From Ensifer sp. LC11 (GTDB lineage: Bacteria > Pseudomonadota > Alphaproteobacteria > Rhizobiales > Rhizobiaceae): a stretch of DNA of 64,000 bases. Shown here one piece after another: positions 1-64,000 of this stretch (position 1 is its first letter; each line of letters starts with the position of its first letter). The position numbers were made by a program, and so were the translations under genes. The notes beneath the pieces were generated by a model. That model saw only the letters and a program-made list of their open reading frames with translations, searched no databases and was not told the DNA's origin. The stretch lies in the NCBI RefSeq assembly GCF_001695835.1, contig NZ_MBSO01000002.1:1-64000 (forward strand). Reading direction: 5' to 3'.

Positions 1-123
1 GCGCTTGTAGATCGCCTTGCCCCAGGGGGTCAGGCGGTGGGCGTCGGTGCGTTCCCGAGCCTCGGCCCAGACATGGCGGGTGATGGTGCGGATCGCCTTG
101 GTGTTGGCCGTGCAGGAGGACGG
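1..123 (-). mobile_element. IS1182-family transposase remnant (partial, runs off left edge)
   Basis: On the minus strand an open frame reads NTKAIRTITRHVWAEARER and then a segment ending GKAIYKR at the window edge. This matches the C-terminal part of IS1182-type DDE transposases, in which an RHVW.E...R block and a K.IY.RRKETVER block are conserved. The rest of the C-terminus would lie left of position 1. Similarity fades upstream of about position 114 (the Cys of a C-T pair), and no full N-terminal transposase region precedes it, so this side looks truncated. Family assignment is from memory of the motif. The fragment may be a dead relic or the broken end of a larger element. Confidence 0.6.
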
Positions 124-146
124 GCCCTCACGGGCCCGTTTTCGTT
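121..146 (+). terminator. Orphan rho-independent terminator
   Basis: A perfect 7-bp stem (CGGGCCC / GGGCCCG, loop TCAC) is followed by TTTTCGTTT on the plus strand. No plus-strand gene end is visible immediately upstream. The hairpin abuts the transposase remnant, so the gene it once served may have been lost or displaced. Confidence 0.6.
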
Positions 147-257
147 TCGGCTCCGCGCCAGCGGTCAAGCGCGTAGCCGGTTGAGGCATTCGCCATCAGC
201 CTGTTACGGTCAGGGTGCTAGACCTTTGCGGGTCGAGCCCCTTACTGCGATGAAACC

Positions 258-686
258 ATGGACAAAGCCCTCCTCCGCCCTGCCCTATCCGGCGACGAAC
301 CCTATCTGGACTGGCTGGAAGAAGCCTGCATGCGCGACTATGCGGTCGCGCTCTGGGGCAATTGGCGGCCGCGTCCGGCGGATGCGCTGATCCTTGACGA
401 GCATCGGATCATCGTTGCGGGGGAAGAAGATGTCGGCTGCGTTTCGGTCACCCGACGCGAGGACCATGTCTGGGTGAACAAGCTTTATGTCGCGCCCGGT
501 CACCAGAAGTGCGGTTACGGTGCGATCGCGCTCCGCCAGGTGCTCGGCGAAGCAAGAGCGATCGGCCTACCGCTGCGCCTCAGCGTACTGACCACCAATC
601 CGGCAGTCGCATTCTACCGCCGCGAAGGTCTTGTCATCTATGAGGAAACCGCCGAGCGGCGCTTCATGACGTCGGAGGCACGTTAA
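258..686 (+). CDS. GNAT-family N-acetyltransferase
   Basis: This 142-aa protein has the GNAT fold pattern. A beta-strand stretch (VWVNKLYVAPGHQ, about residues 75-87) leads into the acetyl-CoA loop, here in a variant form (HQKCGYGAIALRQVL), followed by a C-terminal NPAVAFYRREGLVIYEET segment typical of the family. It would transfer an acetyl group from acetyl-CoA to an amine of a small molecule or protein; the substrate cannot be read from sequence. It stands alone, about 75 bases before the methyltransferase gene. The ATG at 258 is chosen because the fold begins directly after it; the ribosome binding site is weak. Confidence 0.8.
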   Translation: MDKALLRPALSGDEPYLDWLEEACMRDYAVALWGNWRPRPADALILDEHRIIVAGEEDVGCVSVTRREDHVWVNKLYVAPGHQKCGYGAIALRQVLGEARAIGLPLRLSVLTTNPAVAFYRREGLVIYEETAERRFMTSEAR

Positions 687-759
687 GCTTATCAGCACCT
701 TCTGATTGACGACCCGCATGCTCAGGCGCATCCTCGCGGGGGTCAGAGGGGGACACGCC

Positions 760-1593
760 ATGAGCGAGCCTGATCTCTATCTGCTTGGGCGCGCCGGGCC
801 CGAGGAAGAACGCCTGAAGCGACAGATTGCCAATCTCGCACCTGACTCCGACCAACAACTCGAAAGGGTCGGCATCCGGCCGGGAGAACATGTCATCGAT
901 CTCGGTTGTGGCCCCGGCGGTGTGCTGCACCTCATCGGCAAACGTGTCGGACCGACTGGCGCGGTGCTGGGCATCGAACGCGACCCGCACTTCGTCGAGC
1001 TTGCCCGCCGTTTCGTCGCCAGCCACGCCCTACCCCAAGTGGAGGTGCGCGAAGGCGATGCCTATGCCACCGGCCTGCCGCGCCGCTCCTTCGACGGTGC
1101 CCACATGCGGCTGGTGCTCGTCAACGTGCCGCGGCCGGAGCTTATCGTGCTCGAAATGGTGTCACTGGTAAAACCAGGCGGCTGGATCGCAAGCTTCGAG
1201 GCCGATTTTCTGGGTCATATCTGCGATCCTCCGCTTCCCGCCTGGGACCGCCTGCTTGCCGCCTATGTCGCCTATTCCGCAGCCAGGGGCATCGATCTTC
1301 ATATCGGCCGCCGCGTGCATCGTCTGTTCCGGGATGCGGGTGTCGAGGCGATTTCCGTCGATGCCGTCGAGCACGTCTATCCGCCCGGCCACGACCGTCG
1401 GCCGATCCTCAAGGATTTCATCAACAATGTCCGTGCAGGGCTTGTGAGCGAAGGCTTCATCAGCCAGTCCGAGCTGGATGCCGATCTCGCAGCGCTCGAC
1501 CGGCACCTTGCCGATCCGAACGTGCTCGTGACGTCCCATCTGTTCTTCCGGCTGACCGGCCGTATACCGGAACCGCTCGTCGTCAAAGCGTGA
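760..1593 (+). CDS. Class I SAM-dependent methyltransferase
   Basis: A 277-aa protein with a clear S-adenosylmethionine motif I (VIDLGCGPGG, about residues 45-54) followed by an acidic residue after the second strand (VLGIERDPHFVELARR). Motif post-I and the strand NVPRPELIVLEMVSLVKPGGW are also present, as in Methyltransf_11/25-type enzymes. The acceptor is unknown. The ATG at 760 is preferred over an in-frame TTG at 706, because a purine-rich site (AGAGGGGG) lies at the right distance upstream of it. It is a single gene, convergent with the EamA transporter gene; a nested palindromic repeat lies between them. Confidence 0.85.
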   Translation: MSEPDLYLLGRAGPEEERLKRQIANLAPDSDQQLERVGIRPGEHVIDLGCGPGGVLHLIGKRVGPTGAVLGIERDPHFVELARRFVASHALPQVEVREGDAYATGLPRRSFDGAHMRLVLVNVPRPELIVLEMVSLVKPGGWIASFEADFLGHICDPPLPAWDRLLAAYVAYSAARGIDLHIGRRVHRLFRDAGVEAISVDAVEHVYPPGHDRRPILKDFINNVRAGLVSEGFISQSELDADLAALDRHLADPNVLVTSHLFFRLTGRIPEPLVVKA

Positions 1594-1632
1594 AACGGCC
1601 TGCCATCCGGGTTCACGCCATTTCAAATCCGC

Positions 1633-1684
1633 CTAGAGCATCCCGCTCTCAAGTGGATTCACGTGAGGCGGAAAGATGCTCTAG
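1633..1684. repeat. Intergenic nested palindromic repeat
   Basis: Outer arms CTAGAGCAT and ATGCTCTAG (9 bp, perfect) enclose inner arms CCGC/GCGG and CTCAAGTG/CACGTGAG (7 of 8 matching), so almost the whole element folds into one long hairpin. It sits between convergent genes. Elements starting with TAGAGCAT and ending ATGCTCTA are common intergenic palindromes in rhizobial genomes. It may act as a bidirectional transcription end. Confidence 0.7.
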
Positions 1685-1733
1685 AATCAAAGTGCTAGGG
1701 CGTCCTTGGGCGTTCACACGAACGCACGGCGCT

Positions 1734-2618
1734 CTAGGCGGCGGCACCGGCGCGCTGGTGTGCCAGACGCTCGCCGACAATGATCAGCAGGCCGGCCGCA
1801 AAGATCAGGCCGGCGCCGGCAAAGACGTTTGCGGTCGGCACGTCGCCCCAGATCAGGAAGCCGAGGCCGAAGGCCCACACGAGTGAGGTGTATTCGAAGG
1901 GTGCGATTACCGAGATCGGCGCCCGGCGCATGCCTTCAAACAGCGCGAACTGGGCGATGCCGGCAATCACCCCCGTGCCCGCCATCAGCGCGACGTCGAA
2001 GAGGGCCGGCGGCGTCCAGAAAAAGCCGACCGCAAGCCCGGTCATGCCGATGAAGAAGACGTTGGAGATGGTCATCTGCGTCAGCGTCGTTTCCTGGAGA
2101 GCGGTCTTGCGCAGCATCACCGTGCCAATCGCCCAGAACACCGCGGCCATGAGCGCCAGGACCACCGGCAGCGACAGCTTCATACCGGTGCCGAGCGGAT
2201 CGCAGGCGACGAGCACGCCGACAAAGCCGATGAAGACGGCGAGCCAGCGGATTGGCGGCACGTCTTCCTTCAGGATCGGTACGGCGAGCAGCGTCACGAT
2301 GATCGGCGCGGCGTAGTAGAGCGTCGTCATCTCGGCGAGGCCGAGATCGCGGGCGGCATTGAAATAGGAAAGCCAGGCGGCGAGCAGCAGGAGGTTGCGC
2401 ACGAAGAGCGGCTTGATCACCGGCGACGAGATGGCGCTCCGCACCAGCTTGCCGCGGCCGATGACAAGGCAAAGCACGAGGATGGTGATGCTTCGCGTAA
2501 ACAGGATCTGCCAGACCGAATAGCCGACGACCAGCCATTTGACCGACGCATCCTGCAGCGAAAACAGGAAATAGGAAAACGTCGTCATGACGATACCTGA
2601 CAGGACGGTCTTGTTCAT
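1734..2618 (-). CDS. EamA/DMT-family transporter
   Basis: A 294-aa, very hydrophobic protein with about ten predicted membrane spans in two EamA repeats (roughly residues 5-135 and 150-285), the standard size and layout of drug/metabolite exporters of the RhaT/YdcZ superfamily. It probably exports an amino acid or other small metabolite; substrate unknown. The ATG at 2618 is chosen over a start 51 codons upstream, because the first membrane helix begins just after it, GAGG lies 5 bases before it, and the upstream stretch is basic and proline-rich and unlike the family. Confidence 0.88.
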   Translation of the reverse strand: MNKTVLSGIVMTTFSYFLFSLQDASVKWLVVGYSVWQILFTRSITILVLCLVIGRGKLVRSAISSPVIKPLFVRNLLLLAAWLSYFNAARDLGLAEMTTLYYAAPIIVTLLAVPILKEDVPPIRWLAVFIGFVGVLVACDPLGTGMKLSLPVVLALMAAVFWAIGTVMLRKTALQETTLTQMTISNVFFIGMTGLAVGFFWTPPALFDVALMAGTGVIAGIAQFALFEGMRRAPISVIAPFEYTSLVWAFGLGFLIWGDVPTANVFAGAGLIFAAGLLIIVGERLAHQRAGAAA

Positions 2619-2835
2619 GGGGGCCTCGATCGCGCCGGCGGGAGAAAGAGCGGCGGAGCCCGTCTGATAGCGCGGTCGCGGCACACGCGGAAGGGGTGTC
2701 CCGGTGCCGGGCTGTGGCGATTTCTTGGGGTGGCGCCAGGACGATCGGGCACCACGCTTGATGGAGATCAAGAACAGGCGCTTGCGCCGCTGCTAGAAGG
2801 CAGTGATAACGGCCACGAAACCAGGTCCCAACGAC

Positions 2836-3417
2836 ATGCAGCCGCTCGCCTTTTCCTTTGCCGCCCTGATCCTGCTCGCAACGCCGGGGCCGACGAACAC
2901 GCTTCTGTGGCTATCCGGCGCATCGGCAGGCTTCCGCCGCTCGCTGCCACTGCTCGCCGGTGAACTTGGCGGCTATCTTGCGGTCATCATTCCCGCGGTT
3001 GCACTGCTGGCACCATTTCTTGCCGCCCACCCGCAACTTGGTCTGGCGCTGCGGTTGATCGCCTCTGCCTGGGTTCTCTATCTTGCCTATGCGCTCTGGA
3101 CGACCGATGCCGAGCGTAGCGAAGGCATTGTCATCTCCGTCCGCCAGGTCTTCGTCACGACGCTGCTCAATCCGAAGGCGCTGATCATCGCCCTGGTGCT
3201 CTTGCCGCAAACGGGCCTGGCTGCGGTCTCGCCCTGGATCGCCGGCTTTTCGCTGCTCGTGCTTGCTGTCGGATCGACGTGGATCGGCGCCGGCGCCGTG
3301 CTGGTGCAGATGTCGAAGAACGTGTCGGCCTCGCATCTGCCGCGCCGGATCGCAGCCGTCTGCCTCACCCTCTTCTCCGTCGGCATTGCCGGCAGCGCAA
3401 TCGCCGCCATGCACTAA
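2836..3417 (+). CDS. LysE/RhtB-family amino-acid exporter
   Basis: A 193-aa protein with the family signature ATPGPTNTLLWLSGASAGFRR near the N-terminus and about six membrane spans. Proteins of this family export amino acids such as lysine, homoserine or threonine from the cytoplasm. The ATG at 2836 gives the typical length and places the first helix at once. An upstream GTG at 2803 is possible but would add an atypical 11-residue leader. It is followed by a strong bidirectional hairpin shared with the convergent SRPBCC gene. Confidence 0.85.
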   Translation: MQPLAFSFAALILLATPGPTNTLLWLSGASAGFRRSLPLLAGELGGYLAVIIPAVALLAPFLAAHPQLGLALRLIASAWVLYLAYALWTTDAERSEGIVISVRQVFVTTLLNPKALIIALVLLPQTGLAAVSPWIAGFSLLVLAVGSTWIGAGAVLVQMSKNVSASHLPRRIAAVCLTLFSVGIAGSAIAAMH

Positions 3418-3418
3418 A

Positions 3419-3444
3419 ATCCCCGAGGACCGGTCCTCGGGGAT
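3419..3444 (-). terminator. Perfect 13-bp palindrome, terminator for the SRPBCC gene
   Basis: ATCCCCGAGGACC is followed directly by its exact reverse complement. On the minus strand the stem is followed by TTTTAG, giving a weak intrinsic terminator. It lies between convergent genes and could serve both, although the plus strand lacks a T run. Confidence 0.65.
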
Positions 3445-3474
3445 AGCAATGCGCTTGCGAGACCGATTGCTGCG

Positions 3475-3945
3475 TCACGCAGCGACAGTCGCTTCGCCGA
3501 GTTCCTTTGCCAGCGCCACGCCGATCAACTGTTCCCAGCCCCCACGCCGATATTCGAGCTTGTCGAGCCCGTCGAGGAAGGCGACTTGCTCGGTGAAGAC
3601 GAGGCGCGTGCCGTTGCCTTCCGGCTGAATGTCGACTGTGGCGACGGAAGCGGAAATCTTCCGGTCGTTCTCTGTCATCGTATAGGCGAAGATGATCCGG
3701 CGGTTCTCGACGATATCGAGATAGATGGTGTCGTCGTAATAGGTGGTCTCGTCGTCCTGGCTGAAGCGACCAGTCTCGCGGCCGCCGACGCGGAAGTCAT
3801 GGGTGACTGTGGCACCGGCCTCGACGTTGACGAACCAGCGCTCTTTTGCGGCCGGCTCGGAGAAGGCCGTGAACACCTGTTCCGGCGTCGCCTTGAAGCA
3901 GCGCTCGATGGTGAAGCTCCAATGTTCCACGGATCTGTCGGTCAC
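3475..3945 (-). CDS. SRPBCC/AHSA1-family protein
   Basis: A 156-aa protein of the START/Bet v1-like fold, of the activator-of-Hsp90-homologue-1-like type. Its N-terminus (HWSFTIERCFKATPEQVFTAFSEPAAKERWF) is typical. Such proteins bind hydrophobic ligands; in bacteria they are often encoded beside a small ArsR or HxlR repressor. Here it is divergent from an HxlR gene with 135 bases between them, which suggests control by that regulator. The specific ligand is unknown. Confidence 0.88.
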   Translation of the reverse strand: MTDRSVEHWSFTIERCFKATPEQVFTAFSEPAAKERWFVNVEAGATVTHDFRVGGRETGRFSQDDETTYYDDTIYLDIVENRRIIFAYTMTENDRKISASVATVDIQPEGNGTRLVFTEQVAFLDGLDKLEYRRGGWEQLIGVALAKELGEATVAA

Positions 3946-4004
3946 GTTCTCTCTCCTCTGAAGCTCGAAAACCGCCGGCCTCTGTCGAACTGGTTTCGTT
4001 TAAA

Positions 4005-4029
4005 AACTGCTATAATTTTGAAAGCAGTT
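4005..4029. promoter_or_regulatory. Candidate HxlR operator
   Basis: An inverted repeat, AACTGCT then 11 bases then AGCAGTT, lies in the AT-rich stretch of the divergent intergenic region between the SRPBCC and HxlR genes, where both promoters must lie. Its position suits a site for the dimeric HxlR protein. Assignment is by position and symmetry only. Confidence 0.5.
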
Positions 4030-4080
4030 GCACGATAGCTTCACTGATGCGATAATGCAAGCGGTTTTGAAGAGGTGCCA

Positions 4081-4590
4081 ATGAAGGACGACATTCGCTC
4101 GGGTTGCCCGATCAATCTTTCGCTCGAAGTGTTCGGCGACAAATGGAGCCTACTGATCATTCGCGACATGATCTTTGGCGGCAAACGGCACTTCCGGGAA
4201 TTGCTGCGGTCCCAGGAGGGGATCTCCTCCAACATCCTGGCGGACCGCCTGAAGATGCTGGTCGAGCAGGGCATGCTGACCAAGGCCGACGACCCCAGCC
4301 ACAAGCAGAAGGCGATCTACAGCCTGACCGAGATGACGATCGCGCTGGTGCCGATCATGGCCCAGCTCGGCGCCTGGGGCCGTCGCTACCTGCCGGTCAG
4401 CGAGGAACTCAGCATCCGTGCCGAACTGATGGAGGATGGCGGGCCGCCTCTTTGGGATCGGTTCATGGAGGAGCTGCGCCACGCGCATCTCGGTGCACCG
4501 CTTGATGGCCCACCAAGGGTGCGCGCAACACTTCAGGCAGCCTATGAAGAGGTCGTGGCCAGAAAGGCGCGTGAAAGGGCTATCGCCTGA
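4081..4590 (+). CDS. HxlR-family winged-helix transcriptional regulator
   Basis: A 169-aa protein with the HxlR signature: GCPINLSLEVFGDKWSLLIIRDM at the N-terminus, then FRELLRSQEGISSNILADRL (recognition helix) and the wing. HxlR proteins bind DNA as dimers and often control the divergent gene. The extra C-terminal 50 residues exceed the minimal domain (about 110 aa). The ATG at 4081 has GAAGAGG 5 bases upstream and is preferred to the GTG two codons earlier. Confidence 0.9.
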   Translation: MKDDIRSGCPINLSLEVFGDKWSLLIIRDMIFGGKRHFRELLRSQEGISSNILADRLKMLVEQGMLTKADDPSHKQKAIYSLTEMTIALVPIMAQLGAWGRRYLPVSEELSIRAELMEDGGPPLWDRFMEELRHAHLGAPLDGPPRVRATLQAAYEEVVARKARERAIA

Positions 4591-4612
4591 CGCCGAACCG
4601 AGCGGTCGCGGA

Positions 4613-5622
4613 TCAAAGCCCGATCGCGGACAACATGACGAAAGTGGCGAACAACACGAAATGTGTCATGCCCTCGATGGCGTTCGTCTGACCATCGTTG
4701 AGGTTGATCGCCGCAACGATCAGGGTAATCGCCACCATCACCGTGTGCACCGGCGACATCGCCATCAGGAAGGGCTGACCGGTATAGAGTGCGATCGCCT
4801 CCATGACAGGCACGGTCAGGATGACCGTTGAAAGCGATGCGCCGAGCGCGATATTGACCACGGCCTGCATCCGGTTGGCGAGTGCTGCGCGCATGGCGGT
4901 CATGATCTCCGGCGAGGCGGAGATCGCAGCGACAACGATGGCGGCAATCGCCGGCGGCGCGCCGCTGCCCCTCAATCCGGACGTCAGCAGCGACGACATG
5001 ATTTCTGCGAGAAAGCCGATCATCACGATGCCGACGATCAAGGTCAGGATCGACGGCAGCACCGGCTGGTCGATGGCATCCTGCAACGCCCTCCCCTCAC
5101 CCTTGGCTTTGGGATAGCTGTAGCTGAAGAAATAGCTGTGCACGCCCACCTGCATGCGCAGGAAGAGAGCGTAGAGCGTGATCATCGCGCCGATGGTGAA
5201 GGCCGAATAGAGATGCCATTTCGCCGCCGGAACGAATTCCGGAACGACCATCGAGATGCCCATCGCCGTCAGGATCATGACGCTGTAGGTGCGGGCGGAA
5301 TCGTCGTTATAGGGCTGCTCGCCGTGCTTCAGACCACCAAGCAGGGCGGCAAGACCCAATATGCCGTTGATGTCGAGCATGACGGCGGCATAGATCGTAC
5401 GGCCGACAACGTCAGGATCATGGTGCCATAGGGGTCGCCGACCTTGGACGCAAGCACCTCGGCGTGGTGGGAGACGCGAAGCGAGGCAAGAACGATCGCT
5501 GCCACAAGCCCGGCGGCGCCGAGAAGCGCTGCCAGCCGGCCCATCTCGAGGAGCTTATGCTCCAGCGCAAACCCGGCAAACGCGGCAGCGACGGCAGCGA
5601 TCAGCAGGCGCTCTGATCTCAT
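4613..5622 (-). pseudogene. chaA: ChaA-type cation/proton antiporter, broken by an internal deletion with frame change
   Basis: The N-terminal part (from 5622, MRSERLLIAAVAAAFAG... to GDPYGTMILTLSAV) and the C-terminal part (from about 5398, RTIYAAVMLDINGILGLAALLGGLKHGEQ... to 4613) are both clearly ChaA-like calcium/sodium-proton antiporter sequence, but they lie in different frames. In intact family members about 20-25 residues (a V.E..I...M segment then ..SPTL.RD) stand between SAV and TIYAAV. Here they are missing, so a deletion not divisible by three fused the halves out of frame near 5392-5402. The C-terminal half could only restart at an internal ATG (5380) and would lack the first ion-binding region. 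The remainder of about 325 codons is otherwise well preserved, so the loss is probably recent. Confidence 0.8.
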
Positions 5623-5816
5623 GCGTGCCTACAAGACGCCCCTCCACCAAAAAGCCTGTTCTGCCCGTCACACGAACTATAGGGTCCGCAATCCCCAAAG
5701 CAAATGACAGGAAAAGGACTATTTTCCTTCCGATTCTTTACCGCTCCCCGGCCTTTCGGTAGGGTAGCGTCGAATGAACCCAGCAAGCGGCCGCCATTTG
5801 GCCCGGATCTTTCGGC

Positions 5817-6473
5817 ATGTTGTCCCACGGCACGATCTGGCACGCTATTGACGCCCTGGCCGAGCGCTATCAGCTCTCGCCCTCTGGCCTTGCGCGCCGC
5901 GCTGGCCTCGACCCAACCTCGTTCAACAAGTCCAAGCGTCGCTCCGCCGATGGGCGGGAACGCTGGCCCTCGACCGAATCGATCGCCAAGGTGCTGGAGG
6001 CGACCGGCGCCACGATGGACCAGTTCACGAACCTGCTGCGTCCGGACGGGGGGGAGGCGGCAGCCTCCGACCCGGTAGCCAGCGCGACCATACCGCTGAT
6101 TGGTTTTGCCCAGGCGGGCGCCGGCGGCTTCTTCGATGACGGCGGTTTTCCCGCCGGCCAGGGCTGGGATGTCATCGACTTCCCGACGACGGCGGAGCGC
6201 CGCTCCGGCATCTACGCGCTTGAAATCCAGGGCGACAGCATGCTGCCGCTCTATCGCGACGGCGACACGCTCATTGTCGACCCGGGCGCACAGATCCGGC
6301 GCGGCGACCGGGTGGTGGTCAAGACGCGCGACGGCGAGGTCATGGCCAAGATCCTGACGCGCCAGACACCACACATGATCGAACTCCTGTCCCTCAATCC
6401 CGAGCACCCGAACCGGGGCTTCGAGATCAACCAGATCGAATGGATCGCCCGTGTCATCTGGGCCAGCCAGTAG
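5817..6473 (+). CDS. Phage-repressor-like HTH protein with S24 (LexA-type) peptidase domain
   Basis: A 218-aa protein with an N-terminal helix-turn-helix region (about residues 6-70, LARRAGLDPTSFNKSKR) and a C-terminal S24 domain. The LexA-type catalytic pair appears as GDSMLP (Ser141) and EVMAKIL (Lys178). Proteins of this architecture are C2/CI-like repressors that can cleave themselves after DNA damage. No prophage genes surround it, so it is probably a host regulator. The next gene starts 12 bases downstream and may be cotranscribed. Confidence 0.87.
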   Translation: MLSHGTIWHAIDALAERYQLSPSGLARRAGLDPTSFNKSKRRSADGRERWPSTESIAKVLEATGATMDQFTNLLRPDGGEAAASDPVASATIPLIGFAQAGAGGFFDDGGFPAGQGWDVIDFPTTAERRSGIYALEIQGDSMLPLYRDGDTLIVDPGAQIRRGDRVVVKTRDGEVMAKILTRQTPHMIELLSLNPEHPNRGFEINQIEWIARVIWASQ

Positions 6474-6485
6474 GACGACTTCCTG

Positions 6486-7337
6486 ATGCGGCAGCATTTC
6501 TACACACTTGCCGGCGGCATCGCCGCGATCGCGCTATTCACCGGCATCCTATATGCCGGAGCGGCCGCTATTCGCGACCGCGAGAGCGCCGCCACGCCGG
6601 ACCTCGTTCTCGAAACGCCCGACATGTCAGAGCTCGAGCCGACAGCGGGTCAGGCCGAAACGGGCGACGACGTTCCGCTGGATCTTGGCTCGTCGGATGG
6701 CAGCGCTGCGGGGGAAGGCGTCGCAGACGGCGGCGGCTCGACCAACAACGCCAGGACGGAGACGGCTGCTCGTACTATCGAACCGCAGCAATTCGGGATG
6801 CCAGAGACGGTGACGAGCGCGCCGCTTGAACGGGTGGAACCCCGCCCGCCCTTGTCGGAACCGGACAAGCAAGCAAAGGCGGCAACCGGACCGACGGTCC
6901 TCTATCGCCCCGTGGCGATCGCCGCCGGGGTGATCCAGTTCGATAAGTTCACGCTGCAGATCGATGGCATCGAGCCCGAAAACGCGGACCGGACCTGCGA
7001 AAGCGGCGGCAAAAGCTGGCCCTGCGGCGTGGTCGCAAGGACCGCCTTTCGCAATTTCCTGCGCGCACGGGCGGTCAGCTGCGACATGCCTTCAGGCAAG
7101 ACCGGCACGACGACAGCGGCTTGCACGCTCGGCGGGCGGGATCTCGCGACCTGGCTTGTCGACAATGGCTGGGCGACACCGCTTGCCGGCTCGCCGCTCG
7201 AAAAGCGTGCCGATGCGGCGCGCAAGGCAAAGCTTGGTTTCTACGGCGACGACCCGCGCGATCTCAACCACACGCCGATGACATTCGACGATCCGACCGC
7301 CGGAACGGGGATGGACGCCCTGCAACCGGACTTGTAA
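6486..7337 (+). CDS. Membrane-anchored thermonuclease-like protein
   Basis: A 283-aa protein with an N-terminal membrane anchor (about residues 8-29), a long low-complexity linker rich in Glu, Pro, Gly and Ala, and a C-terminal domain resembling staphylococcal-nuclease-like proteins of rhizobia: IDGIEPENADRTC, then WPCGVVARTAFRNFLRARAVSC, then CTLGGRDLATWLVDNGWA. The usual catalytic Arg/Glu set is not obvious, so it may be a non-catalytic relative. It is in a likely operon with the S24 protein upstream. The domain would face the periplasm. Confidence 0.7.
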   Translation: MRQHFYTLAGGIAAIALFTGILYAGAAAIRDRESAATPDLVLETPDMSELEPTAGQAETGDDVPLDLGSSDGSAAGEGVADGGGSTNNARTETAARTIEPQQFGMPETVTSAPLERVEPRPPLSEPDKQAKAATGPTVLYRPVAIAAGVIQFDKFTLQIDGIEPENADRTCESGGKSWPCGVVARTAFRNFLRARAVSCDMPSGKTGTTTAACTLGGRDLATWLVDNGWATPLAGSPLEKRADAARKAKLGFYGDDPRDLNHTPMTFDDPTAGTGMDALQPDL

Positions 7338-7386
7338 ACAGCCACGGCAATTCCCAGCTCTCAGCGGTCCAACTGCGGAACACCCC

Positions 7387-7797
7387 ATGTTGCCAAGCCT
7401 CAGCCACCACGAAGCTCTCGTCTATGTCATGGTGATGATGTCGGCGGTCGACCGCGAGATGAGCGACGACGAGTTCGCGCGTATCGGTCGGCTGGTGCAG
7501 TTCCTCCCTGTCTTCGACGGCTTCGACGAAGGCAGCCTCGTCCATATCGGCCACGAATGCTCCGCGCAGCTAGCTGCGCCTGAAGGACTGGACATCGCGC
7601 TGGAGATCGTTCGCGAGGCGCTTCCGGAAAAATTCCACGAGACGGCCTATGCACTCGCCGTCGAAATCGCCGCCGCGGACCAGCGCATCCGCAACGAAGA
7701 AATCCGGCTCCTTCAATTGCTGCGCGATCGCCTTAGCCTCGACAAGCTCACCTGCGCGGCGATCGAGCGCGGGGCGCTTGCCCGGTTCCGCCGGTAG
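7387..7797 (+). CDS. TerB-family protein
   Basis: A 136-aa, almost all-helical protein matching the TerB domain: EALVYVMVMMSAVDREMSDDE at the start and ALAVEIAAADQRIRNEEIRLL in the second repeat, each with the acidic D-x-E positions that bind metal in TerB. TerB proteins occur in tellurite-resistance and membrane-stress contexts, but single-gene relatives like this one are widespread and their role is unclear. It lies 49 bases after the nuclease-like gene on the same strand. Confidence 0.85.
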   Translation: MLPSLSHHEALVYVMVMMSAVDREMSDDEFARIGRLVQFLPVFDGFDEGSLVHIGHECSAQLAAPEGLDIALEIVREALPEKFHETAYALAVEIAAADQRIRNEEIRLLQLLRDRLSLDKLTCAAIERGALARFRR

Positions 7798-7838
7798 CAG
7801 CTTCGCGTGCCGACGGCGACGCCAAGGCGCCGTTGCCC

Positions 7839-8672
7839 TCAGTAGATACCGTTCGGGAAATAGCGCAGATAAATTTCCTCGAGCCGGCCGCTGCGCGAGA
7901 GCGCCAGCAGCGCATGATCGATCGCCTGGGTCAGAGCCGGCTCGGACTTGCGGTTCATGATCGTCAGGCCTTCGCCGAGGAACCGCTGCGAGAAGTAAGC
8001 CCCATCAATGAGCGCACAGCAGCCGGCTGCAGCGCTGCCGGAGATCCAGAAGGAAAGCTGCATGCCGTCGGAAAACACCGCCGGCACCTCACCCTTCCTG
8101 AGCGCCGCCAGCATGACGTCGCGATCCGGAAACACCTTTGCCTCGATCTTCGGGAAGAACGACTTGAACATCGCCTCATGCGTCGTTCCCGCGACGACAC
8201 CGACCGCTTTTTTTCCGAGATCTTTCGGCCCTGTCGCGGCACCGGCCGCCTTGACGTTGACGGCGAAGCGCGCGGGAAGCCGCATGAAGGCGCGCGAAAA
8301 ACCGAAGCGCTGGCGCAGCTCAGCGCCGACGGCGACGCCGGCGGCAACCGCCTCGCCCTGCCCCTCTTCCAGCGCTGGCAAGAGTTCTGCATAGGTCACG
8401 GCCTGGATCTGGCACTTGGCCTCGATATCGAGCTCGCGGCAGATCTCGCGCACCAGATCGACATGGAAGCCGGAGAGCTTTCCAGACTGGTCGATGAAGT
8501 TGAACGGCGGAAAGTCCACCGTCGTCAGAAATCGCAGACGGGCAAGGCCAGTGAGATCAGGTTTGGCAATGCGTTCGCGCTGATCAAAGAGAACGGGCAA
8601 ATCCTTGGTCTGAGCCGCAAGCGGGCTCGCGATCAGGGAGGCACACAGAGCAAACAGGGGAAGAAATCTCAT
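7839..8672 (-). CDS. Periplasmic solute-binding protein, family 3 (amino-acid type)
   Basis: A 277-aa protein. The ATG at 8672 gives a clean signal peptide (MRFLPLFALCASLIASPLAAQ); an upstream start at 8840 would run through the tRNA and is rejected. The mature part has the SBP_bac_3 pattern (LRFLTTVDFPPFNFIDQSGKLSGFHVDLVREICREL). Such proteins bind polar amino acids or opines. No permease or ATPase gene is next to it, so it is an orphan receptor that must work with a transporter encoded elsewhere, or act in sensing. Confidence 0.88.
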   Translation of the reverse strand: MRFLPLFALCASLIASPLAAQTKDLPVLFDQRERIAKPDLTGLARLRFLTTVDFPPFNFIDQSGKLSGFHVDLVREICRELDIEAKCQIQAVTYAELLPALEEGQGEAVAAGVAVGAELRQRFGFSRAFMRLPARFAVNVKAAGAATGPKDLGKKAVGVVAGTTHEAMFKSFFPKIEAKVFPDRDVMLAALRKGEVPAVFSDGMQLSFWISGSAAAGCCALIDGAYFSQRFLGEGLTIMNRKSEPALTQAIDHALLALSRSGRLEEIYLRYFPNGIY

Positions 8673-8804
8673 GGGCCGGCGCGTCTTCGTTGTCGGATGC
8701 GGCCTTGGAACCGCGGATGATTCATCGGGCGGTAAATTAACCGCCCGCAGCGCAACTGGCCATAGCCATCCGCGCAAACGCAGCATCATCAGAATGGGAA
8801 AATT

Positions 8805-8879
8805 TGGAGCGGGTGATCGGGATCGAACCGACGACATCAAGCTTGGGAAGCTGGCGTTCTACCACTGAACTACACCCGC
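8805..8879 (-). tRNA. tRNA-Gly (anticodon CCC)
   Basis: The minus strand folds into a cloverleaf: acceptor GCGGGTG/CACCCGC, D arm GTTC/GAAC, anticodon loop TTCCCAA (anticodon CCC, decoding GGG), T arm with TTCGATC, and an encoded CCA end. The anticodon stem (CCAGC/GCTTG) has one C-U mismatch at its second pair; all other stems pair. Confidence 0.9.
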
Positions 8880-8960
8880 AATGCCCCGAAATTTCCCGAA
8901 CCGCGGCGATCTGTCAAGGACCCTTCCGCGCGATCGCGACACAGGCTCGGGGAAAACCCG

Positions 8961-10058
8961 TCACTCCGCGCGAAAATGCTTCGAAAGCTTCAGGCCCTGC
9001 GCCTGGTAATTGGAGCCGACGCCAAGGCCATAGAGGCCATCGGGTTGCTCCAGCATATGCTCGTAGATCAGGCGGCCGACGATCTGTCCGTGTTCGAGGA
9101 TGAACGGCACCTCGTGGCTGCGCACTTCGAGCACTGCCCGACTGCCGCTGCCACCGGCAGAGGCGTGGCCGAAGCCCGGATCGAAGAAGCCGGCATAGTG
9201 CACGCGGAACTCGCCCACCAACGGATCGAACGGCGTCATCTCGGCGGCGTAGAGCGGTGGCACATGTACCGCCTCGCGCGAGACGAGGATATAGAACTCG
9301 TCCGGATCGAGGATCAGTTCGTCGCGCCCGCGGCTGTAGAGCGGTTCCCAGAAATCGAAGATCGAGTGTTGCGCCTTCTTGTCGACATCGATGACCGCGG
9401 TGTGGTGCTTGCCGCGATAACCGATCAGACCTTCCGGGCCGGTGCCCTTGAGATCGATCGACAGCGCGATACCGCCGCCGCTGACATTCGGCTTGTCGCT
9501 CGCCACCAGCACATCGCTCACGTGCAGGGCCAGCAGTTCCTGCTCGGAGAGCAGCGACTGACCCATGCGGAAACGGATCTGCGACAGGCGCGAGCCACGG
9601 CGCACGACAATCGGGAAGGTGCGCGGGCTGATTTCGAGATAGAGCGGGCCGCTGTAGCCGGCAGGGATCTTGTCGAATTCCTGGGCGCGGTCGGTGATGA
9701 CACGGGTGAAGATATCGAGGCGGCCGGTCGAGCTCTTCGGGTTGGCCGAGGCAGACATGCCCTCGGGCAGCGCCAGGCTCTCCATCAGCGGCACGATATA
9801 AACGCAGCCGGTTTCCAGAACCGCGCCTTCGGTCAGGTCAACGACGTGCAGTTTCAGCCGATCGAGCTTGTCGGCGACCAGATGGGACGGTCCCGGCATG
9901 AAGCTCGCGCGAACACGGAACGCCTTGGCGCCCAGACGCAGATCGAGGCTTGCCGGCTGGATCTGGTCGGCATCCAGCGGCCTCTCGCTTTTGAGGCGTC
10001 CCGTCTCGAACAGCGCGGCGATCGCGCGGTCGGCCAAAATCCCAGTATTGCGGCCCAT
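8961..10058 (-). CDS. dcd: 2'-deoxycytidine 5'-triphosphate deaminase (Dcd family, long form)
   Basis: A 365-aa protein with dCTP deaminase/dUTPase-fold motifs: PASLDLRLG near the N-terminus, ANPKSSTGRLDIF (the phosphate-binding SS.GR motif), and AGYSGPLYLEI. It converts dCTP to dUTP, feeding dTMP synthesis. At 365 aa it is about twice the length of E. coli Dcd, because alphaproteobacteria carry a long tandem form with a second related half (RDELILDPDEFYILVSRE...). The start has AGAGGA 6 bases upstream. It is divergent from metZ, whose promoter begins 45 bases away. Confidence 0.88.
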   Translation of the reverse strand: MGRNTGILADRAIAALFETGRLKSERPLDADQIQPASLDLRLGAKAFRVRASFMPGPSHLVADKLDRLKLHVVDLTEGAVLETGCVYIVPLMESLALPEGMSASANPKSSTGRLDIFTRVITDRAQEFDKIPAGYSGPLYLEISPRTFPIVVRRGSRLSQIRFRMGQSLLSEQELLALHVSDVLVASDKPNVSGGGIALSIDLKGTGPEGLIGYRGKHHTAVIDVDKKAQHSIFDFWEPLYSRGRDELILDPDEFYILVSREAVHVPPLYAAEMTPFDPLVGEFRVHYAGFFDPGFGHASAGGSGSRAVLEVRSHEVPFILEHGQIVGRLIYEHMLEQPDGLYGLGVGSNYQAQGLKLSKHFRAE

Positions 10059-10102
10059 TGCAGTCCTCTTTTCAGTTGCGAGACAAAACCAAACTCCGGG
10101 AA

Positions 10103-10131
10103 TTGACGCAAGCGCACCCTAGCAGTATTGA
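10103..10131 (+). promoter_or_regulatory. Sigma-70-type promoter for metZ
   Basis: TTGACG, a 17-base spacer and TATTGA lie just ahead of the SAM-II aptamer, so transcription would start a few bases before the aptamer. This is a good match to rhizobial vegetative promoters. Confidence 0.7.
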
Positions 10132-10138
10132 AGCTTTA

Positions 10139-10193
10139 TCCCGTGGTGATTTGGCCGGTCGGCTTGCAGCCACGTTAAACAAGTAGCTAAAAA
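10139..10193 (+). ncRNA. SAM-II riboswitch (metZ leader)
   Basis: The sequence contains the SAM-II hallmarks: CGTGGTGATTTG, GGCTTGCAGCCACGTTAAAC and AAGTAGCTAAA. Helix P1 pairs CGTGG (10142-10146) with CCACG (10170-10174), and the pseudoknot pairs CTTG of the loop with CAAG downstream. SAM-II aptamers bind S-adenosylmethionine and shut down methionine synthesis genes in alphaproteobacteria, which fits metZ directly downstream. Confidence 0.93.
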
Positions 10194-10235
10194 GGCCGGG
10201 TGTCAAACCGGCCCGTTTTCGCGGCCGGTTTTTTT
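10194..10235 (+). terminator. Competing hairpins ending in a T run, between riboswitch and metZ
   Basis: One CCGGCC (10208-10213) can pair with GGCCGG upstream (10194-10199) or with GGCCGG downstream (10223-10228). The second pairing makes an ACCGGCC/GGCCGGT stem directly followed by seven T residues, a good intrinsic terminator. The first would prevent it. A third GGCCGG lies inside the aptamer (10153-10158). The arrangement suggests SAM-dependent attenuation as well as, or instead of, control of translation. Confidence 0.6.
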
Positions 10236-10256
10236 GTTTTTGAAGGTGATCGTCAC

Positions 10257-11441
10257 ATGAGCAAGAACTGGCGCCCGGCAACCCAACTCGTCCACGGCGG
10301 AACGACCCGCTCCCAGCATGGTGAAACGTCCGAGGCGATCTTCCTCACCCAGGGCTTCGTCTACGAGACATCCGAGGCAGCAGAAGCGCGTTTCAAGGGC
10401 GAGACCGAAGGCTTCATCTACGCGCGCTACGGCAGCCCGACCAATGACATGTTCGAGAAGCGCATGTGCATGCTGGAAGGCGCCGAGGACGCCCGCGCCA
10501 CCGCCTCCGGCATGGCAGCCGTTTCCGCCGCGATCCTTTGCCAGCTGAAGGCCGGCGATCACATCGTCGCCGCTCGCGCGCTCTTCGGCTCCTGCCGCTG
10601 GGTCGTCGAGACGCTGGCGCCGAAATACGGTATCGAATGCACGCTGGTCGACGGCCGCGATCTTCAGAACTGGGAAAAGGCGATCCAGAAGAACACCAAG
10701 GTCTTCTTCCTGGAAAGCCCGACCAACCCGACGCTCGAAGTCATCGACATTGCAGGCGTTGCCAAGCTCGCCAACCAGATCGGCGCCAAGGTCGTCGTCG
10801 ACAACGTTTTTGCGACCCCGCTCTTCCAGAAGCCGCTGGAACTCGGCGCCCATATCGTCGTCTATTCCGCCACCAAGCACATCGACGGCCAGGGCCGCTG
10901 CCTCGGCGGCGTCGTTCTTTCCGACAAGGAATGGATCAACGAGAACCTGCACGACTACTTCCGCCATACCGGCCCGGCCATGTCGCCGTTCAATGCCTGG
11001 ACGCTTTTGAAGGGCATCGAGACCCTGCCGCTGCGCGTGCGTCAGCAGACGGAAACCGCCCGCCGCGTCGCCGATTTCCTGGCGGAACAGCCGCAGGTGG
11101 CGAAGGTCATCTATCCCGGCCGCAAGGACCACCCGCAGGCCGACATCATCGCCAAGCAGATGACCGGCGGCTCCACCCTGGTCGCCTTTGAACTGAAAGG
11201 TGGCAAGGACGCCGCCTTCGCGCTGCAGAACGCGCTCGAGATCATTCGCATCTCGAACAACCTCGGCGACAGCAAGAGCCTGATCACCCACCCGGCAACG
11301 ACGACGCACAAGAACCTGACCGACGAGGCCCGCGAAGAGCTCGGCATTTCCGCCGGCACCGTGCGCTTCTCCGCCGGCATCGAGGACAGCGAGGATGTCA
11401 TCGAGGATTTCGCCCGCGCCCTGAAGGCCGTCAAAGCCTGA
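10257..11441 (+). CDS. metZ: O-succinylhomoserine sulfhydrylase
   Basis: A 394-aa enzyme of the Cys/Met-metabolism PLP family. It makes homocysteine from O-succinylhomoserine (or the acetyl ester) and sulfide in methionine synthesis. The pyridoxal-phosphate lysine is in VVYSATKHIDGQG (Lys207), with the upstream ESPTNPTLEVIDI and VVVDNVFATP blocks. The ATG at 10257 follows GAAGGTGAT at a proper distance and is preferred to a start at 10200 inside the riboswitch hairpins. The SAM-II leader indicates repression when SAM is plentiful. Confidence 0.93.
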   Translation: MSKNWRPATQLVHGGTTRSQHGETSEAIFLTQGFVYETSEAAEARFKGETEGFIYARYGSPTNDMFEKRMCMLEGAEDARATASGMAAVSAAILCQLKAGDHIVAARALFGSCRWVVETLAPKYGIECTLVDGRDLQNWEKAIQKNTKVFFLESPTNPTLEVIDIAGVAKLANQIGAKVVVDNVFATPLFQKPLELGAHIVVYSATKHIDGQGRCLGGVVLSDKEWINENLHDYFRHTGPAMSPFNAWTLLKGIETLPLRVRQQTETARRVADFLAEQPQVAKVIYPGRKDHPQADIIAKQMTGGSTLVAFELKGGKDAAFALQNALEIIRISNNLGDSKSLITHPATTTHKNLTDEAREELGISAGTVRFSAGIEDSEDVIEDFARALKAVKA

Positions 11442-11454
11442 CGCGAACGAATAA

Positions 11455-11482
11455 GCGGCCGCCCGCAACAGCCGGCGGCCGC
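11455..11482 (+). terminator. GC-rich hairpin after metZ
   Basis: GCGGCCGC arms (8 bp, perfect) with a 12-base loop lie 14 bases after the metZ stop. No T run follows, so it is a weak or rho-assisted terminator, or an mRNA-stabilising end. Confidence 0.4.
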
Positions 11483-11681
11483 CAATCGCCTCTGGCGATC
11501 ACAGCGCCAAGCCGCCGGCGTCAAGAAACCAATTGGGACACCAGCGGGATCGGACTGATTGAGGGCCCACTACGCTGCAGCAGGCCATGCCCCAGAATGG
11601 GCGCGCACAATCTTGCCGTTATTCTTGACGAAACCATCTTGCTGTAGAATACCCTGAAAGACCTGAAGCAAGGTGTTGCCC

Positions 11682-12074
11682 ATGTATCGCGCTTTGACCC
11701 GCGACATAGAAGTTACGGTGGAGCCGTACTATCTCGAAGAGCAGTCGGATCCCGATGACGGGCGCTATGTCTGGGGCTATCGCATTGTCATCTCAAACCA
11801 CTCGGACGCGGCCGTCCGGTTGATGACCCGCTACTGGCACATTACAGACGAGAACGGACAGGTCGATGAGGTCAGCGGCCCCGGCGTGATCGGTGAGCAA
11901 CCTTTGCTCAATCCGGGCGACACCTACGAGTATTCCTCCGGCTGCCCGCTGGACACGCCCTCCGGCGTCATGTTTGGCCACTACAGCATGGAATCCGAGG
12001 GCGGCGAGACCTTCAACGTCGCCATCCCCGCCTTCTCTCTCGACTCACCCGGGCTGGTGCGCACCCTGAACTAG
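11682..12074 (+). CDS. apaG: ApaG protein
   Basis: A 130-aa protein of exactly the family length. Typical ApaG segments are visible: [47 protein letters not shown] and EYSSG.PL.TP.G.M.GHY. ApaG has an FN3-like fold; it has been linked to Co2+/Mg2+ resistance, but the mechanism is not known. The ATG at 11682 has AAGGTG 8 bases upstream. It is a single gene, and the 240-base gap to metZ holds no other gene. Confidence 0.93.
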
Positions 12075-12214
12075 GGCGCGCCGGCCAGAAACCTGTGAGA
12101 TCGCACCAAGCGAAAACGGGAAGCGCGCAGAATGTCCGCCCGCTTCCCGTTTCGTTGATGCACCGGCACGCACTTGCGATCCTCGATCGACCAGACCCAG
12201 GACCAAAGCGCCGT

Positions 12215-13204
12215 CTACTGCGGGCGTACTTCGCTCGCCTCGAAGCGATAGGTCGTCGAGCAGAACTCGCAGGTGACCTTGACCTCGCCATCGTCGATGG
12301 TGCTTTCGAGGTCTTCCGTGTCCAGGTTCGCAAGCACCGAGTGCAGCTTCTCGCGCGAGCAACTGCAACGGTCATAGACCGCCTGCGGTTCATAGACGCG
12401 AACGCCACGCTCGTGGAACAGGCGATAGAGCAACCGCTCGGTTCCCACCATCGGGTCCGTCAGCTCGTCGGTGTCGATCGTTTCGACCATCACCTTGGCT
12501 TCCGCCCAGAGATCGTCGTCCTCGAGGCCGTTTTCGCCGTCGTCGCCATCGCCGCCGGAAAGATCGGCCTGGCGCATGCGCTCGGGCGCTTCCGGCAGGA
12601 ACTGGGCGACCATGCCGCCGGCACGCCAGCGATGACGCGGCTTGCCGTTTTCGTCGCGGTCGAGCAGTTCGGCCACGCCGAGCCGCACCTTGGTCGGGAT
12701 CTGTTCCGATTGACGGAAGTAGACGCCGGCAATCTCTTCGAGCGTCGCGCCGTCGAGTGCGACGATGCCCTGGTAGCGCTGGGTGTGGGCGCCCTGGTCG
12801 ATGGTGAAGGCGAGCACGCCCTTTCCAAGCAGTTCATGCGATCGCGTACGGCCATCCTTCTCGGCGGCAGCAAGCGCGTCGGCATCGTAGCGGGCATAGG
12901 CGCGCACCCGGTCCGGTGTCGAGAAATCGGCGACGACCAGATCAACCGGACCATCGCCTTGGGTCTGGACGATCAGCTTGCCCTCAAACTTCAGCGACGT
13001 GCCAAGCAGAACCGTCAGCACGACGGTTTCGGCCACGAGCCGTGCGACCGGCAGAGGATAGTTGTGGCGCTCCAGAATTGCATCCAGCATCGGGCCAAGC
13101 TGCACGGCGCGACCGCGCACGTCGAGGCCTTCCACCTGGAAAGGTACGACGTGATCGTCACCGGCAAAGTCGAACTCACCAAGCCCTGGCGTCATGTCGG
13201 TCAT
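12215..13204 (-). CDS. hslO: Hsp33-family redox-regulated chaperone
   Basis: A 329-aa protein with the Hsp33 N-terminal domain (RGRAVQLGPMLDAILERHNYPLPVARLVAETVVLTVLLG) and the C-terminal zinc switch: CSC in YDRCSCSREK and CEFC in VTCEFCSTTYRF, together the four cysteines that bind zinc when reduced. Oxidation releases zinc and turns on the holdase. The ATG at 13204 has AGGAG 6 bases upstream and is preferred to 13231. It lies downstream of argF on the same strand, with 300 bases between. Confidence 0.93.
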   Translation of the reverse strand: MTDMTPGLGEFDFAGDDHVVPFQVEGLDVRGRAVQLGPMLDAILERHNYPLPVARLVAETVVLTVLLGTSLKFEGKLIVQTQGDGPVDLVVADFSTPDRVRAYARYDADALAAAEKDGRTRSHELLGKGVLAFTIDQGAHTQRYQGIVALDGATLEEIAGVYFRQSEQIPTKVRLGVAELLDRDENGKPRHRWRAGGMVAQFLPEAPERMRQADLSGGDGDDGENGLEDDDLWAEAKVMVETIDTDELTDPMVGTERLLYRLFHERGVRVYEPQAVYDRCSCSREKLHSVLANLDTEDLESTIDDGEVKVTCEFCSTTYRFEASEVRPQ

Positions 13205-13504
13205 GTCTTGCTCCTTGCCTTCAGCCATCAAGCTGCACCAGAGATATTGCTATCCCCGCGCAACGTGCTCGCTGTCTCAATTGATCCCGCGATGAACGGA
13301 TTGTCCACCAGGCTCGTATCGCCGCGATTGCGACGCACCACCTCGACGGTTTGCGCTCACTCTCTTCAGGAGCGCCCGTATGCCGCCTAAATCGTGTCGC
13401 GCATCGGCAATGTCAAGAGCGGCGCTCGTAAGCCCGACGCAGCCCGCGCAACGCACGACCTGGGACCTTTTCAACGCGCCCTCGACCCCAACCCTGCGGC
13501 GGGC

Positions 13505-14422
<918 letters not shown>

Positions 14423-14450
14423 CGTACTCGGTTCCTGTCTGAAAAACGGA

Positions 14451-14489
14451 TCCTTCGTGCGCCATGCATCCGCGTCAACGCACGAAGGA
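14451..14489 (-). promoter_or_regulatory. Inverted repeat in the argF leader
   Basis: TCCTTCGTGC and GCACGAAGGA (10 bp, perfect) are separated by 19 bases, about 29 bases upstream of the argF start. In RNA this is a stable stem just before the ribosome binding region. Its role is unknown; it could be an operator or a processing/stability hairpin. Confidence 0.5.
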
Positions 14490-14511
14490 CATTCTAACAC
14501 CTCGGTGGGGC

Positions 14512-14555
14512 CTGCAGCGCCGCGCGTCCTGTTGGGCGCGCAAAGGCCGCTGCAG
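14512..14555. repeat. Nested palindrome in the argD-argF spacer
   Basis: CTGCAGCG and CGCTGCAG (8 bp) enclose a second pair, CGCGCG / CGCGC, around a CCTGTTGGG loop. It sits 14 bases after the argD stop and may be an intercistronic terminator-like or RNA-stability hairpin. Confidence 0.45.
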
Positions 14556-14568
14556 CACTTCCTATCCG

Positions 14569-15765
14569 TCAGGCTGCAGCGTCGCCGCTCGCCTTCCTGA
14601 CCGCCTCGGCGGCGCGCTCGATGCGAACGAGGCCTTCGCGGGCTTCTTCTGCCGTGATCGTCAGCGGCGGCAGCAACCGCAGCACGTTCTCGCCGGCCGG
14701 CACGGCCAGGAGCTTCTCGGCACGGATTTCCTTCAGCAGATCGGCCGACGGTCCCTTTACCTTGATCCCCAGCATCAAACCGTCGCCGCGGATCTCCTCG
14801 ATCACATCGGGAAAGCGGTCCTTCAGCGACGCGAGGCCCTGACGGAAGACGAGGGCTACGTCGCGCACATGGGTCAGAAACCCATCCGCGAGAATGACAT
14901 CGAGCACGGCATTGCCGACGGCCATCGCCAGCGGGTTGCCGCCGTAGGTGGAGCCGTGCGTGCCCGCCACCATGCCGGAAGCCGCCTCCTCCGTTGCCAG
15001 GCAGGCGCCGAACGGGAAACCGCCGCCGATGCCCTTGGCGACCGCCATGATATCCGGGCGGACGTCCGCCCATTCATAGGCAAACAGTTTGCCGGTGCGG
15101 CCGACGCCGGTCTGAACCTCGTCGAGGATCAGGAGAAGTCCGAACTCGTCGCAGAGCGCGCGCAGTTCCTGCATGAACTCCTTGCTCGCCGGGCGGATAC
15201 CGCCCTCGCCCTGGATCGGTTCGATCAGGATCGCAGCCGTTTCCTCGGTAATGGCATTCTTGACCGCGGCGATATCGCCGAACGGAACCTGGTAGAAGCC
15301 CGGCGCCTTCGGCCCGAAACCTTCGATGTATTTCTGCTGGCCACCGGCGGCGATGGTCGCGATCGTGCGGCCGTGGAAGGCGCCCTCGAAGGTGATGACG
15401 TGGAACTTCTCCGGATGTCCCTTGGCGAAATGGTAGCGCCGCGCCGTCTTGATCGCGCACTCCAGCGCTTCAGCACCGGAATTGGTGAAGAAGACCTTGT
15501 CGGCAAAGGTCACCGCCGTCAGCCGACGGCCGAGGCTTTCCTGGCCTGGGATTTCGTAGAGGTTGGACAGGTGCCAGACCTTGTCCGCTTGCGCTTTCAG
15601 CGCCTCGACGAGGTGCGGATGGGCATGCCCCAGCGAGTTCACGGCAACGCCGGCGCCGAAATCAAGATAACGCGTGCCGTCTTCGGCGATCAGCCAGGCG
15701 CCCTCTCCTCGCTCGAAACGCAACGGCGCGCGCAGGTAGGTATCGTAAAGCGGCGTTGCAGTCAT
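14569..15765 (-). CDS. argD: Acetylornithine aminotransferase
   Basis: A 398-aa class III aminotransferase that converts N-acetylglutamate semialdehyde to N-acetylornithine with glutamate. The class III region is clear: [22 protein letters not shown], then the PLP lysine in [12 protein letters not shown], and [12 protein letters not shown]. The start has AGGAGAG 6 bases upstream. It heads an argD-argF unit, with its own promoter and a leader hairpin immediately upstream. Confidence 0.94.
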
Positions 15766-15825
15766 GCGAGGCTCTCCTTCTCACTCCAGTCGGTATCGAA
15801 CCCACGTCGCGCGGCCCGATAAAAA

Positions 15826-15850
15826 TCAAAAATGCCGCCTTTCGGCGGCG
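15826..15850 (-). terminator. Terminator-like hairpin at the very 5' end of the argD transcript
   Basis: On the minus strand GCCGCC-GAAA-GGCGGC is followed by ATTTTTGATTTTT, a typical intrinsic terminator. It lies directly downstream of the promoter at 15856-15884, so the argD mRNA would begin with it. It may attenuate argD, or end a very short RNA. Confidence 0.6.
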
Positions 15851-15855
15851 CAGGC

Positions 15856-15884
15856 ACTATTCCTATTTCGCGCTGCAATGTCAA
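15856..15884 (-). promoter_or_regulatory. Sigma-70-type promoter for argD
   Basis: On the minus strand TTGACA (at 15879-15884) and AATAGT (at 15856-15861) are separated by exactly 17 bases. It reads toward argD, 91 bases ahead of the start codon. The -35 is a perfect consensus. Confidence 0.7.
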
Positions 15885-16001
15885 CAAAACCAAGCCTTGC
15901 AGCGCAACAGAGGGGACTGTTTCCTGTCGGCGAAAAAATCACCCGGAAGGGCTTGCAAAAATGCAACGCCAGCCGAGCAAGTTGGGGAAAACTACGAAAT
16001 C

Positions 16002-16149
16002 GATTCGGCGTGATTCCCGGGACTCTTGCCACGGAGTCCGGCCGTCAGTACGTTAACATTCAATTACTAGACGCATGCGGCGGACCTAGTCACCAAAAGA
16101 GTTATCGCGTTGCAACTCCGGGGTTTAACCGGAGTGCGGTGAGGGATTC
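16002..16149 (+). promoter_or_regulatory. gcrA control region: five GANTC sites and a CtrA-like site
   Basis: GANTC, the CcrM methylation sequence, occurs at 16002, 16012, 16021, 16034 and 16145. Between them TTAA-N7-TTAC (16053-16067) is one base short of the CtrA consensus TTAA-N7-TTAA. In Caulobacter gcrA transcription is tied to DNA methylation state and to CtrA, so the cluster fits the downstream gene. The rest of the 419-base gap between argD and gcrA holds only the argD promoter and leader hairpin. Confidence 0.65.
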
Positions 16150-16184
16150 TGCCATCCCCAACGCTGAGAACGGAGAGTGCAGAA

Positions 16185-16706
16185 ATGAACTGGACTGACG
16201 AGCGGGTGGAGAAACTGAAAAAGCTTTGGTCGGAGGGCCTGAGCGCCAGCCAGATCGCGGCGCAGCTCGGCGGCGTCAGCCGCAACGCGGTCATTGGCAA
16301 GGTTCATCGCCTGAGCCTGCCGGGTCGCGCCAAGGCCGGCGGCAGCACCACCGCTGCAGCCCGCCCGAAGCGGCCGACCTCGGCGCCGCGCGCCCCGAAC
16401 TACGCCTCGCGCGTTTCGACCCGCACCGTTGCCCGTCCTGCCGGCGCGACCGTTCTTAAGGAAGAGATCGAAGTCGATCTCGTCGCCGAACAGGACTTCA
16501 GCGTCCGGACCGATGTGGTCGTGCCGATGTCGCGCCGACTTGAACTGACCCAGCTCACCGAGCGCACCTGCAAGTGGCCGATCGGCGACCCGCTGAAGGA
16601 AGAGTTCCATTTCTGCGGCAACGATTCCCCCGAGGCCTCGCCCTACTGCAGCTTCCATGCGCGGCTTGCCTATCAGCCGTCGGCCGAACGCCGGCGCATG
16701 CGCTAA
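16185..16706 (+). CDS. gcrA: Cell-cycle regulator GcrA
   Basis: A 173-aa protein with the GcrA N-terminal helix-turn-helix (MNWTDERVEKLKKLW then SASQIAAQLGGVSRNAVIGK), a basic Ala/Pro/Arg-rich linker, and the C-terminal Cys block (RTCKWPIGDP, FCGN, YCSFHARLAY) that contacts sigma-70. GcrA with sigma-70 activates genes whose promoters carry GANTC sites methylated by CcrM. It is a single gene followed by a strong terminator. The start has GGAGAGTGCAGAA directly upstream. Confidence 0.95.
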   Translation: MNWTDERVEKLKKLWSEGLSASQIAAQLGGVSRNAVIGKVHRLSLPGRAKAGGSTTAAARPKRPTSAPRAPNYASRVSTRTVARPAGATVLKEEIEVDLVAEQDFSVRTDVVVPMSRRLELTQLTERTCKWPIGDPLKEEFHFCGNDSPEASPYCSFHARLAYQPSAERRRMR

Positions 16707-16735
16707 GGCCTCGCTCGGCACTGAACTGGACACGA

Positions 16736-16763
16736 AAAAGGGGCCCTTCGGCCCCTTTTTTAT
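16736..16763. terminator. Bidirectional terminator between gcrA and phoB
   Basis: AAAAAGGGGCC, loop CTTC, GGCCCCTTTTTT: the A run before and the T run after make it an intrinsic terminator on both strands, serving gcrA (plus) and the phoB end of the pho/pst operon (minus). Confidence 0.9.
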
Positions 16764-16781
16764 TGGCTCGCCCTCGCTTCG

Positions 16782-17465
16782 TCAGCTTTCAAGCGAGTAA
16801 CCGGCGCCACGAACGGTGCGAATGACATCCGGCATGTTCGAAAAGTTCAGCGCCTTGCGCAGGCGGCCGACATGCACGTCGACCGTGCGCTCATCGACAT
16901 AGATGTCATGCCCCCAGACTCCGTCCAGAAGCTGCGAGCGAGAGAAGACGCGGCCTGGAGAGGACATCAGGAACTCGAGCAGGCGGAACTCGGTCGGTCC
17001 GAGACGAACCTCGCGGCTGCGGCGATGGACGCGGTGGGTCTCGCGGTCGAGCTCGATATCGCCGCAACGCAGCAGCGTCGAGAGCACCTCGGGTTTCGCC
17101 CGGCGCAGCATCGCCTTGACGCGCGCCATCAGCTCCGGCGTCGAGAAGGGCTTGACCACATAGTCGTCGGCGCCTGTCGCCAGCCCGCGAACGCGCTCGC
17201 TTTCCTCGCCGCGCGCCGTCAGCATGATGATCGGCAAACGTTCCGTCTCCGGACGCTGGCGCAGCCTGCGGCAAAGTTCGATGCCGGAAACGCCCGGCAG
17301 CATCCAGTCGAGGATCAAGAGGTCGGGCAGGCGTTCCTGCAGCCGGATCTCCGCCTCGTCGCCCCTGAGGATCGTATCGACGTCGAAGCCCTCGGCTTCG
17401 AGATTGTAACGCAGCAGGACGCTCAGCGCCTCTTCGTCTTCGACTACGGCGATTTTTGGCAGCAT
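16782..17465 (-). CDS. phoB: Phosphate-regulon response regulator PhoB
   Basis: A 227-aa OmpR/PhoB-type regulator. The receiver domain has ED at residues 9-10 and the phosphorylated Asp53 (LLILDWMLPGVSG); the C-terminal winged helix ends in DERTVDVHVGRLRKALN...IRTVRGAGYSLE. Under phosphate limitation PhoR phosphorylates it, and it binds Pho boxes such as the one before pstS. It is the last gene of the minus-strand phoR-pstSCAB-phoU-phoB cluster, 199 bases after phoU, and may also have its own promoter. Confidence 0.95.
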   Translation of the reverse strand: MLPKIAVVEDEEALSVLLRYNLEAEGFDVDTILRGDEAEIRLQERLPDLLILDWMLPGVSGIELCRRLRQRPETERLPIIMLTARGEESERVRGLATGADDYVVKPFSTPELMARVKAMLRRAKPEVLSTLLRCGDIELDRETHRVHRRSREVRLGPTEFRLLEFLMSSPGRVFSRSQLLDGVWGHDIYVDERTVDVHVGRLRKALNFSNMPDVIRTVRGAGYSLES

Positions 17466-17531
17466 GAGGTAACGTCTCCTTACCGCGGGCGCCGTCGGTC
17501 CCTAGACCATCAAGGCGCTCAGACACTCTAA

Positions 17532-17586
17532 ATCTGGAGCACAGCCGCCGTTTTCAAAGGCGGTGCGAAAGCCGCTTGCTCCAGAT
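17532..17586. repeat. Nested palindrome between phoU and phoB
   Basis: Outer arms ATCTGGAGCA and TGCTCCAGAT (10 bp, perfect) enclose GCCGCC / GGCGGT around a TTTTCAAA loop. It could be a mobile REP-like element, or an RNA processing or partial termination site that lowers phoB relative to upstream genes. Confidence 0.55.
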
Positions 17587-17664
17587 ACAGGAATTCGGGG
17601 CCGCGACCGAAGCCGCGACCAGATGGCATTCAAAAGGCATGCATTCGGGTGCCGCGTGCGGCGC

Positions 17665-18375
17665 TCAGTCGTTGACCGAGCCCAACGTCGACGTATTGTC
17701 ATCCTTCGGGCGCTCGCCTTCCGGCTGGGCGCCCGTCGCCATGTAGTAGATCGTCTCGGCGATATTGGTCGCGTGGTCGCCGATACGCTCGATGTTCTTG
17801 GCGCAGAACAGAAGATGCGTGCAGGGCGTGATGTTGCGCGGATCTTCCATCATGTAGGTCAAAAGCTCGCGGAACAGCGAGGTGTAGATCGCATCAATCT
17901 CCTCGTCACGCTCGCGGATGCTGTTGGCCTTTTCCGGAGAGCGCGAGGCGTAGACGTCGAGAACTTCCTTGAGCTGCACCAGGGCCAGTTCCGCGAGGTG
18001 CTCGAGGCCACGGGCGAGCTTGCGCGGGATGCCGGAGCCGGCGACGGCGATCACGCGCTTGGCAGTGTTCTTGCCCAGGTCGCCGACGCGCTCCAGGTCG
18101 GAGGCGATGCGGATCGACCCCATGATCTCGCGAAGGTCGGCGGCGACCGGCTGGCGCTTGGCGATCGTGACGATCGCCTTCTCGCCGATCTGCCGCTCGG
18201 CATCATCGAGAACGGTGTCGTCCGAAATCACCTTCTGTGCCAGGGCCAGGTCGGAATTGACCAGGGCGCGAACGGACTCGGCGACCATCTGTTCGGCGAG
18301 ACCGCCCATCTCCGAGATGCGGCGCGTCAGGTACTTCAGTTCTTCGTCATAGGCGGACATGATGTGCATGGACAT
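17665..18375 (-). CDS. phoU: Phosphate transport regulator PhoU
   Basis: A 236-aa all-helical protein with two PhoU repeats (YDEELKYLTRRISEMGGLAEQMV... and LERVGDLGKNTAKR... / IERIGDHATNIAETIYYM). The E/D-R-x-G-D-x-x-x-N motifs bind metal. PhoU links the Pst transporter to PhoR and keeps PhoB inactive when phosphate is ample. It starts 53 bases after pstB. An internal ATG at 18360 is possible, but AAGGA stands about 9 bases before the chosen one. Confidence 0.94.
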   Translation of the reverse strand: MSMHIMSAYDEELKYLTRRISEMGGLAEQMVAESVRALVNSDLALAQKVISDDTVLDDAERQIGEKAIVTIAKRQPVAADLREIMGSIRIASDLERVGDLGKNTAKRVIAVAGSGIPRKLARGLEHLAELALVQLKEVLDVYASRSPEKANSIRERDEEIDAIYTSLFRELLTYMMEDPRNITPCTHLLFCAKNIERIGDHATNIAETIYYMATGAQPEGERPKDDNTSTLGSVND

Positions 18376-18428
18376 GATCGTCGATCCTTACGGGCGCTTT
18401 CCAGTTGCTGTCGGAGCTTTATTCGGCC

Positions 18429-19244
18429 TCAGCCGAAGCGGCCCATGATGTAATCCTGGGTGCGCTGGTCATCCGGATTGGTGAACATCTTGTCGGTGTC
18501 GTTCTCCTCGACGAGGTTGCCGAGGTGGAACATGGCGGTGCGCTGCGAAACGCGAGCTGCCTGCTGCATCGAATGGGTCACGATGACGATCGTGAAGTTG
18601 GTCCGCAGCTCGTGGATCAGCTCCTCGACCTTGGCGGTCGCGATCGGGTCGAGTGCCGAACAGGGCTCGTCCATCAGGATCACTTCCGGGCTGACGGCAA
18701 CGGCACGGGCGATGCACAGGCGCTGCTGCTGACCACCGGAAAGGCCGGTGCCCGGCTCGTGCAGGCGATCCTTCACCTCGTTCCACAGACCGGCCTTGTG
18801 CAGGCTGGTTTCGACGACCTCGTCAAAGTCTGCCTTGGTGCGGGCAAGCCCGTGGATGCGCGGGCCATAGGCGACGTTGTCATAGATCGACTTCGGGAAC
18901 GGGTTCGGCTTCTGGAACACCATGCCGACGCGGGCGCGCAGTTCGACGACGTCGATGGTCGGATCGTAGATGTCGTCCTCGTCGAGCGTGATCTTGCCGG
19001 TGACGCGGCAGTTCTCGATCGTGTCGTTCATGCGGTTCAGCGTGCGCAGGAAGGTCGACTTGCCGCAGCCCGACGGACCGATCAGCGCCGTGACCGTGTT
19101 CTCGCGGATGTTGAGGTTGACGTCGAAAAGCGCACGCTTCTCGCCGTAGTAGACCGACACATCCTTGCCGATCATCTTGAAGGGAACCGTGTTCATTTTC
19201 TGATCCAAGGCTTTCTCGACGGCTGCTTCTGACATGATGTTCAT
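18429..19244 (-). CDS. pstB: Phosphate ABC transporter ATP-binding protein PstB
   Basis: A 271-aa ABC ATPase with Walker [11 protein letters not shown] loop, signature [14 protein letters not shown] and Walker [14 protein letters not shown], the last being the PstB form. It powers phosphate import by PstSCA. The ATG at 19244 follows GAGG and is 13 bases after the pstA stop; longer starts overlap pstA. Confidence 0.95.
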
Positions 19245-19257
19245 AGTAATTACCTCA

Positions 19258-20580
19258 CTACCAACGGCGCTCAAAGCGACGTCGCAACAGAATGGCGCCA
19301 AGGTTCATGACGACGAGGAAGATGAGAAGAATGATAATCGCGCCGGAGGTGCGTTCGACGAAGGCGCGTTCCGCTTCGTTGGCCCACATGTAGATCTGCA
19401 CCGGCAGCGCAGTCGACGGTTCCATCGGAGAACCGGGATAGTCGACGACGAAGGCGACCATGCCGATCAACAGCAGCGGCGCGGTCTCGCCAAGCGCATG
19501 GGCAAGACCGATGATCGTGCCGGTCAGGATCCCCGGCATCGCCAGCGGCAGCACGTGGTGGAAGATGGTCTGCATCTTCGACGCACCAAGACCGAGGGCT
19601 GCCGAGCGGATCGACGGCGGCACCGCCTTCAACGCCGCACGGGTGGCGATGATGATCGTCGGCAAGGTCATCAGCGTCAGCACGAAACCACCGACGACGG
19701 CTGCCGAACGCGGCATGCCGGCAAAGTTGATGAAGACGGCGAGGCCCAGCAGGCCGTAGACAATCGACGGAACGGCCGCGAGATTGTTGATGTTGACCTC
19801 GATCAGGTCGGTGAGCCGGTTCTTCGGCGCGAACTCTTCGAGGTAAATCGAGGCAGCGACACCGATCGGCAGCGACAGCACGAGCACGATCAGCATCATG
19901 TAGAACGAGCCGAGGGCGGCAACGCCGACGCCCGCCGCTTCAGGACGGCTGGAAGCACCGAAGGTGAAGATGCCGGTATTGAAGCTCTTCTTGAGGACGC
20001 CGGCCTCAGCAAGCTGGTTCATCCAGGTGACCTGCTGATCCTTGACCTTGCGCTTGCTCTCTTCGACCCTGAGGTCGATCTGACCCTTATTAGCCGAGTC
20101 GATGTTGGCCTCGGCGAGCAGCGTGACCGGAACGGTCTTGCCGATGATCGACGGATCCGCCACGACCATGTCGCGCAGCAGCGTGCGGGAGCTCGCAGAG
20201 ACCATATCGGTCGCCTGCTTGACCTGCGGCCGCTTGCTCGCGTCGATGCCGAGCTGCTTGACGAGTGCGTCACGCACCAGGAGCGGATAGTTGGCGGTCT
20301 GCAGCACCTTGCCGTCGGTCGCGCGCTCCCCCTTGGGATCGATGACCTTTTCGGTAAATTCGATCGGCAGCGTAATCGTCGTCTGCTGGAACGCGGTGTA
20401 GCCGTTGGAGACAACGGTCCACAGCAAGAGCGCCAAAAAGAAGAGACCGGTGCTGATTGCGGCCATGCCATAGGCGCGGAACCGGCGCTCGGCGGCGTAG
20501 CGGCGCTTGATGCCGATATCGCGCTTGGCGGATTCGGGACGGGCGGAGATCCGGACGGTCGGGGAAGCGATGTCGGTCAT
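19258..20580 (-). CDS. pstA: Phosphate ABC transporter permease PstA
   Basis: A 440-aa inner-membrane permease. After one N-terminal helix (about residues 40-60) a long periplasmic segment of about 160 residues precedes the conserved BPD_transp_1 core ([44 protein letters not shown] and [24 protein letters not shown], the EAA loop). The long form is usual in alphaproteobacteria. Its first four bases overlap the end of pstC, so the two are translationally coupled. Confidence 0.94.
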
Positions 20581-22061
20581 TCGTACTGTTCCCGGTATTT
20601 GCGCACGATGTAGAGCGCGTAAATGTTGAGGCCGAGCGTGATGACAAAGAGCGTGATGCCCAATGCGAAGGCGACCAGCGTCTGCGGCGAGGTGAACTCG
20701 AGGTCGCCGGTCAACTGGTTGACGATCTTCACGGTGACCGTCGTCATCGGCTCGAAAGGATTGATCTGCATGCGGGCCGCGACACCGGCTGCCAGCACCA
20801 CGATCATCGTCTCTCCGACGGCACGGGATGCGGTCAGAAGCAGAGCGCCGACGATGCCCGGCAATGCGGCGGGAAGGATGACCTTCTTGACCGTTTCCGA
20901 GCGGGTGGCGCCGAGCCCCAACGACCCATCGCGCAGTGCACGCGGCACCTGGGTGATGATGTCGTCAGACAGAGACGACACGAACGGGATCAGCATGATG
21001 CCCATAACAATGCCGGCCGTGACCACGCTCTGCGCCTGGATGAAGTTCTGATAGTTGCCGGTGACGAGACCGTTCAACTGAGCTGAAATATCGCGCAGGA
21101 ACGGGCCGACGGTCACGAGCGCGAAGAAACCGTAGACGATCGTCGGGATGCCGGCGAGCACCTCGAGCAGCGGCTTTGCGGTCGAGCGCAGCCGCGGGCT
21201 GGCATATTCGGCCATGTAGATGGCTGCGAAAAGCCCGATCGGCACGGCGAAGAGCATGGCGACGAAGGCGATGTAGAGCGTGCCGGCAAGAAGCGGGATC
21301 AGGCCGAACTGGCCGGAAGCGCCACCGCTGCCGGCAGCCGCGAAGCGCGGATCCCAGACCGTGCCGAAGAAGAACTCGAACGGCGATACCATGGTGAAGA
21401 AGCGGCCCGCTTCCGACAACATCGAAGTGACGATGCCCACCGTCGTCAGGATGGCGATGGAAGACGCGACGATCAGCGAGCCGAGGATGACGCGCTCGAC
21501 CTGGTTGCGGGCGCGAAAGCGCGCAGCGACGTTGCGGATGGCATAGATGCCGCCGACGACAGCGATCAACAGAACGACCGCGCTCATCAGCCAGCGGTTG
21601 GTCACGGTCATCGTGTTGAAATGCTGGGCGGCGGCGATCATGTACGGTTCGCCTTCGCCAGCAAGGGCAACGCCCTTGGCGGCGAGCGTCGAGCGCAGAT
21701 TGGCGGCACCGCTTTCGAGCGCCGCGACTTCCTCGCCGCTGAGGCGCAGCAGGCCACCGGCAACGGACTTGACCTGACCAAGCGCGAGCTGGAGGGAGGC
21801 AGCCCCCTGGCTCTGAACCGTATCGGGCAGAGCGGCTCGCGTGCTGCTATCGATATAAATGGGCGCCGCGATCAACCAGGTGCCAAGCACGAGCGCCGCC
21901 GGCAGCATCGCCCAGATGGCGACGTAGCTACCGTGGTAGCCCGGCAACGAATGAAGGTTGGAGAGCTTGCCGCCAGCCAGCGCGAGTGAGCGCGAACGGC
22001 CGGAAAAATAGGCAATGAAACCAATAACAACAATTAACAAAAGAAGGAGCGAAGTACTCAT
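20577..22061 (-). CDS. pstC: Phosphate ABC transporter permease PstC
   Basis: A 494-aa inner-membrane permease, longer than E. coli PstC because of an N-terminal region with extra helices and a periplasmic insert (about residues 70-150). The transport core is clear: LFAVPIGLFAAIYMAEYASPRLR, LEVLAGIPTIVYGFFAL, and the EAA loop LGATRSETVKKVILPAALPGI. It pairs with PstA to form the phosphate channel. It lies 97 bases after pstS. Confidence 0.94.
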   Translation of the reverse strand: MSTSLLLLLIVVIGFIAYFSGRSRSLALAGGKLSNLHSLPGYHGSYVAIWAMLPAALVLGTWLIAAPIYIDSSTRAALPDTVQSQGAASLQLALGQVKSVAGGLLRLSGEEVAALESGAANLRSTLAAKGVALAGEGEPYMIAAAQHFNTMTVTNRWLMSAVVLLIAVVGGIYAIRNVAARFRARNQVERVILGSLIVASSIAILTTVGIVTSMLSEAGRFFTMVSPFEFFFGTVWDPRFAAAGSGGASGQFGLIPLLAGTLYIAFVAMLFAVPIGLFAAIYMAEYASPRLRSTAKPLLEVLAGIPTIVYGFFALVTVGPFLRDISAQLNGLVTGNYQNFIQAQSVVTAGIVMGIMLIPFVSSLSDDIITQVPRALRDGSLGLGATRSETVKKVILPAALPGIVGALLLTASRAVGETMIVVLAAGVAARMQINPFEPMTTVTVKIVNQLTGDLEFTSPQTLVAFALGITLFVITLGLNIYALYIVRKYREQYE

Positions 22062-22158
22062 TTAGCACGTCTCCCCGGCATCGCTCGTCATGGCCGCCGG
22101 CAAAATCGAATGAAGGCATGCCCCGGCGCGAGCGATCTCGCGCCGGGACTTGTCATTA

Positions 22159-23193
22159 TCAGAGCATGTTGCCGGCGGTGAAAGCCTTGCGAACTTCTTC
22201 GCGCTCAGCGTCCGGAGCAGCAACCAGGCCGTATTCGGCAAGCGGGCTGTCGGGGCCGATCATCTGGTCGTCGAGGAAGAACTCAACATATTCCTTGAGG
22301 CCCGGGATAACGCCGAGGTGAGCCTTCTTCACGTAGAAGAACAGCGGGCGGGAAACCGGGTACTCGCCGGAAGCGATCGTTTCGGTCGACGGAACGATGC
22401 CGTTGACGGTTGCGACCTTCAGCTTGTCGGCATTGTTTTCATAGAAAGACAGACCGAAGACGCCGATGCCGTTCTTGTTGGCAGCGATACGAGCGAGCGT
22501 TTCGGTGTAGTCGCCGTCGATGTCGACGGCCAGGCCGTCCTTACGAACCGCAACGCACTTGCTGTGCTGCTGCTTTTCATCGGCAACGGCAGCCTTGATG
22601 ACGTCAACGGCGCCAGCCGCCTTGCAGCCTGCTGCGAGGATCTTCTCTTCGAAGACTTCGCGGGTGCCGTGCTTTTCGCCCGGGATGTAGGCGGCGATTT
22701 CGACAGCCGGAAGCGCGGCGTTGACTTCCGACCACTTCTTGTAGGGGTTGGCGACGAGCTTGCCGTCGACGACGACTTCGGCGGCCAGAGCCATGTAGAG
22801 ATCGACAGGCTTCAGGGCGAGGTCGGCATTGCCGGCATCGGTCGCGAAGACGATGCCGTCATAACCGATCTTGATTTCCTGGATTTCGGTGACGCCAGCG
22901 GCCTTGCAGGCCTCGACTTCGCTGTCCTTGATCTTGCGCGAGGAGTTGGCGATGTCGATGGTATCAGGGCCAACGCCCTTGCAGAATTCCTTCAGGCCGG
23001 CAGACGAACCGCCGGATTCGACGACCGGGGTCTTGAAGTCGGGGAAGGTCTCGCCGAACGTCTCGGCGACGATCTTGGCGTAGGGAAGAACGGTCGAGGA
23101 GCCAGCGACCTGAACTTGGTCGCGCGCGGCGGCGGCGCCGGCAAAAGCGACGGACGCGACGAGAGCCGCAACAGTGAGTTTAAGAGCTTTCAT
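22159..23193 (-). CDS. pstS: Periplasmic phosphate-binding protein PstS
   Basis: A 344-aa protein with a signal peptide (MKALKLTVAALVASVAFAGAAAA) and the phosphate-binding pattern VAGSSTVLPYAKIVAETF, ESGGSSAGLKEFC and SSRKIKDSE, which supply the main-chain and Ser/Thr ligands. It captures phosphate for PstCAB. A Pho box lies about 100 bases upstream, so it is the PhoB-induced head of the pst operon. Confidence 0.95.
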   Translation of the reverse strand: MKALKLTVAALVASVAFAGAAAARDQVQVAGSSTVLPYAKIVAETFGETFPDFKTPVVESGGSSAGLKEFCKGVGPDTIDIANSSRKIKDSEVEACKAAGVTEIQEIKIGYDGIVFATDAGNADLALKPVDLYMALAAEVVVDGKLVANPYKKWSEVNAALPAVEIAAYIPGEKHGTREVFEEKILAAGCKAAGAVDVIKAAVADEKQQHSKCVAVRKDGLAVDIDGDYTETLARIAANKNGIGVFGLSFYENNADKLKVATVNGIVPSTETIASGEYPVSRPLFFYVKKAHLGVIPGLKEYVEFFLDDQMIGPDSPLAEYGLVAAPDAEREEVRKAFTAGNML

Positions 23194-23298
23194 AAAAGTT
23201 CTCCCGGAATGGGCTTGTGTTGGTGTGCGCCAAGCGTTGCAGCGCTCTTCGCCGTTTCATCGGCTGCCCCTAGTTAGCCGCCGATGGCCACACCTTTT

Positions 23299-23327
23299 AT
23301 GTCAGTTTGACGAAACATTTATGACAG
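23299..23327 (-). promoter_or_regulatory. Pho box before pstS
   Basis: On the minus strand CTGTCAT-AAAT-GTTTCGT-CAAA-CTGACAT shows three 7-base units spaced 11 bases apart, as in PhoB sites. A fourth, weaker unit (AATGACA-TGAG) precedes it. It lies in the phoR-pstS gap, about 105 bases before pstS. Confidence 0.85.
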
Positions 23328-23388
23328 CTCATGTCATTGAAAATGCTAATCAAAAATGAACGCACCTAAGTTTTCCAGAGCCAATATG

Positions 23389-24702
23389 TCAAAAGCGAAC
23401 CGTAAAAGTCGTACCTTTTCCCACCTCGGAATGGATGAGGAGCCGGGCGCGGTGCCGGGTGAGGATGTGCTTGACGATCGCAAGGCCCAACCCGGTCCCC
23501 TTCTTTGAGCGGCTGGCCTCGACATTCACCCGGTAAAACCGCTCGGTGATACGCGGCACGTGCTCGGCCGGGATGCCAGGCCCATAGTCCCTCACGATCA
23601 CTTCGGCCTCCGCTCCACCGCCACCGCGCAAGGCTACATCAACCCTCTTGCCTTCCTGTCCGTATTTGCACGCGTTCTCGATCAAGTTCTCGAAGACCTC
23701 GATAAGCTCGTCGCGATCGCCCTGCACGACCACAGGCTTGTCCGGCACCACGAGCGAGACCGTGACGTCGAGATCCTTTGCAAGCGGCAGCAGGCTGTCG
23801 CGGACATGTCCGAGCAGCGGGGCGAGATCGACCGGGTCATCAGGTGCGATATGCGAACGCAACTCCAGCCGCGACAGAGACAGGAGATCATCGACGAGTC
23901 GGCTCATGCGGGTGGCCTGCTCATGCATGATGACGAAGAATTTTTCCTGCGCCTTCAGGTCGTTGCGCGCCGGCCCCTGCAGGGTCTCGATGAAGCCGCG
24001 CAGCGAGGCCAGCGGCGTGCGCAGCTCGTGGCTGGCATTAGCGACAAAGTCCGAGCGCATGCGGTCGATGCGGCGCGCCTGCGAGATATCCCGATAGGTG
24101 ATCAGGAAAATGCGTCGCGTCGGCCCATCGCCGCCGATTTCGGCGGGCGCGACGCGCACGACATAAACGGCGTCCGACGGCAATCGTTCGGTATGCTCAA
24201 TCTGATTGGCCTTCCCTGTCGCCATCGTCTCGCGGACCATGTCGAGGATGCCGGGCGAACGCACCCTTGCTGCCAGATAGGTATTGGGCGGAATGGTTCC
24301 GAAGGCTTTTTCGGCGGCGATATTCTGAAAAACCACGGTCTCGTCGGCGGCCACCACCAGGACCGGCATGTCGAGCGCGTTCAGCGCGGGCACGAGCGGG
24401 TCGCTTGCCGGCCCCGTCGCCACCACGGTCTTGGCCGGGTTCAATATGACCGAAGCCGGGGCGGTGCGATTGAGCAGGGCTGCAACCAGAACGATCCAGA
24501 AAGGCAGGACAATGAGGAAGTGTATGCCGGCGAAGGTCGCAAGGATCGCCAACAGCAGGGTGAGGCTCAGCAACCAGCGTTCTGCCTTCAGTCGCGGCAC
24601 CAGGTCCCGCCAGAACGCCTTCGTACCGTCCACCTCGACATCCTCATGAATCACTTTGTCTTCCTCCCGAACCAAAATGGTCGAGAAATAGCGATCCTTC
24701 AT
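23389..24702 (-). CDS. phoR: Phosphate-regulon sensor histidine kinase PhoR
   Basis: A 437-aa sensor with two adjacent membrane helices (about residues 42-78), a PAS domain (about 108-205, LPSDAVYVVRVAPAEIG), HisKA with phospho-acceptor His225 (NASHELRTPLASLRG), and the ATPase domain (N box, GPGIP, GTGLGLAIVKHIL). There is no large periplasmic sensor, which is typical for PhoR acting with PstSCAB-PhoU. The start at 24702 gives the known N-terminus; upstream in-frame residues overlap the divergent ppk2 leader and are rejected. It is followed by pstS. Confidence 0.93.
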   Translation of the reverse strand: MKDRYFSTILVREEDKVIHEDVEVDGTKAFWRDLVPRLKAERWLLSLTLLLAILATFAGIHFLIVLPFWIVLVAALLNRTAPASVILNPAKTVVATGPASDPLVPALNALDMPVLVVAADETVVFQNIAAEKAFGTIPPNTYLAARVRSPGILDMVRETMATGKANQIEHTERLPSDAVYVVRVAPAEIGGDGPTRRIFLITYRDISQARRIDRMRSDFVANASHELRTPLASLRGFIETLQGPARNDLKAQEKFFVIMHEQATRMSRLVDDLLSLSRLELRSHIAPDDPVDLAPLLGHVRDSLLPLAKDLDVTVSLVVPDKPVVVQGDRDELIEVFENLIENACKYGQEGKRVDVALRGGGGAEAEVIVRDYGPGIPAEHVPRITERFYRVNVEASRSKKGTGLGLAIVKHILTRHRARLLIHSEVGKGTTFTVRF

Positions 24703-24886
24703 GACATGATTTTCACGACCGACTTGAATCCGCAATGCAATTGTGGCCTCCTCCAAAGAAATCGGGCCTTGGACGCCGCGCGCTTTACGCGGTGCGAACC
24801 GGCCCGGGACCTTTGAAAACGCGCAGGATCCTCCGACGATCGAAGCCGGTTTTCGGACCCGTGCGCCAAGCCGGAAGGGCGAGCAC

Positions 24887-25774
24887 ATGGCGTCATCGGA
24901 GAAGATCGAAAGCCACGCGGTGGAACTTGAGATCGGCGGCAAGAGCCGCGTTTTCGACATCGACAATCCCGAGTTGCCGAAGTGGATCGATGACGAGGCC
25001 TTCTCCTCCGACGACTATCCCTACAAGAAGAAGCTCGACGAGGAGGAATATCTGGAAACGCTGGAAGCGCTTCAGGTCGAGCTCGTCAAGGTCCAGCTCT
25101 GGCAGCAGAAGACCGGAAAACGCATGATGGCGCTGTTCGAGGGGCGTGACGCCGCCGGAAAGGGCGGTGCGATCCACGCGACCATGGGCAACCTCAACCC
25201 CCGCTGGGCGCGCATCGTGGCGCTGACCAAGCCGACCGAAACCGAGCGTGGACAATGGTATTTCCAACGCTATGTCGCGACCATGCCGACAGCCGGAGAG
25301 TTCGTGCTGTTCGATCGTTCCTGGTACAACCGGGCCGGCGTCGAGCCGGTCATGGGCTTCTGCACGCCCGAGCAGCACAAGCAGTTCCTGAAGCAGGTGC
25401 CGCGCTTCGAGAAGATGATCGTGCATGAGGACATCCAGTTCTTTAAATTCTGGATCAACATCGGCCGCGAAATGCAGCTCAAGCGCTTCCACGACCGCCG
25501 TCACGACCCGCTGAAAATCTGGAAGCTGTCGCCGATGGACATTGCCGCGCTCAACAAGTGGGACGATTACACCGCCAAACGTGACGAGATGCTGAAGGCA
25601 ACCCACACGGACCATGCGCCGTGGACAGTGGTGCGCGGCAACGACAAACGCCGGGCGCGGATCAACCTGATCCGCCACATCCTCACTTCGCTCGACTACG
25701 AAGGCAAGGACAAGGGCGCCATTGGCGAGGTCGACGACAAGATCGTCGGCACCGGATCGGGCTTCCTGAAGTAG
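24887..25774 (+). CDS. ppk2: Polyphosphate kinase 2
   Basis: A 295-aa class I PPK2. The Walker A loop is GRDAAGKGG (residues 86-94), followed by the lid/Walker B block [17 protein letters not shown] and the C-terminal [16 protein letters not shown]. These enzymes transfer phosphate between polyphosphate and GDP or ADP. It is divergent from phoR, placing polyphosphate turnover beside the phosphate regulon. The ATG at 24887 has GGAAGGGCGAG upstream. I recall that the orthologue at this place in S. meliloti has been studied structurally; that is memory, not checked. Confidence 0.93.
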
Positions 25775-25885
25775 CTGGGAGGTCGAAAATCATAAAGACG
25801 GAGCCTGTTGCGCGTCGATTGGCGGCAGGTTTCCAGACACCTGCCGCTTTCCCGAAGCGTCACAATCTTCCCTGGCGTGATCGAC

Positions 25886-27103
25886 CTATTGCCCCGGCAG
25901 AACGCGGATCGCATAGAGGCTGAGGCTTTTGCCCTCGCCGCTGATGTCACTGTTGATGACGATCTGGCCAGGCGAATTCGGCGCGAGGCTGCGGTCGAAG
26001 GTGATCTTGAACAGCATGTCGAGCCGCTCGTCGTGCACGGTGAAACGGTGGCGGCCGCATTCGCCAAGCGACGAGAAATTGCACTCGACCACAAACTCGG
26101 TGGTCTTGCCCGGTTGCGCCTGCACGGTCAGCGCCAGTGTCGAGGTTTTCCCCGAAAGCTCCGCCAGGACCGCAGCCGGAATCTCGATGGTGATGTCGCC
26201 TTCCGCCTCGGCAACGGACGAGGTCAGCTGGAGGCGCCGGCCGCCTTCGTCATCCAAGGGCTCGGCCTTTGCGCTTGTTCCGGGTACAACCGCTGCAGCT
26301 TTCTCAGGCGTAAAGACCTCCACCCAATCACCGGTGAAGCCTTGCTGCGCGCCGAGCGTCTGCAAGCCGGCCGCACCATCGAAATCTTCCGACGCCACCG
26401 ATGCCGGCGGGTTGGCAACGTTCGTGTCGCGTTCGGCGGCGGATTTCAGCAGATCGTTGGTTTGCACCCACCACACGGCGGCGCCCGCCGCGGCGGCGAG
26501 CGTGACGACGACCATGGTGAAGGACAGAAGACGGCTGCGCTTGCGGCGCCGCTTGCGACCGGTGTCTGCGCGGACTTCCGGCGCAGCACCGGCGGTTTCC
26601 GCGCTCTTCGTGGCGCTGTCGACGGCGGCACGCGTCGAGACGACCGGGCCGTCGCGATCAGCGCGCAGGCTACCGAGCCCGCCGTCGCCTGTCGCCTGGC
26701 GGGGGGCGTCGCCTGCAAATCCCGGCTCCCGGCGACCGGGCGCCGGCGCCTCTGGTTGAGGCTGCGCCTGAGACTGGGCGGGAGACTGGGCCGGAGACTG
26801 GACTTGCGGTTCGACACGCGGCTGCCCTGACCCACGCGAACGCGTGGCATCGCCGAGGCTGGCGACCGGCGGTGCTGGCTGGCGCGCCCTCAGGGCCGCC
26901 CTCTCCTCCGTTTCGATCGCATGGATGACGGCTTCAAGCCGATGGCGCTGCTGGGCGATGACGTTGACGTCCTCGATCCCCTGTTTCTGCAATCCCGCTT
27001 CGAGCGCCTGGCGGGCAGATTGGTAGATGCGCGCCCGCGTTTCCGCATTGGCGCGCTCGGAACGCTCAAGCGCATTTCTGATCGCAGTCTCAAGTCCGCT
27101 CAC
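25886..27103 (-). CDS. Conserved rhizobial membrane protein of unknown function
   Basis: A 405-aa protein. Residues 1-75 are helical and charged, possibly coiled coil (ALERSERANAETRARIYQSARQALE). Residues 76-180 are Pro/Gln/Ala-rich and disordered, with SPAQSPAQSQAQ-type repeats. A very basic stretch (GRKRRRKRSR, 182-191) precedes a single membrane helix (about 191-213). The rest is a predicted periplasmic beta-rich domain (DITIEIPAAVLAELSGKTSTLALTVQAQPGKTTEFVVECNF). No enzyme motif is seen. The topology suggests an envelope protein with its N-terminus in the cytoplasm. Confidence 0.75.
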   Translation of the reverse strand: MSGLETAIRNALERSERANAETRARIYQSARQALEAGLQKQGIEDVNVIAQQRHRLEAVIHAIETEERAALRARQPAPPVASLGDATRSRGSGQPRVEPQVQSPAQSPAQSQAQPQPEAPAPGRREPGFAGDAPRQATGDGGLGSLRADRDGPVVSTRAAVDSATKSAETAGAAPEVRADTGRKRRRKRSRLLSFTMVVVTLAAAAGAAVWWVQTNDLLKSAAERDTNVANPPASVASEDFDGAAGLQTLGAQQGFTGDWVEVFTPEKAAAVVPGTSAKAEPLDDEGGRRLQLTSSVAEAEGDITIEIPAAVLAELSGKTSTLALTVQAQPGKTTEFVVECNFSSLGECGRHRFTVHDERLDMLFKITFDRSLAPNSPGQIVINSDISGEGKSLSLYAIRVLPGQ

Positions 27104-27388
27104 ATCAAGTCCTTCTGTGTAGGCAGGGCTTTAGACCTGCCGGCGCGCCGCAGCTGATCGGTACTCCTCGACTTGTCCGCAAGGGCCTAACGGTTAAATC
27201 TGGAGGCACGCCGTTGGTTTTGTTAACAATTGCGTAACCGCTGCTTCGAGAATCCGCAAGCCCGACGACCACGTCGACCGGCCAAGGCCGGGGAAAACGC
27301 CGCGCCGCGTGAGGGATAGGCGAATGGGAGCCCGTAGCGCAGGCAGCCAAACCAGCACTTTGCAAGCGACCAACTTGCTGCTATTTGT

Positions 27389-27412
27389 TTTGACGTTTAC
27401 GCAAACGTCAAA
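27389..27412. promoter_or_regulatory. Palindromic operator before the nitronate monooxygenase-like gene
   Basis: TTTGACGTTT and AAACGTCAAA are perfect 10-bp arms around a 4-base centre (ACGC), 35 bases ahead of the start codon. A very similar site (TTGACGTTTACGTCAA) lies before fadD at 56554-56569. Such GACGTTTACGTC-like palindromes recall operators of MerR-family acyl-CoA/branched-chain catabolism regulators (LiuR type); this identification is tentative. The rest of the 343-base gap from 27104 shows no gene. Confidence 0.6.
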
Positions 27413-27446
27413 ATTTGTTGCAATCAATCGAGGGATGGAGAAACCG

Positions 27447-28457
27447 ATGCCGCTTCCGCCAATTCTTTCCGGAACGACAAGACTGCCGGTTGTCGGCGCG
27501 CCCCTGTTCATCATCTCCAACCCGCAGCTGACGATCGCCCAATGCAAAGCCGGCGTGATCGGCGCCTTCCCGGCACTCAACGCCCGGCCGCATTCGCAGC
27601 TCGACGAATGGCTCGCCGAAATCACCGAAACGCTTGCCGATCACGACGCCAAGAATCCCGGCCGGCGCGCAGCACCCTTCGCTGTCAACCAGATCGTACA
27701 CAAATCCAATGCGCGCCTCGAGCAGGACCTGATGCTGTGCATCAAGTACAAGGTTCCCGTCGTCATCTCGTCGCTCGGCGCCGTGCCCGAAGTCAACGCC
27801 GCCATCCATTCCTATGGCGGCATCGTGCTGCATGACGTCATCAACAACCGCCATGCCAATTCGGCGATCCGCAAGGGCGCCGACGGGCTGATCGCGGTTG
27901 CGGCCGGCGCCGGCGGCCATGCGGGCACGCTTTCTCCCTTCGCTCTCATCCAGGAAATCCGCTCCTGGTTCGACGGGCCGCTGCTTCTCTCCGGCGCGAT
28001 CGCCACCGGTGGCGCCATATTGGCGGCCCAGGCGATGGGCGCTGACATGGCCTATATCGGCTCGTCCTTCATCGCCACCGAAGAGGCCCGCGCCAGCGAT
28101 GCCTATAAGCAGATGATCGTCGACAGCAACGCCGCCGACATCGTCTATTCCAACTATTTCACCGGCATTCACGGAAACTACCTGAAACCGTCGATTGCCG
28201 CCGCCGGCATGGACCCGGAGAACTTGCCCGAAGCCGATCCATCAAAGATGGATTTCGCCCAGGCGACGGAAGGCGCCAAGGCCTGGAAGGACATCTGGGG
28301 CTGCGGCCAGGGCATCGGCGCGGTCAAGGAAGTGACGTCCGTCGCCCGTCTCGTCGACCGGCTCGAGCGCGAATACGACGCCGCCCGCACCCGCCTCGGC
28401 CTGCATTCCGCCCCGGCCACGGCCACCAACAAGGAATTTTCAACTTCTCGAAACTGA
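27447..28457 (+). CDS. Nitronate monooxygenase-like flavoprotein (2-nitropropane dioxygenase family)
   Basis: A 336-aa TIM-barrel FMN protein. VGAPLFIISNPQLTIAQCKAGVIGAFPALN is the family N-terminus, GADGLIAVAAGAGGHAGTLSPFALI carries the catalytic-His region (GGHAG), and LLSGAIATGGAILAAQAMGADMAYIGSSFIATEEA is the FMN phosphate site. It oxidises nitronates, or is an enoyl-reductase-like relative. The ATG at 27447 has GGAG 7 bases upstream. It is a single gene with a strong palindromic operator. Confidence 0.87.
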   Translation: MPLPPILSGTTRLPVVGAPLFIISNPQLTIAQCKAGVIGAFPALNARPHSQLDEWLAEITETLADHDAKNPGRRAAPFAVNQIVHKSNARLEQDLMLCIKYKVPVVISSLGAVPEVNAAIHSYGGIVLHDVINNRHANSAIRKGADGLIAVAAGAGGHAGTLSPFALIQEIRSWFDGPLLLSGAIATGGAILAAQAMGADMAYIGSSFIATEEARASDAYKQMIVDSNAADIVYSNYFTGIHGNYLKPSIAAAGMDPENLPEADPSKMDFAQATEGAKAWKDIWGCGQGIGAVKEVTSVARLVDRLEREYDAARTRLGLHSAPATATNKEFSTSRN

Positions 28458-28503
28458 TGGCTTGAAATCTTGGCGCTTTGCGTTTATCAGCGCCTCACAT
28501 TCG

Positions 28504-28525
28504 TTCCGCGGTCTTCCGCGGAACC
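28504..28525 (+). terminator. Hairpin between nitronate monooxygenase gene and tRNA-Thr
   Basis: GTTCCGCGG-TCTT-CCGCGGAAC, a perfect 9-bp stem with a 4-base loop, lies 47 bases after the upstream stop codon and 9 bases before the tRNA. There is no T run. It may end the upstream transcript or sit in the tRNA leader. Confidence 0.45.
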
Positions 28526-28533
28526 GCCTCCGG

Positions 28534-28609
28534 GCCGCTTTAGCTCAGTCGGTAGAGCACATCATTCGTAATGATGGGGTCACGTGTTCGAGTCACGTAA
28601 GCGGCACCA
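28534..28609 (+). tRNA. tRNA-Thr (anticodon CGT)
   Basis: A complete cloverleaf: acceptor GCCGCTT/AAGCGGC, D arm GCTC/GAGC, anticodon arm CATCA-TTCGTAA-TGATG (anticodon CGT, decoding ACG), T arm ACGTG-TTCGAGT-CACGT, and an encoded CCA end. Accessory genes begin directly downstream. Confidence 0.93.
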
Positions 28610-28790
28610 TTCTTCTCAAGCACTTGTTGTTGTTGTCGTTGTTGCGAGCTTCGTAGCGCCAACTCGCAGAAAATCGCGCGCCGCGAAGGCAGATTTTCCT
28701 GGCCCGATCCTCCGAAAGAAGACCTCCGGTACAACGCCGGCTTTCCGGGAAAACGGGCGCCGTATGGTTTTCCATATCCCCTTCGTGCAC

Positions 28791-29240
28791 CTACGAAGCT
28801 CGGCCGGCAAGTGCATTGCGCCATTTCGCGATCCGAACGACGCGACCCTCGGGGTCACGCCTTATCGAGTGCCCGTGCATATTCGGGAAGAGATTCCGCT
28901 GCAGATCGCGGACGATCCGCGGCGCGTCGCCGTAGGGGGCGACAATGTCCATCACCCAGAGATGTTTGCCGGCCGCCCAACGGTCGGCCGGCGGATTTCT
29001 TCCGTGGGAAAGCATCGCCTCATGGCATTCGTCGTCAAGAAAAGCCCAGGTAACAAAAGCGGTAGGGCCGAGGTCGTCATTGCCGTAGATTTTACATTGC
29101 CCGCTTTTCAACGCCGGAACGATGTGCCTTTCGACCTCGGAAATGGACCAGTCGCTGTAATGGGAATCCATGGCGACGGCTATGATCATCCCCAATGCTT
29201 CGAAGATATTCCCCGTTCTCGGATCGTCGCTCGTCGTCAT
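28791..29240 (-). CDS. HlyC/RtxC-type toxin-activating lysine acyltransferase
   Basis: A 149-aa protein aligned by eye with HlyC. His27 in SHYSDWS corresponds to the catalytic His of LHRNWP, and Asp98 in LWVMDIVAPYGD to the Asp of WFIDWIAPFGD. The C-terminal SIRRDPEGRVVRIAKWRN matches the AIRVDP...KVSEFHG block. These enzymes move a fatty acyl group from acyl carrier protein to internal lysines of RTX toxins before secretion. Its ATG follows the TGA of the adaptor gene with no gap, so it is the last gene of the secretion operon. No RTX toxin gene is visible in the window. Confidence 0.85.
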   Translation of the reverse strand: MTTSDDPRTGNIFEALGMIIAVAMDSHYSDWSISEVERHIVPALKSGQCKIYGNDDLGPTAFVTWAFLDDECHEAMLSHGRNPPADRWAAGKHLWVMDIVAPYGDAPRIVRDLQRNLFPNMHGHSIRRDPEGRVVRIAKWRNALAGRAS

Positions 29241-30557
29241 TCATCGTTCTCCGAAACTGTCTTGCAATGCCTTGAGGATGGGTTCGAAAAAGTAACTGAT
29301 CAGTCGCCGCTCGCCGGTGATCACATCAACCGTCGCTGTCATCCCAGGTGAAAACGCCGCCATGCGGTCGCCGACGGCGATACCGCTCTGTTCGGGTTGA
29401 AGCCGGACGGCATAGACCCAGGGCCCGCCTGGCGTCTGTTGCCGAGCGTCGGCGCCAACGCTTGAAACGGTTCCGCGGACAACACCAAAGCGCTCGGGCG
29501 GAAAGGCATCAAACTTCACGAATGCCCGCTGACCCGCTTTAAGGAACCCGATATCCCGATTGTCAAAGAACGCTTCGAGTTCAATCTTGTCATCGGACGG
29601 AACCACCGTCATCAAGGTGGCACCAGCCTCAACAAATCCGCCGATCGTGTGCACCGACAGGTTTTCGACCCGACCGTTGATTGGGGCCTCAAGCGAAAGA
29701 TCCGCGAGCCGGCGTTCGGCAGCACCCAACTCGCCCTGCAAGGCCTTCAACGCAATGGATGCGGCGCTGAGCTGCTTTCGATAGGTGGAGCGCACTTCCG
29801 ATATCGCGCTCTTGCGCTGCGCCGTTACAGTCTGAGCTTCGGCATCAAAGCCGGCCAACTCGCGCTCGGCGATAAGAACCTCGTTCTTGCCGGCGTTGAT
29901 GAGCCGCGAGCGTTCAAGGTATTCGGAATTGCTGATCGTGCCTTGCTCTTTCAAGGACGCAGATGCGGCGAAACGTTGCACGAGAATGTTCCATTCGGTG
30001 CGCGCTTTCTCGATGCGAGCGACCTGAACGCCCTTCATCTGCTCGATGCGGAAAATCTGTGCATCGATTTGCGCAATCCGGTCGCTCAGCGCCGATAGAA
30101 CCGCAACTGTTAGCGCTTCGGTGTCGCCAGAACCTGCCCCACTCTCCCGCCGCAGGACGGTCAGGCCACCGTCAACAAAATCCTCGCTGGCGGGATCGCC
30201 ACCGTCCAGCGGCGAAAGGATCGACCGCGCAACGGCTCTATCCTGAGTCTGCCTGTTGATTTCAGCCTTAATGCGATCAATGTCGCTTCGGACCGACGTA
30301 TCATCCAGCTCAACAAGCGGTTGGCCCCGCTGCACTGCTCCGCCTTCGGTAACATGGATGGCTGTAATCTTGCCGTCGCCCCGGGGCTGCAGCGTCTGGA
30401 CGCGGCCTGCCGGTACGACTTTGCCCTGACCGCGCGCTACGATCTCGGTTCGGGCAACATAGCTACCGGCGACGGCCACCGCAAAGAACCCAACGAGCAG
30501 CCAGACGGTTATGCGAATGGTCGGAGAAGCCGGCGTCCCCCATTGCTGGCTTGTCAT
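29241..30557 (-). CDS. HlyD-family type I secretion membrane-fusion protein
   Basis: A 438-aa protein with one N-terminal inner-membrane helix (about residues 15-35) followed by the biotinyl-lipoyl-like half GQGKVVPAGRVQTLQPRGDGKITAIHVTEGGAVQRGQPLVELD. A long coiled-coil region follows, then the second lipoyl half and beta-barrel (APINGRVENLSVHTIGGFVEAGATLMTVVPSDDKIELEAF). It bridges the ABC exporter to a TolC-type outer-membrane channel, which is not encoded here. It overlaps the exporter gene by four bases. Confidence 0.92.
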   Translation of the reverse strand: MTSQQWGTPASPTIRITVWLLVGFFAVAVAGSYVARTEIVARGQGKVVPAGRVQTLQPRGDGKITAIHVTEGGAVQRGQPLVELDDTSVRSDIDRIKAEINRQTQDRAVARSILSPLDGGDPASEDFVDGGLTVLRRESGAGSGDTEALTVAVLSALSDRIAQIDAQIFRIEQMKGVQVARIEKARTEWNILVQRFAASASLKEQGTISNSEYLERSRLINAGKNEVLIAERELAGFDAEAQTVTAQRKSAISEVRSTYRKQLSAASIALKALQGELGAAERRLADLSLEAPINGRVENLSVHTIGGFVEAGATLMTVVPSDDKIELEAFFDNRDIGFLKAGQRAFVKFDAFPPERFGVVRGTVSSVGADARQQTPGGPWVYAVRLQPEQSGIAVGDRMAAFSPGMTATVDVITGERRLISYFFEPILKALQDSFGER

Positions 30558-32254
30558 GCTGGCTCCGCCATTGCGTGTTCCGTTGGAGCCGCCTGGAGGC
30601 TTGCAAGGTCAACGACGTTGACGTCCAGGCCAAGAAGCTCCGGGTGGTGTGTAATCACGATCAACGTTCGATGACGTGCCAACCGTTTCAACGCCTCGAT
30701 AATGATGGCGGCCGACGCCGCATCGAGTGCGCTTGTGGGCTCATCGAGCACGAGTGCGGCGGCATCACAAAGCAACGCCCGCGCCAGAGCCAGGCGCTGC
30801 CGTTGACCACCCGAAAGATGGCCGCCGCGTTCGCCGACATCGGCTTGCAGGCCGCCCGGAAGCTGTGCCACCACTTCGTCGGCAGCACTGTCAGCCAGCG
30901 CCCTCTGGATCTCCGTTTCCGTTGCATCCGGTCGCGCGAGCAGCAGATTTTCCAGCACGGTACCGGAAAACAACACAGGCTCCTGCGGCAGGTAGACGAC
31001 CGCGCGTCGCACGCTTTCGGGATCGCAAGCGCTGATGTCTTTGCCATTGACCCGAATCGTCCCGGTCTCTGGCGTGTAGAGGCCAGACATCAGTTTCGCC
31101 AACGTCGATTTGCCTATGCCGGAGCCACCGACGATGATGGTTGGCCGGTTGGGTTCGATATTGAGGGTGAGGTCACGGATCACCGGGCGGTCCGGTACGT
31201 AGCCAAACGAAACGCCGCTGAGGCTGAGCCGCAAGGGGCCTTCTATGCGCAACGGCGGCCGGGCAACCTCGGTCTCCACCGGCCTGTTCAGGAAATCACC
31301 GAGGCGAAGACGCGCGACGCCGATTCCCTGCCATTGCTCCCATATGGACGAGAGCGACATGATCGGCCCGGCCACCTTCTCGCTCAGGAGATGGAAGGCA
31401 ATCAATTCGCCAAGCGTGATCTCGTTCTGAAATACCAGCTTTGAACCGAAGTAGATAATCAGGATAACGGAGCTGTTCTCAAGGATGTCGCCAACGAAAC
31501 CGTCGGCGATGTTGAGTTTAGCAACCCGAAATTCCGCTGTAAGACCGTCCTCCAGCGTCTCCTGAAACCGCTCGGCTTGCCGCCGTTCGGAGGCCAGCGC
31601 CTTGACGGTGATGACATTGGCAAACGTTTCGACAAGCCGAGACTGATGGCGCGCACCGGCAAAAAAGGACGCCTGCATCCGTCGCCTGAGAAATGGCCCC
31701 ATCACTCCGAAGGCGGCCAATTGCAACGGAAGCATGATCAGAACGACCGCTGTCAGCAACGGGCTGATGGACAGAAGCGCGCCGATGTAAATGGCAGCGA
31801 AAAGCACATCGAGCACATAACCGGACATCGTCCCCGTCAGAAATGCTCGAACGGTGTTGATTTCGCCCATACGCGCCAGGGTTTCTCCGACCTGCCAGCG
31901 CTGCAGGAATTGCAGCGGCAGGCCGAGAACGTGCCGGAAAATCCGGCTCGCCATTTCCGCGACGAGGCGGTTGCCCATATGGTTGCCAAGGTAGGCGGAC
32001 AGCGCCTGCAGCGTAGCGCTCATCAACGTGACGAGCGCCAAGACGACAACGATCAGGGTCAGCGTCGCTTCCCGCTGAAATGGCAGCACGCGATCGATGA
32101 TCGCCTGGAATACGAATGGTTGAACCAGTCCGAGAAGTCGAATGACCACCGCCACGACCATGAGTTCGGCGATGAATGGCGTGTAACGGAATGTCGACTG
32201 AGTGAACCATGCCAGCGGTGCGGGTCGCGATTGACCTTCCTGCGCGTCTCGCAA
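30554..32254 (-). CDS. HlyB-like type I secretion ABC exporter without the C39-like domain
   Basis: A 566-aa exporter with six membrane helices (from about residue 25) and an ATPase domain: Walker A GGSGIGKST, signature LSGGQRQRLALARA, Walker B ALVLDEPTSALDA, and switch His in VITHHPE. The membrane part aligns with HlyB from APLAWFTQSTFRY onward, but the roughly 130-residue C39-peptidase-like domain that HlyB carries before it is absent. The chosen TTG at 32254 has AAGGAGG 5 bases upstream. Farther upstream in-frame codons (to 32353) are not family-like. It heads the minus-strand operon with the adaptor and acyltransferase. Confidence 0.88.
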   Translation of the reverse strand: MRDAQEGQSRPAPLAWFTQSTFRYTPFIAELMVVAVVIRLLGLVQPFVFQAIIDRVLPFQREATLTLIVVVLALVTLMSATLQALSAYLGNHMGNRLVAEMASRIFRHVLGLPLQFLQRWQVGETLARMGEINTVRAFLTGTMSGYVLDVLFAAIYIGALLSISPLLTAVVLIMLPLQLAAFGVMGPFLRRRMQASFFAGARHQSRLVETFANVITVKALASERRQAERFQETLEDGLTAEFRVAKLNIADGFVGDILENSSVILIIYFGSKLVFQNEITLGELIAFHLLSEKVAGPIMSLSSIWEQWQGIGVARLRLGDFLNRPVETEVARPPLRIEGPLRLSLSGVSFGYVPDRPVIRDLTLNIEPNRPTIIVGGSGIGKSTLAKLMSGLYTPETGTIRVNGKDISACDPESVRRAVVYLPQEPVLFSGTVLENLLLARPDATETEIQRALADSAADEVVAQLPGGLQADVGERGGHLSGGQRQRLALARALLCDAAALVLDEPTSALDAASAAIIIEALKRLARHRTLIVITHHPELLGLDVNVVDLASLQAAPTEHAMAEPA

Positions 32255-32427
32255 ATTCCCCTCCTTCACACGCCCCTCGCGTTGAGCAACGTTTATGCAT
32301 GAATCGATAAAAAGACAACCGATGCGGGAAGACCATTGACATGCTTCGCGCAAAATGATCGCCTACCAACGCAATCGACGCGTGTGTCAGATTGTTGATT
32401 TATCGTATAGCGAACAAGGGGATTTCA

Positions 32428-32673
32428 ATGGGTAGCAGAGACAGAGGCAGTAGCGGTGGCGTAAACAGGCAAGCCAAAACGAACCGCGACGGTTCGAAGA
32501 ACATTCGCGACGGCTTGACCGACCAGGGCCGACAGGCCCGAGATCGCTCGCCCGGCCGTTTCAACGGAGCAGATCACCTTTTCCAGGACCGCAATGGATC
32601 GGGTTGCACCTCCTGCCATGTTTCCGAACCTGACAGCAGCATCCGTAACCAATTTCGCGGTAGGAGTTGGTGA
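32428..32673 (+). CDS. Small hydrophilic protein, unknown (possible)
   Basis: An 81-aa frame with AAGGGG 6 bases before its ATG, so translation is plausible. The product is rich in Gly, Ser, Arg, Asp and Asn (MGSRDRGSSGGVNRQAKTNR...) with few hydrophobic residues and one CTSCH that resembles a haem c motif but has no signal peptide. It starts 173 bases from the divergent exporter gene. A minus-strand frame over the same bases (32425-32652) starts with TTG and has no good ribosome site. This could be a secreted-peptide substrate or simply non-coding. Confidence 0.35.
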   Translation: MGSRDRGSSGGVNRQAKTNRDGSKNIRDGLTDQGRQARDRSPGRFNGADHLFQDRNGSGCTSCHVSEPDSSIRNQFRGRSW

Positions 32674-32747
32674 AGGCAGAATTTAGCCCTAGAAAAGAGG
32701 CGGCGCGACTTTACAAGGCCGCGCTGCTAACAAATTCAGGATCATCT

Positions 32748-33713
32748 ATGCGCATTCGGTTTTTAGTTGCAGGGCTTGCCACGCTAGTTGCCTTGGGTAG
32801 TGCCGGATATGGGACGCATCAGCGCGGCGACTACAACAAGTACGTTGATCTAGCCATAAACGAACACGGTCCAAATATTAACTTCGTGTATGTCCCTCAA
32901 TTTTTCCGTGATGAACCGGGACATTTTAGCGTCGCAATCGATGCGGACATGCCGCGAAAGTACTCGGATTACGTTAGGAGCGTGTATGCGTTCCTCGCAA
33001 GAGTGAGCAATCGTACGGTTGATTTCGAGATGGTTTCTGCCGGCGCCCTAATGAAAGCGGACCGGTTTGTTTATGTCGGAAGCGACCCCAGCAATGACGT
33101 TGATCCGCACACGTTCCAAAGTCCCTTTGCGGCAAAATTGCGCTCATCGCTATCGAGAATATACCCGAATGAAAACGATGAAATATACTGGAGTATACTT
33201 AATTTATATTTGCCAGGATATTATGGGCGACCTCTATTTTTCAATTCTGATTTTGCAACGATGGATTTTAAACGCGCGCAAAGTGAAAAAACATATTCAC
33301 TTAAAAGCAATCGCATCGAGAAGGCGGCGGTATATGTTAATGTCCCACCAATACCAGACGCTCCAGAACAAGATGTCGAGAGATTCACGAAATTCATTAT
33401 TATTCAAGAGATATTCCAAGAGTACAATGTGGCGCCTGACATTAACGGTAGTGACTTTCAATTGAAAACTATACTAAATGACAATGATGGCGCTTTGTTA
33501 GACACTCGCGGGGTAGAAACCATGCGTGGCGCGTACAATACAGCATCCTCTGCTTTGTGCCCGTATGATGTCATGTTGACGTCTCAACTGCATGCCAGGC
33601 CAAATGCAAACCCTGAGCCTGTTGGTTTGCTCACTTACCTTGGCCTCTACGCTCAAGCGTATTGGTATCGCTTTACGTCTCCGTCCGATTTATTTGACGA
33701 CCGCTGCTGGTAG
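32748..33713 (+). CDS. Exported protein of unknown function, AT-rich gene
   Basis: A 321-aa protein with a signal peptide (MRIRFLVAGLATLVALGSAGYG). The mature part contains FVYVPQFFRDEPGHFSVAID, FIIIQEIFQEYNVAPD, LKTILNDNDGALLDT and YDVMLTSQLHARP. The order 'QE.FQ ... .PD ... ND ... D..L...L' faintly recalls DUF2927 exported proteins, but I would not assign it. Base composition is strikingly AT-rich around 33160-33480 (ATA, TTA, TAT codons), unlike flanking genes, which suggests horizontal transfer. The ATG at 32748 has AGGA 7 bases upstream. It heads the plus-strand cassette with the next two genes. Confidence 0.75.
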   Translation: MRIRFLVAGLATLVALGSAGYGTHQRGDYNKYVDLAINEHGPNINFVYVPQFFRDEPGHFSVAIDADMPRKYSDYVRSVYAFLARVSNRTVDFEMVSAGALMKADRFVYVGSDPSNDVDPHTFQSPFAAKLRSSLSRIYPNENDEIYWSILNLYLPGYYGRPLFFNSDFATMDFKRAQSEKTYSLKSNRIEKAAVYVNVPPIPDAPEQDVERFTKFIIIQEIFQEYNVAPDINGSDFQLKTILNDNDGALLDTRGVETMRGAYNTASSALCPYDVMLTSQLHARPNANPEPVGLLTYLGLYAQAYWYRFTSPSDLFDDRCW

Positions 33714-33789
33714 CCTTCGAAGAAGCCCCGCTTTCGAAAATTTCGCCGTTTCAGAGTTGTTAGAACAGGCGCCGGAAGGAGACCCTAGA

Positions 33790-34200
33790 ATGATAAGCGC
33801 AACGCCTGCATTAATATCTCTTTCTCTCTATATATTGATTTGGGACAAACTTCCGTTTTGGGGGAATTGGTTCAACTATGCTTTGGATAAATGTCCAACT
33901 TGGATGCAGACTTTATATGAGCAGTGGCGGTGCCCATTCTGCGTGGGGTTCTGGCTAGCGGGCTTTGTACATTTGACCGTTGGACTATGGACGGTAGGAG
34001 AACTGGAAACCTACCCAATTTTGTCGGGCTGGCCGACCTTTGCACTGTATATTTTTCTCGATTGTCTTTCCTGCGCAACGCTCGTCTATGTCGGAAACTT
34101 GATCGTGAGCGTGCTGCTCTCATCGACAATCAGAGGTCACGAGATAAAGACTGACTATATGCGAGCGGCATCCGCGGACCGTGAACGAGAGTCGACCTGA
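33790..34200 (+). CDS. Small membrane protein with a CPFC motif (DUF1360-like)
   Basis: A 136-aa protein with an N-terminal helix (about residues 5-18), the motif WRCPFCVGFWLAGF (Cys48, Cys51) leading into a second helix, and a long hydrophobic region (about 82-112). DUF1360 membrane proteins have a similar C-x-x-C-x-G-x-W motif near a helix; the match is by eye. The pair of cysteines might bind metal or form a disulfide. The ATG has GGAAGGAG upstream. The next gene starts 9 bases after its stop. Confidence 0.65.
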   Translation: MISATPALISLSLYILIWDKLPFWGNWFNYALDKCPTWMQTLYEQWRCPFCVGFWLAGFVHLTVGLWTVGELETYPILSGWPTFALYIFLDCLSCATLVYVGNLIVSVLLSSTIRGHEIKTDYMRAASADREREST

Positions 34201-34209
34201 AGAGGGTGC

Positions 34210-34947
34210 GTGCTCATCGGCGCAAGCAATCGCGTCGACCGGTGTTCATTCGCGGAGGGTCTGAAAGAAAGAATGTTGTTTAATGCAGTCTTTGCGATAA
34301 TCGTCGCTCTTTCACTACCCATCATCGTTGGAATGCGCAGTGTTGCACCTGTCGTGTTATGCGCATTCCTTTCCTTCGCTATTGCTGTGTTTTGCGGCAT
34401 CCCAATTGCGGGGTTGGCGGGGAGGTTCTTTGAACCTTTGGGTTTCCTCTATTTCCTTCTCGTCGCCCTTCCAGAAGAAATCAGCCGTGCAGTCGGATTG
34501 TTGATTCTCTTGAAAATTTTCGCGAAGAATCAAATTGATACCTTTGATCTGCTCGCAGGGTTTGGCATAGCCATAGGCTTGTTTGAGTTTGGTTTGAAAC
34601 TTCTACATCTGTATGGCGACGGCTACCCCTGCACTCTCGCAGATTTAACGACGCAATGCCTGACGAGCCAGGCCTACACCAACGTTGTCCTCGGTTCGAC
34701 GATTTTGATGCACGCATTCTTGACGATCGGGTATGCCCAGCTCTTCAATAGAAGCAGTTGGTGGCGGTGGTCGTTGGTCGTGCTATGCGCAACCATCACG
34801 CATGCGGCTCTGAACAGCCTATCTGCCGACTCTGCCGGCGACATATTTCCCTTTCAGAAGCTTCCGCTCTTCCACATCGGTGCAATTCTGTTCTACCTGG
34901 CGATAATTGCTGTATGCCGGAGCCGCAGGTCTGCTAAGGCAGTCTGA
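34210..34947 (+). CDS. Multi-pass membrane protein, candidate PrsW/CPBP-like intramembrane protease
   Basis: A 245-aa protein with about seven membrane helices. Residues in membrane segments resemble PrsW/CPBP-type glutamic intramembrane proteases: Glu89-Glu90-x-x-Arg93 (PEEISRA), Glu126 (AIGLFE), His168 (LMHAF) and His198-x-x-x-Asn202 (THAALN). The order EExxR, then E, then H, then HxxxN is that of the family. Substrate unknown. The GTG at 34210 is preceded by GAAGAGGG; an ATG at 34273 without a clear ribosome site is the alternative. It is the third gene of the AT-rich cassette. Confidence 0.65.
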   Translation: MLIGASNRVDRCSFAEGLKERMLFNAVFAIIVALSLPIIVGMRSVAPVVLCAFLSFAIAVFCGIPIAGLAGRFFEPLGFLYFLLVALPEEISRAVGLLILLKIFAKNQIDTFDLLAGFGIAIGLFEFGLKLLHLYGDGYPCTLADLTTQCLTSQAYTNVVLGSTILMHAFLTIGYAQLFNRSSWWRWSLVVLCATITHAALNSLSADSAGDIFPFQKLPLFHIGAILFYLAIIAVCRSRRSAKAV

Positions 34948-35099
34948 CAGAGCCTCGGTATGCGTACGGAGGATCGAATGAGCCGCCGCCGCCTGTTCTG
35001 CAAGTTCAGAACTGACGGCAAGCTGAATGCGCATGGCGACTGCGTGCGTGGCCGCCTGGGCGAGCATGGCGAACTGATCTTGGAACGACGGGGCCGCGC

Positions 35100-35771
35100 C
35101 TATGCGGCCTGCACCTTCCAACCATGGTCGGCATCCAACATAGTACCGGGTGTCGCAACGCCGTCGAGAAGAACTTCCAGACCTTGAGCGCTCGGCAGGT
35201 GACGCCTTTCCGGGAACCATGGCCGATGGGGGTCGACGGCAATCAGCATCCCCTCGTCATTGCCGATCGCGCCGAAACTGGAAGAGGCCGGTGCGAGTGT
35301 TCCGACGCCGAATGTCCAGACAGCTTCGGCAACAGTACCCTCGACATCGCCCGTTGGAAGTCCGACCTCACTGAGGCAGGACAAATCGGACCCGCTGAAG
35401 GGCAGCTTCGCCGCAGGGCCGACCAATCGACGGCGGCCGATCAATTCAAGGACAGAGCTATCGGGACCGTCGAAGTAGACAGATTTTGACTGCCAATCTC
35501 CCTCGAGGACGTGGCACTCGTTACCATCCGGCTCTCTTTGAAGAGGTGTGCGTTGCTTCAACCAGGCGATTGCGGCATCAAAGCGCTCATAGGGTACGTT
35601 GAAAGCCAGATGCACACCGCGCGGCGCCGCCTGCATGGCGGGGATCAGCCGAATTTCGCTCCACCCCACCTGGATGGAATTCCCGATCGTCGGCAATTCC
35701 AGCAGGTCGCGAAAGAAGCCCGCACTCTTCGAAACATCGGATGTCGGCAGTGACAATTTTCTTATGCGCAT
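35100..35771 (-). CDS. Two-domain VOC-family protein (glyoxalase/dioxygenase superfamily)
   Basis: A 223-aa protein with two VOC modules. The first starts MRIRKLSLPTSDVSKSAGFFRDLLELPT and ends VYFDGPDSSVLELIGRR; the second is shorter and starts LSCLSEVGLPTGDVEGTVAEAV. Such proteins bind a metal and act on thiol adducts, antibiotics or aromatic compounds; His/Glu ligands are only partly visible. A SoxR-type promoter lies directly upstream, pointing to induction by redox-active compounds. The ribosome site is weak. Confidence 0.8.
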   Translation of the reverse strand: MRIRKLSLPTSDVSKSAGFFRDLLELPTIGNSIQVGWSEIRLIPAMQAAPRGVHLAFNVPYERFDAAIAWLKQRTPLQREPDGNECHVLEGDWQSKSVYFDGPDSSVLELIGRRRLVGPAAKLPFSGSDLSCLSEVGLPTGDVEGTVAEAVWTFGVGTLAPASSSFGAIGNDEGMLIAVDPHRPWFPERRHLPSAQGLEVLLDGVATPGTMLDADHGWKVQAA

Positions 35772-35814
35772 AGAAACCCGATCCCGTCGCGAGCCAATTC
35801 GCTTTGTCGGGCGA

Positions 35815-35845
35815 GGTATACGACCTCAAGATAAGTTGAGGTCAA
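35815..35845 (-). promoter_or_regulatory. SoxR-type promoter before the VOC gene
   Basis: On the minus strand TTGACC and TATACC are separated by 19 bases, the long spacer of MerR-family promoters. The spacer holds the palindrome CCTCAA-N6-TTGAGG (within 35822-35843), identical in its arms to the SoxR box. No soxR gene is next to it in the window. Confidence 0.75.
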
Positions 35846-35986
35846 GACCGCTCCCGACGCGAATTCACGGCTCATGGGATAATCCGGCTTCGCCTTCTGC
35901 CTGCGCCGTGCAAGCGCATCGCAGACAAGTTGATCCCGTGTTGGGAAGGACCCCGAACGCCCTCTGTTAGAAGTCTGAACCCATGG

Positions 35987-37216
35987 TCAAAGCAGCAAAA
36001 GCTTCTTCAGAACCGAGAAGACTTCCTTGTAGGGCAGCCTGGTGGCGCCGGCGACCGCGAAGGGAATGAGGGCTGCGGCGGCGACAGGCACGACCGCGTT
36101 GCGACTGATGAGCATGGTTGAGAGCTTGTTGGTCGTGTCGAACAGCTTGCTTGGGTCGGCAATCTCCTCGTCCGGTTCCGGGCCGGCATCAGCAGCCACG
36201 TTTCGGCCGAGCACCTTGCGCTCGGCGGCGCGGTGGAAACGCGTCGCCTGTACACCGAGCATCAACAACCCGTTTTCCTTGAGCCGTGCAAGCGGCTGCG
36301 AGAAGGCCGACAAGGGATAGGCGAAGAACGCGATCACGATCGCCAGCCAGCCGCCCATGATCATGCTGAACGTCGTCATCGAGAGCGTCTCTTGCAGGAG
36401 GTGCTTCATGACTGCAGCGGCGATCGCCGCGCTCATGCCGAAGACGAAGAACATATAGGCGTTCGGATATTGCGACAGAAACCCGAGCCCGCCCTTGCTA
36501 TCGGGATGGGCCGCCACGAGCCGAAGCTCGAGCCCGGCGATCTTTCGCAGCAGTCGCGCCCAGACGAAGTGCCGCCATACCCCGCGCAGGAACAGAAAGA
36601 CGAAGAACGGCAGGCTGACGCAGATCGACCACCAGCCAGCCGCAGTAATCCTGTTGCCCTCGGCCGAATGCGCCACAGCCCAGGACGAAATGTCCGACGC
36701 GTGAAAGTTCAGGAAGGAAAGCAGTGCGGCCATCGCAGCGAACGCGAGGCAGACCAGTTCGGCAAGCCGGCTATCGCGCTGTTTCAGTGCCGTCGAGATG
36801 GCTTGAGCGGCAACCGGCATCGAGGTCGGTGCAATCAGCGGTGCCCGCGCGAACTGTCCGAGCTTGGTGCGCAGACCCCGCTCGACCTGCTGTTCCGCCA
36901 GCACGAAGGCGGCAATGGCAATGAAGAACTTCGCCCACACGCCCGGATCGGTCAGGTAGGCGCCTTGGCTGTGATCGAGCGACAGGCTCTCTGGCAGTCC
37001 GAGCAGAAAGGGAACGCCCCAGGCAAGGGCAACGAAAAGCAATGCCCTCTTGCCCGACTGCAGGGCGTTCGCGCGCAGAAGTTTCAGCCGGGTCTGAAGC
37101 TCGAAGAACGGGCCGCCGTGGGACGCGAGATATTCAGCGATCTTGCCTTGCCGAGCCGCTGGAGCGGCTTCCGCCGCATCGCTGCCGGGTGCCCGGTCAC
37201 TGGGGGCCGCACTCAT
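35987..37216 (-). CDS. Multi-pass membrane protein, unknown
   Basis: A 409-aa protein with about eight hydrophobic segments (for example SGKRALLFVALAWGVPFLLGLP, WAKFFIAIAAFVLAEQQ, ICVSLPFFVFLFLRGVWRHFVWARLL, TTFSMIMGGWLAIVIAFFAYPL) and a hydrophobic C-terminus ending KKLLLL. No family recognised. The ATG at 37216 overlaps the Shine-Dalgarno zone of the upstream DUF2950 gene end (5-base gap), so the two are likely an operon and may work together in the envelope. Confidence 0.75.
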   Translation of the reverse strand: MSAAPSDRAPGSDAAEAAPAARQGKIAEYLASHGGPFFELQTRLKLLRANALQSGKRALLFVALAWGVPFLLGLPESLSLDHSQGAYLTDPGVWAKFFIAIAAFVLAEQQVERGLRTKLGQFARAPLIAPTSMPVAAQAISTALKQRDSRLAELVCLAFAAMAALLSFLNFHASDISSWAVAHSAEGNRITAAGWWSICVSLPFFVFLFLRGVWRHFVWARLLRKIAGLELRLVAAHPDSKGGLGFLSQYPNAYMFFVFGMSAAIAAAVMKHLLQETLSMTTFSMIMGGWLAIVIAFFAYPLSAFSQPLARLKENGLLMLGVQATRFHRAAERKVLGRNVAADAGPEPDEEIADPSKLFDTTNKLSTMLISRNAVVPVAAAALIPFAVAGATRLPYKEVFSVLKKLLLL

Positions 37217-37221
37217 GAGCG

Positions 37222-38175
37222 TTAATCCTCCACGACCTGCCAATTGTCGTTCGGGTTGAACTGTCGGATGCCTGAGGCAACGCTCTCGGTCTTGTCACCG
37301 AGATCGGCCTGATAGACGGTGCCGTTGCGGTTGACGACGAAGCTGTGAACGCCTGTCACGCCATACTTCACCGGCCAGGCGACAAGCCCGAAACCGGCGA
37401 TCATGTTGCCGTTGATGATGTAGTCGAACTTGCCGCCGGCGATGTTGTCACCCTGGCTCGTCAGCACGCGATAGCGATAGCCGAAGTAGCCCTTGCCGGC
37501 CTGTGCCCTGGCGAGCACAGCGCCGTCGGCAAGCGCTTCGCCAGCCGGGCTTTGCGGCTCGCCTTCGGTAGCGGGCCAATAGAGCCCATCCGTCTTGCCC
37601 TCGCTGCTGATCAGCTTCTGCGCGTATTCCAGAACGCCGTCACCATCGTGATCTGCAAGCGCGTACTCCTCCTGGGCCTCGACATAGGCCCGCACCGTGG
37701 CGATCGTGTCGAGTTCATTGCTCCCGACCAGACGATTGGCGATCTCCTCAAGACCGGTATAGGTATCGAAGGCCCACTTGCCATCATCACCCTTGGCGAT
37801 CGGGAACGGGAAAGGCCAGAGCACATCGCCGATCTCCAGCACCTTGCGGTTCTCGACGTCCTCGACCGTCACCTTCTTCTTCACCCCCGCCTGGATATCG
37901 GCATAGGCGTCCATGACACCGTCGCTCGCCTTGGCCTTGGCGGCGTCCAGACCCACCAGGTTCGCGAGCTTGTCGAAATCACCTGAGGCGACCGCCGACT
38001 TGAAGGCGTCAACCGCCTGATCGGGCGTATCGAACGCCGGCGGATCGCTGGCCGCGGCATAGTCGGAAAGTGGCGCCCCGGAGCCATCTTGCGCTGAGAC
38101 AGCCATCGCAGAAGCGCTGGCGACAACGACGCCGGCGATCGTGGACAGGAGCAGATTGCGTGCGATCTTGATCAT
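37222..38175 (-). CDS. DUF2950-family exported protein
   Basis: A 317-aa protein with a signal peptide (MIKIARNLLLSTIAGVVVASASAMAVSA) and the DUF2950 pattern: FDTPDQAVDAFKSAVASGDFDKL near the N-terminus, then DGVLEYAQKLISSEGKTDGLYWP and AGKGYFGYRYRVLTSQGDNIAGG. The function of the family is unknown. It follows the DUF3300 gene by 20 bases on the same strand; these two domains are often found side by side, which suggests a common envelope role. Confidence 0.88.
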   Translation of the reverse strand: MIKIARNLLLSTIAGVVVASASAMAVSAQDGSGAPLSDYAAASDPPAFDTPDQAVDAFKSAVASGDFDKLANLVGLDAAKAKASDGVMDAYADIQAGVKKKVTVEDVENRKVLEIGDVLWPFPFPIAKGDDGKWAFDTYTGLEEIANRLVGSNELDTIATVRAYVEAQEEYALADHDGDGVLEYAQKLISSEGKTDGLYWPATEGEPQSPAGEALADGAVLARAQAGKGYFGYRYRVLTSQGDNIAGGKFDYIINGNMIAGFGLVAWPVKYGVTGVHSFVVNRNGTVYQADLGDKTESVASGIRQFNPNDNWQVVED

Positions 38176-38195
38176 TTGCGTTCTCCCCCCTCGAT

Positions 38196-39554
38196 CTACC
38201 GGTGCCGTCCGCCGCCGCCGCGACGGACCTCTCGGTGCGGCTGACCGCCGCCGCGATGGCCGCCGCCAAGCGCCTGACGGCCGCGGTCCGACTGCACCTT
38301 GGTCACTCTGCCGCTCTGCACCTGGCCAAGGGCCGATGGTTTGCCGCCACCACCGCGCTCGATCTTGCCACCCGGCTTCGGCTTGGCGATCTGACGATCG
38401 TTCCTGGCGGCGGGCCTGGCGTTGCCGATCTTGTCGGCGCCCGCGGGTCGCGATTTGATCTGGTTGCCCGGCTTCCGATCGCCAAGGCCGACGTCCGTCC
38501 GGCCAACATTCTCCCGCTGGCGCGCCTCGACCTTGCTCTTGCGGACATCATCGACCGAGATCCTACTCGCGCCTCTGTTAGCGACCGTGCCGATCTGGTC
38601 GGTGCGCACGGCTTTCGCGCGATTGGCGATATTGTTGCCCTTCACCTGCTCGAAATCGTTCTTCAGCGACGTGCGATCGATCTTGGCGAACTGGTTCTTG
38701 TCAAAGCTGATCTTGCTGCGGTCGACGTTCTTCCAGTCGATATCATTGAACTTCACCTTGCCGTTGATGTCGACATTGTTGAAGCAGTGGTCGCAGTCGA
38801 TGTCGATGTCGCCACCGTTCCAGCGGCCACCCCAGACGCCCCAGTCATCCCAGTCGACGGCCGCGGCAAAGACGGCGCCGGTAACAACGCCGGCAAAGAA
38901 GGTCGCCGTCGGATAGTAGTAGTTCGGGTAGGGCTCGGGATAATAGGCGATCGGGGCCGGCGCATAACCCGGATCGTAAAGCATCTGCGGCTCGTACTGT
39001 GGCACGTAGATCTTTTCCGGATTGGCGGCTTGGATCACGACATTGTCGTTCTCCTGCTTCACGACCACCTTGTCGTCTGACTTGATGACGCCATCGGCGA
39101 CAGCCTTGTCGCGCAACTGCTGAATGGCGACCAGGACATCCTTTTGCTGATAGGCGAGAGCATTGCTGAGTGCCTGGGTCCAGTCCAGGTCGTCGCTCAT
39201 CATCTTGACGATCTCGGGATAGTTCAAAAGCGAAACGACGCTGCCGTCCCAAGTGTCCTTCGGCTTCAGGTCCTTCTTCGACTTCGAGTCCTCGAGGAAA
39301 CGTTCCGCCTCAACGATCTGCAGCGGATAGAGCGAGGCGGATGTCACCAGGGCCACGAGTTCATCTGGATAGAGCGCGATGCGCGCAACCAGGACCTCTA
39401 GCTCTTCCTCGCTGAGCGGCTGGGGCGCCTCTTCGGCCGGCGCCTGGGCCGCTGCTTGCTCCTGCGCGACGGCACTTTGCATCGCAAATGAACCGGTCAA
39501 CAAAGCAAGCAATGCCATCGTCGGCGCGCGCAAAGAACGAGGTCGGTCAAACAT
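38196..39554 (-). CDS. DUF3300-family exported protein with a basic repetitive tail
   Basis: A 452-aa protein. After a signal peptide, residues about 45-200 form the DUF3300 domain (LSEEELEVLVARIALYPDELVALVTSASLYPLQIVEAERF and YPEIVKMMSDDLDWTQALSNAL). A Tyr/Pro-rich stretch (YAPAPIAYYPEPYPNYYYP) and an Asp/Asn-rich stretch follow. The C-terminal 150 residues are Arg/Lys/Gly-rich and probably disordered (ending REVRRGGGGRHR). The ATG at 39554 has AGGAGAG upstream. Function unknown; the basic tail could bind cell-wall or nucleic-acid polyanions. It is first of a three-gene unit. Confidence 0.87.
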   Translation of the reverse strand: MFDRPRSLRAPTMALLALLTGSFAMQSAVAQEQAAAQAPAEEAPQPLSEEELEVLVARIALYPDELVALVTSASLYPLQIVEAERFLEDSKSKKDLKPKDTWDGSVVSLLNYPEIVKMMSDDLDWTQALSNALAYQQKDVLVAIQQLRDKAVADGVIKSDDKVVVKQENDNVVIQAANPEKIYVPQYEPQMLYDPGYAPAPIAYYPEPYPNYYYPTATFFAGVVTGAVFAAAVDWDDWGVWGGRWNGGDIDIDCDHCFNNVDINGKVKFNDIDWKNVDRSKISFDKNQFAKIDRTSLKNDFEQVKGNNIANRAKAVRTDQIGTVANRGASRISVDDVRKSKVEARQRENVGRTDVGLGDRKPGNQIKSRPAGADKIGNARPAARNDRQIAKPKPGGKIERGGGGKPSALGQVQSGRVTKVQSDRGRQALGGGHRGGGQPHREVRRGGGGRHR

Positions 39555-39809
39555 GGTCTCTCCTCTAGTCCGGCGTTTCGTTCCGCTAGAGAATGCACAA
39601 GACGAAGCAATTGCAACCGAAATTACGACAACCAGGAGTAAAACAAGGCGCCCACGCTTTCCAGGCGAGCCGAACATTATGCCGAATTTCGGAACAGTGA
39701 CCGCCGATAGATGGATATTCACCCGAAAGCTGCAATGAAAGAACATGTCCTCATCAACGATCGAGCGGCTACCGATCCAATCGGAGCCTCGAGCAGAGGA
39801 GATACGACG

Positions 39810-40772
39810 GTGAAAGGCTTCACACTCAAGAAACTGGCCACTGTTCTTGCCGCCTCGGCAGCGCTTTACTCCACCACCCTGACGCCGGCGCAGTCTGCAG
39901 ACCCATCCGGCAGCAGGGTTGTGCAGGCCCCGGCCGGAGAGGCCGCGCAGGGCGAAAAGATCCGGCTGACGCAGAACAGCCCGGCCTATTGGACCGTTAC
40001 CTTCAACAATCCGCCGCTCAACATCGTTGGCCCGGCAGAGGTTCGTCAACTCGTGAAGATCCTCGACCAGATCGAGGCCGACCCGAACGTCAAGGTCGTC
40101 GTCTTCGACAGTTCGGTGCCGGGCTATTTCATGGCGCACTACGACCTTTTGAAGCCACTCGAAGATTCGACCGGCATGCCTGCCGGCCCGACCGGCATGC
40201 ATCCGGTGCCAGACTTCATGACCCGCCTCAGCCGCCTCAAGGCCGTGACGATCGTTTCGCTGCGCGGGCGGGCAAGCGGCATCGGCAGTGAACTGGCGCT
40301 CGCCGCCGATATGCGTTTCGCCAGTCGCGAGAAAGCAGTACTGTCGCAATTCGAAGTCGGCGCCGGTTTCGTCCCAGGCGGCGGTCCCATGGCCTACCTG
40401 CCTCGTCTTGTCGGCCGCGGCCGGGCAATAGAGATCCTGATCGGCGCTGACGATTTCAATGGAGAACTGGCCGAGCGCTACGGCTATGTGAACAGGGCGC
40501 TGCCGGATGCCGAGCTGGACGCCTTTGTCGACGGTCTGGCCAGGCGCATCGCCTCGTTCGACCAATACGCCATTGTCGAAACCAAGAAGTTGATCGATCG
40601 GGCCAGCCTGCCGCCAGAGGAGGAGATGCAGCCAGGTTGGGACGCATTCATCACCTCCGTACAACGGCCGGCCGCTCAGTCCCGCGTCAAGGCGCTGGTC
40701 GAGCAGGGTCTGCAGCAGCCCGGTGACGTCGAGAAAAATCTCGGCCAGTTCACAGCCAAGTACAAGGAATAG
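39810..40772 (+). CDS. Exported crotonase-fold (enoyl-CoA hydratase-like) protein
   Basis: A 320-aa protein. Starting at GTG 39810 (GAGGAG 8 bases upstream) the first 30 residues are a signal peptide (VKGFTLKKLATVLAASAALYS... AQSA), unusual for a CoA-binding enzyme. The rest is a crotonase domain: FNNPPLNIVG, KVVVFDSSVPGYFMAHYDL, and VSLRGRASGIGSELALAADMRFAS (oxyanion-hole and G-rich region). Catalytic glutamates of true hydratases are not clear. It may be a periplasmic relative with a different substrate. Confidence 0.8.
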   Translation: MKGFTLKKLATVLAASAALYSTTLTPAQSADPSGSRVVQAPAGEAAQGEKIRLTQNSPAYWTVTFNNPPLNIVGPAEVRQLVKILDQIEADPNVKVVVFDSSVPGYFMAHYDLLKPLEDSTGMPAGPTGMHPVPDFMTRLSRLKAVTIVSLRGRASGIGSELALAADMRFASREKAVLSQFEVGAGFVPGGGPMAYLPRLVGRGRAIEILIGADDFNGELAERYGYVNRALPDAELDAFVDGLARRIASFDQYAIVETKKLIDRASLPPEEEMQPGWDAFITSVQRPAAQSRVKALVEQGLQQPGDVEKNLGQFTAKYKE

Positions 40773-40829
40773 CCGAGCCCCATCCGATTGGCGGCCCGAT
40801 GTGGGCCGCCCTAGCCCAGGGAGAGAAAG

Positions 40830-41504
40830 ATGAAGATACTCATGGTTCTGACGTCGCACGACCAGCTTGGCAATACCGGCAAGCCGACCGGCTTCTGGCT
40901 CGAGGAATTTGCCGCACCCTACTACGTGTTCAAGGATGCCGGCGTCGAGATCACGCTTGCTTCGCCCAAGGGCGGCCAACCGCCAATCGATCCCAAGAGC
41001 GACGATCCGGGCAACCAGACCGAGGCGATGGCCCGGTTCAAGGAGGATCCGGCAACGCAGCGGGTCTTGGCAAACACGCTCCGGCTCGCCGACGTCAAGT
41101 CAGACGGTTTCGACGCGGTGTTCTATCCGGGCGGCCACGGCCCGATGTGGGATCTCGTCAACGACCGGAACTCGATCGCCCTGATCGAGAGTTTCTATAA
41201 CGCCGGCAAGCCGGTCGCCGCGGTCTGCCATGGGCCGGGGGTACTCAGCAAGGTCACCTACCAGGGTGAACCCATCGTCAAGGGAAAGCGCGTAACCGGT
41301 TTCACCAACTCGGAGGAAGAAGCCGTTCAACTGACGAAAATCGTCCCATTCCTGGTCGAAGACGAACTGAAGCGTCTCGGCGGCCACTTCGAGAAGGCGG
41401 CCGACTGGGCGGATTTCACCGTCGTCGACGGCCGCCTCGTCACCGGGCAGAATCCGGCATCCTCGACTTCAGGCGCCAAAGAACTGTTGAAGCTGTTGCA
41501 GTAG
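40830..41504 (+). CDS. DJ-1/PfpI-family protein (Hsp31/glyoxalase III-like)
   Basis: A 224-aa protein with the type 1 glutamine-amidotransferase-like fold. Nucleophile-elbow Cys133-His134 is in PVAAVCHGPGVLSK, with Glu25/26 in TGFWLEEFAAPYYVFKDAG and YPGGHGPMWDL. Members act as glutathione-independent glyoxalases, deglycases or chaperones. It starts 57 bases after the crotonase-like gene on the same strand. AGGGAGAGAAAG precedes the start. Confidence 0.9.
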   Translation: MKILMVLTSHDQLGNTGKPTGFWLEEFAAPYYVFKDAGVEITLASPKGGQPPIDPKSDDPGNQTEAMARFKEDPATQRVLANTLRLADVKSDGFDAVFYPGGHGPMWDLVNDRNSIALIESFYNAGKPVAAVCHGPGVLSKVTYQGEPIVKGKRVTGFTNSEEEAVQLTKIVPFLVEDELKRLGGHFEKAADWADFTVVDGRLVTGQNPASSTSGAKELLKLLQ

Positions 41505-41613
41505 GTCCGAATGACGACGGGCCGGCGGCCGGCAATCCTGCCAGCCGCCGAGCCTTACCCAACTCGCATGAAACGCAACTCGCAAACCCTGCCGCAGACC
41601 TGCTCGACCGGCG

Positions 41614-41967
41614 TTACTTCAAGTTGCCGTCGCCGCTGCGGTCCGCGGTTTTGAAGTCCGCCATCACCTGATCCAGGAACTCCTTCTCGGTGATCTTGCC
41701 GTCACCGCTCGCGTCGGTGGCAGCAAACTGCTGGGCGTTCAGCGCTTGCTTCGTCTCGTCGGGACTGAGGCTACCGTCCTTGTTTTTGTCCAGGTTGGCG
41801 AAGGCCGTTTTCATGAAGGCCTCATATTCAGACCGCTCGACCGCGCCGTCCTTGTTGCTGTCGAGCGCACTCATCTGCCCCTGGTTCATGGTCGCAGTCT
41901 GTTGCTGAGCGACCGCAGGGGCGACCTGGCAGAGCGCAGCCAAGCCCAAGAGAACGATTTTTCTCAT
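41614..41967 (-). CDS. Exported EF-hand protein
   Basis: A 117-aa protein with a signal peptide (MRKIVLLGLAALCQVAPAVA) and three clear EF-hand loops (DSNKDGAVERSE, DKNKDGSLSPDE, DASGDGKITEKE), plus a fourth loop (DRSGDGNLK) cut by the stop codon before its last ligand. It probably binds calcium in the periplasm. It lies 16 bases after the glycine-zipper lipoprotein gene. Confidence 0.9.
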   Translation of the reverse strand: MRKIVLLGLAALCQVAPAVAQQQTATMNQGQMSALDSNKDGAVERSEYEAFMKTAFANLDKNKDGSLSPDETKQALNAQQFAATDASGDGKITEKEFLDQVMADFKTADRSGDGNLK

Positions 41968-41983
41968 TCGACACCTTCCACGA

Positions 41984-42235
41984 TCAATAATAGCGGCACG
42001 TCAGCGCGTTGCCGGCTGCGGCACCAAGCGTTGCACCACCGCCAACCGCCCAGAGCTGGCCCGTTCCCGAACCGATGGTCGAGCCGATCAGGCCGCCGAC
42101 GATCGCGCCGCCCACGGTTCCGGCAATGCAGCCGAATTCGTTTCCGGTCGGTCCCGATTTGGACACGTAGGCGGACTGGCACCCGGACAAGGCAAGAGCG
42201 CCGGCAAGAATGAGAGTTATGGTCTGCTTGCTCAT
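41984..42235 (-). CDS. Small glycine-zipper lipoprotein
   Basis: An 83-aa protein with a lipobox (LILAGALALSGCQ, Cys19) and a Gly-rich zipper (GTVGGAIVGGLIGSTIGSGTG...GGATLGAAAGN), as in SmpA/17-kDa antigen-like surface proteins. It would be lipidated and inserted in the outer membrane. GGAGG stands 5 bases before the ATG at 42235. Confidence 0.85.
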   Translation of the reverse strand: MSKQTITLILAGALALSGCQSAYVSKSGPTGNEFGCIAGTVGGAIVGGLIGSTIGSGTGQLWAVGGGATLGAAAGNALTCRYY

Positions 42236-42769
42236 TTTATCCTCCAATATGGCCGTCTGATTGCAATAGAGATCGGCGGAGGCGCCATTGAGTGGCGTCA
42301 GATGTAAATAAGCTTCGGAGTATGATCCCCCGATACAGGAGAGACTCTTCTGTTCGGACAGAAGCAGTCCACGGGTTAAACACGCGGTCTGGCGACAAAG
42401 GCGCCTGAACCGCGGGCGAATACTACCCCTGAGCGGCAGTAATGACAACGTTTCGCTTGACGATCGGTTCCGGTGGATCGTCCTCCTCTTTTTGGAGCTG
42501 ACCTTCCCGAAGACGGGTGCGACAGCGCCCTGCCCTATTTTTTCTAGGATCTCCCTCGAAATATCGTCGTTTGTGCCTTGGGAACGAGCAACTTAAGTCT
42601 TCCTCGTCCTGTCGGTCGGTCCTGTCCAAATCCTTGTGTCAGCGGAGTAGCGACGGACGAAATGCCCTTTCAGGCGAAATGACCCGATAAACTGTCGCCG
42701 TCTGCGGCCGACGACGCCCCCTTTGTCCTGCGCCACGGACGGCGTCCCTATCGAGAAAGAACACATTGA
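42236..42769. other. 534-base gap without a supported gene
   Basis: Upstream of the lipoprotein there is a GACGCCACTC/AATGGCGCC hairpin near 42280-42300. A minus-strand frame (42423-42629, 68 codons, charged) has no family resemblance or clear ribosome site and is not called. A GGAAC at about 42580 followed 19 bases later by CGTC vaguely resembles an ECF (RpoE2-like) promoter. Nothing else is seen; no ampR gene precedes ampC. Confidence 0.4.
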
Positions 42770-43942
42770 ATGGATGGAATGACGGCAATCAAATTAGGTC
42801 TTGCTACTGCGATCTTCTCGACAATCACGGCAACCGTCCTTGCCGCCGACGGCGAAGGGGCGCGGATAGCGGCGGCGGCCGACAAAGCGATCCGCCCGGT
42901 CATGCGTGAACACCAGGTGCCGGGCGTGGCCGTCGCGGTCACGGTCGACGGCCGCCACTACTTCATGAACTATGGCGTCGCCTCCAAGGAAACAAACGCA
43001 CCGGTCACCGAGAACACGCTGTTCGAACTGGGCTCGATCAGCAAGACCTTCGCCGCGACGCTCGCGTCCTATGCGCAAGCACTCGGCAAGCTCTCGTTCG
43101 AAGACCATCCCGGCAAGTACATGCCGGCGCTCAGCGGCAGCGCGATCGACAACGCGTCCCTTCTTCATCTCGCGACCTACACGGCCGGCGGGTTGCCGCT
43201 GCAGTTTCCCGGTGCCGTCAAGAACGACGCCGACATGGTGAGCTATTTCAGCACATGGAAACCCGACGCCAAACCTGGAAAGAAGCGACGCTATTCCAAC
43301 CCGAGCATCGGCCTCTTCGGCCACACCGCGGCGCTGGCGATGGGCGGCAGCTTCGGCGACGCTCTCGAGACGGAACTGTTTCCCAAGCTCGGCCTCAAAC
43401 ACAGCTATGTCACCGTGCCCAAGGACGCGATGAGCAGCTACGCCTGGGGCTACGGCAAGGCCGACAGGCCGATCCGGGTCAATCCCGGCGTGTTCGACGC
43501 GGAAGCCTACGGCGTGAAATCGTCGGCTGCAGACATGATCCGCTTCGTCGAGGCCAATATCGACCCGGGACCGTTCGACGGCACTGTTCGCCGCGCGATC
43601 GAAGGAACCCATATCGGCTACTTCGACAGCGGCAAGATGGTTCAGGGCCTCGGTTGGGAGCAGTACTCCTATCCGGTTTCGCTGGAGCGGTTGCTTGACG
43701 GCAACTCCCGTACCATGGCGCTCGACGCCCACTCCGTCAAAGCGCTGGATCCACCAAGGCTTGCGGATGGCGCAACGCTCTACAACAAGACCGGCTCTAC
43801 CAACGGCTTTGGCGGCTACGTCGCCTTCGTGCCGGAAAAGAAGGTCGGCATCGTGCTTCTCGCGAACCGGAATTTCCCCATCCCCGAGCGCATCAAGGCG
43901 GCCTATGCGATCCTCGAGACGCTGGCTGCGTCCGCACAATAG
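42770..43942 (+). CDS. ampC: Class C beta-lactamase (AmpC type)
   Basis: A 390-aa exported serine beta-lactamase. Signal peptide MTAIKLGLATAIFSTITATVLAA is followed by the class C motifs: Ser89-Ile-Ser-Lys92 (FELGSISKTF), Tyr175-Ser-Asn177 (RRYSNPSIGLFG; YAN in most AmpC) and Lys340-Thr-Gly (YNKTGSTNGFGGYVAFVP). Length and order fit cephalosporinases. A second ATG at 42779 is an equally likely start. No AmpR regulator is adjacent, so expression may be constitutive or controlled from elsewhere. Confidence 0.92.
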   Translation: MDGMTAIKLGLATAIFSTITATVLAADGEGARIAAAADKAIRPVMREHQVPGVAVAVTVDGRHYFMNYGVASKETNAPVTENTLFELGSISKTFAATLASYAQALGKLSFEDHPGKYMPALSGSAIDNASLLHLATYTAGGLPLQFPGAVKNDADMVSYFSTWKPDAKPGKKRRYSNPSIGLFGHTAALAMGGSFGDALETELFPKLGLKHSYVTVPKDAMSSYAWGYGKADRPIRVNPGVFDAEAYGVKSSAADMIRFVEANIDPGPFDGTVRRAIEGTHIGYFDSGKMVQGLGWEQYSYPVSLERLLDGNSRTMALDAHSVKALDPPRLADGATLYNKTGSTNGFGGYVAFVPEKKVGIVLLANRNFPIPERIKAAYAILETLAASAQ

Positions 43943-44136
43943 GTGATTTCGGCGCCCGCCAGACAGAATGACTTCGCGTTGGGGCACACGTCCAACGCGG
44001 CGTCTTCGCCCTTGTCGACAACCTGATCGCGAATCTTCAACCTGTACCCGCTTGCATATTAGCCTCGAGTGTTGTCATCTTCCCTTCGCGAAAGCGCTGT
44101 GAGATGCGACTGGGTTAAGTGTTCCGGGGACTGTCT

Positions 44137-45414
44137 ATGTTTGAGTGGGGACGTTTGCATACTTCTGCGCTGGGCAGATTGACACGCGGGAGAACAACGG
44201 CTTGCACGATTGCGCTGCTGGCGGCTCTTGCCGGCTGCGGCGGTCATGCCAAAGGTGTGATGGCACCTGTCGCGCTGACCTCTCCGACCCCCGGTACATC
44301 GACGGTCGACATGCTTGTCGCAACGACCCGCCAGCCTTCGGGCGACCCGGCAACGCTGTTTTCAGGCGAACGCGACGCCAACACCTTCCTCACGGACGTT
44401 GCCGTGTCGATCCCGCCCGAGACGGTGCGCAAATCGGGCACGGTACAGTGGCCGCGCAAGCTGCCGCCGGATCCGGCCAAGGAATTCGCCGTCACGCGCG
44501 TGCGTGAACTCCAAACACTCGATGAGGCCAAGTCCTGGTTCTTGCAGCACGATGTCGGCGGCCATGCCTTCGTCTTCGTCCACGGCTTCAACAACCGCTA
44601 TGAGGATTCGGTCTACCGGCTTGCACAGATCGTCCATGACTCGGACGTCCAGGCGACGCCTGTCCTGTTTACCTGGCCATCCCGCGCCAACGTCTTCGAC
44701 TACAACTATGACAAGGAAAGCACGAACTATTCGCGCACGGCTCTCGAAGACATCCTGAAAAAGCTCTCCGACGCGCCGAAGGTCAAGGACATCACCATCC
44801 TTGCCCATTCGATGGGAACGTGGCTCACGATGGAATCGCTCCGGCAGATGGGCATTCGTGACGGCAATGTGCCCTCCAAGGTCAAGAACGTCATCCTTGC
44901 CTCGCCCGACATCGACCTCGACGTTTTTGCCAAGCAGTTCGTCGAGATGGGTGACAAGCGGCCGAAATTCACGATCTTCGTTTCGCAGGATGACCGCGCG
45001 CTGGCGCTTTCCAGCTTCATTTCCGGCGACGTCTCCCGTCTCGGTGCTATCGACCCATCGGCTGAGCCCTATCGCACCCAGTTGGAACGGGCCGGCATTA
45101 CCGCCATCGACCTGACGAAGGTCAAATCCGAGGACAGCCTGCACCACGGAAAATTCGCGGAAAGCCCGGAAATCGTCCAGCTCATCGGCACGCGGCTTGC
45201 CACGGGCCAGACACTAACCGATTCCGATATCTCGGTTGGAACCGGCATTGCAGCGGTTGTCGCCGGTACAGCCAGAAACGTCGGCAATGTCGCGGCTGTC
45301 ACCGTCTCTGCGCCGGTGTCGATCCTGGAAAATCCGCAGCCGGCGAAGAAGAAGAGGGTGGTCGTTGGAGATACGCTCTCAAGCAACACGCCGCAGCCGG
45401 TGAAGATCAAGTAA
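44137..45414 (+). CDS. DUF900-type alpha/beta hydrolase lipoprotein
   Basis: A 425-aa protein with a lipobox near residue 34 (ALLAALAGCGG), then an alpha/beta hydrolase of the DUF900 type. Oxyanion-side FVFVHGFNNRYEDSVYR, WPSRANVFDYNYDKES, the nucleophile elbow AHSMG in ITILAHSMGTWLTMESLR, and the late LHHGKFAESPEIV are visible. It is probably a periplasmic or outer-membrane esterase/lipase-like enzyme; substrate unknown. The ATG at 44137 has GGGG 7 bases upstream and is preferred to the GTG at 44119. Confidence 0.87.
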   Translation: MFEWGRLHTSALGRLTRGRTTACTIALLAALAGCGGHAKGVMAPVALTSPTPGTSTVDMLVATTRQPSGDPATLFSGERDANTFLTDVAVSIPPETVRKSGTVQWPRKLPPDPAKEFAVTRVRELQTLDEAKSWFLQHDVGGHAFVFVHGFNNRYEDSVYRLAQIVHDSDVQATPVLFTWPSRANVFDYNYDKESTNYSRTALEDILKKLSDAPKVKDITILAHSMGTWLTMESLRQMGIRDGNVPSKVKNVILASPDIDLDVFAKQFVEMGDKRPKFTIFVSQDDRALALSSFISGDVSRLGAIDPSAEPYRTQLERAGITAIDLTKVKSEDSLHHGKFAESPEIVQLIGTRLATGQTLTDSDISVGTGIAAVVAGTARNVGNVAAVTVSAPVSILENPQPAKKKRVVVGDTLSSNTPQPVKIK

Positions 45415-45450
45415 CGACCAGCGGCTGCCGTCTTTTGCGACGGCCGGCCA

Positions 45451-46143
45451 TCAGCCGTCGTCGCCGACGAAGCGGTAGCCGACGCCCGGCTCCGTGCGGA
45501 TGATTTTCGGATCGGCCGGGTCGCGCTCGATCTTGCCGCGCAACTGGCCGATGAAGACCCTGAGATAGTGCAGGTCCTCGCCGTGGGCGACGCCCCAGAC
45601 CGAGGTGAGCAGCGTCTTGTGGGTGACGACGCGGCCGGCGTGATGCGCCAGCATGACCAGGAGATCATACTCTTTCGGCGTCAGGCGCACCGGCTCGCCA
45701 TCCTTCGTCACCACGCGCTTGATCGTGTCGATCGCCACGCCGTCGGCAGAGAGCTGCGTCTGGCCGCCATCCATCTGGACGCGGTGGCGCAGTGCCGTCC
45801 GGATGCGGGCGGTCAGTTCCCCGATGCCGAAGGGTTTTTCGATGTAGTCGTCGGCGCCAAGGTCAAGAGCCGCGATCTTTTCGCTTTCGCGGTCGCGGGC
45901 AGACAGAATGATGATCGGCACTTGCGACCAGCCACGCAGATTGGCGATGACCTCCTTGCCGTCCATATCCGGCAGACCGAGATCGAGGATGACAATGTCG
46001 GGTGCGCTCGTCGCCGCCGCCTTCAGCGCCGCGGCACCGGTCATCGCCTCCAATACGTCATAGCCGGCGGCACTCAGCGCCGGCTTCAGGAAGCGCTGGA
46101 TCTGGGGCTCGTCGTCGACAACGAGGATACGCTCAACGCTCAT
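45451..46143 (-). CDS. kdpE: Response regulator KdpE
   Basis: A 230-aa OmpR-type regulator: acidic pocket DD at residues 10-11, phosphorylated Asp54 (IVILDLGLPDMDG), conserved Lys in DYIEKPFG, and a winged helix ending YLRVFIGQLRGKIERDP...RTEPGVGYRFVGDD. KdpD phosphorylates it when potassium is short, and it activates the kdp operon. Its start overlaps the end of kdpD by four bases. A GCCGTC/GACGGC hairpin lies just after the stop. Confidence 0.95.
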   Translation of the reverse strand: MSVERILVVDDEPQIQRFLKPALSAAGYDVLEAMTGAAALKAAATSAPDIVILDLGLPDMDGKEVIANLRGWSQVPIIILSARDRESEKIAALDLGADDYIEKPFGIGELTARIRTALRHRVQMDGGQTQLSADGVAIDTIKRVVTKDGEPVRLTPKEYDLLVMLAHHAGRVVTHKTLLTSVWGVAHGEDLHYLRVFIGQLRGKIERDPADPKIIRTEPGVGYRFVGDDG

Positions 46144-48836
46144 GCACGGTCCTTTTCGGAAATTTCAGCCTTGGCGGCGGGAAAACGCATGGAAACACGC
46201 GTGCCGCGGCGTCTGAGCGCCGGGCTTTCCGCCTTGATCTGGCCCCCCATGGCCTCGACGAAACCCTTGGCAATCGAAAGCCCAAGGCCCGTCCCCGGCG
46301 TGCGGCCATCCGCCTTGCCGCGGCGGAAGAATTTTTCGAAAACCTGCTCGAGATCCTTCGGCGCGATGCCCTTTCCAAGGTCGGTCACCGACAGCACGAT
46401 CTCGTTGCCGTCGCACCGGGCATAGATGCTGATCGGCTCGTCGCCGCCATACTTGTTGGCATTGTCGAGCAGGTTGAAGAGCACCTGCCCGAGAAGCACG
46501 CTGTCGCCGCGCATCAAAGGCAGATCCGGCGCGATGCTTGTCTCGATCTCGCGCTCGGGGAAGTATTTGCGAGCGCGATCGACCGACGCGCGCACAGCAT
46601 CAGCGACATCGACCCAATCGCGCTTGGCATTGACGGTGCCGGCCTCGATGCGGGTCATGTCGAGCAGGTTGGCAACGAAGCGTGTCAGGCGACCGCCCTC
46701 CTCCTCGATCGATTTCAACAGATCGTCACGGCTTTCCGGCGGCATGCGGTCGCCGAGCTGGCGCAGGCTGGTGACGGCCCCGGTGATGGTTGCAAGCGGC
46801 GTCCGCAGGTCGTGCGAGATGGACGACAGGAGTGCTGCGCGGAAGCGCTCGCCTTCGAGCTTTGCCGCCTGGTCGAGGCTTTCACGCGACAGGCGCGCCC
46901 GGTCGACGGCAATCGCCGTCTGGTCGAGGATCGCCGCCAGCGCCCGCTCCTCGTTGATCTCCAGCGGCTTGTCCGCCTGGACGAAGCCGCAGACGCCGAC
47001 AACACCATGCGGGCTCGTCAGCGGCCGGAAGTGAAACGGGCTGTTCGGCAGCGTGCCCGTACCGTTGCCGGCCGGCTCCCTCTTGTCCATCGCCCAGCGC
47101 GCCGCCATGACGTCGGTGACGTCGAGCTCGGTGTCCGGCGGCCAGGCCGCTTTCAGTTGCAGGTCTCCGTCCTCCGGCAGAAGCAGCGCCGAACTGCGTT
47201 TCAACGTCGATTGCATCTGCGTTACGGCCGCCCACAGCACATCGTCCGCCTTGGCGGTGCCGGAAAGCTTGCGGGAAAAATCGTAGAGCGCCTGGGTCGC
47301 GGCTGCGCGTTGACGCGCCGTCTTTGCCTGTTCGCGCACCCGCGATGCGAGGCTGCCAGCAAGGGTCGCAGCGACAAGGAAGATGACGAGCGCAAAAACC
47401 TCGTGCGGCTCGGCGATGGTGAAGGTGCCGGTCGGCTTGATGAAGAAGAAGTTGTAGGCGAGCACCGAAAACAGCGACGCGGCGATCGCCGAGATGTGGC
47501 CCGCATAGGTCGCCGAAGCGAGAACCGCGAGCAGATAGAGAAGCGAAATATTGGGCAGGACGATGAAGTGACCGAGCAGCAATCCGACCGCCGTTGCCCC
47601 GGCGACCGACCCGGCGGCGATGGCGACGGCGCGCCCGGTTCCCGGTGGCAGCGTCTTCTTCATCGCTGACCGCCGCTTGGCGGGCACGGTCTCGCGATCG
47701 GTGACGAGATGGATGCCGACACCGGACACGCGTTCGGCCAAAGCGTCAGGGAGCGATTGGCGGAACAGCCGCATCGGAAAGGACTGACGCCGCGCGCCGA
47801 TGACGATCTGCGTCGCATGTTCGCGGCGCGCGAGCTTCAGGATTTCCTCGACGAAGTCGTTGCCGATGATGCGGCGCGTCTCGGCACCCAGCTGCTCGGC
47901 GAGCCGAAAGGTCTCGTCGAGCCGGCGCACGTCGTCGCCGTCACCGCTTTCGCGGTCGGCACGTTCGATGAAGACGACGATCCAGGGGGCATTCAATCCC
48001 TCGGCGAGCCGGCTCGCGGTGCGGACCACCTTCTCCGACAGGGGATCGGGACCGATGCAGACAAGCAGCCGCTCGCCACTCGCCCAGACCCCTTCGATCG
48101 CATTCTGCTTCAGGTAGTCGACCATCTGGTCGTCGACCCGGTCGGCCGTGCGCCGGAGCGCCAGTTCGCGCAGCGCCGTCAGGTTGCCGAGGCGGAAGAA
48201 GCGGTCGACCGCGCGCTTGGCGCTGTCGGGCAGATAGACCTTGCCTTCCTTCAGCCGCTCGATCAGTTCGGCGGGTGGCAGATCGACCAGCAGCACCTCG
48301 TCAGCGCGCTTTAGCACCGTATCCGGCACCCGCTCGCGCACCGGTACGCCGGCGATCTGGGCAACGATGTCCGAGAGGCTTTCGAGGTGCTGAATGTTGA
48401 GCGCGGTCCAGACATCAATGCCGGCGGCGATCAGTTCCTCAATATCCTGGTAGCGCTTCGGATGCCGGCTTTCGGCCGGATTGCTGTGAGCGAGTTCGTC
48501 GACAACGATGATCTTCGGTCGCCGCGCAAGCGCCGCATCCAGATCGAACTCGGAAAGAGCACGGCCGCGATGGTTCACATCGCGGCGCGGCAAGATTTCC
48601 AGGTCTTCAATGAGCGCGGCGGTCTCGCTGCGCCCGTGGGTTTCGACAAGCCCGATGACGATATCGACGCCATCTTGCTTGAGCCGGCGGGCCCGCGTCA
48701 GCATCGCATAGGTCTTGCCGACGCCGGGCGCGGCACCGAGGAAAACGGTCAGTTTTCCTCGGTGATCCTGCGCAGCAAGAGCCAGTAGCGCGTCTGGGTC
48801 GGGGCGACTTTTGGCGTCGCGATCACTGTCGGGCAT
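46140..48836 (-). CDS. kdpD: Osmosensitive potassium sensor kinase KdpD
   Basis: An 898-aa kinase with full KdpD layout: N-terminal sensor domain with a Walker A-like GAAPGVGKTYAML and ETHGR, a universal-stress-type domain (LLVCIGPDPLSEKVVRTASRLAEGL and QIVIGARRQS), four close membrane helices (about residues 400-500), a GAF-like region, HisKA with His675 (SSISHDLRTPLA), and the ATPase domain (NLLDNANKYGG, GKGIAP, GTGLGLSIAKGF). It senses potassium limitation and phosphorylates KdpE. It follows kdpC by 20 bases. Confidence 0.95.
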   Translation of the reverse strand: MPDSDRDAKSRPDPDALLALAAQDHRGKLTVFLGAAPGVGKTYAMLTRARRLKQDGVDIVIGLVETHGRSETAALIEDLEILPRRDVNHRGRALSEFDLDAALARRPKIIVVDELAHSNPAESRHPKRYQDIEELIAAGIDVWTALNIQHLESLSDIVAQIAGVPVRERVPDTVLKRADEVLLVDLPPAELIERLKEGKVYLPDSAKRAVDRFFRLGNLTALRELALRRTADRVDDQMVDYLKQNAIEGVWASGERLLVCIGPDPLSEKVVRTASRLAEGLNAPWIVVFIERADRESGDGDDVRRLDETFRLAEQLGAETRRIIGNDFVEEILKLARREHATQIVIGARRQSFPMRLFRQSLPDALAERVSGVGIHLVTDRETVPAKRRSAMKKTLPPGTGRAVAIAAGSVAGATAVGLLLGHFIVLPNISLLYLLAVLASATYAGHISAIAASLFSVLAYNFFFIKPTGTFTIAEPHEVFALVIFLVAATLAGSLASRVREQAKTARQRAAATQALYDFSRKLSGTAKADDVLWAAVTQMQSTLKRSSALLLPEDGDLQLKAAWPPDTELDVTDVMAARWAMDKREPAGNGTGTLPNSPFHFRPLTSPHGVVGVCGFVQADKPLEINEERALAAILDQTAIAVDRARLSRESLDQAAKLEGERFRAALLSSISHDLRTPLATITGAVTSLRQLGDRMPPESRDDLLKSIEEEGGRLTRFVANLLDMTRIEAGTVNAKRDWVDVADAVRASVDRARKYFPEREIETSIAPDLPLMRGDSVLLGQVLFNLLDNANKYGGDEPISIYARCDGNEIVLSVTDLGKGIAPKDLEQVFEKFFRRGKADGRTPGTGLGLSIAKGFVEAMGGQIKAESPALRRRGTRVSMRFPAAKAEISEKDRA

Positions 48837-48856
48837 GCATTATCTCAGGAGTGGTC

Positions 48857-49426
48857 TCAGGTTCGAGGCGTATCAAGGGCCAGGTTCAGTTCTAGCACAT
48901 TGACGCGCGGCTCGCCTACGACCCCGAACAGCCGATCCTCCGTCGCCTTGTCAACCAGGGCGGTGACATCCGCTTCGCTCAAACCGCGCGCCTTGGCAAC
49001 CCGGGCGATCTGCGCCTGGGCAAAGGCCGGTGTGATGTGCGGGTCGAGACCGGAACCGGAGGTGGTTGCCGCATCGGCGGGAATTTCCCCCGTGAACCCG
49101 GTGGCCTTCAGGCGCTCGACGTCAGCGGCGACGCGATCCTTGAGCTTGACCGATGTTGTGCCGAGGTTGGAGCCGCTCGATGCGCCGGCATTGTAGGCCT
49201 CCGGGCCGGTCGCGGATGGGCGCGGCCAGAAGTACTTGTCCGAGGTGAAGTTCTGGCCGATCAGCGCCGAGCCGATCAGCGCGCCGTCCTTCTCGATGAG
49301 ACTGCCGTTTGCCTGTGCCGGCATCAGCACCTGCGAGGCGCCGGTGATCGCGAAGGGATAGGCAAGTCCGGTGATGGCGGTGAGGAGCACGGTCATCACG
49401 ATGGCGGGGCGAAGTTGGTTCAGCAT
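48857..49426 (-). CDS. kdpC: Potassium-transporting ATPase subunit KdpC
   Basis: A 189-aa protein with one N-terminal membrane helix and the typical periplasmic part: [41 protein letters not shown], and [25 protein letters not shown]. KdpC stabilises the KdpA-KdpB complex. Its start is 2 bases after the kdpB stop. Confidence 0.95.
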
Positions 49427-49428
49427 GG

Positions 49429-51546
49429 TTACACCAGATTGAGTGCGTTGACGGCAAGGTCGACGAGCTTGATGCCAGCAAAGGGCAGGAGAATACCGCC
49501 GAGACCGTAGACAAGGAGGTTGCGGCGCAGCAGCGCAGCAGCGCCGACCGGCCGATACTTGACGCCCTTCAGCGCCAGCGGGATCAGCGCGACGATGATC
49601 AGCGCATTGAAGATCACCGCAGACAGGATCGCCGATTGCGGCGAGGCGAGGCCCATGACGTTGAGTGCTGCCAGCGCCGGATAGGTGGTGATGAACAGCG
49701 CCGGGATGATGGCGAAGTACTTCGCCACGTCGTTGGCGATCGAAAACGTCGTCAGCGAGCCGCGGGTCATCAGGAGCTGCTTGCCGATCTCGACGATCTC
49801 GATAAGCTTCGTCGGGCTGGAATCGAGGTCCACCATGTTGGCGGCCTCGCGGGCAGCCTGGGTGCCGGTCTGCATGGCGACGCCGACATCGGCCTGGGCG
49901 AGCGCCGGTGCGTCATTGGTACCGTCGCCGCACATGGCGATGAGGCGGCCACCCTGTTGCTCCTTGCGGATATAGGCGAGCTTGTCCTCGGGCGTTGCTT
50001 CGGCGAGGAAATCATCGACACCTGCTTCGGAGGCAATCGCCGCGGCCGTCACCGGGTTGTCGCCGGTCACCATGACCGTGCGGATGCCCATGGCGCGCAG
50101 CGCCGCAAAACGCTCCTTGATGCCCGGTTTCACCACGTCCTTCAGGTGGATGACGCCGAGCAGGCGCGGACCGTCTGCGACGGCAAGCGGCGTGCCGCCT
50201 GTGCGCGCCACCTGGTCAACGGCGCGGCGAAACTCGTTTGGCACGTTCTCATCGCGGATGCCGGTGAACTTCAGGATCGAGTCGACGGCGCCCTTGCGCA
50301 GCCGGCGACCGGCGAAATCAACGCCCGAGAGCCTTGTCTCCGCGGCAAACGGAATGACCGCGTCGATCCGGGTCGCGCCGGCCGAGCTGCCACCGCCACC
50401 AACGGCAAGCGCCACGACCTCACCCTTGCTTGCATCGGGAAGCGAAACGGCGGGCGCCTGGCGACCGAACTCACCGGTCGCAAGGGCTGCAATCGAACGT
50501 CCCTCCGGCGTTTCGTCGGCAAGGCTTGCGAGCAGTGCTGCATCGGCGAGTTCCGCCTCGCTGACGCCCGGCACCGGCATGAAGTCGGCAGCCATGCGGT
50601 TGCCGAAGGTGATCGTGCCCGTCTTGTCGAGCAGCAGCGTGTCGACGTCGCCGGCGGCTTCAACGGCGCGGCCCGAGGTGGCGATGACATTGAAGCGAAC
50701 CAGGCGATCCATGCCGGCGATACCGATCGCCGAGAGCAGGCCACCGATGGTGGTCGGGATCAGCGTGACCAGCAGGGCGGCAAGCACCGTTACGGACAGA
50801 ACCGTCCCGGAGTAACCGGCAAGCCCCCAGAGCGTGACGACGGCGACGAGGAAGATCAGCGTCAGACCCGAAAGCAGGATCGAAAGGGCGATTTCGTTCG
50901 GGGTCTTCTGGCGCTGGGCGCCCTCGATCAGCGCGATCATGCGATCGACGAAGGTATTGCCCGGCGCGACGCCGATGCGGACCTTGATCCAGTCGGACAG
51001 CACCTGCGTGCCGCCGGTGACGGCCGAACGATCACCGCCCGATTCGCGAATGACAGGCGCCGATTCACCGGTGATGGCGCTTTCGTTGACGGAGGCGACG
51101 CCTTCGACAACCTCGCCGTCGCCGGGGATCAGTTCCCCGGCTTCGACCAGCACGAGGTCTCCGACCCTCAGCGAGGTCGCAGCGATCGTCTGGGTTTCCC
51201 GGCCATCGGCCGCGACGAGCTTGCGGGCCGTCAGCTCGGACTTTGTGCGGCGGAGACTATCGGCCTGCGCCTTGCCGCGGCCTTCGGCGACGGCTTCAGC
51301 GAAGGTGGCAAAAAGTACCGTGAACCACAGCCAGGCGGCGATCTGCCCTGAGAACAGCGGGCTGCCGGTGCCGGTAGCAATGTCGCGGACAAAGAGGGCG
51401 GTGACCACGGCCGCAACCACTTCAGTGACGAAGATCACCGGGTTGCGGACGAGCTGGCGCGGGTCGAGCTTGACGAAGGCCGCCTTGACAGCCGGCAGGA
51501 GGATTGCCGGATCCAGAAGACTAGGAGCGACTGGTTTGGAAGACAT
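49429..51546 (-). CDS. kdpB: Potassium-transporting P-type ATPase subunit KdpB
   Basis: A 705-aa P-type ATPase. The actuator-loop TGES ([14 protein letters not shown]), the phosphorylated Asp in [14 protein letters not shown] (about residue 309) and the hinge [31 protein letters not shown] and [19 protein letters not shown] are all present. It hydrolyses ATP to drive K+ uptake through KdpA. It follows kdpA by 14 bases. Confidence 0.96.
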
Positions 51547-51560
51547 GGTGTCGAATTCCT

Positions 51561-53270
51561 TTAGAAGGTCTGACCGGCAAGCATCGAGAGATGCTCGACG
51601 ATGGGACCGAGAGCGAGCGCCGGGAAGAACTGCAGCCCGCCGAGAATGAGGATTATGCCGACGAGCAGGCCGACGAAGAGCGGCGTGTCGGTCGGGAAGG
51701 TGCCCTTGGACGCCGGCACGCGGGTCTTGACCGCGATCGAGCCGGCGATCGCCATGACCGGAACGGCATAGGCGAAACGGCCGAGCAGCATCGCGAGCCC
51801 GAGTGTGGTGTTGTACCAGGGCGTGTTGCCGGTCAGCCCGCCGAAAGCCGAGCCGTTGTTGCCGGCAGCCGACGTGAAGGCATAGAGGATTTCGGACAGG
51901 CCGTGCGGGCCCGCCGTGCCGATGCTTGCGACCGCAAAGGGCAGCATGGCAGAAACGGCGGCAAAGCCGAGGATCGTCACCGGCAGGATGAGAACGGCGA
52001 ATATCGCGTATTTCATCTCGCGGCTTTCGATCTTCTTGCCGAGCAATTCCGGCGTGCGGCCGACCATCAGGCCGGCGACGAAGACGGCGAGGATCGCAAA
52101 GACCACCATGCCGTAGAGACCGGAACCGACACCACCGGGCAGGACTTCGCCAAGCTGCATCAGGAACATCGGCACAAGACCGCCAAGCCCCGTCAGCGAG
52201 CCGTGCATGCCGTTGACACCACCGTCCGAGAGGCCGGTGGTGACAGCCGCGTAGAGCGCCGTCATCGCCTGGCCGAAGCGGACTTCCTTGCCTTCCATAT
52301 TGCCCTGGGCGGCGTCGAGACCGAGTGCGGTCAGGATCGGGTTGCCCTGCGCTTCCGCCCAGTAGACGACAGCAACGCCTGAAATCAGCAGGATCGCGGT
52401 AACGGCGATGAAGGCCCAGCCCTGGCGGCGGTTGCCGACCATCTGGCCGAATGTGTAGACGAGGGCCGCCGAGATCGACAACATTGCGAAGATGTTGAGA
52501 TAGTTGGAGAAGGCCGTCGGGTTCTCGAAGGGATGGGCGGCGTTGACGTTGAAGAAGCCGCCGCCATTGGTGCCGAGCTGCTTGATCGCCTCCTGGCTTG
52601 CGACCGGGCCGAGCGAGATCGTCTGCTTGGCGCCTTCGAGCGTCGTTGCGGTGAGATCGGCATTGAAGGTCTGCGGCAGGCCGGTCCAGACCATGGCAAG
52701 GGCCATGACGACGGCGACCGGCAAGAGCACATAGAGGGTCGAGCGGGTGAGGTCGACCCAGAAGTTGCCGACCGTCGACGCGTTCGAGCGGGCAAAGGCG
52801 CGGGTCACGGCAAGCGCCATGGCGATACCGGTCGCGGCCGACACGAAGTTATGGACGGTGAGGCCCGCCATCTGGCTGAAATGGCTGAGCGTCGTTTCGC
52901 CACCATAGTTCTGCCAGTTGGTGTTGGTGACGAAGCTGACCGCCGTGTTGAAGGCGAGGTCTGACGGCATGCCGGCAAAACCCTGCGGGTTCATCGGCAG
53001 GTGGGCCTGCAATCTCAAGATCGCGTACAGCGAAGCAAAGCCGGTGAGGCTGAAAGCGAGCATCGACATCGTGTAGGCGAGCCAGCCCTGCTCCTTGTTC
53101 GGATCGACGCCGGCAGCGAGATAAAGACCGCGCTCGACGGGACCGAGGACAGGTGAAAAGACGTTGCGTTCACCGGAGAAGACCCGCGCCATGTAAAGCC
53201 CCAGCGGCTTGATGACGATCAGGACGGCGATGAAGAGGAGGCTGATCTGCAGCCACCCGATGATAGACAT
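51561..53270 (-). CDS. kdpA: Potassium-transporting ATPase subunit KdpA
   Basis: A 569-aa, ten-helix channel-like subunit with four degenerate K+-channel pore loops, for example [60 protein letters not shown] and [20 protein letters not shown]. It binds potassium from the periplasm with high affinity. It is the third coding region of the kdp operon, 84 bases after kdpF. Confidence 0.96.
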
Positions 53271-53354
53271 GAGATTTCTCCGCTCAGGAAAATGTGCGGC
53301 GCAAAGGGCGATCCGGTCTTGATGTGTCGACCCGGACCAAACCTTTGACCGGGG

Positions 53355-53441
53355 TCAGAACCGTTCCGGGCGAACGAGGGTGACGACGAGATAGGCCGCA
53401 AGGGCGACGGCGACGACGAGACCGATCAGGGCTTCGAACAT
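53355..53441 (-). CDS. kdpF: Potassium-transporting ATPase small subunit KdpF
   Basis: A 28-residue single-helix peptide (MFEALIGLVVAVALAAYLVV then TLVRPERF) with a perfect ribosome site, AGGAGG 5 bases before the ATG. The helix followed by LVRPERF is the KdpF pattern; in E. coli KdpF stabilises the KdpABC complex. It lies between the 27-residue peptide gene and kdpA. Confidence 0.92.
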   Translation of the reverse strand: MFEALIGLVVAVALAAYLVVTLVRPERF

Positions 53442-53450
53442 CGGGGCCTC

Positions 53451-53534
53451 CTAGAGGCGGCTCAGCGCGCGCGCATAAAGCGCAAACACGACAAAGCCGC
53501 CGATGCCGGCGGCAAGGAAAAGAACATCGGACAT
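53451..53534 (-). CDS. 27-residue membrane peptide heading the kdp operon
   Basis: A tiny frame (MSDVLFLAAGIGGFVVFALY then ARALSRL) with GGAG 7 bases before the ATG, ending 9 bases before the kdpF start. It is one membrane helix with a basic tail. Similar short peptides (helix, then Y-x-R-x-x-x-R-L) occur upstream of kdpF/kdpA in other bacteria, as I recall. Role unknown; position suggests a KdpF-like accessory peptide or a leader. Confidence 0.75.
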   Translation of the reverse strand: MSDVLFLAAGIGGFVVFALYARALSRL

Positions 53535-53776
53535 GCAAATTCTCCGGACTATTGAAGTCCGGATCTTGCTCCCTGGGCGGGTCAATTATCGATTGCGATA
53601 GTCGCAAAGGCGCATAAGGAAATGATAAAGACGCGCACACGGCGGCCAGCAGCCCACACGACGGAGGCTTGAGCAGCAGCCGGTCGACGGCGGCAGGAAA
53701 CGATCAAAATGCATCGGCCGCGCACGCCGAACCGTGCGCAGGGCCGCCGGATGGGCGGCCGGCCTGCCGTCGGCGC

Positions 53777-54940
53777 TTAGCCCTTGATGATGTGGTCGAC
53801 CGTCGCCTCGGGCGGCGTCGTGACTTCGCGCATCCACTCGCGCCAGATGGCAACCAGCAGCGCCATCAGCACCGGGCCAACGAAGAGACCGAGGAAGCCC
53901 ATGGTCTTCACGCCGCCGACGAGGCCGAAGAAGGTTGGCAGGAACGGCAGCTTGATCGGGCCGCCGACGAGGCGCGGGCGCAGCGTCTTGTCGACGATGA
54001 AGAGTTCGGTCGTGCCCCAGGCAAACAGCGCGATGCCGTGAACCGGCGAGCCGCTGGCGACGAGATAGATCGAGACCAGCGTGAAGCAGAGCGGCGCGCC
54101 GCCCGGAATGAGAGCCATCAGGCCGGTGATGATGCCGAGCGTGACCGGCGACGGAACGCCGGCGAGCCAGTAAGCGACGCCGAGCACGATGCCTTCGCCA
54201 ATCGCGATGATGCCCATGCCGGTAACCGTCGAGCTGATCGTCATTGGCACGACGCGTGAGAGCCGCTCCCAGCGCATCGGGAAGATGCGTTCGCCGAGGC
54301 GGTCGAGCTGGCCGGAGAAGGACTGGCCATCGCGATAGACGAAGAACAGCGTGATCAGCATGAAGAGCAGCGTCAGGAAGGCGTGAAAGGTCGATGCGCC
54401 GACGACCAGGACGCCGCGGTAGATGTTGCCGATGTTGGAGCCGCTGACCAGCTGGACGAGTTCGCCGAGCGCACCCGGATGACCGACATGCTTGACCCAT
54501 TGTTCGCCGAGCCACACGCCGGCAATCGGAATGCTGCTCAGCCAGGCGGGCACGACCGCACCATTGGCATTGGTCTCGACCGCCCAGACGACCCAGTCGC
54601 GCACTTCGTCGACCGCATAAACGGCGGCAATCGAAATCGGCACGACGATGAAGGAAATGACGCTGACGATGGCGATGGTCGCGGCAAGCGTCCGGTTGCC
54701 GTTCACTGCGGCAAGCAGGCGGCGATAGATCGGCCAGCTGGCAAAACCGATGACGACGGCGGCGAGAACCGGCACGACGAAACCGTGGAAGAAGTAGACA
54801 CCGGCGAGAAGAACGAAGACCAGCATCCAACGGGCAGCGGTCATCGGACCGACAAGGGCATGGCGCGAAATCGCCGTCTGACCGAGGAGCCGCGGCTCCA
54901 CGGCAAAATTCTCTCGTTCGCGATTGCCCAATTGCACCAA
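53777..54940 (-). CDS. AI-2E-family transporter
   Basis: A 387-aa protein with about eight membrane helices in the AI-2E/PerM arrangement: two N-terminal hairpin helices (RWMLVFVLLAGVYFFHGFVVPVLAAVVIGF), a soluble middle, then ISSTVTGMGIIAIGEGIVLGVAYWLAGVPSP and PTFFGLVGGVKTMGFLGLFVGPVLMALLVAIWREW. Members export small molecules or act as Na+(Li+)/H+ antiporters; the autoinducer role holds only for some. The start is TTG 54940 or GTG 54937; GGAGG lies just upstream of both. Confidence 0.88.
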   Translation of the reverse strand: MVQLGNRERENFAVEPRLLGQTAISRHALVGPMTAARWMLVFVLLAGVYFFHGFVVPVLAAVVIGFASWPIYRRLLAAVNGNRTLAATIAIVSVISFIVVPISIAAVYAVDEVRDWVVWAVETNANGAVVPAWLSSIPIAGVWLGEQWVKHVGHPGALGELVQLVSGSNIGNIYRGVLVVGASTFHAFLTLLFMLITLFFVYRDGQSFSGQLDRLGERIFPMRWERLSRVVPMTISSTVTGMGIIAIGEGIVLGVAYWLAGVPSPVTLGIITGLMALIPGGAPLCFTLVSIYLVASGSPVHGIALFAWGTTELFIVDKTLRPRLVGGPIKLPFLPTFFGLVGGVKTMGFLGLFVGPVLMALLVAIWREWMREVTTPPEATVDHIIKG

Positions 54941-55125
54941 TGATCCTCCGTCTTTCGACGAGCTTACAACAAACCCGCGGCCTTGCCATCCTATATGGGC
55001 GCCGCGCGCCGCCCTTTGCCCCTGCTTTACGGTAGTTTCAGGGCCATAAGCGACGCTAGCGGCGGGACATGACAGAATAATTTAGGAGGGATCAAGATCT
55101 CGCGGCGTTCTTTCGGCCCGATCGG

Positions 55126-56361
55126 TCATTCGGCCGCAGGCTTGGCGCGCATGCCGGCCGGCTGGGCGCGGTCGACGAAGACGGATGCGAGGAAGATGCC
55201 AAAGCCGGCAACACCCAAGACGGCACCGACGAGACCTGTCGACGTCCAGCCATAGCCGGCGGCGATCGAGGCGCCGCCGAGCCAGGCGCCGAGCGCGTTG
55301 GCAAGATTGAAGGCGGAATGGCTAAGCGCTGCGGCGAGCGTCTGCGCTTCGCCGGCGACATCCATCAGCCGCGTCTGCACGCCGGGCACGACGGCAAAGC
55401 CGCCACCGATGAACAGCACGTTGACGATCGCGATCCACGGATTGCCCATGGTGAAGTAGAACAGCACATAGGCGAAGATGTTGAAGGCAATGGCAATGCC
55501 GATTGCCGGCAGCAATGCCCAGTCGGCCAGACGCGCACCGACGATGTTGCCGAGGATCATGCCCGCGCCAAAGACCGACAGCATGATCGGCACGTTGGCG
55601 AGCGAAACACCCGCCACTTCGGTGAGTGCCGGCGTGATGTAGCTGAAGACCGCGAACATGCCGCCGCAGCCGATGGCGCAGATGCCGAGCATCAGCCAGA
55701 CCTGCAGCTTGCCAAGGGCGCCCAGCTCATGAAGCGGTGTCGCCTTGGGATTGCCCTTGTCTCGCGGCACGTGGGCGACGGTGAGCACCATGGTCAGGAG
55801 ACTGATGGCGCCGACGATCGCGAAGGCCGAACGCCATCCGAGCGCCTGGCCGAACCAGGCGACGAGGGGCGTGCCGAAGAGCGTTGCGATCGTCAGGCCC
55901 ATCATCACCCGGCCGACGGCGCGCGCTCGCTGGTTCGGCGCGCCAAGGCCGGCTGCGACCAAAGCGGCAACGCCGAAATAGGCACCGTGCGGAAGGCCGG
56001 CAAAGAAGCGCGCCGCGATCAATGTGTAGAAATCCGGGGCGACGGCACTCGCGAAATTGCCGACGGCGAAAATCAGCATCAGTGCCAGCAGCACCCGGAA
56101 ACGTGAGAAGCGGGCGGCAAGCACCGCGATCAGCGGCGCGCCGACGACGACCCCGAGCGCATAGGCGCTGATCACCGCACCCGCCCGCGGCACCGAAACC
56201 GCGACGTCCTCGGCCACCTGCGGCAACAGGCCCATGATCGCGAATTCACCGGTACCTATGCCGAAGCCGCCGACGGCGAGCGCCACTTCGGCAGCGGAAA
56301 CGCGGGCGCGACGCGGCGCACCGGCGGAGGAAAGGGCTTCGTCACACATGGGTTCACTCAT
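55126..56361 (-). CDS. MFS transporter, DHA1/AraJ-like
   Basis: A 411-aa, twelve-helix major-facilitator protein. The N-terminal half starts EVALAVGGFGIGTGEFAIMGLLPQVAEDV, as in the AraJ/YdhP/NepI exporters, with motif A-like RFSRFRVLLALM and the GLPHGAYFGVAALVAAGL segment. It is likely an efflux pump for sugars, nucleosides or drugs. ATG 56361 is chosen; 56349 is also possible. The 338 bases to fadD hold the fadD operator and no gene. Confidence 0.88.
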   Translation of the reverse strand: MSEPMCDEALSSAGAPRRARVSAAEVALAVGGFGIGTGEFAIMGLLPQVAEDVAVSVPRAGAVISAYALGVVVGAPLIAVLAARFSRFRVLLALMLIFAVGNFASAVAPDFYTLIAARFFAGLPHGAYFGVAALVAAGLGAPNQRARAVGRVMMGLTIATLFGTPLVAWFGQALGWRSAFAIVGAISLLTMVLTVAHVPRDKGNPKATPLHELGALGKLQVWLMLGICAIGCGGMFAVFSYITPALTEVAGVSLANVPIMLSVFGAGMILGNIVGARLADWALLPAIGIAIAFNIFAYVLFYFTMGNPWIAIVNVLFIGGGFAVVPGVQTRLMDVAGEAQTLAAALSHSAFNLANALGAWLGGASIAAGYGWTSTGLVGAVLGVAGFGIFLASVFVDRAQPAGMRAKPAAE

Positions 56362-56553
56362 GGGCAATGGCCAGCGTCGTCCGCCCCGCGGGGACCGGAG
56401 AAAAATCTGGGGGATATGTCGGCGGGCGTTGGATCGAACCAACAGGGATATGCTGCAATGCAATACAGGTTTTTCAGGCGGCAAGCAAAGATTTTGCAGT
56501 TCTCGTCATACTTTTTCGCAAGCACCGAAGACGCCGGTTAACCGTAAGTTCAG

Positions 56554-56569
56554 TTGACGTTTACGTCAA
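56554..56569. promoter_or_regulatory. Palindromic operator before fadD
   Basis: TTGACG-TTTA-CGTCAA is a perfect 6-bp inverted repeat, about 130 bases ahead of fadD and followed by GTTATATAAC, which could hold a -10. Its sequence nearly repeats the core of the operator at 27389-27412. A shared regulator of acyl-CoA-related genes is likely. Confidence 0.55.
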
Positions 56570-56699
56570 AGTTATATAACCCCGAATCTCAGCTTGAAGA
56601 GGTGTCGCAAAAGCATCATCTTCATCGGCATGAGAAGATCGGGAGGATGTTCTCAGGCCGCGAGCAGGCCAGCCTGTGGCGACCAGAGGGAGAGAGGTC

Positions 56700-58400
56700 A
56701 TGGCGGAAGTCAGCACACAACAATCGGGTACCAGCCAGGGCAAGATCTGGTTGCAATCCTACCCACCCGGCATAGCTGCCGATATCGGCCCCCTGCCCTA
56801 TAAGTCGATCGGCGAGTTCTTCGACCACGCCGTTGCCCGCTATTCGAGCCGCCCGGCCTTCACCTGCATGGGCAAGACACTCACCTTTGCCGATCTCAAC
56901 GCCGAATCCGCCCGGATCGGCGCCTGGCTGCAGTCGATCGGCCTTGCCAAGGGTGACCGCGTCGCGGTGATGATGCCGAACATCCTGCAGAACCCGGTCA
57001 TCGTCTACGGCATTCTCAGGGCCGGCTTCACCGTCGTAAACGTCAACCCGCTCTATACGCCGCGCGAATTGCAGCACCAGCTGGTCGATTCCGGCGCGAA
57101 GGCGATCTTCGTTCTCGAAAACTTCGCCCATACGGTGCAGCAGGTGGTCGACAAGACCTCGGTGAAGCACGTCGTCGTTGCCACCATGGGCGATATGCTG
57201 GGCCTGAAGGGCGCGATCGTCAATCTGGTGGTCCGCCGGGTCAAGAAGCTCGTGCCCGCGTGGTCGATCCCTGGGCACCTCTCCTTCAAAAGCGTGCTTG
57301 CCAAGGGCGGCCGCGCCAAGCTGACCAAACCGAACGTCGCCTCCAGCGACGTCGCCTTCCTGCAGTATACCGGCGGCACGACCGGGGTCTCCAAGGGCGC
57401 GACGCTCACGCACTCGAACCTTCTGTCGAACATGGCGCAGATGGAGATCTGGTTCCACACGGCTTTCCGTTCGCGGGCGCGTCCGGACAATCTCGTCTTC
57501 ATGTGCGCGCTGCCGCTCTACCACATCTTCGCGCTGACGGTGAATTCGCTGATGGGTCTTGCCACCGGTGGCAACAATATCCTGATCCCCAATCCGCGCG
57601 ACATTCCGGGCTTCGTCAAGGAACTCGGCAAGCACAAGACCAACATCTTCCCGGGTCTCAACACGCTGTTCAACGCGCTGATGAACAATGCCGAGTTCCA
57701 GAAGCTAGACTTCTCCTCGCTGATGCTGACCTTCGGTGGCGGCATGGCCATTCAGCGGCCAGTCGCCGAGCGCTGGAAGCAAATGACCGGCTGCTCGATC
57801 GCTGAGGGCTACGGCCTGTCGGAGACTTCGCCGGTGGCAACGGCCAACATCCTCGACGCCACCGAGTTCACCGGCACGATCGGCATGCCGATCCCGTCCA
57901 CCGACGTCGAGATCCGCGACGACCAGGGCAACACGCTGCCGATCGGCGAGGTCGGCGAGATCTGCATCCGCGGCCCGCAGGTGATGTCGGGCTACTGGCA
58001 GCGGCCCGACGAAACCGCCAAGGCGATTTCGCCGGATGGCTTCTTCCGTTCGGGCGACATCGGCTTCATGAACGCAGCCGGCCTCGTCAAGATCGTCGAC
58101 CGCAAGAAGGACATGATCCTCGTTTCGGGCTTCAACGTCTTCCCGAACGAGATCGAGGAAGTGGCGATGACCCATCCCGGCATTCTCGAATGCGCGGCGA
58201 TCGGCATTCCGGACGAACATTCCGGCGAAGCGGTCAAGCTCTTCGTGGTCAAGAAGGATCCGGCGCTGACGGAAGAGGAGGTCAAGCGCCATTGCGCCGC
58301 CAACCTCACCAACTACAAGCGCCCGCGCTTTGTCGAATTCCGCACCGAACTGCCGAAAACCAATGTCGGCAAGATCCTGCGCAAGGATCTGCGGGGGTAA
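56700..58400 (+). CDS. fadD: Long-chain-fatty-acid--CoA ligase
   Basis: A 566-aa adenylate-forming enzyme that activates long-chain fatty acids to acyl-CoA at the inner membrane. The AMP-binding motif is YTGGTTGVSKGATLTH, with GYGLSETSPVAT (A5), GFFRSGDIGFMN (A7), VDRKKDMILVSGFNVFPNEIE (A8) and the terminal lysine region PKTNVGKILRKDLR. The ATG at 56700 has GAGAGAGG close upstream; the start eight codons earlier is less likely. A strong terminator follows. Confidence 0.94.
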   Translation: MAEVSTQQSGTSQGKIWLQSYPPGIAADIGPLPYKSIGEFFDHAVARYSSRPAFTCMGKTLTFADLNAESARIGAWLQSIGLAKGDRVAVMMPNILQNPVIVYGILRAGFTVVNVNPLYTPRELQHQLVDSGAKAIFVLENFAHTVQQVVDKTSVKHVVVATMGDMLGLKGAIVNLVVRRVKKLVPAWSIPGHLSFKSVLAKGGRAKLTKPNVASSDVAFLQYTGGTTGVSKGATLTHSNLLSNMAQMEIWFHTAFRSRARPDNLVFMCALPLYHIFALTVNSLMGLATGGNNILIPNPRDIPGFVKELGKHKTNIFPGLNTLFNALMNNAEFQKLDFSSLMLTFGGGMAIQRPVAERWKQMTGCSIAEGYGLSETSPVATANILDATEFTGTIGMPIPSTDVEIRDDQGNTLPIGEVGEICIRGPQVMSGYWQRPDETAKAISPDGFFRSGDIGFMNAAGLVKIVDRKKDMILVSGFNVFPNEIEEVAMTHPGILECAAIGIPDEHSGEAVKLFVVKKDPALTEEEVKRHCAANLTNYKRPRFVEFRTELPKTNVGKILRKDLRG

Positions 58401-58436
58401 ATTACTCCCAAAATTAAAACGATTTAAAAAAACCTG

Positions 58437-58459
58437 AAAACCGCCGTCTCGGCGGTTTT
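58437..58459 (+). terminator. Rho-independent terminator after fadD
   Basis: AAAACCGCC-GTCTC-GGCGGTTTT: a GC stem with A and T runs that extend it, 37 bases after the fadD stop. Confidence 0.85.
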
Positions 58460-58540
58460 CAAGGCTTGATTTGAGTGGCTTAAAGCGAATAGCTACGCAG
58501 GCGATTGTCCGACACACTGTCCGACCAAGGAGCCCCTGCG

Positions 58541-60166
58541 ATGAAAGCGCTTGTCGATCAACTCAAAGCAACCGCCGCCGAGACCAACGCAACCGATATC
58601 CGCGCCGCCTTCGCCAGCGATGCCGAGCGCTTCAAGCGCTTCAGCACCACGCTCGGCGACCTGCTGTTCGACTATTCGAAATGCGCCGTCAACGACAAGG
58701 TGCTCGATGGGCTCGAGGCGCTCGCCAAGGCCGCCAAGGTCGAAGAGAAGCGCGACGCGATGTTCCGCGGCGACATCATCAACATCACCGAGGAGCGCGC
58801 CGTGTTGCACACGGCGCTGCGCAACCGCAGTAACAGCCCGGTGCTCGTCGACGGCAAGGACGTGATGCCCGACGTCAACGGCGTGCTTGCCGCCATGGGC
58901 GCCTTTGCCGACGGCATCCGCTCGGGCGCGCTCAAGGGTGCCACCGGCAAGAAGATCACCGATGTCATCAATATCGGCATCGGCGGTTCCGATCTCGGCC
59001 CGGTCATGGCGACGCTGGCGCTTGCCCCCTTCCATGACGGGCCGCGCCTGCACTTCGTCTCCAACATCGACGGCGCCCACATTGCCGACACGCTGAAGCT
59101 GCTCGATCCGGAAACCTCGCTCTTCATCGTCGCTTCGAAGACTTTCACGACGATCGAGACGATGACCAATGCGGCGACGGCCCGCGCCTTCATCGCCGGC
59201 AAGCTCGGCGAGGCCGCGGTCGGCCACCACTTCGCCGCCGTTTCGACCGCGCTCGACAAGGTTGCCGCCTTCGGCATCGACCAGGCCCGCGTCTTCGGCT
59301 TCTGGGACTGGGTCGGCGGCCGCTACTCGATCTGGTCGGCGATCGGCCTGCCGCTGATGATCGCCATCGGAAGCGAGAATTTCGGCCGCTTCCTCGATGG
59401 CGGCCATGCCATCGACGAGCATTTCCGCACCGCGCCGATCCGTCAGAACATTCCGGTTCTGCTCGGCCTCATCGGCTTCTACCATCGCAATGTTCTGGGC
59501 TACCCGTCGCGCGCGATCCTGCCCTATGACCAGCGCCTGTCGCGCTTCCCCGCCTATCTGCAGCAGCTCGATATGGAATCGAACGGCAAGGCAGTTACCC
59601 TCGACAGCACCCCGGTCGAATATTCGACCGGCCCCGTCGTCTGGGGCGAACCCGGCACCAACGGTCAGCATGCCTTCTACCAGCTGATCCATCAGGGCAC
59701 GGACATCATTCCAGCCGAGTTCATGATCGCGGCAAACGGCCATGAAAAGAACCTGCGCCATCAGCATGAGCTGTTGATCGCCAATTGCCTGGCGCAGTCC
59801 GAGGCGCTGATGAAGGGCCGCACGCTCGCGGAAGCCAAGGCGCAGCTCACCGCCAAAAGCATAGCCGATGCCAAGGCCGACAAAATCGCGCCGCACCGTG
59901 TCTTCACCGGCAACCGTCCGTCGCTGACAATCGTCTACGATCAGCTCGATCCCTTCGCGCTCGGCCGCCTGATCGCACTCTATGAGCACCGCGTGTTCGT
60001 CGAGGGCGCGCTTTTCAACATCAACTCCTTCGACCAGTGGGGCGTCGAGCTCGGCAAGGAGCTTGCAACCGGCCTGCTGCCGGTCGTGGAAGGTAAGGAA
60101 AGTGCTGCCAGCCACGACTCCTCGACGGCAGGCCTGGTCGCGGCCCTCTTGAAGGCGGCGCGCTAA
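58541..60166 (+). CDS. pgi: Glucose-6-phosphate isomerase
   Basis: A 541-aa enzyme that interconverts glucose-6-phosphate and fructose-6-phosphate. The sugar-phosphate-binding [55 protein letters not shown] and [25 protein letters not shown] (PGI signature) are all present. The ATG at 58541 has AAGGAG 8 bases upstream. It is a single gene. Confidence 0.97.
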
Positions 60167-60178
60167 GCAAAGACCGCG

Positions 60179-60209
60179 CGGAGGGAGGCGTCGGCCACTC
60201 CTCCCTCCG
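60179..60209. terminator. Hairpin between pgi and the convergent lipoprotein gene
   Basis: CGGAGGGAGG and CCTCCCTCCG (10 bp, perfect) with an 11-base loop lie between two convergent stop codons. There is no T run on either side, so termination would be weak or rho-assisted. Confidence 0.5.
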
Positions 60210-60211
60210 CC

Positions 60212-60823
60212 TCACACGGCGCAGGCCGGCAACGCCGTCGTCTTTGCCTGGTTCAGCACCCGCATCAGATCGACGTTGGAAAACAGCGGGAAGTAGTCCG
60301 CGTCCGTCGCCGTCTGCATCCACGCATTGATCGCCACCTTGCGCCCCGCCGGGAACGTGCCGCGCCAGCAACCGCCGGAGAAGTTGACGGAAAGGCTGTC
60401 GCGCTCACCCGGCTTGCCGTTCTTCGCCAGCGCGATCTTTGCCTGAAGCGCCCGCAAGCCCGCCGCGTCCGCCTCGGCAAGGGCGAGAACATAGAGCGTC
60501 TCTCCTGAAGACAGGCGATCCTCGACCGAGGCATCAGATGCGCCTCCGGCATGCACCTCGAGCGCGTAGTTCAGGCTTTCCGGAGCAGCGTCACCATCGC
60601 GCCAGGAAAGCCCCAGCGTCGCATCGCCACGCCTCAGAACCAGCTCCTTCGGCACGACAAGCGCCACGCGCAGATCCGCCGGATCGGTCTTTGACGGGTC
60701 AAGTTTCGACAGTTTGTCGATCGAGTCGACGTTTAGGGCCGCACAGGCGGCAAGGGTATTCAACAACAGAAAAGACAGGGATTCTTGAAAAATCGAAGAG
60801 GCACGCCACAACGCCAAAATCAT
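60212..60823 (-). CDS. Putative lipoprotein of unknown function
   Basis: A 203-aa protein with a hydrophobic N-terminus and a lipobox-like LNTLAAC (Cys27). The mature part is mixed alpha/beta with KTDPADLRVALVVPKELVLRRGDATLGLSWRDG and a VNFSGGCWRGTFPAGRKVAINAWMQTA segment. No family recognised. It is divergent from the DUF2975 operon. Confidence 0.7.
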   Translation of the reverse strand: MILALWRASSIFQESLSFLLLNTLAACAALNVDSIDKLSKLDPSKTDPADLRVALVVPKELVLRRGDATLGLSWRDGDAAPESLNYALEVHAGGASDASVEDRLSSGETLYVLALAEADAAGLRALQAKIALAKNGKPGERDSLSVNFSGGCWRGTFPAGRKVAINAWMQTATDADYFPLFSNVDLMRVLNQAKTTALPACAV

Positions 60824-60825
60824 AA

Positions 60826-60877
60826 TTGACGAGAAATACTTATTGTTTTACGATAAAAATACAAGTCAAACGATAAA
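60826..60877 (+). promoter_or_regulatory. Promoter and repeated site for the DUF2975-Xre pair
   Basis: TTGACG (60826-60831), 17 bases, TACGAT (60849-60854) form a good promoter. ACGATAAA occurs at 60850-60857 and again at 60870-60877, exactly 20 bases (two helical turns) apart, one copy overlapping the -10. This suits autorepression by the small HTH protein downstream. Confidence 0.6.
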
Positions 60878-60886
60878 GGAATTTTT

Positions 60887-61441
60887 ATGACGGACTCCGC
60901 CGAACGGCTGCGCAAGCTCAGCCGCTTCATGAAACTCATCATCGTATTGAGCGGGGCGCTGTTCTGCTCGGCCGTCGTTTATGGGCATTGGCAGATTTTC
61001 TTCGACCGACAGGGCTTCGAACAGGATATTCGCAACGTCGTGTTTCCACGCGTCGAGGCAATCTCTCTCTCCTATCGCGCCATCGCCACGGTCATCTTCC
61101 TGACCGCCATCAACAATGCGCTTGTCATTGCCGGCCTCGCCTTCGCCTGGCAGCTTTTCGACGGCTTCCAGCGCGGCGAGATCCTCTCGAACCGGAATGG
61201 CGTGCTGCTTCGACGGGTGGGGCTGACCGCAATTGCAGGCGCGCTGTTCATCACGGTCAGCAACGGTATCGGCATCCTCGCCGTCTCCTACGACAATCCG
61301 GGCACTGCGGGGCGGGCGGTCGTCTTCGATATCAGTGGCGGCGCCATCATCGTGCTGCTGATGGCCGGCCTGGTCGTGGGACTCGGCCACGTCATGGTCA
61401 TCGCCTCCGATGTCGAAGCGGAGAACAGGAGCTTCGTCTAG
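60887..61441 (+). CDS. DUF2975-family membrane protein
   Basis: A 184-aa protein with four membrane helices (about residues 15-35, 60-85, 108-128, 140-170) and the DUF2975 pattern LAFAWQLFDGFQRGEILSNRNGVLLRRVGL between helices two and three. The family has no known biochemical role but is regularly paired with a YozG-like HTH gene, as here. AAGGAATTTTT precedes the ATG. Confidence 0.88.
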   Translation: MTDSAERLRKLSRFMKLIIVLSGALFCSAVVYGHWQIFFDRQGFEQDIRNVVFPRVEAISLSYRAIATVIFLTAINNALVIAGLAFAWQLFDGFQRGEILSNRNGVLLRRVGLTAIAGALFITVSNGIGILAVSYDNPGTAGRAVVFDISGGAIIVLLMAGLVVGLGHVMVIASDVEAENRSFV

Positions 61442-61444
61442 CGC

Positions 61445-61660
61445 ATGCCGATTGTCGTAAACCTCGATGTCATGCTGGCGAAACGGAAGGTCCGCTCGCG
61501 TGATCTTGCCGAACAGGTCGGGATCACCGAACAGAACATCTCGCTGCTGAAATCGGGAAAGGTGAAGGGCGTGCGCTTCGACACGCTGGAAAAGATCTGC
61601 TCAGTGCTCGAATGCCAGCCAGGCGATATCCTGGAATATCGCCCGGAACCGGAAGAGTAA
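61445..61660 (+). CDS. YozG-type Xre/Cro helix-turn-helix regulator
   Basis: A 71-aa protein that is almost entirely one HTH domain: MPIVVNLDVMLAKRKVRSRDLAEQVGITEQNISLLKSGKVKGVRFDTLEKICSVLECQPGDIL is the YozG/HTH_26 pattern. It starts 3 bases after the DUF2975 stop, so the two are one operon. It probably binds the repeated ACGATAAA sites upstream. Confidence 0.92.
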   Translation: MPIVVNLDVMLAKRKVRSRDLAEQVGITEQNISLLKSGKVKGVRFDTLEKICSVLECQPGDILEYRPEPEE

Positions 61661-61678
61661 GGTCGAAGAGAGTACGGC

Positions 61679-62605
61679 TCAGAGACCGATCTCGTGCTTC
61701 CACGGCGGGTTGGCGCCGGCACGCGAGACGGTGACGGCGGCCGTCTTGGCGCCGAGCGCCAGCGCGTTGCGAACGGCGGTCTCGCCGAGGCTGGCGACAT
61801 CGGCCTTGGTCAGGAGACCGGCAAGCTTCAGCGACGCCAGCACGCCGGCGTCGAAGGTGTCGCCGGCGCCGACCGTATCGACCACGGTCACCCGCTCGCC
61901 CGCACCCTCGACCTTGTGGCGCGCCGTGTAGCCGACGGCACCGTCGGCACCCTTGGTGATCAGCACCAGCTTCGGCCCGCGTTTCAGCCATTCGGCGGCG
62001 AGATCGTCGTGACTTCCCTCCATGCCGAACCAGGCGAGATCCTCGTCGGAGAATTTGATGATATCGGACATCGCCGCCATGCGGTTCATGCGGGCGAGAT
62101 GGGCGTCCCTGTCCTTGATGAAGCCAGGCCGGATGTTCGGATCGAACGAGATGACCCGCTTTTCGTGCTCACGCGTCATCAAGGCTTCATAGGTCGAGCC
62201 GCAGGGCTCGGGGATCAGGCTGATTGCGCCGAAATGCAGCGCCTCGCAGAAATCACCGAGTGCCGGCAGGTGCTCCGACGTGATCATGCGGCCGGCAGTG
62301 TTCTCGTCGAAGAAGGCGTAGCTCGCATGGCCGTTGACCAGTTTGACGAAGGCGAGCGTCGTGTGCAGCGAGAGCGTTGCGCAGGGGCCGAAATCGACAT
62401 TCGCCGCCTTCAGCGTCTCGCGCAGGATATCGCCGAACATGTCGTCGGAAAGACCGGTGAAGAAACCGGTCTGGATGCCGAGGCGTCCAAGCGCGATGGC
62501 CGTGTTGAAGATCGCCCCGCCGGCATAGGGTGCAAAGGCACTCTCGCTCGCGGTCGTGTCCCGCGGCAGCATGTCGATCAGCGCTTCACCGCAACATACG
62601 ATCAT
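61679..62605 (-). CDS. frk: PfkB-family sugar kinase, probable fructokinase
   Basis: A 308-aa ribokinase-fold enzyme. MIVCCGEALIDMLP, the first PfkB signature region GGAIFNTAIALGRLG, and the second signature VVDTVGAGDTFDAGVLASL with the catalytic Asp are clear; DENTAGRMI and FDPNIRPGFI fit fructokinases. It would make fructose-6-phosphate, the product that Pgi, encoded nearby, interconverts with glucose-6-phosphate. A LacI-type palindrome lies just upstream. GAGGAGGAAG precedes the start. Confidence 0.85.
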   Translation of the reverse strand: MIVCCGEALIDMLPRDTTASESAFAPYAGGAIFNTAIALGRLGIQTGFFTGLSDDMFGDILRETLKAANVDFGPCATLSLHTTLAFVKLVNGHASYAFFDENTAGRMITSEHLPALGDFCEALHFGAISLIPEPCGSTYEALMTREHEKRVISFDPNIRPGFIKDRDAHLARMNRMAAMSDIIKFSDEDLAWFGMEGSHDDLAAEWLKRGPKLVLITKGADGAVGYTARHKVEGAGERVTVVDTVGAGDTFDAGVLASLKLAGLLTKADVASLGETAVRNALALGAKTAAVTVSRAGANPPWKHEIGL

Positions 62606-62627
62606 TGGCTCTTCCTCCTCGATAGAA

Positions 62628-62643
62628 TTTCAATCGATTTAAA
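62628..62643. promoter_or_regulatory. Candidate LacI-family operator before frk
   Basis: TTTCAATCGATTTAAA contains the perfect palindrome AATCGATT flanked by TTT and AAA, a form common for LacI-type sugar regulators. It lies 23 bases ahead of the frk start codon, so a bound repressor would block transcription. Confidence 0.45.
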
Positions 62644-62661
62644 ATACAGACCTCAGAATTG

Positions 62662-62690
62662 CCTGCCCCGGCGGGCGCCGGGGCAGGCAA
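62662..62690 (-). terminator. GC-rich hairpin after pyrE
   Basis: GCCTGCCCCGGC and GCCGGGGCAGGC form a 12-bp stem with a GCCC-type loop, just after the pyrE stop. Only a short AATT tract follows. It probably ends the pyrC-pyrE transcript and separates it from frk. Confidence 0.65.
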
Positions 62691-62693
62691 GCA

Positions 62694-63386
62694 TTATGCC
62701 AGAGCGCTCACGCCGCCGTTGCGGCCCGACCAGGCGAGCGGCGCGTTGAGGAAGGCCTCGACCTCACCAAGCGTTTTCTCGTCGAAGAGCGCCTGCTCGC
62801 GCGCGACTGCGAGCACGTTGCGCCAGGTGGCGATCCAGTGCAGGTCAACACCCTTGCCCTTCATCTCGCCGACCGCTTCCGGGAAGATGTCGTAGTAGAA
62901 AAGCGCGATGCCGTGGTCGACGATGCCGCCGGCCGCACGAATGGCGTCGATGAACTTGAACATCGAACCACCGGCCGTCGTCAGGTCTTCAATCACGAGC
63001 ACGCGCGCGCTTTCCGGCATGTGGCCTTCGATCTGGGCATTGCGGCCGTGGCCCTTCGGGGCCTTGCGAACATAGATCATCGGCAGGCCGAGGCGCTCGG
63101 CAAGCATCGCGGCGAAGGGAATGCCGGCGGTCTCACCGCCGGCGACGACGTCGAACTTCTCGAAGCCGGCTTCGCGCAGGATGGAAGCGGCGGCAAAGTC
63201 CATGACTGCCGAGCGGATGCGCGGATAGGAGATCAGCTTGCGGCAGTCGATATAAACCGGGCTCGCCATGCCGGACGACAGCTTGTAGGGCTTGTCGGCG
63301 CTGAAATGCACCGCCTTGATCTCCCAGAGCATCTTGGCGACCAGCTCGGCCATCACGGCCTTGTCGGTGAACGCGTTGGAAAACAT
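62694..63386 (-). CDS. pyrE: Orotate phosphoribosyltransferase
   Basis: A 230-aa enzyme that makes orotidine 5'-phosphate from orotate and PRPP. The PRPP-binding motif is [14 protein letters not shown] (residues about 130-143), with the orotate-side [17 protein letters not shown] and the flexible-loop [15 protein letters not shown]. The ATG at 63386 (AAGGAG upstream) is preferred to the TTG one codon earlier. It follows pyrC by 11 bases, so the two pyrimidine genes are an operon. Confidence 0.96.
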
Positions 63387-63397
63387 CAATCTCTCCT

Positions 63398-64000
63398 TCA
63401 GACGACGGCCCAGTAGAGCGGGAACATCGGATCGAACACGGTGACAAGACCGGCACCGGTCTCGATCTTCCTGGGATAGGTAACAGCCTCAGCCTGCTTC
63501 CTGAGTGTGATCGTCTCTTCGTTGACCGGCAGGCCGTACCAGGCGGGACCGTTGAGCGAGGCGAAGGCTTCGAGCTTGTCGAGTGCGCCCTCTTCTTCGA
63601 ACACATGTGCAAGGCAGCTCATGGTGTTGATCGAGGTATAGATGCCAGCGCAGCCGCAGGCGCATTCCTTCAACGGATCGACATGCGGCGCCGAGTCCGT
63701 GCCGAGGAAGAAGCGCTTGTCGCCGGAAACGGCGGCAGCCCGCAGCGCCAGGCGGTGGTTCTCACGCTTGGCGACCGGCAGGCAGTAGTAGTGCGGCTTG
63801 ATCCCGCCGACCAGGATCGCGTTGCGGTTGATGACCAGGTGGTGGGTGGTGATCGAGCCGGCGAGGTTCGCCTTCGAGGCCTTGATGTAGTCGATGCCGT
63901 CCTTGGTGGTGACGTGTTCCATCGTCACTTTCAGTTCCGGCAACCGCTTGCGCAGCGGGTCGAGCACGGTCTCGATGAACACCGCCTCGCGGTCGAAGAT
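63398..64000 (-). CDS. pyrC: Dihydroorotase (partial, C-terminal 200 residues in window)
   Basis: The frame is open to the right edge ([21 protein letters not shown]...) and lacks the N-terminal 145 or so residues of the usual 345. The class II dihydroorotase features seen are [46 protein letters not shown] and [27 protein letters not shown], where His and Asp residues bind the two zincs and the substrate. It closes carbamoyl aspartate to dihydroorotate and precedes pyrE. Confidence 0.96.

Follow-up and report, generated by a model that had tools for sequence, protein, structure and literature searches.

Three AT-rich genes in the window, the 64,000-nucleotide stretch of DNA analysed here, are one arm of a small island of foreign DNA that also carries a type I exporter, and a protease-like membrane protein of the kind encoded by the last of the three may be a recurring partner of this export machine. 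The preliminary description had presented the three genes as a self-contained 2.2-kb cassette, which proved too narrow, the real unit being a 6.5-kb island with the following features:

28534 to 28609, plus strand: tRNA-Thr (cgt), at whose 3' end the island begins
28613 to 35099: the island, ~6.5 kb, missing from four same-genus relatives
28791 to 29240, minus strand: HlyC-family acyltransferase homologue (PF02794, E 2.6e-32, 111.8 bits against a cut-off of 25)
29241 to 30557, minus strand: HlyD-type periplasmic adaptor (TIGR01843, E 2.7e-105, above cut-off)
30554 to 32353, minus strand: type I exporter ABC protein (PF00664 and PF00005)
32428 to 32673, plus strand: small ORF of 81 aa (MGSRDRGSSGG..), candidate exported substrate, with a start resembling that in locus L051
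32748 to 33713, plus strand: g1, 321 aa, orphan family, one N-terminal hydrophobic stretch
33790 to 34200, plus strand: g2, 136-aa membrane protein with CPFC and a CxxCxGFW motif common to its homologues
34210 to 34947, plus strand: g3, 245 aa, GTG start, membrane protein with hydrophobic stretches and motifs in PrsW/CPBP-type order

The layout given in the preliminary description largely held. All three plus-strand genes were confirmed as open frames, the last two tightly spaced (gaps of 76 and 9 bases), and they are divergent from hlyC-hlyD-ABC (28791-32353), with tRNA-Thr alongside at 28534-28609. Their AT-rich composition was borne out as well, with a GC content of 48.6% across 32748-34947 versus a mean of 62.5% (SD 1.6, minimum 58.8%) in 569 other overlapping 2.2-kb windows; the hlyC-hlyD-ABC block stands at 59.5%. 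What had to be revised is the beginning of the plus-strand run, which had been placed at 32748 and is preceded by the small ORF at 32428-32673, missed earlier.

The next conserved gene (35987-37243) was matched in 14 of the 15 further genomes of the genus, and we compared 19-kb stretches around it from the seven most similar of these (79-89%). In four of the seven, the flanks of the island lie near each other (left up to 28611-28617, right from 35099-35158), with flank-to-flank distances of 75 bases (G010), 87 (G009), 97 (G005) and 828 (G002), while in the remaining three no left flank could be located within the stretch. Because the flanks adjoin in relatives, the DNA from 28613 to about 35100 was either inserted here or has been lost elsewhere, and the 3' end of the tRNA gene is a variable site; the right end of the island is placed only between 34948 and about 35158. 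A different 828-base stretch occupies the same tRNA-Thr site in G002 (L046 14580-15408), which makes this site a small hot spot. No integrase family was matched among the eight island products scanned, no attachment repeat was found around the island, and promoter and terminator scans gave counts no different from those of shuffles. A phage or defence origin was considered and found unsupported; for g2, two phage sequences (E 0.009) and a single PHROG (E 0.008) were matched.

HlyC searches yielded matches in 3 of 16 genus genomes, 6 of 387 order genomes and 7 of 142 class genomes (own genome counted), as well as 700 records in 72,556 plasmids, of which 690 were from Escherichia and only Sinorhizobium meliloti was taken further. 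We compared 16 HlyC loci, namely the window, L051, L052, L059 and twelve others; a partial match in G013, a second match in G904 and all other plasmid matches lie outside this set. Four loci combine HlyC and HlyD with an ABC protein that has no match to the C39 peptidase: the window (599 aa; no PF03412 match at E up to 1), L051 (571 aa), L052 (566 aa), whose record names its own ABC protein 'peptidase domain-containing', and L059 (566 aa), for which the absence was read from the best 25 of 30 families. Among the twelve others, ABC and HlyD occur together only in L079, L080 and L081, HlyD alone occurs in L082, and neither occurs in eight; C39 is present in L079 and L081, and L080 has about 170 residues ahead of the membrane domain with no match.

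A membrane protein with the ordered motif EExx(x)[RK]..H..HxxxN was present in three of the four C39-less loci (the window, L051 and L059; 181 ORFs), in none of the twelve other HlyC loci (412 ORFs) and in none of twelve further stretches (664 ORFs), seven of which were the same-genus flank-comparison stretches; the scan used a charge limit of 0.17, loosened from 0.14 after L059 had been missed, and the comparison stretches were 3.3 to 21.5 kb long, some from one genome. One-sided exact odds were 0.007 for three of four versus none of twelve, 0.03 without the window, and 0.11 for the like-for-like comparison with the three complete exporter loci (none of three). The L059 protein exceeds the Pfam CPBP cut-off (PF02517, 54.8 bits against 22.4; E 1.2e-14), a match that backs it independently of the loosened scan.

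The motif protein ends 3 bases ahead of the ABC gene in L051 and overlaps it by 4 bases (as called) in L059, and in the window 1.86 kb separate g3 from the ABC gene, which is on the opposite strand. L051 reads hlyC (minus strand), then small ORF, motif protein, ABC and HlyD (plus strand); L059, entirely on the minus strand, reads Gly-rich 100-aa ORF, 62-aa membrane protein, CPBP protein, ABC, HlyD and HlyC. No motif protein was found in L052, where the gap holds only small ORFs. The link to the secretion operon that the preliminary description proposed thus survives in part: of the three other C39-less loci, two have a motif protein that abuts or overlaps the ABC gene. Conservation of the three genes as one module found no support. 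The survey of HlyC-type operons gave no tblastn match to g1, g2 or g3 in any of the 15 other loci within the stretches covered, and g3 and the L051 protein showed no mutual tblastn match.

According to excerpts of published work, HlyC-type acyltransferases work through a His/Asp dyad (PMC8510554), the active-site His of HlyC being His23 (PMC3034196). By its PF02794 match, the window homologue belongs to the HlyC family. At the putative dyad columns, assigned from the conserved pattern, it has Tyr where His is expected: each of the four C39-less loci has Tyr in the column taken for the active site, whereas 12 of the 14 other rows of the alignment have His there, the exceptions being Leu in L061 and Gln in one half of L080. 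One Asp is invariant across the HlyC proteins of the four C39-less loci. Residual activity has been measured for HlyC-type enzymes carrying His-to-Ala changes, as reported in an excerpt (PMC8510554), so a homologue with Tyr need not be dead. On the HlyC tree, the four C39-less loci need two label changes and form a single group in 54% of bootstrap trees; the window, L051 and L052 cluster at 85/88, and L059 has no settled place, so that a common origin of all four is one possibility among others.

Directly upstream of g1, the ORF at 32428 opens with the ribosome site and start AAGGGGATTTCAATGGGTAGCAGAG, and in locus L051 (from G002) AAGGAGACTTCTTATGGGTAGCAGAG heads an 88-codon ORF. This ribosome-site/start block scored 29 between the two loci, whereas the best of 1000 shuffles (pairs of bases shuffled) scored 28. 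For the bodies of the two small products, 559 of 2000 shuffles gave an equally good match, leaving only the start in common. Exported products subject to diversifying selection could be expected to keep a constant head and vary in the body, a pattern that two cases cannot show. A minus-strand ORF over the same region (P0004) was dropped in view of the plus-strand frame, which has its start in common with L051; P0004 has no family match.

The protease-like residues first noted in g3 are present, with EEISR, a membrane Glu, a His and HAALN in PrsW order, an arrangement that recurred in 1 of 20,000 composition shuffles when searched with a pattern written after seeing g3. Compared with the PrsW series EExx[KR], E(N), H and HxxxN, only the Asn after the second Glu is missing, with Phe in g3 versus Asn in the PrsW rows L064 and L065. 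Without a membrane filter, the bare pattern gave 15 matches in 1141 ORFs, comprising three PrsW proteins, g3, the L051 protein and ten unrelated frames, nearly all of the ten being charged and two having over 55% hydrophobic letters; because these ten also match, the g3 motif alone is a weak marker. Against a profile of the three PrsW proteins, g3 scored 25.6 (best of 60 shuffles, 19.2), with an hhalign probability of only 6.6% and 47 columns matched around the first motif, and the L051 protein scored 16.6, within its own shuffle range (maximum 19.5). The AlphaFold2 model of g3 from its single sequence had a pLDDT of 48.2, and another AlphaFold model made in this analysis one of 38; both were unusable.

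Searches with g3 gave no family at E up to 1 (Pfam, NCBIfam, PHROGs), up to 0.1 (PADLOC) or up to 5 (PDB sequences), and the L051 protein likewise belongs to no Pfam or NCBIfam family. PF13367 had no match in the own genome, although the identical search was positive in 4 of 14 control genomes, and neither g3 nor the L051 protein was a match to PF02517 (CPBP/Rce1-like). No convincing relative of g3 was found in 397 order genomes, and none in plasmids, phages, the viral-contig pattern scan or the genome-contig pattern scan. Matches in ten other genomes (E 4e-4 to 0.008) were short, fell within frames 103 to 1077 codons long and were taken as chance. Like PrsW (PF13367) and CPBP/Rce1 (PF02517) proteins, g3 is multi-pass and has EExx[RK], E, H and HxxxN in order, but it reaches neither model. 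The PrsW-like label of the preliminary description is therefore retained for the motif order and not for formal family membership, and g3 would be PrsW/CPBP-type by motif.

The other two genes of the cassette probably have histories of their own. Although g1 was initially described as lacking clear homology, it has an intact homologue in Rhizobium altiplani (43%), one with a broken frame on a R. sullae plasmid (42%) and a third with one in-frame stop in the family genome G292 (L004; 26%), and its frequency is 1 in 393 other family genomes and 1 in 72,556 plasmids. The g1 product may be a divergent DUF2927 protein; its single N-terminal hydrophobic stretch is the sole basis for regarding it as exported. 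The R. altiplani homologue (L024 3729-7873) is flanked by sensor-kinase-like and response-regulator-like frames, as judged by eye. Homologues of g2 (34-37%) occur in two Phaeobacter plasmid records, adjoining a MarR gene, and, with E below 1e-40, in 2 of the 396 remaining genomes of the order; two further matches among the order genomes (E 7e-4 and 8e-4) were dismissed as chance. The CxxCxGFW motif is common to these homologues, and the Phaeobacter protein matches DUF1360 at E 0.08. A MarR-type regulator gene lies upstream of two g2 homologues (L003 9381-10269, annotated; L021 3620-5414, by eye).

Within the stretches covered, tblastn found neither g2 nor g3 near the three g1 homologues (L002, L004/L023 and L024) and neither g1 nor g3 near three g2 homologues (L003, L021 and L022). 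A conserved g1-g2-g3 module was accordingly rejected, as each of these six loci has just one of the cassette genes in the stretch covered, and the three genes were seen together nowhere else among the genomes and loci searched. Our best reading of g1 and g2 is that they are riders, accessory genes of separate origin.

Two of the loci examined bear marks of insertion. In G002, imperfect direct copies (~79 bases) of the thyA 3' end lie on either side of the secretion locus (L051 9043-9120 and 13849-13925), which forms a small island with a thyA-like frame on one side and a DHFR-like frame on the other (both named by eye). In G292, the g1 homologue sits between imperfect direct copies (~110 bases) of a gene's 3' end (L004 1025-1133 and 2433-2542), the gene in question being a BMP-type transport gene, as judged by eye. 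Each of the two resembles an insert that carries along, or duplicates, the 3' end of the gene it targets, and the same repeat script found no target 3'-end copy for the window, L024 or L052.

Several known systems resemble the island in part. As described in excerpts on Cdz from Caulobacter (PMC5380434), that system likewise has an alphaproteobacterial type I exporter, two divergent operons and small exported proteins; Cdz-like systems are often horizontally acquired, as the island appears to be, and CaaX proteases are among the genes of the islands in or beside which they lie. The same excerpts describe Cdz-like products as proteins of 60-151 aa with a leader ending in G[G/A/S], a glycine zipper and a short charged or polar C-terminus, and cdz as having no obvious modification enzyme (PMC5380434). 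In contrast, the window encodes a HlyC homologue, and its small product, although 81 aa long, has two GxxxG motifs and 23% G/A/V/I and hence no glycine zipper. In L059, a Gly-rich 100-aa product with ten GxxxG motifs adjoins the 62-aa membrane protein (11610-12155), and the two are perhaps a Cdz-type toxin/immunity pair.

The window shares the HlyC, HlyD and ABC families with HlyCABD-type RTX operons as excerpted (PMC3034196), but differs in three ways: the neighbouring frames listed include none for an RTX substrate, the ABC protein is without a C39-like domain and the active-site His column is changed. Serratia class II microcin loci (PMC13101503), according to the passage available, also pair small exported peptides with an oppositely encoded exporter pair and include a toxin-activating lysine-acyltransferase-like gene, comparable to the window HlyC homologue. 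Their exporter is of the peptidase-containing PCAT type, whereas the window ABC protein has no C39 match, and that passage mentions no CPBP or PrsW gene, whereas the window has g3 (PMC13101503). Precedents for a protease near such products come, in excerpts, from the CAAX protease SilX, which is needed for bacteriocin activity, perhaps via signal peptide processing, and from PrsW as a toxin-release peptidase in polymorphic toxins (PMC3482391).

We tentatively favour, at somewhat less than even probability, a compact type I secretion island gained by lateral transfer, in which a small protein is exported, the HlyC-family protein modifies or escorts it and g3 clips it. The substrate of the ABC exporter and HlyD adaptor would most likely be the 81-aa MGSR product, and the HlyC-family protein, without the usual active-site His, would modify or escort this protein. 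Because the exporter has no C39 domain, g3 may clip the exported protein in or at the membrane. As with Cdz and class II microcins, the purpose would likely be to compete with related bacteria. The island, the identities of the exporter genes, the motif protein at three of the four such loci and the His-to-Tyr change in the alignment are direct observations; the substrate, its cleavage, the purpose and any protease activity of g3 are inferred. A more specific version, which we consider quite doubtful, is a Gram-negative export system for small proteins in which an intramembrane PrsW/CPBP-type protease replaces the C39 leader peptidase of the exporter and is paired with a His-less HlyC-family protein acting as an unusual acyltransferase or substrate escort. 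The parts are known one by one, and their combination seems unreported: no description of a HlyC homologue and a CPBP/PrsW gene beside a C39-less exporter was found in the literature matches listed, subscription journals being mostly outside the search.

Chance could also have brought these genes together, the island being a patchwork at a tRNA hot spot with g1, g2 and g3 unrelated to the exporter, a reading we regard as possible but rather unlikely. It would account for the GC difference between exporter (59.5%) and cassette (48.6%), for the occurrence of g1 and g2 apart elsewhere and for the different DNA in G002 at the same site, and proper controls are few (three complete exporter loci). 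It sits poorly, however, with the finding of a motif protein at three of the four loci that have this kind of exporter, against none of 24 comparison stretches, and with the small-ORF start block common to the window and L051.

Were g3 instead an Abi-type immunity protein, it would shield the producer from its own exported peptide, as in some Gram-positive bacteriocin loci, and g2 is the only other obvious immunity candidate in the window. We judge this unlikely: L059 carries a small membrane protein in addition to its CPBP protein, so that the protease there is free for a task other than immunity, and a SilX deletion mutant, in the excerpt available, was not sensitive, with peptide processing indicated. 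Very improbable, in our view, is a role of g3 as a PrsW-type signalling protease acting to clear a membrane regulator, g1 being its exported sensor or substrate. Such a role would draw on PrsW as the site-1 protease for RsiW, described in an excerpt (PMC3482391), and on the N-terminal hydrophobic stretch of g1, which lies in the same gene run as g3, but no sigma or anti-sigma family was found among the island products scanned and the three g1 homologues have no g3-type neighbour in the stretches covered.

If the favoured reading of a secretion island with its own membrane protease is true, leader removal in some type I systems would have been handed over to a separate protease embedded in the membrane, and members of the HlyC family would be able to work without their His. 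Rhizobia and their kin would then possess a compact mobile competition system, and the finding would suggest a job for the CaaX-type genes near Cdz-like islands.
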